Below, piece by piece: positions 1-64,000 of a DNA stretch of 64,000 nucleotides. How positions within the stretch are numbered: position 1 is the stretch's first letter; each line of letters begins with the position of its first letter. The DNA lies in contig NC_091217.1 in the NCBI RefSeq assembly GCF_040958095.1, forward strand, positions 11,529,120 through 11,593,119. The letters run 5' to 3'. The DNA is from Procambarus clarkii (Eukaryota > Arthropoda > Malacostraca > Decapoda > Cambaridae). The notes under the pieces are model-generated. The model saw nothing but the letters and a program-made list of their open reading frames with translations. It did not search any database and was not told the origin of the DNA. Made by a program: the position numbers and the translations under genes.

Positions 1-790
1 AAAACTCTTTATTCATCCAGGATTGTTAATTAAGGAATCTCTTAATTCCTGTGCCGGGCTCCCTCCCCCCGTTTTACGTCTCCGTATTGATTCAGCTAGG
101 GTTTCCCTCTCGTCTGTGCCCTTGCCTGTCACGATAACACTGCGTGCCGCTTCCGCCCACCCTTACTGCCTTATATCTTTCAGCCTGGGGGAGGTGATCT
201 ACGCAACAAAAAATCGACGCACGCTCCGACTGGACCAGGTATCGCTTACATGGTCAGGAATCGACACTCTTCGGATCCTACAAGCGCAGTGCAGGGCGCA
301 CGCATACCCTAGCCCAGCGGGCGCCCCCGGCAAGTTCTACCCGGCCTGTGCCCAGTGAACAGGCAACACTTCCTCAGGGCGATTAATTCGCGCCGCCCTC
401 GCAGAGATAGGCTCGCCTTCAGCCGACCACGCACTCTTACCTTTAGAATTGACAGGGCCACTCGGCTCTCTTGACGGGCTAGCCATCGGAGTTAACGGCG
501 GGTCCAGCAACCAGCTGCAACACCCAGCTGACTACGTCCGGGACGTTGTTGCACTGCCATTCTGAGGCCTCCTTGCGACCAGCGGGCCTCGCCCTTCGGG
601 GGGGGGTCCGGCCAGCTGGCCTGCGGTGGGGGTGCAGCGCCGGTCCCCAAGTGTCCCGCTGTCCGCAGCTAATCCTTTGCCCAGTCTACGTGCTAGTAAG
701 AGTAAGGAACCCCTTCTCCTTAATCCTTCTCCCGCTGGCCCTCCCGGGATTGGGGGTGCTCCGCCGGAACCCCCAAAGTGATAAGCCTGC
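1..790. other. GC-rich stretch, unassigned
   Basis: This stretch is clearly richer in G and C than the AT-rich DNA that follows from about 800. Short open frames exist on both strands (for example 23-358 on + and 532-813 on -), but none shows a domain I recognise, and overlapping open frames on both strands are expected in GC-rich DNA. It could be a CpG-rich first exon or promoter of the candidate gene downstream, or the end of an unknown repeat. I see no splice donor or element terminus that decides between these. Confidence 0.3.
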
Positions 791-1317
791 AGATAGCTAA
801 GAAATATTCCCATGAATTGTAATTAGTCTAATTAATGCAACTTTCATTTACTACCTATGGATGTAGTTATTAATTGTAATTGATCTCTACTTTATCATTA
901 AGGATTATTCATTATAATTATTCCTTAATACTTTATTGTTATGCACTAGTCAATAATTATTTATCATTCATCCAAATTAGCTATTGGATTCATTAAAATA
1001 ATTGCTTATCATTATACTATTTGTTATTATTATTATTTATTATATAATAATAATTTTATCTATTAATTTGTTATTTATTAATTTATATAATAAATTAATT
1101 TATTATATATTAATTTTATATATTAATTTATTATTCATTATAAAATAAACAAGTCCCCAATCTGAGCACGTTTTCTTCCAACCTCAGAAAATATACTGCT
1201 GTGTACTCGACCAGCGGGTGAGAGGTAAGTTATATCGAACAACTATGGGGAATAGATGGGTTATTTTAAGCGTAGAATGTCAGGTAACCGGTAACTACAC
1301 AGATGGGGTAGTGTTTT
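791..1317. other. AT-rich spacer
   Basis: The DNA is AT-rich, and between about 1015 and 1145 it is almost only T and A in degenerate TTA/TTTA repeats. No coding signal or element end was seen. Confidence 0.5.
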
Positions 1318-2260
1318 TTTAAGTGTTTATTTACTAAAGTGGAACATTACATTATGCCTTTAGCTGAACAAGTCTACTGGTGGGGGAAGTAGACGGGTTT
1401 TATGAAAGTATTTTACCTAAATATTTGTATTTGGTTAACTAGTTCAGCCGTTACCAGGGAGGGTGTTCCTTTAATCTAATCTAAAAATTCTAGCCGGACA
1501 AAGTGATTAAATAAAGAAATTGAATAGAACGAAGTGGTTTGCCAAGGTGCTTAACATTTAGTTTGGTTCACTTACTACTTGCTTAAAGAATGCAAGTTTA
1601 TCATATTGAATTTACCGTAGTTTTACTGCATTTAATATACCGTTTTTACCCTATTTAATTATGTCTGGTAAAGGCCGGTCGTGGAAAGTTCCTAATATAG
1701 CAAGTTTTAAAGGAAAAGTTTGAGTTAACTTTAACGCTTAAGTTAGTGACCAATTAGCTTAGTCTATTGTGAGGAAAGTTACTAGAATCTAACATGGCAA
1801 GTGCCATTTCTCTACTTTTTGAGAAACATGACTAGATACATGAATCGCATAGTTTTATTACTAAATGTTCATGGATTAGGTTGCATAGTTGAGGAAATGG
1901 TGATAAGGTTTGTGATTTTGTGTACCTTGACTTCATCAGAGATTTTGATAGTGGCGCAAAATTGATAGGGGCTCGGATCATTGGGAATGCTGACTGAAGT
2001 TGATTAGGTCATGGCTATACCAAAGGAAATTAGTATAAATGGGGTTAAGTTGGAGGAAGTGTTGTAAGTAGTGCCTAAAAGCTCTCCTTGGACCTCGGTT
2101 ATTCACAAGATTATGGTTTAGACTGCAATAGTTGCCGAATTGGCAAATAAAAAATACCGATGCCCTATATAGTTTTGAAATGGTTAAGACTACCAGATGC
2201 AGTTTAATGCTGACAAATGTAAGGTTTGGAGGCTAGGTAAAGATGAGATAGATGTTGTAG
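1318..2260 (+). mobile_element. CR1-like LINE (family D) decayed RT fragment
   Basis: The segment is collinear with the RT part of the family D LINE at 48300-49920. Shared stretches include the 'gctgaacaagtct' segment near 1360, the 'aattagcttagtctattgtg' segment near 1750 (the YRPISL motif in the better copy), the 'gtgtaccttgact' segment near 1920 (YLDFSKAFD) and the 'cagtttaatgctga' segment near 2200 (QFNADKC). Many indels leave no open frame. The copy is old, and it lies just upstream of the candidate exons, as an intronic or flanking repeat would. Confidence 0.7.
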
Positions 2261-2374
2261 ATTGTTAAGAGTATTAAATTTTTTGCAGGTGGTAAATTCT
2301 CCCCGAGGTGGCACTGCTCTCCAGCCTGGGATGTTGATTGGTTAGTCTTCAACTGCCTCCCAACATGGTAGTGA

Positions 2375-4541
2375 GGTCCTGAGCTGACATGCAGTGAGGA
2401 ACGTGGAAAGCTTCCTGAATTGGCACATGGTATGCCTCCCCTACCAGCAGCTGGCACAAATGTTCCAGCTAAGTGGATGAAGCCCACACTAAAATGTAAG
2501 TGGTACAGTAAATGGACACCCCCCCCCCCCCTCCCTTTTGACACTGAACAGTTGGAAGGGGGGGGGGGAGAAAATTACTAAATTTAGTAAAATCGCATTG
2601 TCTTGGTAGTATAGTTGGGTTAATTATGAATTTTCAGACTAAAAAGCTTGGTACATAATTCAACAGAATAAATTTGTCCTAGTAGTAAGCAGTGGTTGCA
2701 AAAGAATAAATTGTATACATGTTTTGTATTGCTTTTATTCAAATGTTATACATGGTTCTTAAATTAAAGTTTGTTTGCAATGTTCCAGAAAAATGTTCAT
2801 GACTAAAGTTGTTGGAAAATAAAATTTGTATAGGATGTTGACTTGAAATGACTATAGCTTTGTTTGTAATTAAGATGGGACAACAAGATACTTAGTGTGC
2901 CATTTAAAACAGCAACTGTTAAACTGGTGGTTCAGGTATGAACAAAATAACATCGCTATGCATATAACTTTTTAGTAATATTTACTGTTCACATGACAGG
3001 TTGTGGAAGGTCCTGGCAACAAAGAGCTGCAGGAAAATACTTGCAGATCTACAGTAAGTAGTGTTGTGTACATTGGAATTAGAGGGTAGAAGTTAATTGC
3101 TAAAAACCTATTAAATATTAGGGTATGGAAGTCTAGGCTTAGGCTAGTGGGTACAATATGTGCAAGTTTAGTCCTTTCAGGAATGTATTTAATAGAATGG
3201 TATGTTGAAATTGTGAAAATTGCAATGTGGGGCATTAGATCTTAAACAGCATAGTTGAGGGTGTTTTATTAATAATTTTAATGAAATATAAATCTTGTTT
3301 AGTTAACATTAAATGTTTGTTAAATACGCTTTAATCTATAACACTGTTAAGGGTAATCATGAGTCAAAGTTAATGGCAGGAAAAGTTTTGTTCTAAGTGA
3401 TGGTATTTTTCCCTTGAAAGTAAAAAAAATATTCAATGTTTACTTTAGCTTGGTTTTAAATTTATATAGTTTTCCAGAATGTGGTTTGGAAAGTCCAGAA
3501 GTCCCTCTGTCAGTTGGAAGAGTTAAACAGAATCAGGCGAGTTGTAGTAAAGGTTAATCTGAATAGATTTGCATAAAAGTAAAAAAAATAGTATTAACTT
3601 AAACAATATAGCATTGGCTAAAGATAAATGTAAATTGCCATTGAAGTGCAGTTTTGGATAGTTTCTCAAATGACATTTACTGAAACTTGGCAAATTGATT
3701 CCATATATATTTATATTGCTAAATTAGATCTTTACTACTAGAATATGTAGGAAAGGTAAATTCCTTAAAGAAATTTTTTCCATCTGAATTTGTAAAGTAC
3801 TGAATGCTAATTTGAAAAGTAAAGCAAGATTGGCTTTAAATCTGAAATTAATTTGTTGAAATATTTTTTCAGGTGAAAGTGATTATGATGCATGGACTGA
3901 GGCTCCTTTACTCTGCAAAAGGAAATCTACAAAAGTGGGTGAGTTTGAATTTGATGTTTTAGCTATATCAATGACCTAATCTTAATTCTCTTATCTAGTC
4001 CATTTATAGGTGTGTAACCATGTCCTACTGTTACAACCCACAGGGATTGATGCAGTTTGTACTGATCCTACCCCATTTCATAAAAGGGGACCAGGCAGTC
4101 CTGCAGATTTTCCTGGCATGGCTTTTTCAGAGCTTTGCTCTACTACCCATCTAATAGATGGACTAGATTTGCTTAGGGACCCTTAACAATGGTTACATTG
4201 TTAATTCTCACAGGGCTTGTTTGCTGAATGGGTGGATGCATCTAAAACTTTAGTGCCTGGCATGCATTGTACAGTGCTTTGAGTAAAGCATATGTACAAT
4301 GTGTTGAGGGCACTAAAGTGGTGGATGTAATGTTCCCATTCAGGGAACAAGCTCTGCACTGAAATCAGGAAGGGATAGGCCTTGCTGAGCCTATCTTAAA
4401 AGATAGGATGTTAGGATTTTTTGGACTTATTATTAAGCATTGGTGATAATAAAAGTAGTGTCCCTGTTTAATGTTTATTGTTGTTTTACAGGTGATTGTC
4501 TCTGGAGTTGTCTTGGCCTTTTGGATCTTCTGTTCATCTAG
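2375..4541 (+). CDS. Candidate 3' exons of an unrecognised host gene
   Basis: Five open segments have splice-like borders: up to 2495 (donor GTAAGT; the frame opens after a TGA at 2372-2374, with a possible acceptor CAG ending at 2394), 3000-3053, 3478-3552, 3873-3938 and 4492-4541. Acceptors end in CAG and donors are GTAAGT, GTTAAT and GTGAGT. The three middle exons are 54, 75 and 66 nt, all multiples of three, and every junction falls in phase 1. One frame therefore runs through all five segments to a TAG at 4539-4541, followed by AATAAA at 4570. The read-out includes GKLPELAHGMPPLPAAG, CGLESPEVPLSVG and ESDYDAWTEAPLL, which look like a low-complexity, partly disordered tail. I do not recognise the protein. 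A second frame is also open through 3000-4558, but the first exon does not support it. Chance cannot be excluded for exons this short. Confidence 0.42.
2516..2570. repeat. Paired C-run and G-run
   Basis: A run of 14 C near 2518-2532 is followed about 27 bases later by a run of about 12 G near 2559-2570. On one strand they could pair as a hairpin. This may be a low-fidelity sequencing region. Confidence 0.6.
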
Positions 4542-4569
4542 GAGCATCTGGCCCACAACCTGAAACAGT

Positions 4570-4575
4570 AATAAA
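4570..4575 (+). terminator. Polyadenylation signal AATAAA
   Basis: A canonical AATAAA lies 28 bases after the stop of the candidate last exon (4492-4541). It supports that exon being terminal, but the hexamer is common in AT-rich DNA. Confidence 0.35.
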
Positions 4576-4595
4576 TATTAGATGTTATAAATACT

Positions 4596-5721
4596 ATATG
4601 TAAAACTTATTAAATAAACCAATTTTAATGAAACTACTTTATATACTTTATCCTGAAATTATGCTGGAAATTATTGTTTACTACTATTGATGCAATGTTT
4701 AAACATGTGAAATTTTTTTACTTTGAAAATAAATACTTTGTAAAATTTACACCTATTTGTAACTTGTTACATAGGTGCATGCAAAATGCATTGAAAAGAT
4801 GTAAAAGTGGACTACCTATTCAATTTACATAAACTAACAAATATTGCAAATTAGTCTGAAATATTGAAGTGGAAGAAACTTCAGTCAATATTTTAGTTTT
4901 TATATTTGAAAGAATTTAAAGCTATGCAACACCTAAGCTTTGTACAAATTATGATTAAATTAACTAAAGATCATTGTTAAATTTACAAAACATTAGAAAA
5001 GTGACACTGAAGCATCTATACAACATGGTTTTCACAAAGTCTTTGGTAACTTAAATTTAATCAAAGCTCTTAAATGATTTGTCTGCCAAACTTCAGATAT
5101 TCTGAAATATTTTACCTATATTAAAACCATCATTGTTTGAAAGGGGCAAAACAGATTACTGTCAATTAGTTTGACCTAACATCTGCAAGGTCCTGAAGGA
5201 ATGGAATTTTTTTTTTTTTTTTTTTTGTAAACTGTTTGCTAAAAACAAACCCTGCCTAATGAACCTGCTCATTTTTTTTAGAAATGGTAATTGCAACATT
5301 ACCAAAGACCATTGTTTTAATAGCCAAAGTACCAAATGAAAGACCAAGAAGCAACAAACAGGTACATGGTAGAAAGGACAAAAGAATGGTTACGAGGACC
5401 CTTTAACAAATGAAAGAAATGACTGGGAAAAATGCTGTCATACCACAAGGGGTCTTAACCCTTGTCATTTACATCACTGACATTAATCTAAATATTACCA
5501 ACCACAAAAATTGCTGATAACATGTTATTAAAAAAATAAAGAATATAATATTGAGGCCTTAATGCAGATCTCTAACTCTACAAATAGTAACAAGACTGGC
5601 AATTTCTTAAAACAAACAAATCCAAGACCTTGCATGTGAGCCAGAACAATCCATATCACAACTACCACATTAAAATGAAACAACAATGAAGGTAAGGTAA
5701 TTACCAAAAGAAGGCACCAAA
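4596..5721. other. AT-rich spacer, nothing recognised
   Basis: AT-rich sequence with a T run at about 5208-5226. No domain, tail or inverted terminus was recognised. Confidence 0.5.
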
Positions 5722-6590
5722 GTGCGAAATAATCAGAGGGCGCTAAATATCACCAAGAATGCCAATACGAGAACAAAAACGCACAAGGCGAACGATATCA
5801 AAAGTATCCGATTCACCTAGAATTCTATTGAGGGACAAGTGACTGCGAGGGACGGTCGGAAAGCAAGACACACGCTCGTCCTGGAAGTCAGGACATTCAA
5901 CAAGGATATGCACAACTGTTAGAGGGACAACGCAATTCGGACAATAAGCAGCAGGGCGGCGCTCCATTAAGTGACCGTGGGTTAAGCGGGTATGACCAAC
6001 CCACAGCCGTGCCAAAGCAGTGTCCCACCGCCGGTTACGGTGGTAGGAGGAAGGCCACGGGGACACACTAAGTTTGAGAGTATGCAGCTTGTTACCAACC
6101 ACAGAGGACCAACAACCCTGCCAACAGGGAAGAATGAATAACAGGATAAAAGTTGGAATAAGGAATACCTTTATGGGAGATGGGACAAGAACGGATAGCT
6201 TCCTTAGCGGCAGCATCCGCACGCTCATTGAAACACCAATATGGCTGGGAACCCAGCAAAACTCTACTGATTTAAATTTACTAGAAATAAGAAACAGCCA
6301 ATGTTGAATCTCAATGACCACCGGATGGACAGGATTAAAGGACCCTAGAGCCATGAGGGCACTACGAGAATCAACTACAACCACAAAGGTTGTGGTTGTA
6401 GTTGATTCTCTATCCGCTCCCCAAGAAGTATGGGACAAAACCTTAAGGAGGTTAAGGGCCTTAGAGCATTCAACTCGGAGGCAAGAGATAAGGCTGACCA
6501 AGACAAACGAGTGTCAAACACTAACCCCAAAAGCTTCGCGGAATCCCTGTACACAATGAGATGACCATAAAGCAACAACAATGAAGTAAA
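5722..6590 (-). mobile_element. I/Nimb-like LINE fragment: RNase H and C-terminal region
   Basis: Read on the minus strand, a frame of about 250 residues (6501 to 5743) contains DSRSALMALGSFNPVHP, then WVPSHIG, then LARLWVGHTRLTHGHLMERR and CPNCVVPLTVVHILVECPDF. These are the RNase H catalytic-D segment, the W-SH segment, and the Arg-rich and Cys/His tail typical of I-group LINE ORF2 proteins. A second copy of the same family lies at 12318-13826. Compared with that copy, this one has lost roughly 0.7 kb upstream of the RNase H Asp, and the join is marked by a perfect palindrome at 6366-6410. The end at 5722 matches the other copy's 3' end (a 'gcgctaaatatcac' segment in both). Confidence 0.8.
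6366..6410. repeat. Perfect 21-bp-arm palindrome in LINE
   Basis: GAGAATCAACTACAACCACAA, then AGG, then the exact reverse complement. The left arm is native LINE sequence (the other copy has a close match near 12965). The right arm is therefore a fold-back copy placed exactly where about 0.7 kb is missing. Confidence 0.9.
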
Positions 6591-6741
6591 GGTCCTTTCA
6601 GTAAGAATCTATCATTCACTGAAAGTTGCTGCAGTTAAAAATAAAAGAAAATACAAGTCCCTAGAAATAAACAAGCAACCATTTTGACTAAGGAAAAGAA
6701 GGTAGTTATTCTACTGTATAAATCTAAGTATTCACTTAGAT

Positions 6742-9345
6742 CAGGGGTCTCCAAACTATGGCCCGCGGGCCACATCCGGCCTGCCACATAATTTCATCCG
6801 GCCCTCCAAACAAATCCCTGTGTGGTGGCCTTGAAAAAATAATTATGGTACGAATGGCATCGCAGAATTATTCAAAGCTGGGGCTGCTGACTGGTGGCGC
6901 TCAACCCGAGTCAGTTTTCCTCTCTCTCGATAGTGTGACGCACAGATACTAATACTGGTAGGTATGTGTTGTGCATTACAACCAATCAGTTGTGTATAAC
7001 TGTATATTGTGGGGATGGAGGGCGAGTGGGGCTTCGCTGCTTCCGTTTCAGGGAGCACAAACACTGTACAATATTCTTTTCTCTGTACTTTGACAATGCC
7101 TTTATCTTAGTTATACAAAATAGCAATAATACTATTGTAGCCAAAAATATTGCATGTTTAAAATAGTTAAAATGATAACCATTAAGTTTATCAACGAAAG
7201 CTGTTGCCATAATATTTACCACTTTATAATAATATGCTATGCTTTTTAACACCACATACAAGCTGTTTTTTTCCTGTAGAATTTATTTCATTTATTTTAC
7301 CCTTATGTTTTCAGATATGGAAAAGATAAAGAAAAGAAAAGTGGACATTGAGTGCCGTCGGTTCAATGATGAATGGAAGATAAAGTACTTTTTTGTGATA
7401 GCAAATGATAAAGCTTTATGCATAATATGTAGAGACAGTGTTGCTGTTCTGAAGGAATACAATATTCGTCGGCACTATGAATCTAAACGTGGCTCAAGTT
7501 ATTCTCACATCACAGGAGCAGAACGCACTAAAAAGTTTGAATCATTTCAGCACAGTCTGCATTCTCAACAAGCTGTTTTCAGTAAGAAAAAATCTGAAAA
7601 TGAAACTTCAACTAGAGCCAGTTACAAAGTTGCCTATGTGTTGGCTAAAAAAGGAAAACCTTTCACTGATGGTAGTATCATAAAAGAGTGTATAGTGGAA
7701 GCAGCAGGAGAGGTATGTCCAGAAAAAGTAAACCTCTTCAAAATGATAAGTCTTGGGTCAAATACTGTTGCTCGTAGAATTGAAGATTTAGGAGGCGACA
7801 TAATTCGGCAAATAAAGGAAAAAAACAAAAAGATTTTGTTGGTATTCTCTTGCGTTGGATGAATCAACTGATGTGTGTGATACTTCTCAGCTCTTAGTAT
7901 TCATTCGTGGTGTTGATAGTGAATTTAATGTGAACCAAGAATTAGCATCAGTTCACAGCATGCACACCACAACAACTGGAGAGGACATTTTCAATGAACT
8001 AAGTAAAACTATGACAGAATATAACCTGGAATGGAAACAAGTGCAGTGTGTGACAATTGATGGAGGAAAGAATATGTCTGGGACAAAGAAGGGTTTGGTT
8101 GGGCAAATTACAACAGCTTGTGAGGTTGGAGGCTCAAAACCCATTTTTCTGCATTGCCTTATCCATCAACAAGCATTGTGCCTAAAATATGTTGATATGT
8201 CTTGTGTCATGAAACCTGTTGTTTCTGTGGTTAATTTCATTAGATCTCATGCACTCAACCATCGCCAGTTCCGTGATTTCTTGAAAGAAATTGATGCGGA
8301 GTTTGTTAACTTGCCTTATTATACAGCAGTTAGATGGCTTAGTTGTGGAAAGGTTTTGCTGCATTTCTTTGAGCTCAGATTAGAAATTGATTTATTTCTC
8401 ACAGAGAAAAATAACCCTCAGCCATTATTATCAGAATGTGAATGGATTTGGAAATTGGCATTTTTTGCAGATATGACAGGTCATATGAATAACTTGAATC
8501 TGAAATTGCAAGGCAAAACAAATTTGATCAGTGACTACTTTGTTCATGTCAAGGCATTCAGAGCAAAACTTGCACTACTTGAAGGCCAGGTGAAGGTTAA
8601 GAATTTTGCTCATTTTCCATGTTGTGAAAAATTTCATGCAGGAAGTAAAGTTGAATTTCCTTTTTCATTTGCAAATGAAATAATTTCAGATTTGAAAAAA
8701 CAGTTTCAGAAGCGATTTGCTGACCTTGATGCCAAAGCAAATGAAATCAGGCTCTTTCATAATCCATTTGACTGCAATGCTGAAAATCTTCCAACTCAAT
8801 TTCAAATGGAAATTATTGATCTCCAGGCAGATGACAGACTGAAAGATAAGTATAGAGAAGGAAATCTGATTGAGTTTTATAAATGCCTGCAGCCAGATCA
8901 GTTTCCAAATTCGATAAAGTTTGCTTGTAGTTTTGTGTCCATTTTTGGTTCAACATACTTGTGTGAACAAACTTTTTCCAAAATGAAGTATGTGAAATCT
9001 AACTATCGAGCAAATTTGTCTGATGATCACTTGAAATCAATTCTTACAATTGGCTCATCTAATCTGGAACCTGATTTTAATGAAATTTTGAAGTCAAAAC
9101 AACAGTATCATTCGTCACACTAATTTGGTTGCATAAAACTAAAGGCAGGAATCTATTTAGTTTACCCTGATTTTTTCCAAAAAGATATGTTTGAATTTTT
9201 CCATGTTTATACTTTAATATTTGAGGAAATTAAATTACTGGCACTGATTTGTTTTTTGTTTTTTTTCATTTTTTATTCCTCCGGCCCGCATAAATATGGG
9301 AAATATATAATGTGGCGCTTACATTGAAAAGTTTGGAGACCCCTG
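6742..9345 (+). mobile_element. hAT DNA transposon, almost intact
   Basis: The 2,604-bp element is bounded by 16-bp perfect terminal inverted repeats, CAGGGGTCTCCAAACT at 6742 and its reverse complement ending at 9345. It is flanked by a perfect 8-bp target duplication, ACTTAGAT, at 6734-6741 and 9346-9353. TIR sequence, duplication length and the encoded BED-finger transposase all fit the hAT superfamily, close to the lineage from which vertebrate ZBED5/FAM200/GTF2IRD2-type proteins were domesticated. The clean TSD and TIRs suggest a fairly young insertion into otherwise decayed DNA. Confidence 0.95.
7317..9123 (+). pseudogene. hAT transposase with one frameshift
   Basis: The transposase catalyses cut-and-paste transposition. 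Starting at the ATG at 7317 (MEKIKKRKVD), a BED-type zinc finger follows (DEWKIKYFF, then CIIC about 30 residues on, then an RRHYESK His segment). The frame then crosses to a second one near 7845-7856, where the expected segment before DESTDV reads SCVG. The second frame (7855-9123, 422 residues) carries DESTDVCDTSQLLVF (first catalytic Asp region), TIDGGKNMSG (second Asp), HCLIHQQALC, TAVRWLSCGKVL and the C-terminal dimerisation motif FGSTYLCEQTFSKMK. Total length is about 600 residues, as expected for this subgroup. One single-base-class indel is the only clear lesion, so the copy is probably inactive but recent. A 'ttttcag' just before the ATG could be a 5' intron acceptor. Confidence 0.9.
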
Positions 9346-11172
9346 ACTTAGATAACTGTATCCAAGCATAGAGGTTCCCCCCCCCCCCCTTCCCTTTCAG
9401 AAAAACATCTACTTTCGAAAAAGTTTAACATTGCCCAACAAAAATGATTCCAGAACTAAATTGCCTAATACCAGGAACAACTGAGAGCCATGACAAACAC
9501 TGCAACCCTCTCCTACCCCCAAGTCTTATGCTATTTATGATCCAAGGTAATTTGACATACTATACTGTACTTCCTACAGACGAGTCTAGTGAGAGGGTGA
9601 TCTCCTGGCGATTAAATTGAAGCACGATACAGGTGTCAACGAACATCAGTCAGCCCACTTGTCAGCACAGTGGATAACTAATGACATCATAATCTGCAGT
9701 GTTGTATGCCTCCCTGTGGCCATTTAAATCAATAAAACACAGGGTTGTGGCAATGTTTACAGCATAAGGCAAGGTATAGAGGAATCCTGGAATGCCATGT
9801 AATGTGTAGTCCTTGAATGTGCTTTAGGCAACCAAATTGAATAACAACATTTCTGGTGTTCGGCTATATAATCCGAGTTTCTCATTCGGTATGATGTTTT
9901 AAACCTAAATAGGAATTCACTTTAAAGGTCAATTTATTTGCAAAGTGCTAACCAGATTCCAAATTACTGAGCTCTGAAAATACTACAAGGCAAGTTTAAC
10001 CGAATGAGTGTTTGCCTATCCATACCCCCATGAGGTATGTGACAACACTGAATAAAGAAAGGGTCTTTGAGCATTCACCGTGCAGGTATTAATATAATTG
10101 TACAATGGTGCTTGGTGGATGATATTTCCTATTAAAACTCATTGGACAACTGTTTGTATTAGACATTTTAAACCTACAAATGGTAGCCCTAGATATCGCA
10201 CTACAGTATTAATTACAAGATGAACAATGTAAAATCAATACCACAACAGCAAAGGATGACAATGGCTTTTCAACAACCGACAAACACACAGGTCTAACAC
10301 CAGCCATCCCGAGAGAGGACGTCCCAAGCATGTACACCCCACAACTTTACATCACCTTTGCTACCTCACGCGAGCACGCAACAGCATGAGGATGCCATAC
10401 TCCCAAACCAACTCCATGCACTTTGAGGCTTTAACAACTCAACATTTAAAAAGTTGATTTAAAAAATCAAACACCTGAATTTTTCCCAAATTAAATTTAC
10501 TAGGGAAATGCACACCAAGCCATGAAACTTACAATGAAGATGAACAAACTACACACAACTGTCACCAAACTTCCACATACCACCCCCCTCTCACTCCTGC
10601 CCTCCCTCCTTAGGTGCTCTGATTGGCTGAGCACCTGAGCCACCACCACTCGCCTCTTGTTGTGAGAGCCTAGAGCATGTTTGGTTGCACTTTAAAAGTT
10701 CCCGAGTGTACTCGCCTAATTGTGAGTACCGCCTGCCCGGTTCACCATTTTGTTTTTCAATCTACCTCAATTTACCCCTTTACAGTCAAATATTATGCAA
10801 AATTCTGTTTAAGACTTGTCCCTTCTTAACTTAAATAACTGCTTTGGCCATCTGCAATCTTTCTAGGTGGGTAAAAATGACTCTTGAGGCCAGAAAGGAC
10901 TTATCACACGGCGATCATAACAATACGGTACACACACAAAATCACAACCTGATATACACCGAGCAGAAAATCCACTGGAGCTGTGATGCGACGTAAACCC
11001 TTGCCCAAGGCACTGGCAGCTGCATACTCTACCACAGTATATTACTGACTTTGTAAAAGTCTTACAACCGGATTTCCCCATAAATCACAGCAAGTTTTGA
11101 GGCCCCTCCTTGAGTCAACGTCTTACGTAAGACCTACAAGCACTCAGGTGAAGGCTGAAGAAGCAGTTCAAC

Positions 11173-11258
11173 ACCATACGCCCCAACTTCAAATACACAG
11201 TTGAGAGGCGGGACCAAAACGTGATTTTCTGTGTGTGCCTGAAGTTGGGGCATACGGT
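11173..11258. repeat. Inverted repeat, 19-bp arms
   Basis: ACCATACGCCCCAACTTCA at 11173-11191 pairs with 11240-11258 with two mismatches across a 48-base loop. It could be the core of a small fold-back element. Confidence 0.7.
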
Positions 11259-11699
11259 CTTGCTTCACCCTTCACTTTACCCTTCACCGGCGTACTTCAG
11301 GGGTTTTATTTAATACTTGGACTGGCTTCAGTAGGGCCTCCAGAATTTCTGTGGCTTCACAAGTGTCACGTGAATCCCCTGCATAGCAGTGGAACTGCCT
11401 TTTCCCTTCACCTTCAATACCTCTGCACTGGAAGTATTATACATCTACACCAGCCCAGAAGAGTCATCAGTCCTGCCACCTCTCCATACCCCCCAGGGCC
11501 TGGCACGGCCTGGTACGACTCAGAGGCAAGCCGGGCGCCACTGCTAACTGGCAGTTTGTCCCCACAAACAAGCAGTTAGCCGCCTTCAACTGACAGTGGT
11601 ACAGCTCAACACAAAGGCACCGCCAGCCACAACGAGCATTTTGCTAGTTGACCGGATGTCCACCTCGTGTTGACACTGGATGAGTCATCACCGCCGGAC

Positions 11700-11708
11700 T
11701 ATATAAAG
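11700..11708 (+). promoter_or_regulatory. Possible TATA box
   Basis: TATATAAAG sits at the end of a locally GC-richer stretch and is followed by CT-rich DNA. No clear initiator or coding exon follows, so this is only a sequence match to a core promoter element. Confidence 0.22.
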
Positions 11709-12317
11709 AGCGCTGCCTCCCTGGAGAGGCAATCTCTCCCTTAGTGCTCTAGGATCACCTTGGTGTCTCTAACCCGTCGTCCACTTCCAGCCAACGTCGT
11801 GTGACTGATGCCATGGTGGTATGGTAGCTGTCTTCAGAACACCAGTATATCTTCATACTTTTATTCATTGCTTATAGTTTATTTTTTGCATTTAAGGTCA
11901 TACTAACTTGTTCACCTTTGCATTACATGATAGTCAAGTATTGTCATGTGTTATTTTTGTTCATTACTATTTCAGTAAATTGTTTAATTATTTATTTGAT
12001 AATTTTCATTTGTTTCCACCTGCAACTTACACACTGCAAGGCCAATACCAGCATTTCTTTCATTTATGTGAGGGAGAGCCATACCATCTTGGTTCAGTAT
12101 AGCTGTGATACCATAACCCGTCACACAAGATATCCAGTTGTAAGACTTTTACCATCAGTGGTGGTAGAGTATGCAACTGGCAATGCCTTTGTTACAGGTT
12201 CGCTTCATCTCACAGCCCCAGTGGATTTTCTCACACATTTGAATACATGAAACAACTTTATTTGATACATTCCAAACCAAAGTACTGTACAGTACAGTAA
12301 TTATCAAACCATCAAAT

Positions 12318-13826
12318 GTGTGGGATAATCATAGTGCGCTAAATATCACTAACGTCGCCAATACAAGAACAAAAACGCATACGGCGAACAATATCAAAGG
12401 TATTGAATTTACCAAGAATTTTATCGAGGGACAATTGATCCCTCGATAAACAATTCCCGACAATGGTCGGGAAGCAAGACACGTAAGTCCTGGAAGTCAG
12501 GACATGTAGAGACAACGGTTTGGACAATAAGAAGCAGGGCAGCGCTCCATTAAGTGCCCGTGAGTTAAACGTGTATGACCAATATACAACCTCGCCAGAG
12601 CCGTTTCCCACCACCAACTACGGTGGTAGGAGGAAGGCCACGGGAACACACTACTCTTAAGAGCACGCAATTTGTTACCAGTAACCGAAGACCAACAACC
12701 CTGACAACGGGCAAGAATGGGGAAATGAATAACTGGGTAAAAGTCATAATAAGGAATACCTTTACGGGAGATGGGACAGATGCGGATAGCTTCCTTAGCG
12801 GCAGTGTCCGCACGCTCATTTAAGAACGCACCAATATGGGTGGGAATCCAGCGAAATTCCACTGTCTTAAATCTATTGGAGATAAGAAACAGCCAATGTT
12901 GAATTTCAACTACCAAAGGATGGACTGGATTAAAGGATTCTAGAGCCATGAGGGCACTGCAAGTGTCAACTACAAACACAGAGGAGGATTGACAGCGAGA
13001 AAAGAGTTGATGAAGAGCATAGAGAATAGCATAAAGTTCTGCCATGAAGATGCTAGTCTCCGGAGGCAGGAGACACAAAGGTGCAGTCAGGAAAAACAAC
13101 AGAGTAGCCTACACCATCTGCAGACTTAAGACCCATTGGTGAAGACAGAAATAGAGTGGAAGTGTGAAGAAAAGTGTTCAAGGAAAAGGTGATTTAGAAC
13201 TGTAGGAGGGGTAAAAGTTTTAGTCATGTGGGTCAAGGCTTACAGAATTTAGGAACGGGGACCCCTCCATAGGGGCAAAGATGGAATGACACGAGGGGAA
13301 ATATTGGTAACACAAACTGAAAGAGCATTTTGTAAGAGAGACAACCGTACAGAAAGAGATAGGTGGTGAAGGGGAACAGGAACCACAGGATGGGTAAAGG
13401 TCAAGGCATGACATAAGCAAGAGTGAGGGTGCTGTAAGGACCGTGCAAGGTGGAGAAGACAGTAGCGATCATGGCGATCCTGTAGAAACAGGACGCCAGT
13501 TTCAACATACAGGCTTAGGGTAGGTGTCGAAGGAAAGGTACCAGAGCCGAGCCGTAACCCAGTATGATGCAGTGTGTCCGGATGGTGAAGGGTAGAAGGA
13601 GAAGCAGACGAGTAAACGGGGCCATAATCGAGTTTAGACAGAACGAGAGAGGAATGTAAAGAGAGGAGCAGTGTCGATTAGCTCCCCAAGAAGTATGGGA
13701 CATGACCTAAAGTTAGTTAAGGGCCTTAGAGCATTCAACTCGGACGTAAAAAATATGGGGCGACAAAGACAAACGAGTGTCAAAGATTAGCCCTAAAAGC
13801 TTTAGCAGATTCTTTGTACAAAAGGG
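12318..13826 (-). mobile_element. I/Nimb-like LINE fragment, longer copy
   Basis: Minus-strand frames give AELYAILYALHQLFSRC (RNase H Glu segment), VDTCSALMALESFNPVHP (Asp segment), WIPTHIG, then NERADTAAKEA (last catalytic Asp) and LARLYIGHTRLTHGHLMER. Upstream (13100-13800) lie degraded pieces of the RT thumb and connecting region, for example near 13220-13420. Several frameshifts separate the pieces. The family is that of the fragment at 5722-6590, which lacks the segment equivalent to about 12985-13680 here. Confidence 0.8.
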
Positions 13827-13920
13827 GATGACCCCTGTTACCTAACAGTAAATAGGTATCTGGGAGTTAGCTGTTACAGGCTGCTTCCTAGGGGGGTGCG
13901 TGTGTGGGAGAAAAAAAAAT
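13827..13920 (+). mobile_element. SINE-2 body fragment
   Basis: The segment from 'cctgttacctaacagtaaa' through 'caggctgcttccta' matches the body of the tRNA-headed SINE at 59566-59815 (which reads 'cctgctacctagcagtaaa'). The tRNA head is absent here. Confidence 0.7.
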
Positions 13921-14756
13921 TTAGTAGTTAACCACTGAACTGCTCTGTCTCCAAATAACACCCTGGTGCACAAGAAATAAATTCTTTCCAAAAATTTTTT
14001 TTCTCTTCTTATATTGTTAAAATGCAGAGTCTGATCACGGGGAAACTAAACAAAAAATATTGTATGTGACTTACTTTAGCTGCGATGGAGCTGGGAAGTT
14101 GAGCAAATTATGGGCGCTGAGCGTTGGAGCGATGGGGGTCTGTCGGCCCCGCCACCCCGTGCGACGGCAGTTGCTGCGAATAAAATGTTGCGCAATTATT
14201 TTGAAGTTTCTCATTCATTTCTTCTTTTTTTTTGCTGTAATATTATTTAAAAGTGTGTAATTTGTGGAATTTATATAATTCAAAGTATAGAACATCGCTA
14301 TGCTCAAAATTATGGGCCTCATATATGCGACATATTCTACAATCAAACAGTGTTTTTGCTGTTATTACACTATATACACACATTGTATATACCCATCTAC
14401 GTATGTATTCACCATAACGATCCACTATGTTGGTATGGTGAGCCCAAAAAACATGAGTGAGCTGCCACACCCTGCCAGTCCTCCCTCCCTCCTCCAACAC
14501 ATTACTCGCCAACATTCCTCCTCCCAAAATACTGTTATTGTGTTTATTACACTATTTACACACGTTATGTATAAGTATGTACATGTTTTATTCATGTACA
14601 TACGTACATACTTCCATCTCCTCACCTCTCTCTCTTGCCTACTTAATGCTCTTGCTTCCCTCATCTCATCACAATCGACTTTATAATGGTCCAGGACGGA
14701 TCGAAATGTCGTCGTCTATTCAATTTCCAGTGTGTGGTTTGGTCAACAATGAAATC
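13921..14756. other. Spacer with fold-back repeat remnant
   Basis: Mixed AT-rich DNA with a few short open frames and no recognised domain. At about 14689-14748 it carries part of the repeat seen whole at 50741-50921 (segments 'ggtccaggacgga' and 'gtgtgtggtttggtcaac'). Confidence 0.5.
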
Positions 14757-15600
14757 TTCATGCAAGATCTTATAAAGAAAACCCCTAGAACGAGTTTTGT
14801 AGATACGAAAGAGTTTAAGGTGAGTAGGGGATGGTTTGAGAAATTTTGAAAAAAGACGTGGTATTCATAGTGTTGTGAGGCATGGTGAGGGTGCCAGCTC
14901 AGACAAAGTAGGGGCTGAAAGATTTGTTCATGATTTTAAAGATTTTGTAGATACTGTATTGATGGATATATTCCACAACAAGTGTTTAATTGTGAGGAGA
15001 CATAGCTATTCTGGAAAAAATTGCCGAAGAGGACATACATTACCCAAGAGGAGACGTCACTGCCCGGACACAAGCTAACTTGGGCTAACTTGTGTCAGGA
15101 TAGGCTAACTCTTGTGCTGTGTGGCGATTTGAAAATTAAACCCTTGCTCGTGTATCATTCCGAAAATCCAAGAGTTTTAAAAAATATATGATGTGCAGAA
15201 AAACTGTGATGTGGAGTGGTTTGCCCTGCCACCAAAAAATATCTGCAAGAGAAAAGTTTGACACTCAAGGTCCTGCTTCTCGACAATGCTCCTGCTCATC
15301 CTCCAGACTTGGAGGATGCATTGTTGGGGCCACTTTTTTTTTTTTTAGGGATATTCCTACATGAGCCCTGAGTTTCTGGCTAATGTACCAATGACATGAA
15401 GGAGGAGTTTTCAACCTACCTTGTGTTAGGTGTGCAGAGGTCAATGGTTGAACATAATGTCAGGAGCAAAGGGGGGCCTTTGCCTCTTCGAACACAATTG
15501 CGACCATCTTCATCTCTTCGAACTATCCTAAATGCTCTCTTCACCTGTCTGACCAAATTGGGTGTCCAGACCACCTTTGAATCTGAAATTGTAAAATAAA
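14757..15600 (+). pseudogene. Tigger/pogo transposase fragment
   Basis: The segments spell a jerky/Tigger transposase without its N-terminal DNA-binding domain: QDLIKKTPRTSF, VSRGWFEKF, then after a shift GIHSVVRHGEGASSD, then VFNCEET with LFWKKLPKRTYITQEE after a stop, then DRLTLVLCGDLKIKPLLVYH and LKVLLLDNAPAHPPDLEDA. The first catalytic residue, normally Asp in NCDET, reads Glu. The second Asp in LDNAPAHPP is kept. Frameshifts, stops and small gaps make it a pseudogene. No terminal repeat was found on this copy. Beyond about 15360 the identity is unclear. Confidence 0.75.
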
Positions 15601-15829
15601 TAGCAATTTCAGAATATTCAGTCCATTTATACTAACAAAATTATACATACAGTACTGTAATTGAAATTTTACAGAATGATAAAGGCAATTTAGCAACTTT
15701 GTTAAAATGCACATGGGGGAAATACATGAAAATAGGTTAATATTGTTTGTAAGGTTGATGGGAAATGTTTATTACTTTTATGATTTAAAAGATGTATAGC
15801 CCTAATACTCCATCCTGGGTGCATTCCAC

Positions 15830-16578
15830 CAGGTAATGACCACAGCAAAAGTTTTCCACGAGGCTCTATTGTCACACAAACTTTTCACATTTTCAAACTT
15901 GATTCATCTTTTCCCCCCCCCCTCGTTCCAGGGGTTTTCTTTAAAAGGTCTTCATGCAAATGCCTTGGTTTCTCACAAATGATGGCCTCTGAAATGCTAT
16001 CACCTGCTAACTCTTTGTTGTGTATCCAAATTAATAAAAACTTTTTAACATCCTCAAGTGTTTGTGTTCTTTGTTTCGGGATTGTTGATATGCCTTTTGC
16101 CACTTTAATGTTCATAATGTCCTTTTCTTAGCAAGTACAGTGCATATTGTTGACATAGATTTGTTGTACTGCCTAGCTAGTTCAACAACCCGTGCACCAT
16201 TTTGATGTTTATGAATGCTCTCTTGTTTTTCCTCTATGGTCATTCTCACATGTGTTTTCTTGGCTTGAACCTTACCACTGGCTTTCTTGGGACTCATGGC
16301 AAGATATATCATAACAAATTTTATGTTCAAATAGCCAAAAATCCCAAAACAAATGTAATGCTTTACAAAGAATTCAGGCGCGATACTTACTAGGCAGGAG
16401 ACACTGGTAAACTGAGGCGCGATCACCATGCCACCACGCGCTAGGTCAGCCCATACGTATATCAACAAACTCCTTTCCCGAGGCAAAGTTTGTAACCCGA
16501 TTCAAATTTTTCGAAGAAATTAGGCTCGTAACCCGAAAAGTTCATAAATATTCATTCGTAAGTCGAGGTGTCACTATA
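15830..16578 (-). pseudogene. Tigger/pogo N-terminal half with terminus, opposite strand
   Basis: On the minus strand the end near 16578 reads 'agtgacacctcgacttacga', a typical Tigger terminal inverted repeat, followed by an untranslated stretch. The N-terminus then reads MSPKKASGKVQAKK, TIEEKQESIHKHQNG and LARQYNKSMSTICTVL (helix-turn-helix), and a second piece gives ISTIPKQRTQTLEDVKKFL, LAGDSISEAIICEK and LLKKTPGT. After that it jumps, near 15895, to a segment resembling the C-terminus (NRASWKTFAVV). It points away from the + strand fragment at 14757-15600, so the two hold complementary parts in opposite orientations. Confidence 0.75.
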
Positions 16579-16609
16579 TATAACTAAAAAATTAAACTCA
16601 GGATTACTT

Positions 16610-16900
16610 TCAATCCCCACCCCGTTTGCTCTACTCCATTGCCACCTACCTTCACCCCCCTCTATGATGTACTCTTCCATAGACACCTACCTTTGCCCCC
16701 CTCCTCCCCTCTACTCCTCCATCATCACCTACCTTCACACCCCCTCCCTTCTCCTCCTCCATCGTCACCTTCCTTTCACCCTCCTCTATGATGTACTCTT
16801 CCATAGACACCAACGTTCACTGCATATAATGCTCCCCTCTACTCCTCCATCGTCACCTACTTTCACCCCCCCCCCCCTCCGCTCTACTCCTCCAGGGTCG
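16610..16900 (+). repeat. Degenerate CT-rich minisatellite
   Basis: The phrases CTCCATCGTCACCTACCTTC and CTATGATGTACTCTTCCATA recur several times, with period near 60 bases and strong pyrimidine bias. A purine-rich stretch follows at about 16965-17045. Confidence 0.7.
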
Positions 16901-17555
16901 CAGACAATTTCACGAGCGTGAGAACTACGAGTTCTCTAACTACTCTCACACTCCTACTCTCTCACCAGTGAGGGGGAGGGAAGGAGGGAGGAAATGAAGG
17001 AAGAAAGGTGGGGGAGAGAGAATAGGCAGGGGGGAGGAGGGCCTAGATACATTTCTTCCATATAGATAGGTAGACTGAGGGAGAGCTGCTTGCCAAGAGC
17101 CCTATCAGACAGGCTTCCTATTCCTCAACCCTCCCTAATATGCCACATCCTGGTCAGGACAACTTGCTCGAATGTTATTCTTGGTGTGACTCGAGAACTG
17201 ACCTCGAGGCGGGGCATGGGCATGGATTATCTCCCTGGGGCACGCACCTCCCTGCCCCAGCTCTCTCTCTCTCACATAATCTATCAAGGGTCTAACATGA
17301 GGTCATTGTGCCTACCAGAAGCGTATATGTCCAAGGCTGGCCACCTGTCTGGACCATTCAAATGTATAAACACGTAATTAGTCTATTAAAATTATATATA
17401 ATGCTACAATTATAAATTAATTTGTTCATGGTCATTCGTTTATCAGTATTTTAATATGAGGTATATATACGCATGTATGTATACGTTGACGTACACATAT
17501 ATGATTATGTGTATAGAATGATTATGATTATGTGTAATCATATATGATTATATCT
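16901..17555. other. Spacer, low complexity
   Basis: Contains the purine-rich stretch (16965-17045) and an AT-rich part with ATATGATTATGTGTA-like repeats near 17495-17550. No gene was recognised. Confidence 0.45.
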
Positions 17556-17728
17556 AATGGAATGCATTAGTAAGTGATGTGGTGGAGGCTGACTCCATAC
17601 ACAGGTTCAAGTGTAGATATGATAGAGCCCAATAGGCTCAGAAACCTGTACACCTGTTGATTGACGGTTGAGAGGTGGAACTAAAGAGCCAGAGCTCAAC
17701 CCCAGCAAGCACAATTAGGCGAGTATAT
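17556..17728 (+). mobile_element. LINE E 3' end
   Basis: Closely matches 49633-49798: aatggaatgcatta through the last coding stretch (DKWNALGSDVVEADSIHSF in the better copy) and the tail 'cacaattaggcgagt'. It is the extreme 3' part of a CR1-like LINE, heavily 5' truncated. Confidence 0.75.
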
Positions 17729-18010
17729 GAATGAATGCACATGTACACTTTCAAATGAATTAAGATACCTTGAGATACACAATGACTTAGTTTAAATAGT
17801 TTAAACACATTATGGTACTGATTTTGACATGCTGATGTCTGGAAGGGAGAGGGGGTGTGGGGGGTTATTGTCTGAGGTGGAGGACCAGAGGAGGGGGTCA
17901 GTGGAAGGATGGTGGCTGGAGGGATGCCATTGTTCTAATGGTTATGAAAACAATTATTGATGGCAGGAATTCAGTGGGTGTGTACTTCACCCGCACCATC
18001 ACCATACTGT

Positions 18011-18045
18011 GCCCTGCTACAACCCCCCCCCCCCCCCACTCCACC
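18011..18045. repeat. C homopolymer run
   Basis: About 16 C residues, with short C-rich flanks, in otherwise unassigned DNA between 17729 and 18327. Confidence 0.8.
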
Positions 18046-18327
18046 CATGCTGTGTGCGGCGTATTACACATTATGGGATAACCGACTGTCTGTCCATTCC
18101 TGTCTGCTCGTTATGCTGCCCTTCCTTTTGAAAATTGTCTGCTTTATCGACTTCCTTCAAGACCACACATTAGCCTCTTATCACGCCCTCTTACCACTCT
18201 CAGGGAGCCGGCTCTTCTATACAATAGTTACCACTCAGTCCCCAAGGTGAAAGTGTGTCCGGGCATATGACTTGTTACGTGTACTTATTTGCGATTCGTT
18301 TGGGCTGTCATGTGTGGTGATTAGTGT

Positions 18328-18478
18328 TGGGTAAGGCTAGGCCAGGTCAGGTCAGACTAGGCCAGGTCAGACTAGGCTAGGTAAGGCTAGGCCAGGTCAG
18401 GTCAGACTAGGCCAGGTCAGACTAGGCTAGGCCAGGTCAGGTCTGGCTAGGCCAGGTCAGGCCAGGCCAGGCTTGGCA
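18328..18478 (+). repeat. Tandem repeat of TAGGCCAGGTCAG-type units
   Basis: The phrases GGCTAGGCCAGGTCAGGTCA and GACTAGGCCAGGTCAGACTA alternate over about 150 bases, giving a short-period G-rich array. Confidence 0.85.
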
Positions 18479-18751
18479 GGGTGAGAGAAGTAAAGCGGCA
18501 GGTACTTACGTTTCCGAGAAAGTAGCGGCGGTAGTATATTGTTGATTTAGATTCGACGACATCCTGAAGCTAATTAGTGGCGGCCTCATCGCTCTCGAAC
18601 TTCTTGTTGTTGTAGGGGATACGAGGCACACCCAATATCCCCCTTACATTGATCACATCGCACACTAATATTTTTACTATTTCCGACACCAGATTTGTCT
18701 GTTTCGTATATGTATAATTGTTCAATATTAAAACCACAATAGAATGCTCTA

Positions 18752-18824
18752 AGTACTTTCGTATATTAATACATCTTCAGAAGGAATGGTTCGCTCTGAA
18801 GATGTATTAATATAAGAAAGTACT
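18752..18824. repeat. Hairpin: 29-bp arms, 15-base loop
   Basis: AGTACTTTCGTATATTAATA at 18752 begins an arm that ends at 18780. Its complement lies at 18796-18824 with one mismatch. No protein-coding content lies nearby, and it may be a tiny fold-back element or the terminus of one. Confidence 0.9.
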
Positions 18825-19077
18825 AAAGGAAATTCCTGTTTCAATTCTTCCTTCGTGGTCTGACACTCTTATTATATATTGTATATACTGAATTATATAT
18901 ACTATGCTTATATAATATATACTGAAATATTGTTACATTTAACGGATGAAACAAAGTATATATCTGTATTTTTAATAAAATATAAAACATTAATATTTAT
19001 CAACGTATCTCTGTGAATTACATAATTTATCAGTACTGTACAGCCTGTGATCTCCACCTGGCTGGCCACTGATACTT

Positions 19078-19208
19078 TATTTATTTATTTATTTATGCAT
19101 TTACAAGAAGGTACATTGGGATTGTGAGGATACAAATATGGTAATTACAGTCTTGTAAAGCCACTAGCACGCGCAGCGTTTCGGACAGGTCCTTAATCTA
19201 AGAAAATT
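19078..19208 (-). mobile_element. Short LINE C tail copy
   Basis: Minus orientation. It runs from 'attttcttagattaaggacc' through the CGAAACGC core to an (AAAT)n end, with nothing upstream. The same start point is used by the copy beginning at about 45851. It abuts a longer copy that starts at 19207. Confidence 0.75.
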
Positions 19209-20062
19209 TTATTTATTTATTTATTTATTTATTTATGCATATACAAGAATGTACATAAGGAATGTGAGGATACAATTATGGTAATTACAGTCTTGTAAAG
19301 CCACTAGCACGCGCAGCGTTTCGGGCAGGTCCTTAATCTAAGAAAATTTTAAGGAGGTAAATACTTGCAAAATTTATAGACAAAAAAATGATAACAGATT
19401 AATTACATGGAATGAAAAAAAAAGATGAGAGAAAATTATAGGTACAGTATAATATATTAAAGCACATAGGTAGCTAAGATTGATTGCAATGACAGCTTAA
19501 AATGGTAGTTGACAAAAATTGGTAGTCACAATACAGCATATGGCTAGCACATAAAAGAAGACAGCAATGAACACAATGATAAGGTTGTTTGATATTACAT
19601 AAAAATTAGGAGATTGGGTACCAACTAGGTACAGAGCAAATTTAAAGCTCAGTGTAGGAAACTAAATAGATGAAGTTAGGTACTTTTTGGTTTTGCTTTT
19701 AAATAAGGCAAAAGTTTTACAGTTTTTCAATTCACTAGGGAATGAGTTCCATAGACTAGGTCCCTTAATTTGCATAGAGTGTTTACACAGATTAAGTTTG
19801 ACCCTGGGGATATCAAAGAGATATTTATTTCTGGTGTGGTGAAAATGGGTCCTATTACATCTGTCCAGGGAGAGTTTCAGAGCATGGTTTGCATTTAAGA
19901 ACAGGGTTTTGTAAATGTAGTTGACACAAGAGAATGTGTGGAGGGAGTTAATATTTAGCAAGTTTAGGGATTTAAACAAGGGAGCTGAGTGTTGTCTGAA
20001 AGCTGAGTTAGTTATCATTCTGATAGCAGATTTTTGCTGTGTGATGATGGGCTTAAGTTAAT
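19207..20062 (-). mobile_element. LINE C (CR1/L2-like) 3' end
   Basis: Minus strand. The C-terminal coding part of 118 residues (20018 to 19662) includes HHTRNKYLFDIPRVKLNLC and LWNSFPSELKNCKTFALFK, the usual last motif of CR1/L2-group ORF2 proteins. It is followed by an untranslated region, the core GCCCGAAACGCTGCGCGTGC and an (AAAT)n end. The plus-strand copy at 40695-41536 is nearly the same. Confidence 0.85.
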
Positions 20063-20420
20063 TAAGCAATATATCAGAGGGCGTGTAGGGTTCGGTGTTC
20101 AATGAACGAAAAGGACTGGATCACTGTGTACAGGAGGCTGATATGGCAGCAAACACTCTCCTGGCGACCATATTTCTTGGATAAGTCGCTCCACACAATT
20201 GTCGCTTGGACCGTCGACTTCCTATGGCGTCACCTCTCACATATTTACGTCTCATTTCGTTATGAAATTAGATTATTTCAGAGAAAAAATAGGTTTGATC
20301 ATGTTCTACGTGTAGCACCAACATTATAGTAAGTAAATATACCATATTTCTTCATTACTTACGTAATGCTAATACGTTTTGGGTAGTTTTGGCCTGATTT
20401 GGGTGATTGGGGTAATTCTA
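20063..20420. other. Spacer, nothing recognised
   Basis: Short open frames only, with no domain or element end. Confidence 0.4.
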
Positions 20421-20540
20421 TGGACCGCACATGAGAGAATGTGCAGTGACTTAATGTCTAACATATTCAGAGATTTGAGTAGGGGTACCGAGTGATGTCT
20501 GGGGCCAGAGTTGGATATTGTTCTAATAGCAGCATTATTT
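20421..20540 (-). mobile_element. LINE A small C-terminal fragment
   Basis: Matches the minus-strand copy at 39715-39830 ('gagaatgtgcagtgacttaa', 'ggtaccgagtgatgtctggg'), which encodes the HHSVPLLKSLNMLDIKSLH region of family A ORF2. Confidence 0.8.
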
Positions 20541-20794
20541 GAATCTGTGTGTCATCCCTTTGAAAAGAAAACAGAGGATGCAGAGGATCCCGGGAGGAGG
20601 GTGGGCATTTTGTAAGTGAGCAGCTGCTTGCTTGTCGAGAAGAGGGGGGGGCCACCCAGTCTGCAGGCAGAGCTTATATAACCTCGGCTCGTTGAGCGCA
20701 GCTTGGGCGGTTAGACTCAGCTTCCAGACATACGTTTTCCTTTCCTCAGAAAACCCACCGCTTTTTGGGAAAAGCAGTGTTCTTTTCCTATCAC

Positions 20795-21290
20795 ATCTGA
20801 AAAGATTGTACTGTACTCCGAAATTCATATTTCACCATCATGGTAGTCCTTGGTGTGAGTTTCCGTTAGGACTGCAAACACTGCATTTGCCTCATGTAAG
20901 AGGCCATCTATGAAGTGCACTTTGTTACATTTGCGTGTTTTTATACCTTGAATGTTGACAAATAAAAATGATGTTATGTTTGTGGAAGTGCTGGATGCTT
21001 TACTTGGTGTTAATATCTGAGGCTCTGGTAATTACCTAAGTGTAGTTACAGGATGAGAGTTACGCTCGTGGTGACCTGTCTTCCCAGCACTCTTTGTCAT
21101 ATAACGCTTTGAAACTACTGACGGTAAGGAGGCCACTGTGTTTGCGTCCTCTCCAGCATTTGACTGAGTTGATGGTAGAGTCTGGACATTTTTAGCCAAT
21201 CTTCTCCTCTTGCTAAAATATCATCCTGGTAAATAGTGTTGTGGCTGCTTTCTAGGATGATCATATTTGCATAGTCCATTTGTTCTTTCC
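20795..21290 (-). mobile_element. CR1-like LINE F endonuclease-region fragment
   Basis: Collinear with 43540-43900 (shared 'attcatatttcac', 'gggctgcaaacac'-like and 'ttttatacc' segments), which on the minus strand encodes part of an APE-type endonuclease. Strongly decayed. Its sequence runs without a visible break into the duplicated block that starts at 21283. Confidence 0.6.
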
Positions 21291-21400
21291 GATATCCCAT
21301 GCTTACAGATACCCCATTTATAATATCGGCAGATTGTGGGTCCTTGTTTTGTTTGTCTCAAAATCCCTGGCGCCAATATCGCGCCCGGTGCGCCGACCCC

Positions 21401-21493
21401 AACGTCGCATCCGGCCCCGCCGCCAACGTCGCATCCGGCCCCGCCGCCAACGTCGCATCCGGCCCTGCCGCCAACGTCGCATCCGGCCCCGAC
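21401..21493 (+). repeat. 24-bp GC-rich minisatellite, four units
   Basis: AACGTCGCATCCGGCCCCGC begins each 24-base unit at 21401, 21425, 21449 and 21473. The array is repeated at 28085-28177 within X copy 2. It yields RIRPRRQR-like open frames, which I regard as by-products. Confidence 0.9.
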
Positions 21494-21659
21494 GCGCTGA
21501 GATGTAAATCCAATTCTGGTTCTGCCTGGGTGTCCTTGTCAATTTGTTTGAAAACATTGGAGATTTCCGTGCAGGCTGTTATAGAGTGTAACGCTTATAT
21601 GAGAGATTAAAAGAGTGTAACAATTATATGCTGTGCTTACTATATTAACCTGCAATGTA

Positions 21660-22414
21660 TAGTTTAGTTCATTTATTATGTACCCCATACCCATCTTGTG
21701 GGCGGTAGTGGAAAGGGTTACAGAGGCACATAATGGGCTCAGGGACTGAACCCCACAGTGCATTTAGCTAAGTAAGTTACAATCTTGATGAGCTAGTTAC
21801 AAAATTCAATATAAGTCGTCACATCAACAATGGGTTCGAAATCGACCACAAGTACACTTTCTAAATTAAGCAACTGACATAAGTGGACGCTGCTGAAGAT
21901 GATGTTGCTGAAGATTAAGTCACCCAAAAGGTGGCACGGGCATGAATAGCCCCTAAGTGGTGGCCATTTTAAGCCATTACCAGTATCAAGAGCTGATACT
22001 GGAGATCTGTGGAGGTGCGAATGCACCCTGCATGACGGGAAATGTCTCCCTTGTGAATGTGTTAAGATGAAGATGAAGCCACCCAAAAGGTGGCACGGGC
22101 ATGAATAGCTCGTAAGTAGTGGCCCTTTTGAGCCATCACCAGTATCAATAGATGATACTGGAGATTTGTGGAGGTGCGACTGCACCCAGCGTAACGGGAG
22201 ATATCTCCCACACATGTGGAGACCTAGTGTCACAATTTATATGTTTGTCCTGCACACCGCCCCCCATCCAGTGGGCAGTGGTGGATAGATTACAATCACT
22301 TAATAATTACTACCTACAGTTTGCAAACCGGGGATATTTGGCTAAATTTTCTGGTAGCAGATCATTTTGAATGAAATATTTACACATTGCTGGAACATTG
22401 GTTATAGAATTGTC
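21660..22414 (-). mobile_element. LINE B 3' tail with inserted module
   Basis: Minus strand. The terminal segment is the complement of 'agtttagttcatttattatg' and matches the tails at 29644, 30234, 36464 and 40056. Relative to those tails, about 330 bases (21881-22213) are inserted between 'actgacat' and 'atgtggaga'. Confidence 0.85.
21921..22212 (+). repeat. Two-unit 159-bp tandem module
   Basis: Unit 1 starts at 21921 and unit 2 at 22080. Both contain CACCCAAAAGGTGGCACGGG and then the 'accagtatcaa...gatactggaga' inverted segment. The module is also present at 28605-28896. It looks like a short mobile repeat inserted in the LINE B tail. Confidence 0.8.
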
Positions 22415-22726
22415 CCCCCCCAGCCCGCACGGCTGGGGGGGGGGGGGGGCGGAAATGACAGAGGGCCGAAGAAAAGATAACGTCGCCGAGGCGCGCTGGA
22501 CGGCACACAACCCGGTCTGAGAAAGGACATAGGCCCAAAAGCGAGAGGCGATAACGTAGAATGGGGTGGAAGAATGCGGAAGTAAGCGGGCGAGACCGAG
22601 TAAACAGGGAGCCAGGGGGGTGGGGCGGGGCAACCGATAAGCCGCGGCTCGCGCACCGCTAGCCATACCTAAACATACCTAGACAGGAAGGGGAGAAGCA
22701 TAAAGGAAGCCCAGCAAAAGACTAGT
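22415..22726. other. GC-rich segment, left end of inserted DNA Y
   Basis: Starts with a C-run, a CAGCCCGCACGGCTG palindrome and a G-run at the X/Y junction, then GC-rich unique DNA with overlapping open frames on the minus strand. No domain was recognised. Confidence 0.5.
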
Positions 22727-23125
22727 AATTAGTAATTAGTAACTCTGCGAATAGCACATCCTGGCTGACTTAATAATTTACTTAGTAACTCTGCAAATAG
22801 CACATCCTGGCTGACTTTACTTAATAATTTACTTAGTAACTCTGCAAATAGCACATCCTGGCTGACTTTACTTAATAATTTACTTAGGAACTCTGCAAAT
22901 AGCACATCCTGGGTGACTTTACTTAATAATTTACTTAGTAACTCTGCAAATAGCACATCCTGGCTGACTTTACGTAATAATTTACTTAGTAACTCTGCAA
23001 ATAGCACATCCTGGCTGACTTTACTTAATAATTTACTTAGTAACTCTGCAAATAGCACATCCTGGCTGACTACTTAATAATTACATAGTAACTCTGCAAA
23101 TAGCACATCCTGGCTGACATTACTT
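22727..23125 (-). repeat. 51-bp minisatellite encoding a 17-residue repeat
   Basis: Seven to eight units contain ACTCTGCAAATAGCACATCC and TGGCTGACTTTACTTAATAA. The period is 51 bases, that is 17 codons, so the minus strand is open for about 109 residues as repeats of LLSKVSQDVLFAELLSK. Changes between units are mostly single substitutions. Further blocks lie at about 23800-23985, 24535-24715 and 25115-25200. A real protein is possible but unproven, because any array with a period divisible by three keeps a frame open. Confidence 0.9.
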
Positions 23126-25500
23126 AATGACGTAAGGCAAGGAAAATGAACAAACATACTGAACACAGCAACGCAAAAAATAAACAAGCGACATGAGCAA
23201 AGCATCAACTGTCGGAGTAAATTAAGGTAGGCTGTTTGGGAAAAGGAATCCGTGGTAATCTGAAAGCAGGGGGCATGTTAGTGCTGAAATGTAGAACGTA
23301 ATTAAGAGGAAGGGCAGGGCATGTCGCGAGATGTCTGCCAGTACAAAATAAGAAACCTTCCATATAAGCGTATAAAATCTAATTTACATTGTCTTAGGAA
23401 GGCAAAGAACGGGATATCATTACATATACGACGTTCCCGACGACGCTTCGACGCCGCCATCTGCTGGAGTGTACCGTGCCCCAGGCAACGTGGGGGCCAC
23501 CCCCCTGTCCAGGTCACCTGAATAGGGGCAAGTCATGGCACGTGATGTCTGCAGGTACAAAATAAGGGGATACAATCGGCGTGCATATATAACCATTTTT
23601 CATTAAGAGAACGGGGGTGAAGCATAACATAAATAGAACCAAATAAGTAACGTGAATAAACTGCAAGAGCCAAGCGTAAATACTGTAACCACTGAGGAAA
23701 CTAAACTGCAAAGCTAAGCATGAACTACTGTAACTACCGATGAAACTAGGCAAAAATGCAGGGCCAGGAGACGTGAAGCTAAAATAAGGGCCCGCGAATA
23801 CTGCAAATAGCACATCCTGTCTGACTTTACTTAATAATACTTAGGAACTCTGCAAATAGCACATCCTGGCTGACTTTACTTAATAATTTACTTAGTAACT
23901 CTGCAACTAGCACTGCCTGTCTGACTTTACTTAATAAATTACTTGGTAACTCTGCAAATAGCACATCCTGGCTGTCTTTACTTAATGACGTAAGGCAGGG
24001 TAAAAGTGGGCGAGCATACTGGACACAGCGACGCAAAAATAAACATGCGACATGAGCAACGCATCAACTGTCGGAGTAAATTTATTTATTTTATTTATTT
24101 AACGTAAGCTAAATAACGTAACGCTAAATGTAACAAATCGCCCTATAGTAAACAAACAAAATGTTTTTATAACAAACATAAAGGATGCACGACACAAGTG
24201 TAACCAAATGAGTAACAGGGATGAATAGTGGTGAATGGGACATTTTGCCCTATAATAAATAGAAACATACTTAATGACAACCATAAATGAAGCACAGCAC
24301 AAATGTTAGCAAATAAGTAAGATGTATTAAATTGTGGTAGGCTAAATGGAACAATCGCCCTAGAATAAATAAAACCAATTTTACATTAAGCAACGGAGGA
24401 AAGCATAACATAAATAACCATAGAAGTGACGTGAATAAACTGCAATAGCCAAGCATAAACTACTGTAACTACCTATGACTCTAGGCAAATTGCAGGGCCA
24501 GGAGACGTGAAGCTAAAATAAGGGCCCGCGAAACTGCAAATAGCACAGCCTGTCTGACTTTACTTAATAATTCTAGGAACTCTGCAAAACACATCCTGGC
24601 TGACTTTACTTAATAATTTCTTAGTAACTCTGCAACGAGCACTGCCTGGCTGACTTCACTTAATAATTTACTTAGTAATTCTGCAAATAGCACATCCTGG
24701 CTGACTTTACTTAATGAGGAAGGCAGGGTAACATAGGCAAGCATACTGAACACAGCAACGTACAAATAAACGTGCGACAAGCAACGCATCAACTGTCGGG
24801 GTAAATTAAGGAGGCTGGTTGGGAAAGAGAGCGAGGTAACCTGGAACAGGAGGCATGTTAGCGCTGAAATGTAGAACATAATTATGAAAAGGGCAGGCAT
24901 GTCACGTGGTATCTGCAAGTACAAAATAAGGGTATACAATCGGCGTGGAATATAGCCATGTTACATTAAGAGAACGGAGGAGATGCATAACATAAATATA
25001 ACCAAATAAGCGACGTGAATAAACTGCAAGGGCCCAGCGAAAGTACTGTAACTACTGAGGAAACTAGGCAAAATGCAGGGCCAGGGAACGTAAAGCAAAT
25101 TAAGGGCCCGCAAATACTGCAAATAGGACGTCCTGTCTGACTTTACTTAGTAAATTACTTATAACTCTGCAAATAGGACATCCTGGCGACTTTACTTAAT
25201 GACGTAAGACAAGGAAAAGTGAACAAGCAAACTGTGACACAGCGGACGCGAAGATTGAACGTACGACATGCACAAGGCTACGAATGCCTGAGTAAAATTA
25301 GGCTGGGGCAAAGTGAATCCGAGGTGATCTGAAAGCAGAGGCATGTCGGTGCTGAAATGTGGAACATAAATATGAATAAGGGCAAGGCATGTCGCGAGAA
25401 GTCTGCTAGTACAAGATAAGAAACCTTCCAAATTTTTTCTCACACCAAGTGTGAGAAAGACATAATTTACAGTGTCTTAAGGAGGCAAAGAATGGGGATC
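23126..25500. repeat. Higher-order repeat: spacer plus 51-bp blocks
   Basis: After each 51-bp block comes a related spacer: 'gacgtaaggca', 'aacatactga' and 'cgacatgagcaa', 'aactgtcgg', 'ggcatgtta', 'gctgaaatgtag', 'gggca.ggcatgtc'. Examples start at about 23125, 23985, 24715 and 25199, with different truncations. Together with the blocks this makes four irregular higher-order units of roughly 0.4-1.1 kb. No recognised gene lies inside. Confidence 0.8.
23455..23467 (-). promoter_or_regulatory. CTCF-like motif 1
   Basis: The minus strand reads CCAGCAGATGGCG, which fits the general animal CTCF core CCASYAGRKGGCR. The same motif with matching flanks lies at 25537-25549. Binding is inference only. 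Confidence 0.35.
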
Positions 25501-26082
25501 ATTAAATATACGACGTTCCCGACGACGCTTCGACGCCGCCATCTGCTGGAGGATACCGTGCCCCGGGCAACATGGGGGCCACCCCCCTGTCCAGGGCACG
25601 GCCCCTGGAACTGGACGCCGAGGACTTAACGAACATAACGAAGTCATCCTGGATTGCCGGCTTTAACGCCGAACCCAGGGCCTGTGGTGCGTACCCGTAG
25701 ACGTAAACCTGCCATCGTCGTCGAGCTGATCTCGGGTCCTTGCTCCAACGCCGGCGTCTCCCTCCGACGAAGAAGAACAACAGACGACACAGGCGAACGG
25801 GCAGGCAGACGAACGCTGAACTTACGACGTAGGAGGAATCCCTGCTACACCGGACGGGCAGGGCGCTTAAGACAAACACACCAGGCTACACCGGCCAGGC
25901 GGGAGCGCCTGGGAACCAACTTGCCGGCAACACCGGCCAGACGGAGGACATGTGGGAACGGTCCTGGCTACCCCCCAGGCAAGCAGGGCACGTGCCTGAG
26001 GGCCTGGACGGCGGAAAGCTTGAAATAACACACCGGGCAACACCGGCCAGACGTACGTCTGGGGACTACATGCCGGACTTAC
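25500..26082. other. GC-rich array, first part
   Basis: Begins with a module (25503-25600) that also occurs at 23423-23518 ('cgacgttcccgacgacgctt', 'gggggccacccccctgtcca'). ACACCGGCCAGACG-like phrases then recur from about 25880. The minus strand is open over 25502-25879 but the product is not recognisable. Confidence 0.55.
25537..25549 (-). promoter_or_regulatory. CTCF-like motif 2
   Basis: Identical 13-base motif to 23455-23467 (CCAGCAGATGGCG on the minus strand), inside the same conserved module. Confidence 0.35.
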
Positions 26083-26272
26083 ACCGGCCGACGGACGTCT
26101 GGGGACATCTTGATCGGCGCCACTCGGGGAAGACGTACCTGGGGACTCCGGGACACCGAAGGGCCTGGGGCTAACACCCCGGGCAACACGGCCGGGCGGG
26201 ACGTCAGAGGGCGACGTGCCTAGCAGAGAGCACACCACACACGGCAAGGACCCCGTGGCCTACCAACCACGC
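26083..26272 (+). repeat. GC-rich 190-bp direct repeat, copy 1
   Basis: From ACCGGCCGACGGACGTCTGG to 'cctaccaaccacgc'. It recurs at 26366-26554 with a few substitutions. The two are separated by about 93 bases of AT-rich palindromic DNA (26273-26365). Confidence 0.9.
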
Positions 26273-26365
26273 TACCAACCATACTGTATATTATACAGTA
26301 TACAGTTATATTATACTATTATACCATTGTAGTATTGTATTATATATTAATACATATTATATTAT

Positions 26366-26554
26366 ACCGGCCGACGGACGTCTGGGGACATCTTGATCGG
26401 CGCCACTCTGGGGAAGACTTACTTGGGGACTCCGGGACACCGGAGGGCCTGGGGCTAACACCCCGGGCAACACGGCCGGGCGAGACGTCCGAGGGCGACG
26501 TGCCTAACAAGAGCACACCACACACGGCAAGGACCCCGTGGCCTACCAACCACG
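26366..26554 (+). repeat. GC-rich 190-bp direct repeat, copy 2
   Basis: Second copy of 26083-26272. The period between copies is 283 bases. Confidence 0.9.
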
Positions 26555-27640
26555 CGCTGCCACACGGCATGCTCAGGGCCTAGACGAAAAGGGGGAGGGG
26601 GGGGGCGCACACAGGGCGGCCGTACGGGCGCAAGGCAGCCCGAGCCCCGACATGGGAAGCCGTGGCGCAAAGCCACGTGGATTAGCACCCAAAAGGGAAC
26701 AGGAAGGGCGGGACACAGCCCAACCGTGCGCGCCACGGAACGCCGTGCCACGTGGCAGCACGACCAGGCGTGTGCCCCGTAGCAGGCCCGGGCGGAGGGC
26801 CGGACCTGGCCACGAGTCGTCGCCAGGGGCAACGACTGTCCGCTCAGGGAGACCCGACCCCTGGGGACATCCCAGGGAAGCCGGCAGACCGGCAACAGGG
26901 AACACCCGAGGGAAACAGGAAGGACGCAGAAGCACGCCCTGCCGGCCAGGCACGTGACGGCCCGGCAAGGCATACATGGGCCCCAAGGCGGGGCCCGCCA
27001 TAGGGCCGCCCACGCCTGGCCACGTGCCGCCGCCGCCGAGAACATGCGCCCCGGGCGTAGGACCGAACCTGGCCACAATCCGTCGCCGACGGCGACACAT
27101 GTCCTCGGACAAGGCGAAACCTGGCCCCCTGGGACACCCAGGGAACCCGGCGGGCCGGCGGCAGGGAGCCCCGAAGGAAAGGCGGGAAGGACGCCGAGGC
27201 ACGCCCAGACACGTGGTCGATGGCGGCGAGGGAAAGGGCCCCAAGGCAGAGCACAAAGGGCGTAGGGCCCACCACGCCTGGCCACATGGCGACGCCGGCA
27301 AGGGCACGCCTGGCCGCCGACGGGGGGCCCCGGGCAGGGCGCGCGCCTAGGCACGCCGCGCTGCGGGGCCCCTTGGACACGGACGGGCACGGCTGGACGG
27401 GGCCCCACATGAGAGGAGACCAAACGCAGGCCACTAGGGACGCGGCCCGGGGCACGCCGACCCTAAGCCAGCCACGCGACCAGCACGGCACGGGGGCGCC
27501 CGGCACAGGCCCAAGGAGGGCGCCCCAGCTCTCCGGGAGCAACAGCAGAGAGCCCAAAGGACTAACTAAGGCGGCACACACGTACCGCGAGGGGATGGCG
27601 CTAGGCACACGCCGCACTGGGGGAGGACCTGACTAGAATT
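26555..27640. repeat. Degenerate GC-rich array, period about 220-260 bp
   Basis: CCTGGCCAC recurs near 26806, 27066 and 27282, each followed by a CGTCGCC- or GACGCCGGC-type phrase, and (in the first two) GGGACA.CCCAGGGAA.CCGGC about 70 bases later. Frames of 240-320 codons are open on the minus strand and shorter ones on the plus strand, with Pro/Arg/Ala-rich content and no recognised domain. I treat them as products of composition. Confidence 0.65.
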
Positions 27641-27966
27641 GGACAGAAAACCTCACCTTGGGTTTAAAAGTGTAGGGCAGGAGGGCCCTGCCGGAACAGT
27701 CTGGGGTGTCGAGGGCCCCAGGATGTCCGTGAGAGAGAGGTCAGGTACCGAGGCAGCTGGCGTGTTGTCCATCTCGTGCGAAGTCGGGCGGCCGGGGAGT
27801 GGTTGCGAGGGCAGCGGCGAGGGCAGGCGGAGTGAGGCGGAGCCCTATTGTGCGCCCGTATTTATACGACCCCAAACTGCCCGCGCAACGCCGCGGGACG
27901 CGCTGCGCAATTGTTTCTTTCTCCCCCGCCAGAAACATCCCCGCTTGTGATGCAAGCAGTGACCAT
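27641..27966 (-). promoter_or_regulatory. Possible minus-strand core promoter
   Basis: On the minus strand TATAAATA (27866-27859) is followed about 33 bases later by TCACT (27835-27831), which resembles an arthropod initiator at the normal distance. It would drive transcription leftwards into the GC-rich array and the 51-bp repeats. The pattern is only a match to consensus. The right edge of this segment is the junction with X copy 2. Confidence 0.28.
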
Positions 27967-29098
27967 TTCTTTCCGATATCCCATGCTTACAGATACCCCA
28001 TTTATAATATCGGCAGATTGTGGGTCCTTGTTTTGTTTGTCTCAAAATCCCTGGCGCCAATATCGCGCCCGGTGCGCCGACCCCAACGTCGCATCCGGCC
28101 CCGCCGCCAACGTCGCATCCGGCCCCGCCGCCAACGTCGCATCCGGCCCTGCCGCCAACGTCGCATCCGGCCCCGACGCGCTGAGATGTAAATCCAATTC
28201 TGGTTCTGCCTGGGTGTCCTTGTCAATTTGTTTGAAAACATTGGAGATTTCCGTGCAGGCTGTTATAGAGTGTAACGCTTATATGAGAGATTAAAAGAGT
28301 GTAACAATTATATGCTGTGCTTACTATATTAACCTGCAATGTATAGTTTAGTTCATTTATTATGTACCCCATACCCATCTTGTGGGCGGTAGTGGAAAGG
28401 GTTACAGAGGCACATAATGGGCTCAGGGACTGAACCCCACAGTGCATTTAGCTAAGTAAGTTACAATCTTGATGAGCTAGTTACAAAATTCAATATAAGT
28501 CGTCACATCAACAATGGGTTCGAAATCGACCACAAGTACACTTTCTAAATTAAGCAACTGACATAAGTGGACGCTGCTGAAGATGATGTTGCTGAAGATT
28601 AAGTCACCCAAAAGGTGGCACGGGCATGAATAGCCCCTAAGTGGTGGCCATTTTAAGCCATTACCAGTATCAAGAGCTGATACTGGAGATCTGTGGAGGT
28701 GCGAATGCACCCTGCATGACGGGAAATGTCTCCCTTGTGAATGTGTTAAGATGAAGATGAAGCCACCCAAAAGGTGGCACGGGCATGAATAGCTCGTAAG
28801 TAGTGGCCCTTTTGAGCCATCACCAGTATCAATAGATGATACTGGAGATTTGTGGAGGTGCGACTGCACCCAGCGTAACGGGAGATATCTCCCACACATG
28901 TGGAGACCTAGTGTCACAATTTATATGTTTGTCCTGCACACCGCCCCCCATCCAGTGGGCAGTGGTGGATAGATTACAATCACTTAATAATTACTACCTA
29001 CAGTTTGCAAACCGGGGATATTTGGCTAAATTTTCTGGTAGCAGATCATTTTGAATGAAATATTTACACATTGCTGGAACATTGGTTATAGAATTGTC
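27967..29098 (+). repeat. Direct repeat block X, copy 2
   Basis: Second copy of 21283-22414. Here the LINE B part runs on without interruption into its RNase H-downstream region (29099-29278), which shows that the right edge of X is native to this copy. Confidence 0.95.
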
Positions 29099-29278
29099 TC
29101 TAAATTCACATATCTTTTTGCACTCCATCACATAGTGACGGAGGGTGTGCGAATAATTTAATTGACACAGTTTACATTTGGTCAGGTCTACATCGGCAGA
29201 TAATGAGAATTCCCAGAGATACTTGTAACCGAGTTTAAGCCGAGCAGTAGTAACATCTAGAAGTCTGCTACCTGCAAT
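28345..29278 (-). mobile_element. LINE B 3' end
   Basis: Minus strand. The 3' tail carries the 159-bp module, then (29099-29278) the C-terminal coding region equivalent to residues about 450-520 of the copy at 36775-38235 (ARLRLGYKYLWEF, CKLCQ.NYSHTLRHYVMEC). Broken at 29278 by another tail. Confidence 0.85.
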
Positions 29279-29447
29279 GTTAAATGGGGTTCTTGTAATG
29301 TTATTTGTCTATTTGTAATCACTGAATTGGTGCGCCCCTTGAGGGACTTAAAGTAGAGGAGGGTAGAAATAGCCTAAGCTACTCTATCCCTTTGAGATGT
29401 ATTTCTTTCTTATCTCAATAAACATACTTGAACTTGAACTTTACGAA
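29279..29447 (+). mobile_element. Unassigned LINE 3' tail
   Basis: Ends in 'tctcaataaacatacttgaa' followed by CTTGAA repeats, a plus-strand polyadenylation-like and short tandem 3' end. Only about 150 bases long, and the family is unknown. Confidence 0.5.
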
Positions 29448-29632
29448 ACGGCGTTACTCGTGCTTTTTTATTTTTTACGGATATCAGGAAAAGTACATAT
29501 ACAGACAAATACAAATATTTATTCAGGTAAAGTACATACATACAAGGTAAGATACAAAAGTTGATGGATTTATAGATAGAGCTAGTACATGCAATGCCTA
29601 AAGCCACTATTACGCAAAGCGTTTCGGGCAGG

Positions 29633-30053
29633 GTTTTTTTTTTTTTTAGTTTAGTTCATTTATTATGCACCCCATACCTATCTTGTGGGCGGTAGTGGAA
29701 AGGGTTACAGAGGCGCATAATGGGCTCAGGGACTGAACCCCACAATTCATTTAGCTAAGCAAGTTACAATCTTGATGAGCTAGTTACAAAATTCAATATA
29801 AGTCGTCACATCAACAATGGGTTCGAGATCGACCTCAAGTACAGGTTCTAAATTAAGCAACTGACATATGTGGAGAGCTAGTGTCAAAATTTATATGTTT
29901 GTCCTGCACACCGCCCCCCATCCAGTGGGCAGCGGTGGATAGGTTACAATCACTCAGTTACTACCTACAGTTAGCAAACTGGGGATATTTGGCTAAAATT
30001 TCTGGTAGCAGATCATTTTGAATGAAATATTTGCACATCGCTGGAACATTGGT
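29633..30053 (-). mobile_element. LINE B tail inserted in LINE A
   Basis: A 5'-truncated LINE B 3' end. The host LINE A sequence 'cgggcagg' / 'cggcaggaaaaac' is split, with GGCAGG on both sides as the probable target duplication. A T-run of about 15 lies at the 3' junction. Confidence 0.8.
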
Positions 30054-30229
30054 TATCGGCAGGAAAAACACTAAGACTAAAACTTAATAATAATTGAGAT
30101 TAAAGTATAAATTGTGTTGAGAAAAAAATAAGAAAAAAAATGGAAAAAAGGGGGGGGGGGAACATGGCAGAAAAAAAAGCAAAAATACAATTTGGTCAAC
30201 AAACAGCATTGTTTAAAATAAAAGACACG

Positions 30230-30671
30230 TTAGTTAGTTTAGTTCATTTATTATGCACCCCATACCCATACCCATCTTGTGGGCGGTAGTGGAAAGGGTT
30301 ACAGAGGCACATAATGGGCTCAGGGATTGAACCCCACAATTCATTTAGCTAAGCAAGTTACAATCTTGATGAGCTAGTTACAAAATTCAATATAAGTCAT
30401 CACATCAACAATGGGTTCGAGATCGACCTCAAGTACAGGTTCTAAATTAAGCAACTGACATATGTGGAGAGCTAGTGTCAAAATTTATATGTTTGTCCTG
30501 CACACCGCCCCTCATCCAGTGGGCAGCGGTGGATAGGTTACAATCACTTAGTTACTACCTACAGTTAGCAAACTGGGGATATTTGGCTAAAATTTCTGGT
30601 AGCAGATCATTTTGAATGAAATATTGACACATCGCTGGAACATTGGTTATAGAATTGTCTCTAAATTCACG
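30230..30671 (-). mobile_element. LINE B tail with 11-bp TSD
   Basis: Flanked by perfect TAAAAGACACG at 30219-30229 and 30672-30682. The 442-bp insert is the 3' end of LINE B with a TTAGTTAG-type end at the 3' side. Insertion is into the 3' untranslated region of LINE A. Confidence 0.92.
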
Positions 30672-32146
30672 TAAAAGACACGGGTTGACATTTTGAGGGT
30701 GAGGTAGGTTACATTGAGTTAATTAGGTAGTACTTAGTTTTTATCTTAAACTGTTTGGGAGAGGTACAGTCTTTAACATAATTGGGAAGGTCATTCCACA
30801 TTCGAGGTCTCTTGATTTGTAAAGCATTTCTAGTTTGACTAAGTCGTACTCTTGGAATACCAAATAGGTATTTGTTTCTGGTGTGGTGCTCATGGGATCT
30901 GTTACAACCTTCTAGGAAGCTTTTAATGTCAGGATTGACATTACAGTTCAGCGTTTTATATATATATAATACACATGAGAGGATGTGCAGGGACTTAATA
31001 TCTAACATATTCAGAGATTTGAGTAAGGGTACCGAGTGATGTCTGGGGCAAGAGTAAGATATTGTCCTAATAGCAGCTTTGTGTTGAGTAATTAGAGGAC
31101 GTAAATGATTTTGTGTAGTAGAACCCCAAGCACAAATACCATAGTTGAGATAAGGATGGATAAGTGAATAATAGAGCGTCACCAGGGCAGGGCGAGGTAC
31201 ATAATATCTGCTCTTAGAAAGAATGCCAACAGTTTTTGAAACTTTTTTTGATATATTTAGAATGTGTCCCTGGAAATTCAGCTTGCGGTCAATGAGAACG
31301 CCAAGGAATTTGCCATCTATTTTGTTACAAATTTGGGTATTGTTAATCCTGAGATTTATTTGATTTGAGGATTTATTGCTAAACAAAATATAGAAAGTTT
31401 TGTCAATATTGAGGGTGAGTTTGTTGGCAGTTAGCCAGTGATGGACTTTATTTAGCTCAGTATTCACTGTGACGTTTAGAGCAAGGGGGTCAGGACTAGG
31501 AGTAAATGAAGGTGATGTCGTCAGCAAATAGAATTGGTTTGAGATGTTGTTAGGCATTTGGAAGGTCATTAATGTAGATGAGAAAGAGGAGAGGACCAAG
31601 TATGCTGCCCTGGGGAACACCAATGTTGATGGGTAGGGTGGGAGAAATTGAATTATTCACAGAAACATACTGGAGCCTGTCAGTAAGGTAAGACTTAATG
31701 TACTGCAGGGAGTGACCTCTGACTCCATAATGTTGTAATTTAAGAAGAAGGTTTTGGTGGTTAACAGTGTCAAAAGCCTTACGCAGGTCTACAAATAACC
31801 CAACAGGGAACTCATTTTTATCAAGAGCTGTATATGTATCAAGTTAATCAAACTAATAAGTGCATCGATAGTGCTTTTTTGGGGTCTGAAGCCATATTGA
31901 CAAGAGCTAAGTATATTGAGTTTGGCTAGATAAGAGTAAAGCTGCTTATAGATTAGTTTTTCAAATATTTTTGACAAGTTTGGCAGAATTGATATAGGTC
32001 TGAAGTTGTTAACATCAGTGGGATTACCATATTTGTGGACAGGGGTTACTCTCGCTTTTTTAGAATATCTGGAAAGGTTTGAAGTTCAAGTGACTTGTTG
32101 AAGAGCAATGCAATGGCAGGAGCTAAAAATCTGGAGACTTTTTTGT

Positions 32147-32149
<3 letters not shown>

Positions 32150-32180
<31 letters not shown>

Positions 32181-32446
32181 AGATATATACAAGAGTTGTT
32201 ACATTCTTGTACAGCCACTAGTACGCGTAGCGTTTCGGGCAAGTCCTTAATCCTACGGTCCCTGGAATACGATCCCCTGCCGCGAAGAATCGTTTTTTTC
32301 ATCCAAGTACACATTTTACTGTTGTGTTAAACAGAGGCTACAGTTAAGGAATTGCGCCCAGTAAATCCTCCCCGGCCAGGATACGAACCCATGACATAGC
32401 GCTCGCGGAACGCCAGGCGAGTGTCTTACCACTACACCACGGAGAC
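32150..32446 (-). mobile_element. SINE-1 (tRNA-headed) in LINE A
   Basis: Reads on the minus strand GTCTCCGTGGTGTAGTGGTA (A-box-like), then GGGTTCGTATCC (B box), a roughly 200-base body, the 3' core CCCGAAACGCTACGCGTACT and a poly-A of about 30. Flanked on the right by TATATATTC repeats. Confidence 0.9.
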
Positions 32447-33608
32447 TGTAATATATATTCTACTCTGTATATATTCTACTCTATATATTCTGTAATATAT
32501 ATATATTATAAATAAGAGTTGGTATCTCCTCAAGGGCACTAGACTTGGTTTTAGGGGAAAGGATTGTGTCAGTAACATCAGTGGAATTAGTAGGCATTAG
32601 GTACAGAGACTGTGGATAGTTACCTGTAAGATAGTCCTGAATATTAGTACTGGAAGATGGAATATCATTTGCCAGGGATGACCCAATGGAAGAGAAGAAC
32701 CTATTGAACTCAAGAGCAGTGTCAGAGGCTGAAAGCAGACCATCATTATTTGACAGGAGTATTGGTTTGTTATTTGTAATCTTCTTTGATCCCAATATTT
32801 GAGAAATTGTGCTCCATGTTTTCTTAATATTGCCCTTTGTGGGGGTAAATTTTTCTTCGTAGTATTTAATTTTGGCTCTCCTAATTATTTTAGATAGCAA
32901 TGATGAGTAATTCTTTGAAAATTCTTTGGAGACGGTTCCTAACCTATACTTCTTCTCAAGGTCATGTTTTTTATTAATGGATTTAAGTATCCCCTTTGTA
33001 AGCCAAGGATTGTTTAGCCTTTTAGTTGTGACTTGTTTCGTTAGCATAGGATAGTGGGTGTTATAAAGGCTGAGAGTTTTTTGAAGAAATGATTGCACTG
33101 TTAGGTTGATGTCCCCTATGTTCCCTAATTCGGATCCCCAGTTGATATTAGCAGCAGCAGCTATAAAATTGCCTATAGCAGTTTCATTTTGCAGCCTAAA
33201 GCTTATCTCCCTTGTCTCTAGAGGTGGTTTGTTAATGTTGGTTAGGAGAAATGTGGGGTCAATGAAATGTGGAAAAATGTCTGTAGTGCTATCGATGATT
33301 ATCCCTGAGGTAAGTGGAGAGGTTATGTTGGTCCAGATGTGATCAAGAGCCGTGGCAGTACTGTCAGTGATTCTAGTAGGTCTAGTGATTACGGGTATGA
33401 GGAAGCAGGAATTCATACAGTTGAGGAAACTAGCAGCAGGAGAGTTATCAGGCTCGCAGAGGTCAACGTAAAAGTCACCAGAAATAATTAAATGGTTTTT
33501 GTTCAGTCGGTTCTCTAGTATAAGATTTCTAAGGTTTGAGTTAAATTCAGTCACATCAGTGTTAGGAATCAGTGTCACATTAGGTTAGTGCCGAGGGTGC
33601 CGGGTCTA

Positions 33609-36456
33609 TCCTGTCTGTGGGTGCAGTTTATAGAATTCCTAACACTGATGTGTCCGAATTCAACTCAAACCTTAGAAATCTATTACTTGATAACAGACTG
33701 AACAAACACCACCTAATTATCGCAGGGGACTTTAATATTGACCTCTGCGAGCCAGAACACCCTACTGCTGTTAGCTTCCTCAACTGTATGAATTCCTGCT
33801 TCCTCATACCCTTAATCACTAGACCTACTAGAATCACTGATAGCACTGCCACGACTCTAGATCACATCTGGACAAATATAACCTCTCCGCTTACTTCAGG
33901 TATAATCACCGATAGCACTACAGACCATTACCCCACATTTCTCTTAACTAACATTAGCAAACCACCTCTTGAGTCAAGAGAGATACGTTTTAGACTACAC
34001 AATGAAACTGCTATAGACAATTTTATAACTGCTACTGATAATGTCAACTGGGAGTCCGAGTTAGGTAACATAGAGGACATCAACCTAGCAGTTCAATCTT
34101 TTCTTCAAAAAACTCTTAGCCTTTATAATACCCACTGTCCTATGCTTACAAAACAAGTCACAACCAAAAGGCTTAACAATCCCTGGCTTACAAAGGGAAT
34201 ACTTAAATCTATTAATAAAAAACATGACCTTGAGAAAAAGTATAGGTTAGGAATTGTCTCCAAAGAATTCTCAAAGAATTACTCATTATTGCTATCTAAG
34301 ATAATTAGACGAGCCAAAACTAAATACTACGAAGATAAATTTACCCAAATAAAGAGCAACATTAAACAAACATGGAGAACAATTTCACAAATATTGGGAT
34401 CAAAGAAGTCTTTAAATAACAAACCGACTCTCCTGTCTAATAACGATGGTCAGCTTTCAGCCTCTGATTCTGCCATTGAGTTCAATAGGTTCTTCTCTTC
34501 CATTGGTTCATCCCTTGCTAATGATATTCCATCTTCCAGTACTGACATTAAGGACTATCTTACAGGTAACTATCCACAGTCTCTGTACCTAAAGCCTATT
34601 AATTCCGCTGACGTCAATGAGATAATCCTTTCCCTTAAAACCAAGTCTGGTGCCCTTGAGGAGATACCAACTTTAATCTGCAAAAAAGCCTCCAGATCTT
34701 TAGCCCCTGCTATTGCTTTGCTCTTCAACAAGTCACTTGAACTCCAAACCTTTCCAGATATTCTAAAAAAAGCGAGAGTAACGCCTGTCCACAAATGTGG
34801 TGATCTCACAGATGTTAACAACTACAGACCTATATCAATCCTGCCAAACTTGTCAAAAATTTTTGAAAAACTAATCTATAAGCAGCTTTACTCATATCTA
34901 GCCAAACTCAATATACTTAGCCCTTGCCAATATGGCTTCAGGCCCAAAAAAAGCACTAACGATGCACTTATTAGTATGCTTAACTCGATTCATACAGCTC
35001 TTGATAAAAATGAGTTCCCTGTTGGGTTATTTGTGGACCTGCGTAAAGCTTTCGATACTGTCAACCACCAAAATCTTCTTCTTAAATTACATCATTATGG
35101 TGTCAGAGGACACTCCCTACAATACCTCAATTCCTACCTTACTGACAGGCTCCAATGTGTTTCTGTGAATAATACAATTTCTCCCACCCTACCCATCAAC
35201 ATTGGTGTTCCCCAGGGCAGCATACTTGGCCCTCTCCTCTTTCTCATCTACATTAATGACCTTCCAAATGCCTCCCAACACCTCAAACCAATTCTATTTG
35301 CTGACGACACAACCTTCATTTACTCCAGTCCTGATCCCCTTGCTCTAAATGCCACAGTAAATACTGAGCTAAATAAAGTCCATCTGTGGCTAACTGCCAA
35401 CAAACTCACCCTTAACATTGACAAAACTTTCTATAGATATATGCTGCTTGGCAATAAATCCTCTAATCAAATAAATCTCAAAATAAACAATACCCAAATT
35501 TGTAACAAATTAGATGGCAAATTCCTTGGCATTCTCATTGACCACAAGCTGAATTTCCAGGGACACATTCTAAACATATCAAAAAAAGTTTAAAAAACTG
35601 TGGGCATTCTTTCTAAGATCAGATATTATGTACCACGCCCTGCCCTGGTGACTCTCTATTACTCCCTTATCTATCCATATCTCAACTATGGTATTTGTGC
35701 TTGGGGCTCTACTACCCAAAATCACTTACGTCCTCTAATTACTCAACACAAAGCTGCTATTAGGACAATATCCAATTCTGGCCCCAGACATCACTCGGTA
35801 CCCCTACTCAAATCTCTGAATATGTTAGACATTAAGTCACTGCACATTCTCTCATGTGTATTATACATATATAAAACGCTAAACTATAATGCCAATCCTG
35901 ACATTAAAAGCTTCATAGAAGGTTGTAACAGAACCCATGAGCACCACACCAGAAATAAATACAGTTTTGATATTCCTAGAGTACGACTTAATCAAACCAG
36001 AAATGCTCTACAAATCAAGGGGCCCAGAATGTGGACTGACCTTCCCAACCATGTTAAAGACTGTACCTCTCTCAACCAGTTTAAGTTAAAAACGAAGCTA
36101 TACCTAATAAATTCCCTGTAACCTACCTTACCCCTCTGTTGTCAACCCATGTATGTTTTTTTTTTTTTTTTTTCAAATCAACGCTGTTTGAATGTAATTT
36201 TCTGTAATAATTTGTAATTGTATTTGTGCTGCTTTTTCAACAATGTTCCCCCCTCTTTTACCTCTATTTTTATTTGTTCTCAACACATTTTATTCTTTTT
36301 ACCCATTAGTTTTAAGCTTTAGTCATTAATGTTTTTCCTGCCCGAAACGCTTTGCGTAATAGTGGCTTTAGGCATTGTATGTACTAGCTCTATCTATAAA
36401 GCCAACAAACTTTGTAAAATCTCTTTATGTATGTACCTTATCTAAATAAAAATTAT
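33609..36456 (+). mobile_element. LINE A, plus copy, 5' truncated
   Basis: Carries ORF2 (33617-36121), a 3' untranslated region with a T-run near 36155, the core CCCGAAACGCTTTGCGTAAT at 36341, and an A-rich end at 36456. The N-terminal part of the endonuclease is missing; the equivalent is present in the fragment at 38385-38870. Confidence 0.92.
33617..36121 (+). pseudogene. LINE A ORF2: endonuclease (partial) - reverse transcriptase
   Basis: 658 codons are open, followed by a stop at 35591-35593 and a further 173 codons in the same frame. The other copy has a Ser codon at that position, so one C-to-A nonsense change is the main lesion. The APE-type endonuclease retains AGDFNIDLCEP (about residue 36), DHIWTN (about 88) and the TTDHYP segment. 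The RT has NYRPISILPNLSKIFEKL (about 402), GFRPKKST (about 439), FVDLRKAFDTVNH (about 472), GVPQGSILGPLLFLIYINDL (about 529) and the catalytic FADD (about 560). The C-terminal part carries YPYLNYGICAWG and RMWTDLPNHVKDCTSLNQF. It would nick target DNA and copy LINE RNA into it. The 5' truncation means it cannot act alone. Confidence 0.93.
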
Positions 36457-36457
36457 T

Positions 36458-38240
36458 TTTTAGTTTAGTTCATTTATTATGCACCCCATACCCATCTTGT
36501 GGGCGGTAGCGGAAAGGGTTACAGAGGCACATAATGGGCTCAGGGACTGAACCCCACAATTCATTTAGCTAAGCAAGTTACAATCTTGATGAGCTAGTTA
36601 CAAAATTCAATATAAGTCATCACATCAACAATGGGTTCGAGATCGACCTCAAGTACAGGTTCTAAATTAAGCAACTGACATATGTGGAGAGCTAGTGTCA
36701 AAATTTATATGTTTGTCCTGCACACCGCCCCCCATCCAGTGGGCAGCGGTGGATAGGTTACAATCACTTAGTTACTACCTACAGTTAGCAAACTGGGGAT
36801 ATTTGGCTAAAATTTCTGGTAGCAGATCATTTTGAATGAAATATTGACACATCGCTGGAACATTGGTTATAGAATTGTCTCTAAATTCACGTATCTTTTC
36901 GCACTCCATCACATAGTGACGGAGGGTGTGCGAATAATTTTGTTGACACAGTTTACATTTGGTCAGGTCCACATCAGCAGATAATGAGAATTCCCAGAGA
37001 TACTTGTAACCGAGTCTAAGCCGAGCAGTAGTAACATCTAGAAGTCTGCTGATTTTATTGGATGATCCATAGATGTGTGGCTCCTCTTGCATGATAGTAT
37101 GATGATAGATGGAATTACTGGTGTCAATTTCACTTTGCCTCAGATCTACAAGATCTTGTTGAAGTTCTCGGTGTACAGCTGCTCTCAGATTGCTCATTGA
37201 CAATCCAAGGTTACACTCAACGGCTCCTTTAAAGGCAGATTCTTTGGCTAACTTATCAGCTCTATCATGCATTCGGAGGCCAACATGAGATGGAGACCAC
37301 ATGAAATGGACTCTGTTACCATCCTTAGTAATTTTGTTGTATTTGTGTCTAGCTTCGGACACGAGCATGTTACAGTTATGTCTTAAAGAGTTGAGAGCAT
37401 TTAAGGATGATAAGGAGTCACTTACAATTAATGTATCAAGTTTTGAGACTTGTACACATTTCAGTGCAAGGATCAAGGCAAATAGTTCAGTCTGAAGGGT
37501 AGAGGCCCAGTTGTTTATACGGACTCCCCACTCAAAGTATAGGCCATCGCCCATTGTCAGGACAACTGCACTTCCAGCTGCACCCGTGGTGCGGTGTAGG
37601 GAACCATCAGTGTATATAATTTGAGAGAGAGAATGCTCTGTGGACAGAGCATCAATATGGCTTAAGGCGTTGAGCTTTGCCTCAAGACGAAGCTTGGGCT
37701 GATCTCTAATTTGCTTCTTGGGTGGAAAGGGAGGGATTAAAACTGGAAAGGGTGTAACCTCCCACGGTGCAGGAAAGTGCCGCTGTTGTTTCTCTTGGTA
37801 CAAATCATGAACCTGATACATTCTGAGTTGGGTTCCAGTTTTTGTTATCCATTTGGAACAATGCTGATCTTCAATAAAGAAATTCTGGAGGGCTTCTGTG
37901 CAAGGATTAGGATGAGTTAGCCTAAGCATTTTTATACCAATTTGACAGTTAATTTCAGTAACACGATCAACAACGCTCAGAATATTAAGTTCCTTTCTCA
38001 TATTAAGTATCTTTGTGGTACGAGGGCACCCAAGGATTATCCTCAAGGCTTCGTTTTGCAATTTTTCAAGCCCTCCAAGCTTTCTTTCAGGCATCAAAGC
38101 AAGCAGAGGTGCAGCATAATCTACTAAAGATCTGATGTATGCAAAGTACATCATTTTGACAATTCTGACATTGGCACCATAGCTTGAGTGATAACCTGCA
38201 ACAGCCTTGAGAGCTCGGAGCCTCTCTTTAAACTGACGAC
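36458..38240 (-). mobile_element. LINE B (I-like) 3' half
   Basis: Minus-strand 3' half of LINE B, with coding DNA from about 38235 and an untranslated 3' end at 36458. The 3' end abuts the A-rich end of the LINE A plus copy. At 38240 it meets an inverted piece of its own RT region (38241-38345). Confidence 0.9.
36775..38235 (-). CDS. LINE B ORF2 C-terminal half with RNase H
   Basis: About 485 codons are open without a break. First the RT thumb and connection: FKERLRALKAVAGYHSSYGA, IRSLVDYAAPLLALMPERKL and LEKLQNEALRIILGCPRTT. Then a complete RNase H-like domain: YTDGSLH (first Asp), TELFALILAL (Glu), IVSDSLSSLNAL (Asp) and WSPSHVG...HDRADKLAKES (last Asp), so all four acidic residues are kept. 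A Cys/His tail CKLCQQNYSHTLRHYVMEC follows. RNase H after RT places it in the I group of LINEs. The frame continues about 57 codons further upstream, but that part (Asn run from a trinucleotide repeat) is not LINE B. The element is 5' truncated, so a functional protein is unlikely. Confidence 0.88.
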   Translation of the reverse strand, partial: QFKERLRALKAVAGYHSSYGANVRIVKMMYFAYIRSLVDYAAPLLALMPERKLGGLEKLQNEALRIILGCPRTTKILNMRKELNILSVVDRVTEINCQIGIKMLRLTHPNPCTEALQNFFIEDQHCSKWITKTGTQLRMYQVHDLYQEKQQRHFPAPWEVTPFPVLIPPFPPKKQIRDQPKLRLEAKLNALSHIDALSTEHSLSQIIYTDGSLHRTTGAAGSAVVLTMGDGLYFEWGVRINNWASTLQTELFALILALKCVQVSKLDTLIVSDSLSSLNALNSLRHNCNMLVSEARHKYNKITKDGNRVHFMWSPSHVGLRMHDRADKLAKESAFKGAVECNLGLSMSNLRAAVHRELQQDLVDLRQSEIDTSNSIYHHTIMQEEPHIYGSSNKISRLLDVTTARLRLGYKYLWEFSLSADVDLTKCKLCQQNYSHTLRHYVMECEKIREFRDNSITNVPAMCQYFIQNDLLPEILAKYPQFANCR

Positions 38241-38345
38241 AGAGTCTGAATACAAGATGCAACTGTCTGATGGCTCCCAGCTTGACTATGTAAACAGATT
38301 CAAATACCTTGGCCTTGAGGTGCCACTGTACGGTCCTGTTGTATT
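38241..38345 (+). mobile_element. LINE B RT segment, inverted
   Basis: The plus strand encodes ESEYKMQLSDGSQLDYVNRF and KYLGLEVPLYGP, the RT segment that should lie directly upstream of the FKERLRALK start of the minus-strand half. The head-on orientation is the classic 5' inversion seen with twin priming. Confidence 0.7.
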
Positions 38346-38351
38346 CATAAA

Positions 38352-38382
38352 AATTATTATTATTATTATTATTGTTATTAAC
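38352..38382. repeat. ATT trinucleotide repeat
   Basis: Eight or nine ATT/GTT units separate LINE B from the LINE A endonuclease fragment. Confidence 0.9.
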
Positions 38383-38384
38383 CC

Positions 38385-38870
38385 TATAGACTGCTCCCAC
38401 AGTCAAGACAGCATCGTTACCCTTGACTCTGAAACAGGCAAATATATACTCTCCATAAGGGTCTCAAGATTTAATTACTTTTAAGCAAGTCAGTGCATGG
38501 TGGTAGTAAAGAGAAGTACCACCACCTCTTTATATAGGACGACAGTTGTGAATGGCTGAGTAGTTTGGTATGTTGTAGAGTTGAGAAGTGTCCTCTTTTA
38601 ACCACGTTTCAGTAAACACAATAAAAGAGAATTTGTTGTCAACTGTTTGAATCAGGGCATTAACATCATCAAAGTGCTTGCTAAGAGATCTTACGTTCAA
38701 GTTAATTATAGAAACATTGTGATTACACGCTAAAACATTGTTTACATCATGTGCTGTGTAATATCTGCAATTTTGATCATTAAAGTGCTGATTGTCATAG
38801 ATACTAGATAAGAGGTTAAGGTCTGGATCTATAATAGTTTGCATAAGAGGGCTGTTTTACAGAAAAGTCA
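38385..38870 (-). mobile_element. LINE A N-terminal endonuclease fragment
   Basis: Minus strand. SIINLNVRSLSKHFDDVNAL and FIVFTETWLKEDTSQLYNIP (the N and E motifs of an APE endonuclease), then GGTSLYYHHALTC, and it ends at TVGAVYR. This is exactly the part missing from the copies at 33578 and 33609. One stop is visible between the pieces. Confidence 0.85.
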
Positions 38871-38999
38871 AAAAGACAATGATAAAAGAACTAGCTATGA
38901 AAATATATATATATATAAAACTATACACAAAAATGAGGTAGGTTGCTTAAGAGTACTTTCAGGTACACTGTAGGTAATTATTTGCACTAATGATCAAAA

Positions 39000-39033
39000 T
39001 GATCATTATGATCAAATTTGATCATAATGATCA
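39000..39033. repeat. Perfect 34-bp palindrome of TGATCA motifs
   Basis: TGATCATTATGATCAAA followed by its exact reverse complement, with no spacer. Flanked by further TGATCAAAA copies. Lies in a short unassigned stretch (38871-39150). Confidence 0.95.
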
Positions 39034-39154
39034 AAACTAATGATCGTGGTACAATTTTTTGTTCAGTAATTCTTTTCAGTGTACTGAGGTCGCATTTAAT
39101 CGTCAAGCTGCTATCGCTGGGGAGGATACTGTCTGACAGTCTTTATACAATACA

Positions 39155-40430
39155 CAATACAATACAATTTTATTTAGGTAAGGTACATACATACAATAAA
39201 TATTTACAAGGATTGTTTGACTTATAGGTATAGCTAGTACATACAATGCCTAAAGCCACTATTACGCAAAGCGTTTCGGGCATGATGAACTTAAATGACA
39301 AGCTTAATACTAATTGAGCATAATGAGTAGAATGAAAACAAGAAATGAAAACATAGATGAAAAAGCAGCACAAATACAATTATGTCGACAAACAGCGCTC
39401 TTTAAAGAAAAAAACAGACATTGGTTGACAATAGAAGGGTAAGGTAGGTTACAGGGAATTTATTAGGTATAGCTTCGCTTTTAACTTAAACTGGTTGAGA
39501 GAAGTACAGTCTTTAACATGGTTGGGAAGGTCATTCCACATTCTGGGCCCCTTGATTTGTAGAGCATTTCTAGTTTGATTAAGTCGTACTCTAGGAATAT
39601 CAAAACTGTATTTATTTCTGGTGTGATGCTCATGGGTTCTGATACAACCTTCTATGAAGCTTTTGAGATCAGGATTGGCATTATAGTTTAGCGTTTTATA
39701 TATGTATAATACACATGAGAGAATGTGCAGTGACTTAATGTCTAACATATTCAGAGATTTAAGTAGGGGTACCGAGTGATGTCTGGGGCCAGAATTGGAT
39801 ATTGTCCTAATAGCAGCTTTGTGTTGAGTAATTAGAGGACGTAAGTGATTTTGGGTAGTAGAGCCCCAAGCACAAATACCATAGTTGAGATATGGATAGA
39901 TAAGGGAGTAATAGAGAGTCACCAGGGCAGGGCGTGGTACATAATATCTGATCTTAGAAAGAATGCCCACAGTTTTTTAAACTTTTTTTGATATGTTTAG
40001 AATGTGTCCCTGGAAATTCAGCTTGTGGTCAATGAGAATGCCAAGGAATTTTAGTTAGTTAGTTTAGTTCATTTATTATGCACCCCATACCCAGCTTGTG
40101 GGCGGTAGTGAATTTGCCATCTAATTTGTTACAAATTTGGGTATTGTTTATTTTGAGATTTATTTGATTAGAGGATTTATTGCCAAACAGAATTTAAAAG
40201 GTTTTGTCAATGTTAAGGGTGAGTTTGTTGGCAGCTAGCCACAGATGGACTTTATTTAGCTCAGTATTTACTGTGGCATTTAGAGCAAGGGGATCAGGAC
40301 TGGAGTAAATGAAGGTTGTGTCGTCAGCAAATAGAATTGGTTTGAGGTGTTGGGAGGCATTTGGAAGGTCATTAATGTAGATGAGAAAGAGGAGAGGGCC
40401 AAGTATGCTGCCCTGGGGGACACCAGCTGG
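39155..40430 (-). mobile_element. LINE A, minus copy, RT palm to 3' end
   Basis: C-terminal 173 codons (39970 to 39449) nearly match 35600-36121. Upstream, 39971-40430 carries the ISKKV stop (also TAA at the equivalent codon), the FADD region and GVPQGS (as 'tgtcccccagggcagcat' on the minus strand), split by a 58-bp LINE B scrap. It shares the nonsense codon with the + copy at 33609, so these two are closer to each other than to 29465-33578. Confidence 0.9.
40052..40109 (-). mobile_element. 58-bp LINE B end with TSD
   Basis: Insert bounded by GAATTT at 40046-40051 and 40110-40115. It contains only the last about 58 bases of LINE B, including the ACTAACTAACT-type 3' end (minus strand). Confidence 0.88.
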
Positions 40431-40694
40431 GTGTCCCCAGGGTGACCAGCTGCTGGTTATGAGGGTGTCCAGCTGCTGGACGCCTTTTTTGATCAGGAGA
40501 GTGGCTGTGTTGTTGTTGTTGTTTCAGATTTAGCTACTCAGAACGAAGTGTCCATGTAGCACGGGCTATGGTGAGCCCGTGAGTGGCTGTGTTGATGGCT
40601 TCAGAGTGGTTACTGCAAGAATCAGGGACTCTTCAAGCTCTTCTAAGGTCGTTGGATGCACATTCCAGAAGATAGTGAAGTAATAGTAATAGTC
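40431..40694. other. Repeat scraps
   Basis: Contains a CCAGCTGCTGG palindrome repeat near 40465-40480, a TTG trinucleotide run at 40510-40525 and a 'gcacgggctatggtgagccc' hairpin near 40558-40580, which looks like the 3' part of another short retroposon. No coding signal. Confidence 0.45.
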
Positions 40695-41536
40695 AGCTCC
40701 CTTGTTTAAATCTCTAAACTTGCTAAATATTAACTCCCTCCACACATTCTCTTGTGTCAACTACATTTACAAAACCCTGTTCTTAAATGCAAACCATGCT
40801 CTGAAACTCTCCCTGGACAGATGTAATAGGACCCATTATCACCACACCAGAAATAAATATCTCTTTGATATCCCCAGGGTCAAACTTAATCTGTGTAAAC
40901 ACTCTATGCAAATTAAGGGACCTAGTTTATGGAACTCACTCCCTAGTGAATTGAAAAACTGTAAAACTTTTGCCTTATTTAAAAGCAAAACCAAAAAGTA
41001 CCTAACTTCATCTATTTAGTTTCCTACACTGAGCTTTAAATTTGCTCTGTACCTAGTGGTACCCAATCTCATAATTTTTATGTAATATCAAACAACCTTA
41101 TCATTGTGTTCATTGCTGTCTTCTTTTATGTGCTAGCCATATGCTGTATTGTGACTACCAATTTTTGTCAACTACCATTCAAGCTGTCATTGCAATCAAT
41201 CTTATATTGTTTCTGCTGTATTGTGCCTACCAATTTGTTGTCAACTACCATTTTAAGCTGTCATTGCAATCAATCATAGCTACCTATGTGCTTTAATATA
41301 CTGTACCTATAATTTTCTCTCATCTTTTTTTTTTTCATTCCATGTAATCTGTTATCATTTTTTGTCTATAAATTTTGCAAGTATTTACCTCCTTAAAATT
41401 TTCTTAGATTAAGGACCTGCCCGAAACGCTGCGCGTGCTAGTGGCTTTACAAGACTGTAATTACCATAATTGTATCCTCACATTCCTTATGTACATTCTT
41501 GTATATGCATAAATAAATAAATAAATAAATAAATAG
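40695..41536 (+). mobile_element. LINE C 3' end, plus copy
   Basis: Coding 40702-41019 (LLNINSLHTFSCVNYIYKTL, RNKYLFDIPRVKLN, LWNSLPSELKNCKTFALF), then an untranslated region holding a near-duplicate of about 85 bases ('gtcaactaccatt' twice at about 41167 and 41240), the core at 41418 and (AAAT)n at 41511-41536. Confidence 0.88.
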
Positions 41537-41764
41537 TGGATAGCTGAATAATTGGGAATATTATATAGTTGGGTAATGTCATTATTCATTTTTTATTAAC
41601 AAGCTTATATAATCACATTAAATAGGTCTCAGTAAGTGCTTACTGAGAACAACAAAAAAGAATTGGTAGTTTGCAATTTGTATTTCTCTCCAGATTCTGG
41701 ATCCTCAGCAGCACATATTATTGCTGTGTATACCTAACCTTTTTTGTTAATATTTTTTATTGTA

Positions 41765-42078
41765 ATTAATTCAAATTTAAATTCAAATTCAAATTTTTAT
41801 TCAGGTAAAAGTACATACATAGATGAAGAGTTACAAACATAATGTTGGATTTATAGATAGAGCTAGTACATTCAATACTAAAGCCACTAATACGCATAGC
41901 GTTTTGAGCAAGAAAATGATTTCTCCATTCTAAGTTTGGGTTTCGCTCGACCCAGAAATACAAAAATATACAAATACAAATATTTATTCAAGTAAAGTAC
42001 ATACATACAAGGTTAGATACAAACGTTGATTTATTTATAGATAGAGCTAGTACATACAATGCCTTAAGTTTGATGAAC
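41765..42078 (-). mobile_element. Two LINE A-type tails
   Basis: 41765-41920 and 41968-42078 both read, on the minus strand, 'gtactagctctatctataaa' with 'gtatgtactttacctgaata'-like ends and A-rich AATTTGAATTTG or AATATTTGTATTTG 3' ends. The first retains a degraded core (CAAAACGCTATGCGT). Confidence 0.75.
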
Positions 42079-42600
42079 TCATAGCTAGCTTTTGATCTAC
42101 AGTCTGTAATCCCCCATATGGAAAAGGGTAGCAGAACATTGTATATATAAGGATGTTTAAAAGAAAGACTAGTTCTTGTAGCAAGAATCCGCGGATGTTG
42201 TCTGTCAGTGTTACCGCGCATTTTATGTTTAGTGACGTCACGTATTGTTTGTAACCTAGTGTTATGGCGGACGGGCGACACCGCTTGCTGAGTCTTTGCA
42301 CAATAGCTCGTTAATTAAGGTGATTTGGAATTTCATAGTAGTATTTAGACACGTAAATCTTGTTAGATGTCGCACTAGAGTATCGATTGTATTTGTACTA
42401 ATCATATTAAAACAAATCTTGGCTATGTATCGGAGAGCACAAGTCGATCAATAACCTTTCTGCCGTTTTCGGGAGGAGGAAACTATCACCCAAACTGCAC
42501 ACACCATAAAGAAGAAGGGCAGTCAGGAAGAAGAAGAAAATAGCTAACAGGCTGATTGTTTTCAAAGATGCCACTACTGACTTGTTATACACCATAGAGA
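42079..42600. other. Spacer, nothing recognised
   Basis: AT-rich sequence with short open frames and no recognised family. Confidence 0.4.
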
Positions 42601-42850
42601 GTGGAACGCAAAGTGCTTCCGCCCCCTCTTTTTAGCATCCAGTGAAATTCCATCAGGTCCAACAAACTTAATCAATCACGTCTAGCTTTATAAGATACCT
42701 CCTAACCTCATCTCTGGTAATTTCAATATCTTCCAAGGCTCCTTGGTGTATCGCTACCTCTCTTAGTTCAGGGATTCGGGGACTTCTCCTTGTTCTATTG
42801 TGTAGACCTGGAATCTCTTGTTGAGTTCTTCACACACCTCTGTCATTCTC
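42601..42850 (-). mobile_element. CR1-like LINE F, start of RT region
   Basis: Minus strand gives VCEELNKRFQ, then VAIHQGALEDIEITRDEVRR and a KLDV segment, with PDGISPR-like remains. This is the linker and start of a CR1-type RT, with small frameshifts. Confidence 0.7.
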
Positions 42851-43140
42851 TGTGTACTCATAAGAATGAAGGTAACTACAGAAGGCCTATTGACCCATAT
42901 GAGGCAGCTCCTGTTTATATTCACCCAATCTCATTCATATACAGGTATATGTCTAACCTATGCTTGAAACAATCAAGGGATCCTACTTCTATTATGTTAC
43001 ATGGTAATTGGTTCCACAAATCAACAATCCTGTTACCAAACCAGTATTTACCCAGGTCGTTCCTAAATCTAAGCTTATCCAATTTATACCCATTGTTTCA
43101 TGTTATATCCTTATTGTGAAAATAAGGCCGTGTGTTTTCT
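42851..43140 (-). mobile_element. LINE D 3' end inside LINE F
   Basis: Minus strand encodes WFGNRIVDLWNQLPCN and VGSLDCFKHRLDIYLY, then ends at 'ccttcattcttatg'. It matches 53640-53905 and separates two LINE F parts, so it probably inserted into LINE F. Confidence 0.75.
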
Positions 43141-43289
43141 AATTGGTTCTATTGTTTGCTAGTTTAAGGCAAATCTGTCACACATTCTTAAAAAGTAATT
43201 TGTGTGACTGTTCACTTAGACTGCTTCCTGGGATTCTCTCATCTCAGATATAACTGTATTTGCCACATTCTTCTATTTTAAGTGCTTGA

Positions 43290-43905
43290 AGTCCTCAATC
43301 AAGATGTTTGGGGCAGGGTTTTGTGAGGTTTTCTAAGCAGTATTCTGTTTTCGTAAGTTAGTCTTTATACTGTTGAGGATTGGCCTCAGGTAACTTATAC
43401 AAGGACAATAACCACATTTAGGATCTCAATTTTGGTTATCTGCACTTCCACCAAGTCGTTTGGGATATTTAGCAGCTCAATGCAGATGGGTGTGTCTTTG
43501 ATGTACAAGCTGATTCCACTCTGTAGACTGTTTCCTGTCACATCTGAAAAGGTTGTACTCGGTAATCCATATTTCACTATCTTAGTAGTTCTTTTTGTAA
43601 GTTTCAGTTAGGGCTGCAAACACTACATTTGCCTAATTTAGGCAGCCAGGTATAAAGTGGACTTAGTTTGATTTGTGTACTTTTATACCCTGAATGTTGG
43701 CAAATATGAATGATGTTATTGTATTTGCAGAGGTGCTGGGTGTTATACTTGTTAGTTTGTTTCTGATAGGATTGCCACTTTGTGTCCTCTCTAGCATTTG
43801 ACCATGTTGGTAGTAGTTTGACATTTTGAATCATTATTCTTCTCTTGCTAAAAAATCTCCCTGGTATGTAGAGTTGGAGCTGGTTTTATAGTGGCATTCT
43901 TTTGG
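43290..43905 (-). mobile_element. LINE F endonuclease region fragment
   Basis: Minus-strand reading includes VKYGLPSTTFSDVTGNSLQ, GISLYIKDTPICIELLNIPN and DLVEVQITKIEILNVVIVLV, the middle of an APE-type endonuclease. Upstream reading (43604-43834) is decayed. Confidence 0.65.
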
Positions 43906-44433
43906 TTTTATTCACCTGGTTCCTCTTGTATAAAAAGCTGAACAGTCTCTGTTGAAGGACTCTCTAATTGTCTTATTGTCTGAATGACGTCCTTCGGAGT
44001 TCTAAGTGGAAAAATTAGCAATTTCTGGAATATTTACCTGTAAAAAGAATATTTCTACACTTTCTTGGGTGACTATATTTTCATGTTCCATGCTTACCAT
44101 TGGGGGGGGGGGGGATTCATTACCTGCAGCCACCTGCCATAAGTATCGATATTCCAGTCTAATTCTGGTAATTAGTGTCACACTGACTAATTGGTAGTAA
44201 AAAACACACAAAATTACGTTTTGTGTTGTCTGTACATATAGTTCTCAATTCTAAACATATAATAACTCTCTATACTCTTGCTTTCTGCTCTTTGTGTGTC
44301 AGTGAATGCTCTTCTGTCATCCCTAAATTCCTGAACTAGTACAGCCTTTACAACAGAGATTGGAATACCGGTCTTGTTCAATGTCTTCCCTATGGACTCG
44401 GCAGCTTTATCTGCCGTCTAACAGGCGCAATTA

Positions 44434-45785
44434 GTGATGGTAAGACGGTGTGTAACTGGAACTCCAATTCTCCTGATACTGAAAATGGAAGTTGTAGTGA
44501 GTGAACTGGTGCTAGTGAGGGAGCTATGTGGAGCTCAGAGAGCAGAGGTGGATTCCTTGCGTGAGGAGCTACGACAGATGACGAAGCTAAGACAGACAAA
44601 ACACCATCAAGAAGAAGCAAATATGGAGTGCAGCAGTAGAAAATCGTCGTCCTGGAATGTTGAAAAGGACAGGGGTCTTAAAAAGAATTTGACAAATTTA
44701 CCTACAAATATCCTAAGGACTTCAAACTCATTCACCGCGTTGGAGGACTAGTGCTGTGGGGATCCTGCAGTTCGCTTGAAAGGGGAGGCAACGAAGGTAG
44801 CGCAGGTATCTCAAGGTGCTCAGAAAGTAAAAGACGTACCTAAGCGAATTTTGGTTGTGGGAGATTGCCAAGTGAGGTATTTGGATAGAACTTTTTGTGA
44901 TAGAGATAGGGGGAACAGATTAAAGGTTTGCTATCTGGGAGCAGGGATTGGTGACATTGTTAACAACATGAATGATATTATGGCTGGAAATGGGAATAAA
45001 CTCATTATATGTATCAGTGCCAGTGGAAATGAAATTGGATGAGTTAGGAGTGAGGAATTGATACAGAAGTTTAAGACAGCCATAGTTAGTTAGGAGCAAG
45101 GGAGGAATCCCGATCATATGTGGCATTCTTCCAAGAAAGGGAATTGGAAATAAATGGTTGTCGAGAGCACTTGGTGTCAGTTGCCGACTGGACAAATACT
45201 GTATTGCAAATCAAATGCAATATCATTTATAGATAACTGGGAACACTTTATAGAAGGAATGACATGTGTGCTCAGGATGGGGTACATTTATCCAGGGCTG
45301 GGGGTTGTTGCTGTTGCCAACTCATTGGAACCTCTGGTTGGAGGAGTTTGTTTGGGTTTAAACTGTTAGTAGATATTGGTATGGGAATTGATATGGAGAG
45401 GGATGGTAATAAGTGTTTGTGGGGAAACACGAGTTAGGAGTGAGGAACTGATTCAGAGGTTTAAAACAACCATAGAATTAGTTAGGAGCAAGGGAGGAAT
45501 TCCGATCATGTGTGGCATTCTTCCAAGAAAGGGAGTTGGAAATAAATGGTTGTCGAGGGCACTTTGTGTCAATTGCTGGCTGGAAAAATATTGCAAATCA
45601 AATGCAGTATCTTTCATAGACAACTGGGAACACTTCTATGGAAGAGATGAAAAGTATGCTCGGGATGGGGTGCATCTATTGAGGGCTGGGGTGGTGGTTG
45701 TTGCGAATTCGTTGGAACCAGTGGTTGGAGGTGTTTGTTTGGGTTTGGGTTTAAACTGTTAGTAGATAGTGGTATGGGAATCGAT
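44434..45785 (+). pseudogene. LINE D ORF1 with SGNH-hydrolase-like domain
   Basis: ORF1 of a CR1-like LINE. Residues after the start at 44434 give a short coiled coil (ELVLVRELCGAQRAEVDSLR, EELRQM). Past a stop near 44749, an SGNH/GDSL esterase-like fold follows: RILVVGDCQVRYLDRTF (block I, where the usual catalytic Ser of GDSQ is Cys), LKVCYLGAGIGDIVNN, and LIICISASGNEIG (block III, normally GND). The C-terminal half comes twice. Copy 1 (45041-45430) is frameshifted. Copy 2 (45431-45785) is open and keeps RSKGGIPIMCGILPRKGVG, FIDNWEHFYGRDE and YARDGVHL, the block V Asp-x-x-His. ORF1 esterases of CR1/L2 LINEs are thought to help membrane or RNP interaction. Substituted block I and block III residues and breaks make this copy inactive. 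Confidence 0.8.
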
Positions 45786-45800
45786 ATGGAGAAAGGAGGT
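45041..45800 (+). repeat. 390-bp tandem duplication in ORF1
   Basis: GAGTTAGGAGTGAGGAA begins at 45041 and again at 45431. The units end alike ('aaactgttagtagata', 'gaattgatatggag' / 'gaatcgatatggag'). The units differ by many substitutions and small indels, so the duplication is old. Confidence 0.88.
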
Positions 45801-45850
45801 AGTAAAAGTACGTATTTTTTTTGGGAAACAAATTGGCAAAATGATCAGAT

Positions 45851-47001
<1,151 letters not shown>

Positions 47002-47054
<53 letters not shown>

Positions 47055-47075
47055 AATAAATAAATAAATAAATCA
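47002..47075. repeat. TA array 3 and AAAT repeat
   Basis: About 23 TA units, then AAATAAATAAAT, the end of the interrupted LINE C tail. Confidence 0.9.
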
Positions 47076-47094
47076 GGGAAAGAAAAGGGCCTCA

Positions 47095-49165
47095 AAATAA
47101 CAATACACTTAGGATATATTACACTAACAGTAGAAATCTAAGAAACAAAATAAACGATTTAAATTCTTTTGTCTGCACAGAAAAATAGATATTATTGCAC
47201 TTAACAAAACATGGATGAATGTAGAAAATAGAGAACTACTAGCAGAATACCAAATAAATGGTTTTAAACTATTCCACACAGATACATTAGACGAGGAGGG
47301 AAGTAGCCATATATATTAGGGAAAATTTGAAATGTTGTCTCAAAGAGGGAATCAAAACTGAGCCCCACACAGAAACTATTTGGATAGAATTAAACGAAAA
47401 AGCAAATAATCTTATAATAGGAGTTATATACAGGTCACCAAACTTAGACAGGTTGGAAGCAAAGCACCTATGGGATGAAATATCTAGAGCATCTAGGTCT
47501 AGTAGTATTTGTGTCATGGGTGTCTTTAATTTTAGTGGAATAAATTGGTTTTACAGAAGAGGGAATAATAAAGCAGAAGATTTTCTAGAATTAATTGACG
47601 ATTGCTTTCTTACGCAACACATTAAGGAACCAACGTGGGCAAATAATATTTTAGATTTAGTGTTAACTAATAGGGAAATACAAGTAAATGATATCGAAAT
47701 AGGGAGTGAGGTAGGGAACAGTGATCACAAAGAAATCAGATTTAGTATAGAAGGGAATAGATCTGTAAGAGAAAATTCTGTTAGTGCCAGATTTTCGAAA
47801 AGCTGATTTTAATAGCCTAAGAAATTTTTTGGGCCAAATAGATTGGAAAGTCTTGGGCATGGGGGGTGGGCCGGTCTTGGAGCGACACGTGAACCCAGCG
47901 ATAGGTGACGTAAAAGGGGATTTCGACGTGGATTCAAAATATAACATATTAAAAAATATTCTAAGCAAAGCACAGGAACGTAGTATATGATACAAATTGA
48001 ATAGATCGAATACTAATGACCCAAAATGGATAACAAAGGATCTGAAGAAAAGAGTGTGTGTTACAAAAGGATTAAGAATGGGGAAGTCAGTTTAGAACAG
48101 GAATTCATACAACTGGCTAGAAATGTTAAAAAAGAGATAAGGAGGGCAAAAAGAAACTATGACGTTGGCATAGCAGGGCACACAAAGACAAATTCTAAAG
48201 TTGTTTTTCAGTTATATTCGAACAAAGATTAGAGAAAGAATAGGTCCATTTAAAATTGAGACAGGTCAGATAATGAATAATGATGAAGAGATGAGTAGTA
48301 TTTTTAATAAATATTTTATCTGTATTTACTGAAGAGGTACTTAATAATACTAGTATGCCTTCAGCTGAACAAGTCTATGTGGGTGGGTACGAGGACAGGT
48401 TGATTAGTTTAGCAGTTACCAGGGAAACAATTAATTAAATGAATAATTTTGTAATTAAACAAATAGTAAAACTCAAATAAATCCCCAGGGCTGGATGAAG
48501 TGTTTGCCAGAGTGCTTAAAGAATGCAAAGAGGAACTTTGCGAGCCACTGTCTACCATATTTAATAAATCAGAGTCAGGCAGAGTGCCAAAGTCATGTAA
48601 GGTTACTAATGTGGTACCAATTTTTAAGAATGGAGATAGATCACTTGCGACAAACTATCGGCCAATTAGCCTAATGTCTATTGTGGGAAAGTTACTTGAA
48701 TCGATAATTGCAAATATAATTCGTCTGCATGTTGAAAAACATAAATTAATAAATGATTCTCAACATGGTTTTACAAATGGCTGTTCATGTTTAACAAATT
48801 TGCTATCTTTTTATTCCAGCATAGTTGAGGTAGTTGATAGTGATAAGGTTTGTGATGTTGTGTACCTTGACTTTAGCAAAGCTTTTGATACAGTACCACA
48901 TGAAAAACATTAAAAAGATAAGAGGCCCATGGTATTAGGGGTGTTATATTAAGTTGGATTAGGGCATGGCTGTACCAAAGAAAACAGAGTTAGTATAAAT
49001 GGGGTTAAGTCAGACTTGGAAAATGTTGTAAGTGGAGTGCCTCAAGGCTCTCTCCTGGGACCTCTGTTGTTTATAATATATATAAATGATTTAGATTCAG
49101 GTTCGAGTAGCAACATTTGCAAATTTGCCGATGATACAAAAATTGGTAGGGAAATTAACACGGAA
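47095..49165 (+). pseudogene. LINE D ORF2: endonuclease and RT palm
   Basis: Endonuclease: RKIDIIALNKTWMNVENREL (approximate reading across a shift), AIYIRENLKCCL, HTETIWIELNEKANNLIIGV, YRSPNLDRLEAKHLWDEI, MGVFNFSGINW (usual GDFN reads GVFN), LDLVLTNREIQ and NSDHKEI (SDH motif kept). RT: SPGLDEVFARVLKEC, VTNVVPIFKNGDRSLATNYR, PISLMSIVGKLLESIIANII, HGFTNGCSCLTNLL, VVYLDFSKAFDTVPHEKH, GVPQGSLLGPLLFIIYINDL and the catalytic KFADDTKIG. Frameshifts near 47150, 47310, 47795 and 48910 and several stops interrupt it. Clade: CR1-type by motif spelling. Confidence 0.88.
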
Positions 49166-49812
49166 GAATAAAGACAGGCTATTTAACACAAAGGGCACAC
49201 GCACTAGGGGACACAGGTGGAAACTGAGTGCCCAAATGAGCCACAGAGATATTAGCAGTCACAGCCACAGCCACAGAGATATAGCAGTCTCCGTGGTGTA
49301 GTGCAGTCTCCGTGGTGTAGTGGTAAGACACTCGCCTGGCGTTCCGCGAGCGCTATGTCATGGGTTCGTATCCTGGCCGGGGAGGATTTACTGGGCGCAA
49401 TTCCTTAACTGTAGCCTCTGTTTAACGCAACAGTAAAATGTGTACTTGGATGAAAAAACGATTCTTCGCGGCAGGGGATCGTATTCCAGGGACCATAGGA
49501 TTAAGGACTTGCTCGAAACGCTACGCGTACTAGTGGCTGTACAAGAATGTAACAACTCTTGTATATATCTCAAAAAAAAAAAAAAAAAAAAAAAATTAGA
49601 AAGAACTTTTTTAGTGTCAGAGTGGTTGACAAATGGAATGCATTAGGAAGTGATGTGGTGGAGGCTGACTCCATACACAGTTTCAAGTGTAGATATAATA
49701 GAGCCCAATAGGCTCTGGAACCTGTACACCTGTTGATTGACGGTTGAGAGGCGGGACCAAAAAGCCAGAGCTCAACCCCCGCAAGCACAATTAGGTGAGT
49801 ACTATCACTTCA
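49166..49812 (+). mobile_element. LINE E 3' fragment carrying SINE-1
   Basis: 49166-49280 encodes a NTKGTRTRGHRWKLSAQMSH segment. After the SINE, 49597-49800 continues RKNFFSVRVVDKWNALGSDV and the same tail as 17556-17728. It splits the RT of LINE D. Confidence 0.75.
49307..49595 (+). mobile_element. SINE-1, plus copy
   Basis: GTCTCCGTGGTGTAGTGGTA, B box GGGTTCGTATCC near 49363, 3' core CTCGAAACGCTACGCGTACT and A24. The first 16 bases occur once more just upstream (49288-49303), a partial head duplication. Confidence 0.92.
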
Positions 49813-49814
49813 GG

Positions 49815-50091
49815 TCGATCTAAATAGGGTTTTGAAGTGGTTAAAAGATTGGCAGTTGCAGTTTAATGCTGATAAATGTAAAGTTTTGAGGCTAGTTAAT
49901 GATGATAGTTACAAGATACGAGCTAGATGGTGTTGAGATTGCGAAGTTGGATTGCGAAAGGGATCTGGGAGTTATGATTAATAAGAGTTTAAAACCAAAG
50001 GATCAATGCATGAATGTTCGTAATAAGGCCAATAGGACACTGGGATTTATTAATCAAAGCATTAGTAACAAGGCACCTGGAGTTGTTCATC
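49815..50091 (+). pseudogene. LINE D ORF2, RT thumb
   Basis: VLKWLKDWQLQFNADKCKVL, then YELDGVEIAKLDCERDLGVM and NKANRTLGFINQSISNKAPG up to VVHQL, where the long-TIR transposon sits. The rest continues at 53097 (YLALVRPHLDYVVQFW, with a shift), LERVQCRMTKLIPQIRNLSY, and at 53640 RTRNNGYKFNKFRFRKDLGK. Confidence 0.85.
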
Positions 50092-50095
50092 AGCT

Positions 50096-51050
50096 GGGTC
50101 ATTCCATCTCAAATCACCAAAATGTCACCTATGGCTTCCACTCGATCCTCTCCAAATGCCTGAAAATTTGTAGTAAGATAGCCCTAGACCCCAAATAACA
50201 CTTTGCAAAATATTAGAGCTCAATCTGCTTTGGTTCTTAAATAACAGGTCTATATTCAATGGGCTCTCGTCCCATTAATGCGTAAGTATGTACCACAAAA
50301 ATGACCAACTTTGACCTTTTGTTAAATCACTTCTATTGCCTGTAGGAGTGTGAAATTTGACATACCAGGACAACTTTTGGTGTAGAATAACATAGTGTAA
50401 TCAAAAAAGCAGTGTGGGTGGCCATTCAGCTATCCATCCATGCTAAAATCTCTGCCAAATTTTGTCGCAAGAAATTTGTACCCCCAATTTGGAGAGACAT
50501 ACTCATCAGCAAAATGTCTAAACGCCATGATCTTTTGCAACGATGTATAACAAGCACAATATTATGCAGTGATGCAATAGCAACTCTGTTGTATCCATAT
50601 GTCCAGAGGTGGCCCACTTGAAAGTTGGCCCAAAAAATTTATGTGCAAAATATCTCAATATGCGTCATTTCCTAATTTTGTTTTGAATGACACCATTGGA
50701 TAGAGCAGATTTTTCTGTACAAGAGTAACTTTTATCTAGGTGATGAGTCACAATAACGTGGCTGAAGTATGTTTACCAATCCACACACTAGAAAATGAAG
50801 GGACGACGACGTTTCGGTCCGTCCTGGACCATTCTCAAGTCGATTGTAGACCTGGACCTTTCACCATTCTCAAGTCGAAACATCATTGTCCCTTCATTTT
50901 CTAGTGTGTGGATTGGTCAACAACTTTTATTTAGGTTGGGATCTGAATTCCTAGTTCAGCCAGAGGACTCTGAAAATGACATACTTTGGTGCGATATCGA
51001 AAAAATGAAATTATGATTCTCCATCTTCTTTGTGCACTGATCATGACTTT
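50096..51050. repeat. Left long terminal inverted repeat of DNA transposon
   Basis: Pairs with 52325-53092. Shared blocks include 'aatattagagctcaatctgc', 'ggacaacttttggtg', 'tgtataacaagcacaatatt' and 'gcaactctgttgtatccata'. Contains the guest 50741-50921. Confidence 0.9.
50741..50921 (+). mobile_element. 181-bp fold-back element with 14-bp TSD
   Basis: Flanked by AACTTTTATCTAGG (50727-50740) and AACTTTTATTTAGG (50922-50935). The right arm of the host transposon shows the empty site. Internal perfect 29-bp inverted repeats lie at 50776-50804 and 50888-50916, with the phrase ACCATTCTCAAGTCGA twice between them. A partial copy lies near 14689. Confidence 0.85.
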
Positions 51051-51275
51051 TTTTCTTTCCATTCTTTCCGGGACACATTCGACTAAATTCTTCACCCTCA
51101 AAAAACTGTACAGTACTACCCTTTCCTTCACTTCCTCAGGAACTGACTTGCCCTGCTTTTTCTTAGGAATTGCTAGTATTCCCTGCTGTTCTTTCAGCTT
51201 CCTAGCGTCACGAACCATGTATTCTGAAACTTTGAATTGCTCCATTGTCTTTTTGATAGACCAGCTTTGTGGCAC
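50931..51275 (-). pseudogene. Transposon ORF remains, second part
   Basis: Minus strand from 51275: SIKKTMEQFKVSEYMVRDAR, KLKEQQGILAIPKKKQGKSV and PEEVKERVVLYSF. The remainder (from about 51100 down) quickly becomes non-coding and runs into the left inverted repeat. I recall similar VSEYMVR-ARKL-KE-GIL proteins as lineage-specific transposon-encoded families in arthropods and cnidarians. No catalytic domain is visible. The downstream region expected in such proteins is missing. Confidence 0.55.
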
Positions 51276-51287
51276 GAGGGTTAGGAT

Positions 51288-52040
51288 TTATATTTTTTCT
51301 TGGCGCTTTGCTACATGGAATTTTAGCTTCATTTCTTCAATGAGTTTATTGAAGTCTTGGCAATTTGTGCTCTGTTGGCTAGAGCTTGGTACCAACAGGT
51401 TTTGGCAATCAATATTTTCAATTGCAGCAATCTGCTCGGCAATTATTTCCTGTGCTTGGCTAATCTTAGGCTTTGCGTAACCATGCTTATCCCTTGCACT
51501 AACTCGTTGATATTTAATAGGTGAGATGCCTAATACTGATAAACTTGAGTCTATACTTTCACAGATTTCCATATTATCAGCAGGGCCATCAGATTCAGTA
51601 GAGCTGGACTCACTCACCTGCTTACTCTCGAATTTCTTTTTGCATGATGTGCACAGCTTTTGGCCAGGCTTGATACTGACTTTCAGCATATCTCACATTT
51701 TCTCTGCAGTAGCTACTGTGATTGGTTGCAAATCTTTTCGTTTTACATGGCATTTCTTCTTGAAGGGATTGCAGCAAGTATTTTGCAAAAATTCAAATTT
51801 CGTCAACAGCAAAGCTTCATGATGGAGGCATACTTAAGATTCTCCATCCAAGTTCAGTTCACTTCACTTTGCTATCAGTTTTTGATCTTCTGCACTATAC
51901 TGTTTAGAAACTTCAAGCCTTTCTTAGGAGTGTAGGTTGTCAAGTTACATTCAGAAGAGCCAAGCTCATGGCTAGCAATAGCACATGGCAATAAACCAAT
52001 GGAATCCTGATTCATGACGTATCTGTAATCGAATTCAAAT
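51288..52040 (-). pseudogene. Transposon ORF remains, first part (Cys-rich head)
   Basis: Minus strand. About 51660-51800 reads CCNPFKKKCHVKRKDLQPIT, then (51689 on) MLKVSIKPGQKLCTSCKKKF, a Cys/His cluster followed by a Ser/Glu/Asp-rich stretch (SESSSTESDGPADN), RVSARDKHGYAKPKI and LIEEMKLKFHVAKRQEKI near 51290. A separate short frame further upstream gives MNQDSIGLLPCAIASHELGS. Together with 50931-51275 this looks like the N-terminal two-thirds of a transposon-borne protein. A stop and shifts separate the parts. Function not recognised. Confidence 0.55.
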
Positions 52041-52324
52041 CAAATTATTTAACTAACTGAATACAGTAATTTCAAGTGAGTACCTGTAATACATTAATAT
52101 TAATATTGCTTTTTATTTATTTGTGTATTTATTGCAAGTAAATACACAAATAAGTAAACGGTAATGTTTGACCTGCTGACACGATACTACAAAGATGTAA
52201 AGATAAATATAGAACAGGAACTTAAAATAGCACTGATTGTTTAATAATAATTCTGAATCCCAACCAAAATGTTTTACCTAATGATGCTTAAAATTTTTCC
52301 AATCAGTTTGGATATCAATTTGAT

Positions 52325-53092
52325 AGCAGTCATAATCAGTGCACAAAGAAGATGGAGAATCATAATTTGATTTTTTCAATATTGCACCAAGGTATGTCAT
52401 TTTCAGAATCCTCTGGCTGAACTAGGAATTCAGATCTCAACCTAAATAAAAGTTAATCTTATACAGAAAAATCTTCTCTCCAATAGTGTCATTCAAAACC
52501 AAATTGGGAATGACTCATATTGAGATATTTTGCCTTGAAAGTTGGCTAGTTTTGCACAAAATTTTTTTTTGGCCAACTTTCAAGTGGGCCACCTCTGGAC
52601 ATATGGATACAACAGAGTTGCTATTGCATCACTGCATAATATTGTGCTTGTTATACATCATTGCAAAAGATCATAGCATTTAGACCTTATGGTGATGAGT
52701 AAGTGGTCTTCACATTGGGGTCCAAATTTCTCACGACAAAATTTGGCAGTGATTTTAGCATGGATTGGTAGCTGAATGGCTACCCAAACTACTTTTTTGA
52801 TTACACTGCTGTATCCTGCACCAAAAGTTGTCCTGGTATGCCAAATTTCACACCTCTCTGGGCACTAGACGTGATTTGATAAAGGGTTAAAGTTGGCCCT
52901 TTTTACGATGTGTATGCATTAATGGGATGAGAGCCCATTGAACATATACCTATTATTTAAGAACTAAAGCAGATTGAGCTCTAATATTTTGCACAATTTC
53001 ATTTGGGGTTTAGGGCTACTTTATTACAAAATTTCATTAGATTTAGAAAGGGTTGAGTGGGAGGCCTTTGGTGAATTCACATGGAATGACCC
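52325..53092. repeat. Right long terminal inverted repeat
   Basis: Complement of the left arm. Carries no guest and so gives the uninterrupted version. Confidence 0.9.
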
Positions 53093-53282
53093 AGCTATAT
53101 CTTGCTCTGGTTAGGCCCCATTTAGATTATGTAGTCAGTTTTGGTCGCCGTACTATAGAATGGATATAAATTCACTTGAACGTGTCCAGTGTAGGATGAC
53201 AAAGTTAATTCCCCAAATTAGAAACCTGTCATATGAAGAGAGATTAAAAAAGCTTAAATTGAATTCACTGGATAGGCGAAGA

Positions 53283-53549
53283 TTTTTTTTTTTTTTTTGA
53301 GATATATACAAAAGTTGTTACATTCTTGTACAGCCACTAGTACGCGTAGCATTTCGGGCAGGTCCCTGGAATACGATCCTCTGCCGTGAAGAATCGTTTT
53401 TTCATCCAAGTACACATTTTACTGTTGCGTTAAACAGAGGCTACAGTTAAGGAATTGCGCCCAGTAAATCCTCCCCGGCCAGGATACGAACCCATGACAT
53501 AGCGCTCGCGGAACGCCAGGCGAGTGTCTTACCACTACACCACGGAGAC
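53283..53549 (-). mobile_element. SINE-1, minus copy in LINE D
   Basis: Poly-A of about 17, core with one change (CCCGAAATGCTACGCGTACT), B box, and head ending at GGAGAC. Separates SLDRRR from the VKGDIIEVYKW-like segment of LINE D. Confidence 0.92.
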
Positions 53550-53924
53550 TGCCGTTAAGGGTGACATAATAGAGGTTTATAAGTGGATGAATGGACATAA
53601 AAAAGGGGATATTAATAGGGCATTAAAAGTATTAATAGGGCATTAAAAGTATTAACACGAGACAGAACACGAAACAATGGGTATAAATTTAATAAGTTTA
53701 GATTTAGGAAAGACTTGGGTAAGTACCAGTTCGGTAACAGGGTTGTTAATTTATAGAACCAATTACCATGTAATGTGATGGAGGTGGGGTCACTCGATTG
53801 TTTCAAACGTGGGTTGGAGATGTATATGACTGGGATTGGGTGGTTATAAATAGGAGTTGCCTCGTATGGGCCAGTAGGCCTTCTGCAGTTACCTTCATTC
53901 TTATGTTCTTATGTTCTTAAAGCA

Positions 53925-54556
53925 AATTGGCAAAATGGACAGGGAAAGTGAAGGGCCTCAAAATAACAAGGCACTTAGGGTATATTACACAAACAGTAGG
54001 AGTCTAAGTTACAACATAAACGATTTAAATGCTCTTGTCTGCACAGACAAAATAGATATTACACTTAATGAAACATGGATGAATGTAGAAAATAGAGAAC
54101 TATTACCTGAATATCAAATAAATGGATTTAAACTATTTCACACAGATACATTAGACGAGGAGGGGGAGTAGCCATATATGTTAGGGAACATTTGAAATAC
54201 AGTCTCAAAGAGGGAATCAAAACTGAGCCACACACAAACTTTTTGGCTAGAATTAAACGAAAAAGTAAATAATCTTATAATAGGAGTTATATACAGGCCA
54301 CCAAACTTAGACAGAATGGAAGTAAAGCACCTATGGGATGAAATATCTAGAGCATCTAGGTCTAACAGTATTTGTGTCATGGGTGATTTTAATTTTAGTG
54401 GAATAAACTGGTTTAACAGAACAGGGAATAATGAAGTAGAAGATTTTCTAGAATTAATTGACGATTGCTTTCTTACGTTAAGGAATCAACGCGGGAAAAT
54501 AAGATTTTTGAATTAGTATTAACTAACAGGAAAACACAAATTAATGACATTGAAAT
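53925..54556 (+). mobile_element. LINE D second copy, endonuclease part only
   Basis: Starts directly after the 3' end of the first copy with 'gcaaattggcaaaatggaca' (also at 45830). Encodes ALRVYYTNSRSLSYNINDLN, DITLNETWMNVENRELLPEY, EVKHLWDEISRASRSNSICV, MGDFNFSGINWFNRTGN (intact GDFN) and FELVLTNRKTQINDIEMG, then stops at the edge of the DIRS fossil. Head-to-tail arrangement with the copy before it. Confidence 0.85.
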
Positions 54557-56946
54557 GGGCTCCAGTGATTTTTCAGCACTGTGCTTCGAGTGTGGTGATT
54601 GTCTTCCAGGGGTGCGAGAGCCAGGAGTTATTCTACAGTACTCGGGCTGTATGTGCCTAGGGTTACCTTCCCTAAGAGCCCTGTAAGTACTGCCCTTGGG
54701 GCTTGGGGTTACCTTCCACAAGTTCCTTGGGTCCTGCCTCTGCTGGGCTGTTTAACTGTTCGTTTTTTTGGCCGCCCTTTGGGTGCTTGGGTGTTTTGTC
54801 TCCTTGATTTACCTTAGGGTAAGAGGCAGTTTGCATTGGTACGGGATGCAAGGTGCTGCGCAGCTTGGTTTCACCATTCATAACTGCCGGCTCTGTTCCT
54901 TTGAGTGCGTTGTCCTCTTGCTGGGATTTATTTTTATTTTTGTTTGTACCTTGTGGAGGGATCTGCCTTGCTTGGTGACTGGTGACTGATCTAATACGGT
55001 TTTCTTCTGGTGGTGCCCCCTGCTAGGTCTTCGTGAGTGTACACGTCCCTGAGGTTCAGCTTTAGAAAGTTGCTTGGTAGTTTTGGGCACCGGTTAGCAG
55101 TACCCTGACTGGGATTCCCTGAGTGTGAGTTCCATCTCAGGACCCTGGGAAACCCCACGGGGGCGCGTGGGTCCGATGGATGTGAACCCGGAGTCCACCC
55201 CCCTCGCTTCGTGCGAGTTCGAGGGCTACTCGGTCCCCTTGTCTCAAGGTGACTCACTGATTTTGAATCTGTCACGCTGCCTGTTGGGTTGGTGACACTT
55301 TTGACCCGGAGTCCTGCGAGTTCTGTTGCTTGCTAGTGACTCGGTTTACTCAGTCTAATGATGATCTTCTACGGGTACAGGTGGCGCAGGCATTGCATGT
55401 GCGCTTTAGGTTGTTGCAATGCGGTCGGTTGGTTGCTCACCCGGATGCCCCAAGGCTGCCCCATTTTGCTTATAGGGACCCAGTCTTGAGGGGTGGGGGT
55501 CACTTCGACGTTGGTTCAGTCTGCATCCCCTCGTCCTACCCCTGTTGTGGTTCGTTCAGGCCCCCCCCCCCCTCCCCTCCTCTGCTTCCGGCCCTGAAGC
55601 GTCTGAGGGTTTTGGAGTCGGGGCAGGGTTTAGATGGTCTTAAGACTCGGGCAGTCTTGGGGGATGCCCCTTCTGGTGTGGTGACGGAGGCATTCGAGTC
55701 TGATCTCCCTGCTGCAGCCTCCGGGTCTGACCAGTGGTCCCTCCTTCCATCAGGCTTAAATGACTGCGCCGGCCTTTTCTTTAGAGGCTGGTGCTCTGGG
55801 GGATGACTCAGCCCCGGGACCTGTGGAGAAGGATCCTGGGGTAGAGAAGGAGCTGACTTGGGGGCCTTGGACCCCAATGGACCCTGCCTGGGTTTTTCTG
55901 CCCTCTGAGTGGGGCTTATTGTTACAAGGAGTGGGGTTCTCTTCTTCCCCCTCTGCGTACGAGTTGGATTTGGTGTCTGCCCCTCCCCTGGTTCGGTTCC
56001 GTGCCCCCCGGTTGCGTCGGTTCCGTCTTTCCGGATGTTTTCGGCTTATCACATCCTACCGTTTGTGGTGCGGGAAGCCCTAGCAGCTTGTCTCCTGTGC
56101 GACCTGGATTATGCCTCGCTTATGGATCAGTCTTCTTTCAGGTTTGGGCCATCGTTCCCTTTCTAGGTCCGTTATGTGGTTCTGGAGTCGTCCTGGCTGG
56201 CGGACTGTCCTGTGTTTGCTTTGAAGGCTTGGCATTCCTTTTGTCGTTCCCGCACGCTTGAGTGGAGCCAGGCTTTGACGGTGGTTCAGGGTTTCCTGGG
56301 GGAGACCTTGAGCACCTCAATGAGTGCTTGTTTGCCCCAGCCCTTCCCCGGGATATTGGCTTAGTGCAGTTCCATGTGCAGGTTTCCTCCCTTTCGGCTG
56401 CGCAGGTTGCTGAGGACTTGCGCTCTCATGGCATCTTAGCTTTGGTCTTGCATTTCTTTTCTCTCTTGGAGCTGTCTTCGGACTGGCTCCAGAGATATGG
56501 ATACTCTTTTCTTTCTTCTCCTCCTCGGTTTGTTGTGGCTCCTTCTGTTCGGGATTGTTTCTCGAAGGCTCTTTTTCTGTTGGCATTGGCCTCTGGGGGG
56601 TCGGGTCGGTGAGCTTCATGCTCTCCTCCGGTGCAGGGGTTTCTGCTCCTTTGGTTGTGGTGATAGGTTTGTTCACCTGCAGTTGTCTTCTTTTCTGGCA
56701 AAGAATGAAACTGCTGCTTTCTGGAGGGGTTCTTTGGTTGTTGATGCTTGGTTAGGCCAGCCGTGCATCATGCTGGGGGTTTCTATAGGCCATTGCTCCC
56801 CATGCCTCTCTGAGGGGGGCCAGGTTCTGGCTCGTGGTCCCCGGTAGGCCCACAGAACTCCATACACATGACTGATGCCAAAGTCTGACATTAGCATATC
56901 AGCCTGGATAAGCTTTGGGGAGCCTCCGGGTCTCACCCAGAAAATG
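54557..56946 (+). mobile_element. DIRS-like retroelement fossil, part 1
   Basis: GC-richer than its surroundings. A central-to-right part contains segments typical of DIRS tyrosine recombinases: SKALFLLALASG, GELHALLR and SSFLAKNE. The left part is probably gag-like. It is broken in many places and appears old. Parts seen: gag-like region and recombinase region. No RT was recognised in this piece. Identification rests on recalled family motifs. Confidence 0.55.
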
Positions 56947-57227
56947 ACGTTTCATTACATTCTACGCTGTTTTTTTTCACTTTGAATCATTTCTAGCTTG
57001 CCTAGGAGCTGACATAGATGAATTTGAAAAATATATGTTCTCGCGAAGCCCCAAAATAGGGGTTGTAACTTTTTAACCAAAAGTTGGGTCTGAAATTTGG
57101 ATTTTTGAGTAACGACAAAGATAGAGGCCAAGTTAGAGGAAAATTGATAGGGGGCGGTGTTGAGCACTGCATGATCTATCATAGAATGAGCCGTTCAATA
57201 TTATCCTTTTTAATTCTTAGATTCCAG
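56947..57227. other. Unassigned sequence before the exon-like island
   Basis: No repeat family recognised. Ends in a pyrimidine-rich 'ttatcctttttaattcttag', a plausible splice acceptor. Confidence 0.4.
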
Positions 57228-57383
57228 GATGTTACGTCGAGGTGGGAAACGCATCCGTATGGATGAACCACCACCTGAATATGATGCTCCACCCATGACA
57301 CCCATGACCCCAGCGTCAGAACTGCAGGAGCCTTATACTCCATATACACCGTTTACACCAACTGCAGAAACACCCCTTCATCA
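57228..57383 (+). CDS. Candidate host exon, Pro/Thr-rich
   Basis: Between an acceptor-like TTCCAG (or the upstream TTCTTAG at 57220) and a perfect donor GTGAGT at 57384, one frame is open and looks like protein: MLRRGGKRIRMDEPPPEYDA, then PPMTPMTPASELQEP and YTPYTPFTPTAETPLH. Basic start, then an acidic/proline stretch and TP repeats, as in the disordered tail of a nuclear regulatory protein and a possible proline-directed kinase substrate. Ends in phase 2. It is not part of any repeat family I recognise and is surrounded by fossils, as an exon in a repeat-filled intron would be. I do not recognise the gene. Confidence 0.55.
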
Positions 57384-57930
57384 GTGAGTACCAGAATACT
57401 GATCACTAGAAATTTTAGTCACCAGACAAATGTTTTATTACAATATTGTACAATTGTTCAATTTTGCCAATTAAAAGTATTTTCTAGTGATATTCAATCA
57501 TATGATTTACATTTTTGTTGTCAATGTTTTAATATCAATGTTGCCCATATAGCTCAGTGATTACTCACAGGAGTCAGGAAGGACACAAAATAACTAGGAG
57601 TTGGATATAACTCAGCTTTTGGTCTCCCATCATCATAAGATGACCATATCACTTATATGAGCCAACATAAAAAGCTTAAAATAACATTATTATTAATGAT
57701 AAAATCTGTAGGAGTCACGATGAGGGTTCGAACATATATGGTGAGTGTTCTCACACACACGTCCTAGTCAACTAGGCCATGGCATGGCTCCTACGGATTT
57801 TCTCATTGACACATTGTGTTAGTGTGATTACTCTGTATTTTTATTAATAATTAAGATTTTTTGTTTCACTTTTGTATACAAATTCCTTCAAAATATATTT
57901 CATATGAAAATAATAATAAATATTTTGCTT
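57384..57930. other. Intron-like spacer with SINE head
   Basis: AT-rich, apart from the tRNA-like repeat at 57708-57794. Confidence 0.5.
57708..57794 (-). mobile_element. tRNA-like SINE head (SINE-3)
   Basis: Minus strand GTAGGAGCCATGCCATGGCC, an A-box-like TGGCCTAGTTG and a B-box-like TGTTCGAACCC. The outer bases GTAGGAG and CTCCTAC pair. Internal arms do not fold as a standard tRNA, so a retroposon head is likelier than a gene. Confidence 0.6.
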
Positions 57931-58802
57931 CATGGTGTTTCCATGGGCTGGGTTTGCCTCTAGGCATTTTACTAGTTAATATAGTTCCACCTGTTTCACT
58001 ACTGCTGGGACTGTTCGGGGTCGGATCCACTTTGCCCTTCCTCGGCTCATGCATTGCTGGCTTCCTGTTCAGGCTTTTCTGGGTTCAGTGCCATGGCATC
58101 CTCCTTCCCCCATCATTCAATGTGCTCTCGAATGCCTTTGCTCTGGGTTGGGATTTTATGTCCAATGCTCACTAAGCACACCAGGTTTGTTGGTCGGGTA
58201 CAAAGTACAGTGTGCAAAATTGTGATGGTGGGGCAGGCTCTTCAGAGTATTCATCTTCCTATGGGCTCTGTTCTCTGGCTACCTCCCAACTGCTACCTGG
58301 TGGTTCATTCACTGAACCGAATATGGGTCTCTTTAGTCCATTCCCCTTTGGAGATGGACTTTGCGAGGAACTTGGCTTCTGGATTCTTGGGTTTGATTCT
58401 GTGTGGGGCTCACATGCGGTGTGTGTTCATTGTTCTCATGGATGGGGTCTCATTTCTGACCCATTTGCATGGAGTGTACTGTTGATGACATGTCCTGTTG
58501 GCTCTGAGTGATATTCAGTCGACCAAAAGTGGATCTTTTTGCGTCAGTATGAAACCGATGTTTTCCCTCCATATCTCAATTGCGAGGCTCTCTTGGCAGA
58601 TGCCCTTCAGCTGGGCAGGTCAAGGTAGAGATACTTATACCTCTTCCTCCTGGTTCAGCTGCTGCTCCAGATGTTGTCCAGGATGGAGATGCACTCTAGC
58701 AAGGTGATCTTTCCTAAGTGGTCAGCTCAGCCATGGTTTCCGCCTTTTCTGGCTTGGTGTCCAAACCCGAGTGTTTTACTGCTGTTTCACCTCTTTTCAG
58801 CA
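57931..58802 (+). mobile_element. DIRS-like fossil, RT/RNase H region
   Basis: Recognisable family segments: FRLFWVQCHGILLPPSFNV, LNRIWVSLVHSPLEMDF and SAQPWFPPFLAWCPNP, which belong to the RNase H and following region of DIRS-type polyproteins. Broken at several points and old. Its right edge is cut by a LINE piece. Confidence 0.6.
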
Positions 58803-59225
58803 GATTGGCCCCAGGGCACAGTCCTTGCACCCCTATTCTTCCTCATTCTTGTATCAGATACAGACAAAAATACTAGTAACAGCTTAATGTCATCCTTTGC
58901 AGATGATACAATTATCAGCATGAAAATTTCCTCTGTAGGAGACTGAAAAACTACCAGCCAATGTTAACAAAGTCTTCAATTAGGCAACTGAAAATAACAT
59001 GATGTTTAATAGTGATATGTTCCAAGTACAGTACAGTACTTATGTATGACAGAAGCAAGGAACTTAAATGAAATATAGGGTACAAGACACAGACTTACTC
59101 AGAGAATGAAAACAGTGTGTGTAAAATATCTGGGAATTATGATATCTGACAACCTGAAATTTAGTGAACATAATCAAGCAAATATAGCAACAGACAGGAA
59201 AATGATAGGATGAATTTGTGTGGAT
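58803..59225 (+). mobile_element. LINE fragment, RT catalytic region (family G)
   Basis: PQGTVLAPLFFLILVSDTDK, SSFADDTIISMKISS (catalytic FADD), then a stop, NKVFNWATENNMMFNSD-like and KYLGIMISDNLKFSEHNQAN. A short, isolated non-LTR RT piece inserted in the DIRS fossil. Relation to families A-F not settled. Confidence 0.7.
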
Positions 59226-59565
59226 GTCTTAGTTGCTACTTTAGGTTTCTTTCCTTTGGTTTTGACTTGGCAATCAGGCCTTACAATTTTCTTGTGGGTC
59301 ACGGTTTCTTATCTTCATTTCTTGGGGGTCTGCGTCTTGGCTAGACCTTCGGGTTCTTGGTCGGCATCCTTTTTTCTGACTCCAGCATCTCTGGCCACTT
59401 GGTATTTTACATCATTCTGTGGAGGTGAATAATGTCTAGGCTTTCCATTGGCTGCTCAAGTGGTTATGTGGTAGCCTTTGCACTTTGCTTGCATGGCTTT
59501 CTACTTGGCAGTCTTTTTTTGGGCTCTGCATCGATTTCTCTGATGTTGCCCCTTTTCCTGCATCA
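59226..59565 (+). mobile_element. Probable DIRS-like fossil piece
   Basis: T/G-rich coding-like sequence in the style of the preceding fossil (LTWQSGLTIFLWVTVSYLHF). Assignment is by composition and position rather than by a firm motif. Broken. Confidence 0.35.
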
Positions 59566-59815
59566 GGCCGGTGGCTAAGCGGACAGAACACTGGACTCGT
59601 GATAGTGTGATCCCAGGTTCGATCCCGGGCGCCGGCGAGAAACGATGGGTACAGTTTCTTTCACCCTGATGCCCCTGCTACCTAGCAGTAAATAGGTACC
59701 TGGGAGCTAGTCAGCTGTCATGGGCTGCTTCCTGGGGGTGGAGGTAAGGTCGAGAACTGGGCCGCGGGGTCACTAAAAGCCCCGAAATCATCTCAAGATA
59801 ACCTCAAGAAGGTCT
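59566..59815 (+). mobile_element. SINE-2 with tRNA-like head
   Basis: Head at 59567-59638: acceptor arms GCCGGTG and CGCCGGC pair over seven bases, A box GGCTAAGCGGA, loop CTCGTGA (anticodon position CGT, Thr-like) and T arm with GGTTCGATCCC. The anticodon stem is partly unpaired, and the body ('agcagtaaataggtacctgg', 'gggctgcttcctggg', 'aaaagccccgaaatcatctc') follows without a terminator, so it is a SINE head and not a tRNA gene. A headless copy is at 13827. Confidence 0.85.
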
Positions 59816-60687
59816 GTCTGGTTTGGGCTTCATTTGTGCTTCAACAGATTCTTGCCCACCATTTTTCTCTTTTGGCTTTTTGGGATCTGGTGTTGTGGCT
59901 CCTTGCTCCTCCTATATCTGTTCACATGATATAGGAGACTCTTCATAGTAGTCTGTTCACAGACTACTTGGACCTGGCCTGGAGATTTTGTGATCAGCTT
60001 TCACCAAGTGGCTCAGGGCCAGTTCAATTTCCTCTTCTTTCTATTTGGATCGGAGATGTTTGCTGGCAAGATGGTCTTTCTGGCTCCATGCTGGCTAGCT
60101 CAGCCATGATTCCTGGCTTTTCTCACTCAGTGTCTGAATATATACGTTTTTCTGTGGCTTCTCCTGTTTCCGAGGTTCAGTCAGAGTATGTTCCTTAATT
60201 GTTTGAGGCCCTCTACTGATCTTTGTGTTTGGACTTTGAGTCTAGTTTACCATCGTGTGTGGGATTCTGAGGGGCAGGGGTATCTTGTCTTATGGTGTCA
60301 CAAATGCAAATTTCCTTTTGCAGCAATATGAAGATACAGTACATGGCTGTCTCTTCATACTATGTCTTTGTTGTCCATGCTGGTTGATTTCTCTCTTCTG
60401 TCTTGGCTGTTTGTCAATCAGCATCTCGTGTCTCATACTTTTGCTTCCTCACAGAACTTTTTGTCTCTTTGGTGTCAGTGCTGGTAGACTCCTCTTTTCT
60501 GTTAGTTCCTCCTGGGCAGTCTTGGCAACTTGGTTTTAGTGTTGACATTTTGATTTTGCTGTTTTTTAGGTTGTATTGTTCCTTTTTCTACTCTAGCTTG
60601 CTGCTGCTTCTCCAGAGCCTTCCTGATCTCTGGAGCATTTGCTTGTTTTTCTTTCAACTTTTTTCTCTGCATCTTCTTTTGTCATAG
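59816..60687 (+). mobile_element. Probable DIRS-like fossil, continued
   Basis: Same T/G/C-rich style as 59226-59565. Weak family resemblance only. SINE-1 cuts it at 60688 and it seems to go on at 60954-61121. Broken and old. Confidence 0.35.
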
Positions 60688-60953
60688 GTCTCCGTGGTGT
60701 AGTTGTAAGACACTCGCCTGACGTTCCGCGAGCGCTTTGTCATGGGTTCGTATCCTGGCTGGGGAGGATTTACTGGGCGCAAATCCTTAACTGTAGCCTC
60801 TGTTTAACGCAACAGTAAAATGTGTACTTGTAACAACGATTCTTCGCGGCAGAGATCGTATTCAAGGGACCTGCCCGAAACGCTACACTTACTAGTGGCT
60901 GTACAAGAATGTAACAACTCTTGTATATATCTCAAAAAAAGAAAAAAAAGAAA
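60688..60953 (+). mobile_element. SINE-1, diverged plus copy
   Basis: GTCTCCGTGGTGTAGTTGTA, B box GGGTTCGTATCC, core CCCGAAACGCTACACTTACT (stem broken here) and an A-rich tail with G interruptions, so the oldest of the four copies. Confidence 0.9.
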
Positions 60954-61144
60954 GAGGTCTTTTCCTTGTGGTGGTGTTTCTGTTGGTTCTCACTTCTGTC
61001 TGTAGGGTTGGGGAGCATCCTGTTCACCTTCAGAAGTGGGAGGTTTGTTCTTTTGGTTCTGGGACATTTTCTTTGTTTACAGCTGCTACCTTCTTTTAGC
61101 TATACTGTATTTTCTCCTTGATTAACCACTGCACTATGCCAAAT

Positions 61145-61250
61145 GACAAATGCCGTTCGCCCATTAATGCGCTAACCGACAAATTCCGTTAGCCTATTAC
61201 TACACCAACCGACAAATGCTGTTCGCCCATTACTGCGCCAACCGACAAAA
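61145..61250 (+). repeat. Subterminal repeats of piggyBac element
   Basis: About three units of CCGACAAATGCCGTTCGCCC plus 'attactgcgcca', period 39-42 bases, next to the left terminus where transposase-binding repeats are expected. Confidence 0.85.
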
Positions 61251-61559
61251 GTTTTTTTATTTTTTCATACACGGTCGAAATGCGCTCGCGGTAGGTTGGG
61301 TACGAAATGGATTCTTGGGACCTCCAGTGAGAGGCAGCCATTTTGGGAAAAAATCCCAGAATGTCCTAGGGCTGCTGGCTGGGTTAGTACTGAGTAAGCA
61401 ACCATGGGTGGCGCACACGCCTCTGGCTCCCAAACACCTGTCTGACGCTGTGTTGAAAGATCGCTCTCTGTCTGTGAAATTCAGACCTTATTGCTTGACG
61501 AACATAAGGGTCATGATATTGAAGCAGCTAGGTGCAATAAGGACCTAACACAAAAGTCG

Positions 61560-62084
61560 GATGCAAGTGATACAGCACCTATGAGGATGATACAGCTAGC
61601 GTATTCAGTTGTAGCTCTGAGCGCCACCCTTGCCCACCTATGCCATCCAATTTATATAGATGATACATAGATGAATCGTTTTCTGGGTTCAGTGATGATG
61701 CATCTGATACAAGTAGCATAGATGAACAGTGTTAGCAGCTTCCATGGTGGCATTTTCTATAGATATTTTTTAAGAATAGCTGAATCTCTTTCAGAATGAC
61801 TGAATCTCTTCCAGTCAGGGACCTTACAAAGTGATCTTTTCAAGACTACCTTACAAATTGATCTTTTCCTATAATCTGTTCAAGACTACCTTATGCTTTA
61901 CAAGCTTGGCTACATGCCACCTACAAGTACTAAAGCCAATGGTGTACATGAGTGCGTTATGTGCAAGCACACAGAACGAAGAAACGGGAAGCAAAAGTCT
62001 ATCTGTACCTGGTGCAACGAGAGCGAAGTCGCGCTGTGTACCATGGACTACTTCGTTGATTATTACTCACTTCCGAAGTATTGA
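61560..62084 (+). pseudogene. piggyBac transposase remnant: acidic N-end and Cys-rich C-end
   Basis: 61570-61735 reads an acidic Ser/Asp-rich segment, with DESFSGFSDDASDTSSIDEQ across two frames, typical of the N-terminus. After a short non-coding join, 61893-62084 is open to a natural stop and gives KANGVHECVMCKHTERRNGK, then SICTWCNESEVALC and FVDYYSLPKY. This is the C-terminal Cys-rich zinc-binding domain that recognises the element's ends. The whole catalytic core with its DDD triad is missing. Confidence 0.8.
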
Positions 62085-62620
62085 GTGGAGTGTGTAATAC
62101 AGTGTGTTACTGTGTAAATAGTGTGTGAAACTGTATATATTGTAATTTTAGTGAATTTTTAACAAGTAATATTGCGACAATAAACATTTATTGTGGACAC
62201 ATTACTGACACATGTATCACAGTTCCATGGTACATTATGAACGTTCTATTGTATACATATTGTAAAGGACACAAATATGCATCATATACGATAAAAAACA
62301 CACATAAAACTGCATTGGAAATACATAGAACAAGTAATGGAAAATATATTTGTGGCAACTCCTGGTGCTTGAATGGCCCACATGACCGCCTCTGGGAGCG
62401 TCATGCATAGGCGACCAGCCCGTGATGACGTCACAGCGTACCTTGTCCATGTCCCCACAGCCAAAGTAAGTGGAATTTGGTATTTATTTTTACATAGACA
62501 TGCTCACAGTAGGGAATTTATCATTTTACAAACAAAAAATTATTTTTGGGGAACACTTGATTTTATGCACACAGGGGGGAATGTCGCAATACAGTAAACT
62601 CGGCGCATCACAGTGGTTAA

Positions 62621-63570
62621 AAGGATGAAACTAAAAAATATGTATTTTATCAGTATAGTATGCTTTCTTTATTCAGAGTGAATTTGACAAGAGTTTATAT
62701 AGAAAAACTGATAAATTTTAGGAACATCTCCCTTATAATTTTTCTCATTTCTCTAAAATAGTTAACCTATCTGAACACACTGTACTATTAAATACTCATT
62801 TTAGGTTTTCAATCACAAGTGCAGTACAGTACAAAATTGAAGTGCAGAGACTTGGGTAGCTTGCATGATCCAAGAAGCTAATCCAAATAGTGTAAACACA
62901 AGATAAATGTGAGGAATCACTTTGTGAGAGAGTGATATTTTAGCATTGTGCACTAAAATGTCATCCTGGCTGCCTGAAACTTGTGCAACAACTCATGTAC
63001 AGGCAAACTCAAACTCACTTAGTTCAAATTTTGGTGTTAAAACACAATAAGATGCGTGTCCAAATTTGTGTCATCTGAGTTCAGGCAGAGGGAGGGTGTA
63101 CTGTATTTAATTGCTTGCTTGGGAGCAGCACACACTGCATGTGCCTTTTTTCATTCATTAGTGGTAGCAAATGTTCCATTTGCAGAAACATGAGAAGTTT
63201 GTGTCCTTAATACTAGAACTGCTGTAGCTTGTCTATCATATGGATGAGGAATATTCCATCACTGCTGGATTTGATATTTACCAGGAAAGAAAGAGTTATT
63301 TAACCTTCAGTACCTTCCTTGGGTAAGAGCAACAGTGTCCTTTTCGAAATAAAATATGATGTGCGTTATGACCTAGAAGAGAATGGGGAAATGAAACAAT
63401 TGAAAAACTTTATTTCGGGAGAGGAAAATATGGGGAACTTAACATGTTCATGATGAATTTCATTTCAAAGATTTGTTATTAGGCAGTGAACTATATAATA
63501 TACAGTATATGATGAAGGTACACGGAAATTTATACCAGTACAGAGATGCAGAACTATGAAGCAGGATTGG
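62621..63570. other. Spacer, nothing recognised
   Basis: AT-rich sequence with no domain, tail or inverted terminus identified. Confidence 0.45.
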
Positions 63571-64000
63571 TTCAATATAAATTGAGAGAGCCAGAGAACA
63601 AAAGACAAAAAAAATTGGAAATCAATATAGGAAGAGGCTTAACCATCAAATATACCAGCAATACAAACAGGCAAGAAACAACTACACAGTAGTGAGAAGA
63701 GAGTCAGAAATATACTTTAAGAAAGGGATTGCAGATAAGTGTCAAACAGAACCAGGTTTATTCTATATACTGTACTGTATTCACTAAAAGCAAATTGCAA
63801 GTAAAGTATAAAATTCAGAGGTTGGAAATGTGGAACAGATTCATAGAGATTGAAAAAGAAATGTGTGAAACACTAAATGAACAGTTCCAGAGTCTGTGTG
63901 TTCAAAATTAAATCTTTAGAGAAGCAGACAATACAGATTTCAGAGAATGCAATAGAGTACAAAACCCTGTCTTGAGATAAGTGGAAAAATGCTCAAGGTG
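63571..64000 (+). mobile_element. CR1-like LINE F fragment, linker before RT
   Basis: Reads RKRLNHQIYQQYKQARNNYT, VVRRESEIYFKKGIADKCQT and EPGLFYIL, then across a shift ETLNEQFQSLC. This is the linker between endonuclease and RT of a CR1-like LINE. The last motif corresponds to CEELNKRFQ in the minus fragment at 42601. It continues past the window end. Confidence 0.7.

Follow-up and report, generated by a model that had tools for sequence, protein, structure and literature searches.

An Abundant Non-Autonomous DNA Transposon of Procambarus clarkii with Composite Inverted Repeats and a Truncated Transposase ORF

Introduction

A LINE in the genome of Procambarus clarkii is interrupted at positions 50096-53092 of the stretch analyzed here (64,000 nucleotides of contig NC_091217.1; the window), which raises the question of what kind of element was inserted and how it came by both long inverted repeats and an incomplete gene. 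An earlier, sequence-only reading had described an unassigned DNA transposon with inverted repeats near 770 bp and a 4-bp AGCT duplication, either from a poorly described superfamily or from a non-autonomous branch of a family with 4-bp duplications such as Sola. It had suggested that relatives be sought in the source genome, that a consensus be built and that all copies be inspected for 4-bp duplications. Judged by title, none of the literature matches listed names the family.

Results and Discussion

Insertion into a LINE and Copies in the Genome

The 12 bp at both termini of the element are identical (GGGTCATTCCAT/ATGGAATGACCC), and complementarity reaches 90% over 30 nt that include AGCT. 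Without mismatch, GGGTCATTCCAT occurs in the window at the two element ends only; with up to two mismatches, nine matches were observed vs. 5.3 expected. When the LINE flanks were joined with a single AGCT, they translated as PGVVHQLYLALVRPHLDYVV, which aligned without a gap across the site with an independent LINE ORF of the window, and none of 1000 shuffles was as good. Since the joined flanks align gap-free across the site, the 4-bp AGCT duplication is real, and the excision-type reconstruction of the LINE proposed earlier is borne out. The features of the element are listed in Table 1.

Table 1. Coordinates of the element, its parts and its target-site duplication in the window.
Feature	Position	Strand	Basis or remark
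Non-autonomous DNA transposon	50096..53092	- (orientation of ORF)	Ends, arms, genome repetition
Target-site duplication AGCT, left copy	50092..50095	.	Joined flanks read through LINE
Target-site duplication AGCT, right copy	53093..53096	.	
Left arm, outer imperfect part	50096..50520	.	Inner limit approximate; consensus arms alike in 364 of 415 compared columns
Left arm, inner part (nested insert included)	50521..51048	.	Consensus equal to right inner part over 352 columns
Nested foldback insert	50741..50921	.	14-bp flanking repeats with one mismatch (50727-50740, 50922-50935)
Transposase N-terminal remnant (Cys-rich head, weak helix-turn-helix match)	51030..52015	-	Stops and frameshifts in window copy
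Right arm, inner part	52328..52679	.	Outer limit approximate; arm consensus comparison
Right arm, outer imperfect part	52680..53092	.	Inner limit approximate; arm consensus comparison

The source genome (4.03 Gb, 2308 contigs) was searched with the left arm. Among 1580 first-look candidates, 40 of which were scored, at least 43 matches were obtained. Twenty regions were fetched first and six later, i.e., 26 copies besides the window copy, and a GGGTCATTCCAT-type end was located in all 26. The left arm was present in all 20 regions of the first set, and the interior with the truncated ORF in 15 of them. Unbroken copies are typically about 2.8 kb long. Three copies (L013, L014 and L016) each contain about 6 kb of nested retroelement-like DNA, and two (L010 and L019) contain about 1.9 kb of other inserted DNA.

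The relatives sought by the sequence-only reading thus exist as many copies with common ends. That reading had also named two findings that would speak against a transposon, namely copies without common ends or duplications and an interior matching a host gene family; instead, ends and 4-bp duplications recurred in other copies, and the interior belongs to the repeated element. With identical 12-bp ends, AGCT on both sides and dispersed copies, the DNA transposon with an AGCT duplication claimed for this interval is confirmed. The coding interior is the one observation that would favor a host gene, or an inverted repeat arisen by chance, at 50096-53092, and the common ends, the duplications and the many dispersed copies contradict this explanation so clearly that it can practically be dismissed.

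Some of the fetched sequences derive from the same insertion. The copies L022, L034 and L035, which have a common flank on contig C38, appear to go back to a single insertion that was multiplied through segmental duplication, and L013/L016 as well as L015/L023 are further copies of one insertion each. A cluster of arm matches that includes L022, L034 and L035 extends from 22.4 to 32.4 Mb of contig C38.

The long inserts of L013 (1240-7300), L014 (1270-7630) and L016 (1330-7720) were considered as parts of autonomous versions of the element and rejected, since they consist of nested DNA of a retroelement-like kind that carries long ORFs; in the L014 insert, the one that was checked, a match to reverse transcriptase was found. 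We suspect that the C-terminal ORF of this retroelement encodes a DIRS-like tyrosine recombinase; a Pfam search with this ORF yielded no match. By eye, an ORF at 55267-55806 of the window is similar to it.

Target-Site Duplications and Comparison with Known Superfamilies

The tally of duplications started from 27 sequences (window copy and 26 fetched copies). Fewer than two ends were inspected for L011, L014, L017, L022, L024, L034 and L035, which were left out, as were L015 and L016 as repeats of the insertions L023 and L013, respectively, leaving 18 distinct insertions with both ends inspected. Exact 4-bp duplications were found in 14 of these 18 (agct, tgtc, atat, accg, tcca, ttaa, cagt, aaaa, atat, agtg, ttta, aata, aaaa and ttat), that of L010 being read through a small terminal deletion and that of L029 after a one-base shift. 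The duplications of L018 and L021 match in three of four bases and that of L023 in two of four, and that of L020 was not determinable. To the question of whether all copies have 4-bp duplications, the tally gives 14 exact cases, three imperfect ones and one not determinable. A or T accounts for 43 of the 56 bases of the exact duplications vs. 59% in the window, and there is no fixed motif. Common ends, inverted repeats and duplications of fixed length, all directly observed in many copies, are those of a cut-and-paste transposon with terminal inverted repeats.

Academ transposons, with duplications of 3-4 bp, resemble the element in the shortness of the duplication; a helicase or nuclease part was not seen in the element remnant. 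A Sola2-type transposon would agree with the 4-bp length, the feature by which the element resembles the Sola superfamily, and with a protein lineage that we take to resemble the Sola DDD transposases. This assignment appears rather unlikely in view of the target sites: the amoebozoan Sola2 elements in the available excerpt of PMC3627910 have an AWWT target and repeats of 12-21 bp, whereas AWWT fits only 2 of the 14 exact duplications (unmet in 12) and the repeats of the element are about 770 bp long. Because of this poor fit, which is measured against the amoebozoan description alone, the element was not filed under Sola. The duplications of piggyBac and Kolobok, given as 4-bp TTAA in the accessible part of PMC9587614, are alike in length, but TTAA occurs in only 1 of the 14 duplications of the element, which thus belongs to neither group. 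For Academ, the portion of PMC5199201 consulted lists 3 bp.

A Truncated ORF in Neutral Decay

The peptides pointed out earlier in the interior (CCNPFKKKC, CTSCKKKF and VSEYMVRDARKLKEQQGIL) share a single minus-strand frame, which contains two stops. The consensus that had been called for was built by majority from 15 copies, and in it this frame stays open for 327 codons (MNQDSIGLL to PGKNGKKKSHDQCT), as far as the alignment extends, its edge being 18 bases into the left arm. The minus-strand ORF breaks off at the start of the left inverted repeat. In order to obtain the consensus and the selection test, the window copy and 14 of the 15 ORF-bearing loci were used; L019, which is split by an insert, was dropped.

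All 15 copies tested contain 1-5 stops. The ratio of nonsynonymous to synonymous changes, relative to the expectation from the substitution spectrum, was 0.92 among singletons and 1.24 among shared changes, the latter class being inflated by two pairs in the sample that each duplicate one insertion. The ORF is thus a transposon passenger that is decaying neutrally, as directly observed in these copies. An alternative is that the truncated ORF was kept for function, its product acting as a catalytically dead DNA-binding regulator of the transposase. Such a role would be analogous to that of KP, a regulatory product of the P element, and the 327 open codons of the consensus with their Cys-rich head and possible helix-turn-helix would suit it. 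With stops in 15 of 15 copies and no synonymous excess (0.92 and 1.24), retention for function seems improbable.

A Pfam search of the ORF gave no match above the curated cut-off; the helix-turn-helix model HTH_23 touches residues 174-212 of the read-through translation with E 0.032, which is below the Pfam cut-off. Two other matches below the cut-off, Rotavirus_VP3 (E 0.011) and DUF4772 (E 0.052-0.063), were discarded because, unlike the helix-turn-helix, they are incompatible with the remaining evidence. A PDB sequence search gave nothing at E up to 1, and AlphaFold prediction of the read-through N-terminus, run with no alignment, reached a mean pLDDT of 49, too low for the model to serve in a fold search. 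No real relative of the ORF, of the 40-base repeat pattern or of the core alignment was found in the viral and prokaryote collections. The single hit, L001, was rejected as a relative of the ORF, since this contig is phage-like and its CxxCKKKFESK match is due to chance.

Relics with a Catalytic Core

The N-terminus of the ORF was recognized as that of animal transposon proteins which presumably carry a core with the motifs DFAENY, SDGCAAQYKN and HGKxPCDG. Between these proteins and the consensus ORF, the Cys pairs, SPIK, SWSI, GILAxPxxxxGK and the PGK site align. Over 251 aa, the presumed lineage N-terminus is 35% identical to the ORF, and the likeness stops at PGK, where the ORF is cut; having been written after the ORF had been seen, this sequence makes the alignment a lead only. 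The element differs from the lineage by the absence of the catalytic core: searches of the window and of 35 loci yielded none (best E 2.2). This absence, a direct observation, is the reason why the element was filed as a non-autonomous derivative.

Three partial core sequences presumed for this lineage served as probes. None of them matched a Pfam model at E up to 1, which is compatible with the poorly described superfamily suggested earlier. With one of them, 29 candidates were retrieved from the source genome; all were scored, and 16 matches resulted (best E 2.1e-27). The 16 core loci (L036-L051) include two overlapping pairs and thus represent 14 places. Stops occur in 14 of the 16 matches, and the genomic relics have the motifs DFAEN, SDGCGGQYKN and HGKGPCDG.

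In relic L037, an N-terminal part (3335-2873) lies upstream of the core (about 1857-1525). This N-terminus aligned with residues 153-316 of the consensus ORF with a score of 103, compared to a mean of 32.2 (sd 5.0) for shuffled sequences (0 of 1000 as good; z 14). The presumed lineage sequence was used for finding L037 and for choosing the two frames that were joined; it does not enter the score between L037 and the ORF itself. Thus, an N-terminus homologous to the ORF is joined to a DDD-type core at L037. The second relic tested, L044, was by itself not significantly similar to the ORF (z 1.6; 82 of 1000 shuffles as good). By tblastn, the consensus ORF detected no core locus, L037 included, at E 0.001, and at E up to 5 only short matches were obtained (best E 0.82).

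Taken with its ends, arms and duplications, these results class the element as a non-autonomous DNA transposon from a lineage with a DDD core. The earlier link of the interior to transposon-borne proteins is supported, as one to a transposase lineage, by the DDD-type core of relics elsewhere in this genome. Likewise, the reading as a non-autonomous member of a family with 4-bp duplications stood on both points, the duplications recurring in copies and the element having no transposase core. The earlier interpretation is thus partly supported, Sola being a rather unlikely placement.

At none of the 16 core loci were the element ends found. In about 1.5 kb on each side of these loci, the element arms were absent at E 0.001, and a relaxed search returned only matches of 14-19 bases with E 0.12 or worse. 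End-like 12-mers with up to two mismatches occurred seven times in the 16 loci, which is about the number estimated for chance. An autonomous partner with GGGTCATTCCAT ends was thus not found among these loci (14 places): either it is gone from the assembly or its core was missed.

Two core loci, L049 and L050, on contigs C14 and C43, are 99.5% identical over 3.1 kb and have a short DFAENY match without a stop. Either they were duplicated recently, or they represent a young element from a different family in the lineage.

Composite Inverted Repeats

The arms of the window copy span 50096-51048 (nested insert included) and 52328-53092; up to the insert, they are 81% alike (671 aligned columns), and the innermost 127 columns are 94% alike. 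The left arm is longer than the right arm mainly because the foldback insert, which has no counterpart in the right arm, sits inside it. Relatives of this insert were seen at 14671-14749 of the window and beside copy L026 (at 9666-9855).

Arm consensuses were derived from 21 left and 11 right arms, window copy included, a sample that contains duplicate insertions and leaves out the six later-fetched copies. Over the outer 425 columns, the two consensuses are alike in 364 of 415 compared positions (87.7%). The inner 352 columns are identical without exception, although the consensus support of five positions in this block is below 60% in one arm set. At the divergence rate of the outer part, such an identical run would arise by chance with a probability of about 1e-20; the inner block was therefore copied from arm to arm shortly before amplification. 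Divergence restarts where the left arm enters the ORF and the right arm enters the 5' non-coding part, so that the edge of the inner block coincides with the break of the ORF. The repeats of about 770 bp are hence composite, a new observation that, like the nested insertion in the left arm, was absent from the first reading. The pattern suggests template switching during abortive gap repair.

Origin of the Element

As the best explanation, to which we assign a probability of about 70%, the element is the non-autonomous product of an internal deletion within a cut-and-paste family with a DDD-type transposase; it arose by a template switch and then decayed neutrally. A transposase supplied in trans would have recognized the GGGTCATTCCAT ends and inserted the element with a 4-bp stagger and little sequence preference, both the supply in trans and the chemistry being inferred. 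The founder may have formed after the excision of an autonomous copy, when repair of the resulting gap was abortive: synthesis that started at the 3' side of the ORF would have switched to the other arm within the similar outer repeats (about 88% alike), about 350 bp would have been copied inward from the other end, and the switched strand would have been joined to a strand on which the gene had been copied no further than its first ~320 codons. A single repair event of this kind could delete the catalytic half and extend the inverted repeats from about 425 to about 770 bp. The founder would then have been amplified, and its copies, that of the window included, would have decayed neutrally since.

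A single event is favored because the identical inner block stops at the ORF break. The catalytic part may also have been lost first, followed by a separate gene conversion between the arms before amplification. The identical block in itself shows only copying shortly before amplification, and repair that uses the repeat at the other end has been discussed and proposed for Galileo in the available text of PMC3573991. Against two events, the end of the block at the ORF break and the outer part that was not homogenized have to be weighed, and one event is simpler; we therefore consider a two-step origin unlikely, while granting it some weight.

The single-event origin resembles what has been described for Galileo, a Drosophila member of the P superfamily, in which long inverted repeats were extended by recruited internal sequence, the ORF-derived form being called unique to Galileo at that time (accessible part of PMC4168063). 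The P superfamily has duplications of 7-8 bp (available excerpt of PMC5199201), in contrast to the 4 bp of the element, which is therefore not assigned to P; its transposase is presumably of a different lineage than that of the element. A kind of repeat restructuring related to that of Galileo, as far as the excerpt of PMC4168063 describes it, is now seen with another transposase lineage. The element provides a many-copy record of the birth of a non-autonomous family, in which the breakpoint of the enzyme gene is the inner edge of the repeat extension. It is abundant in a large genome, and its protein, in the parts tested, stays below every Pfam cut-off.

More speculatively, the lineage could be an undescribed DDD superfamily with non-specific 4-bp duplications, in an abundant member of which the template switch aided amplification. 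This idea is a long shot. If true, the switch would have placed a second copy of the 5' subterminal sequence, with possible binding sites or a promoter, at the other end, and amplification would have been aided in this way.

Other Features of the Window

A hAT-like transposase is encoded at 7233-9123 in two overlapping frames, with a zinc finger of the Spin-doc type and a hAT dimerization region. Two tandem arrays, one of 24-bp and one of 159-bp units, occur together at 21399-22209 and again at 28083-28893; this recurrence at a distance of 6684 bases points to a segmental duplication. A LINE with endonuclease and reverse transcriptase lies at 33584-36121 on the plus strand, and a C-terminal ORF at 39449-39976 on the minus strand is, by eye, nearly identical to that of this LINE.
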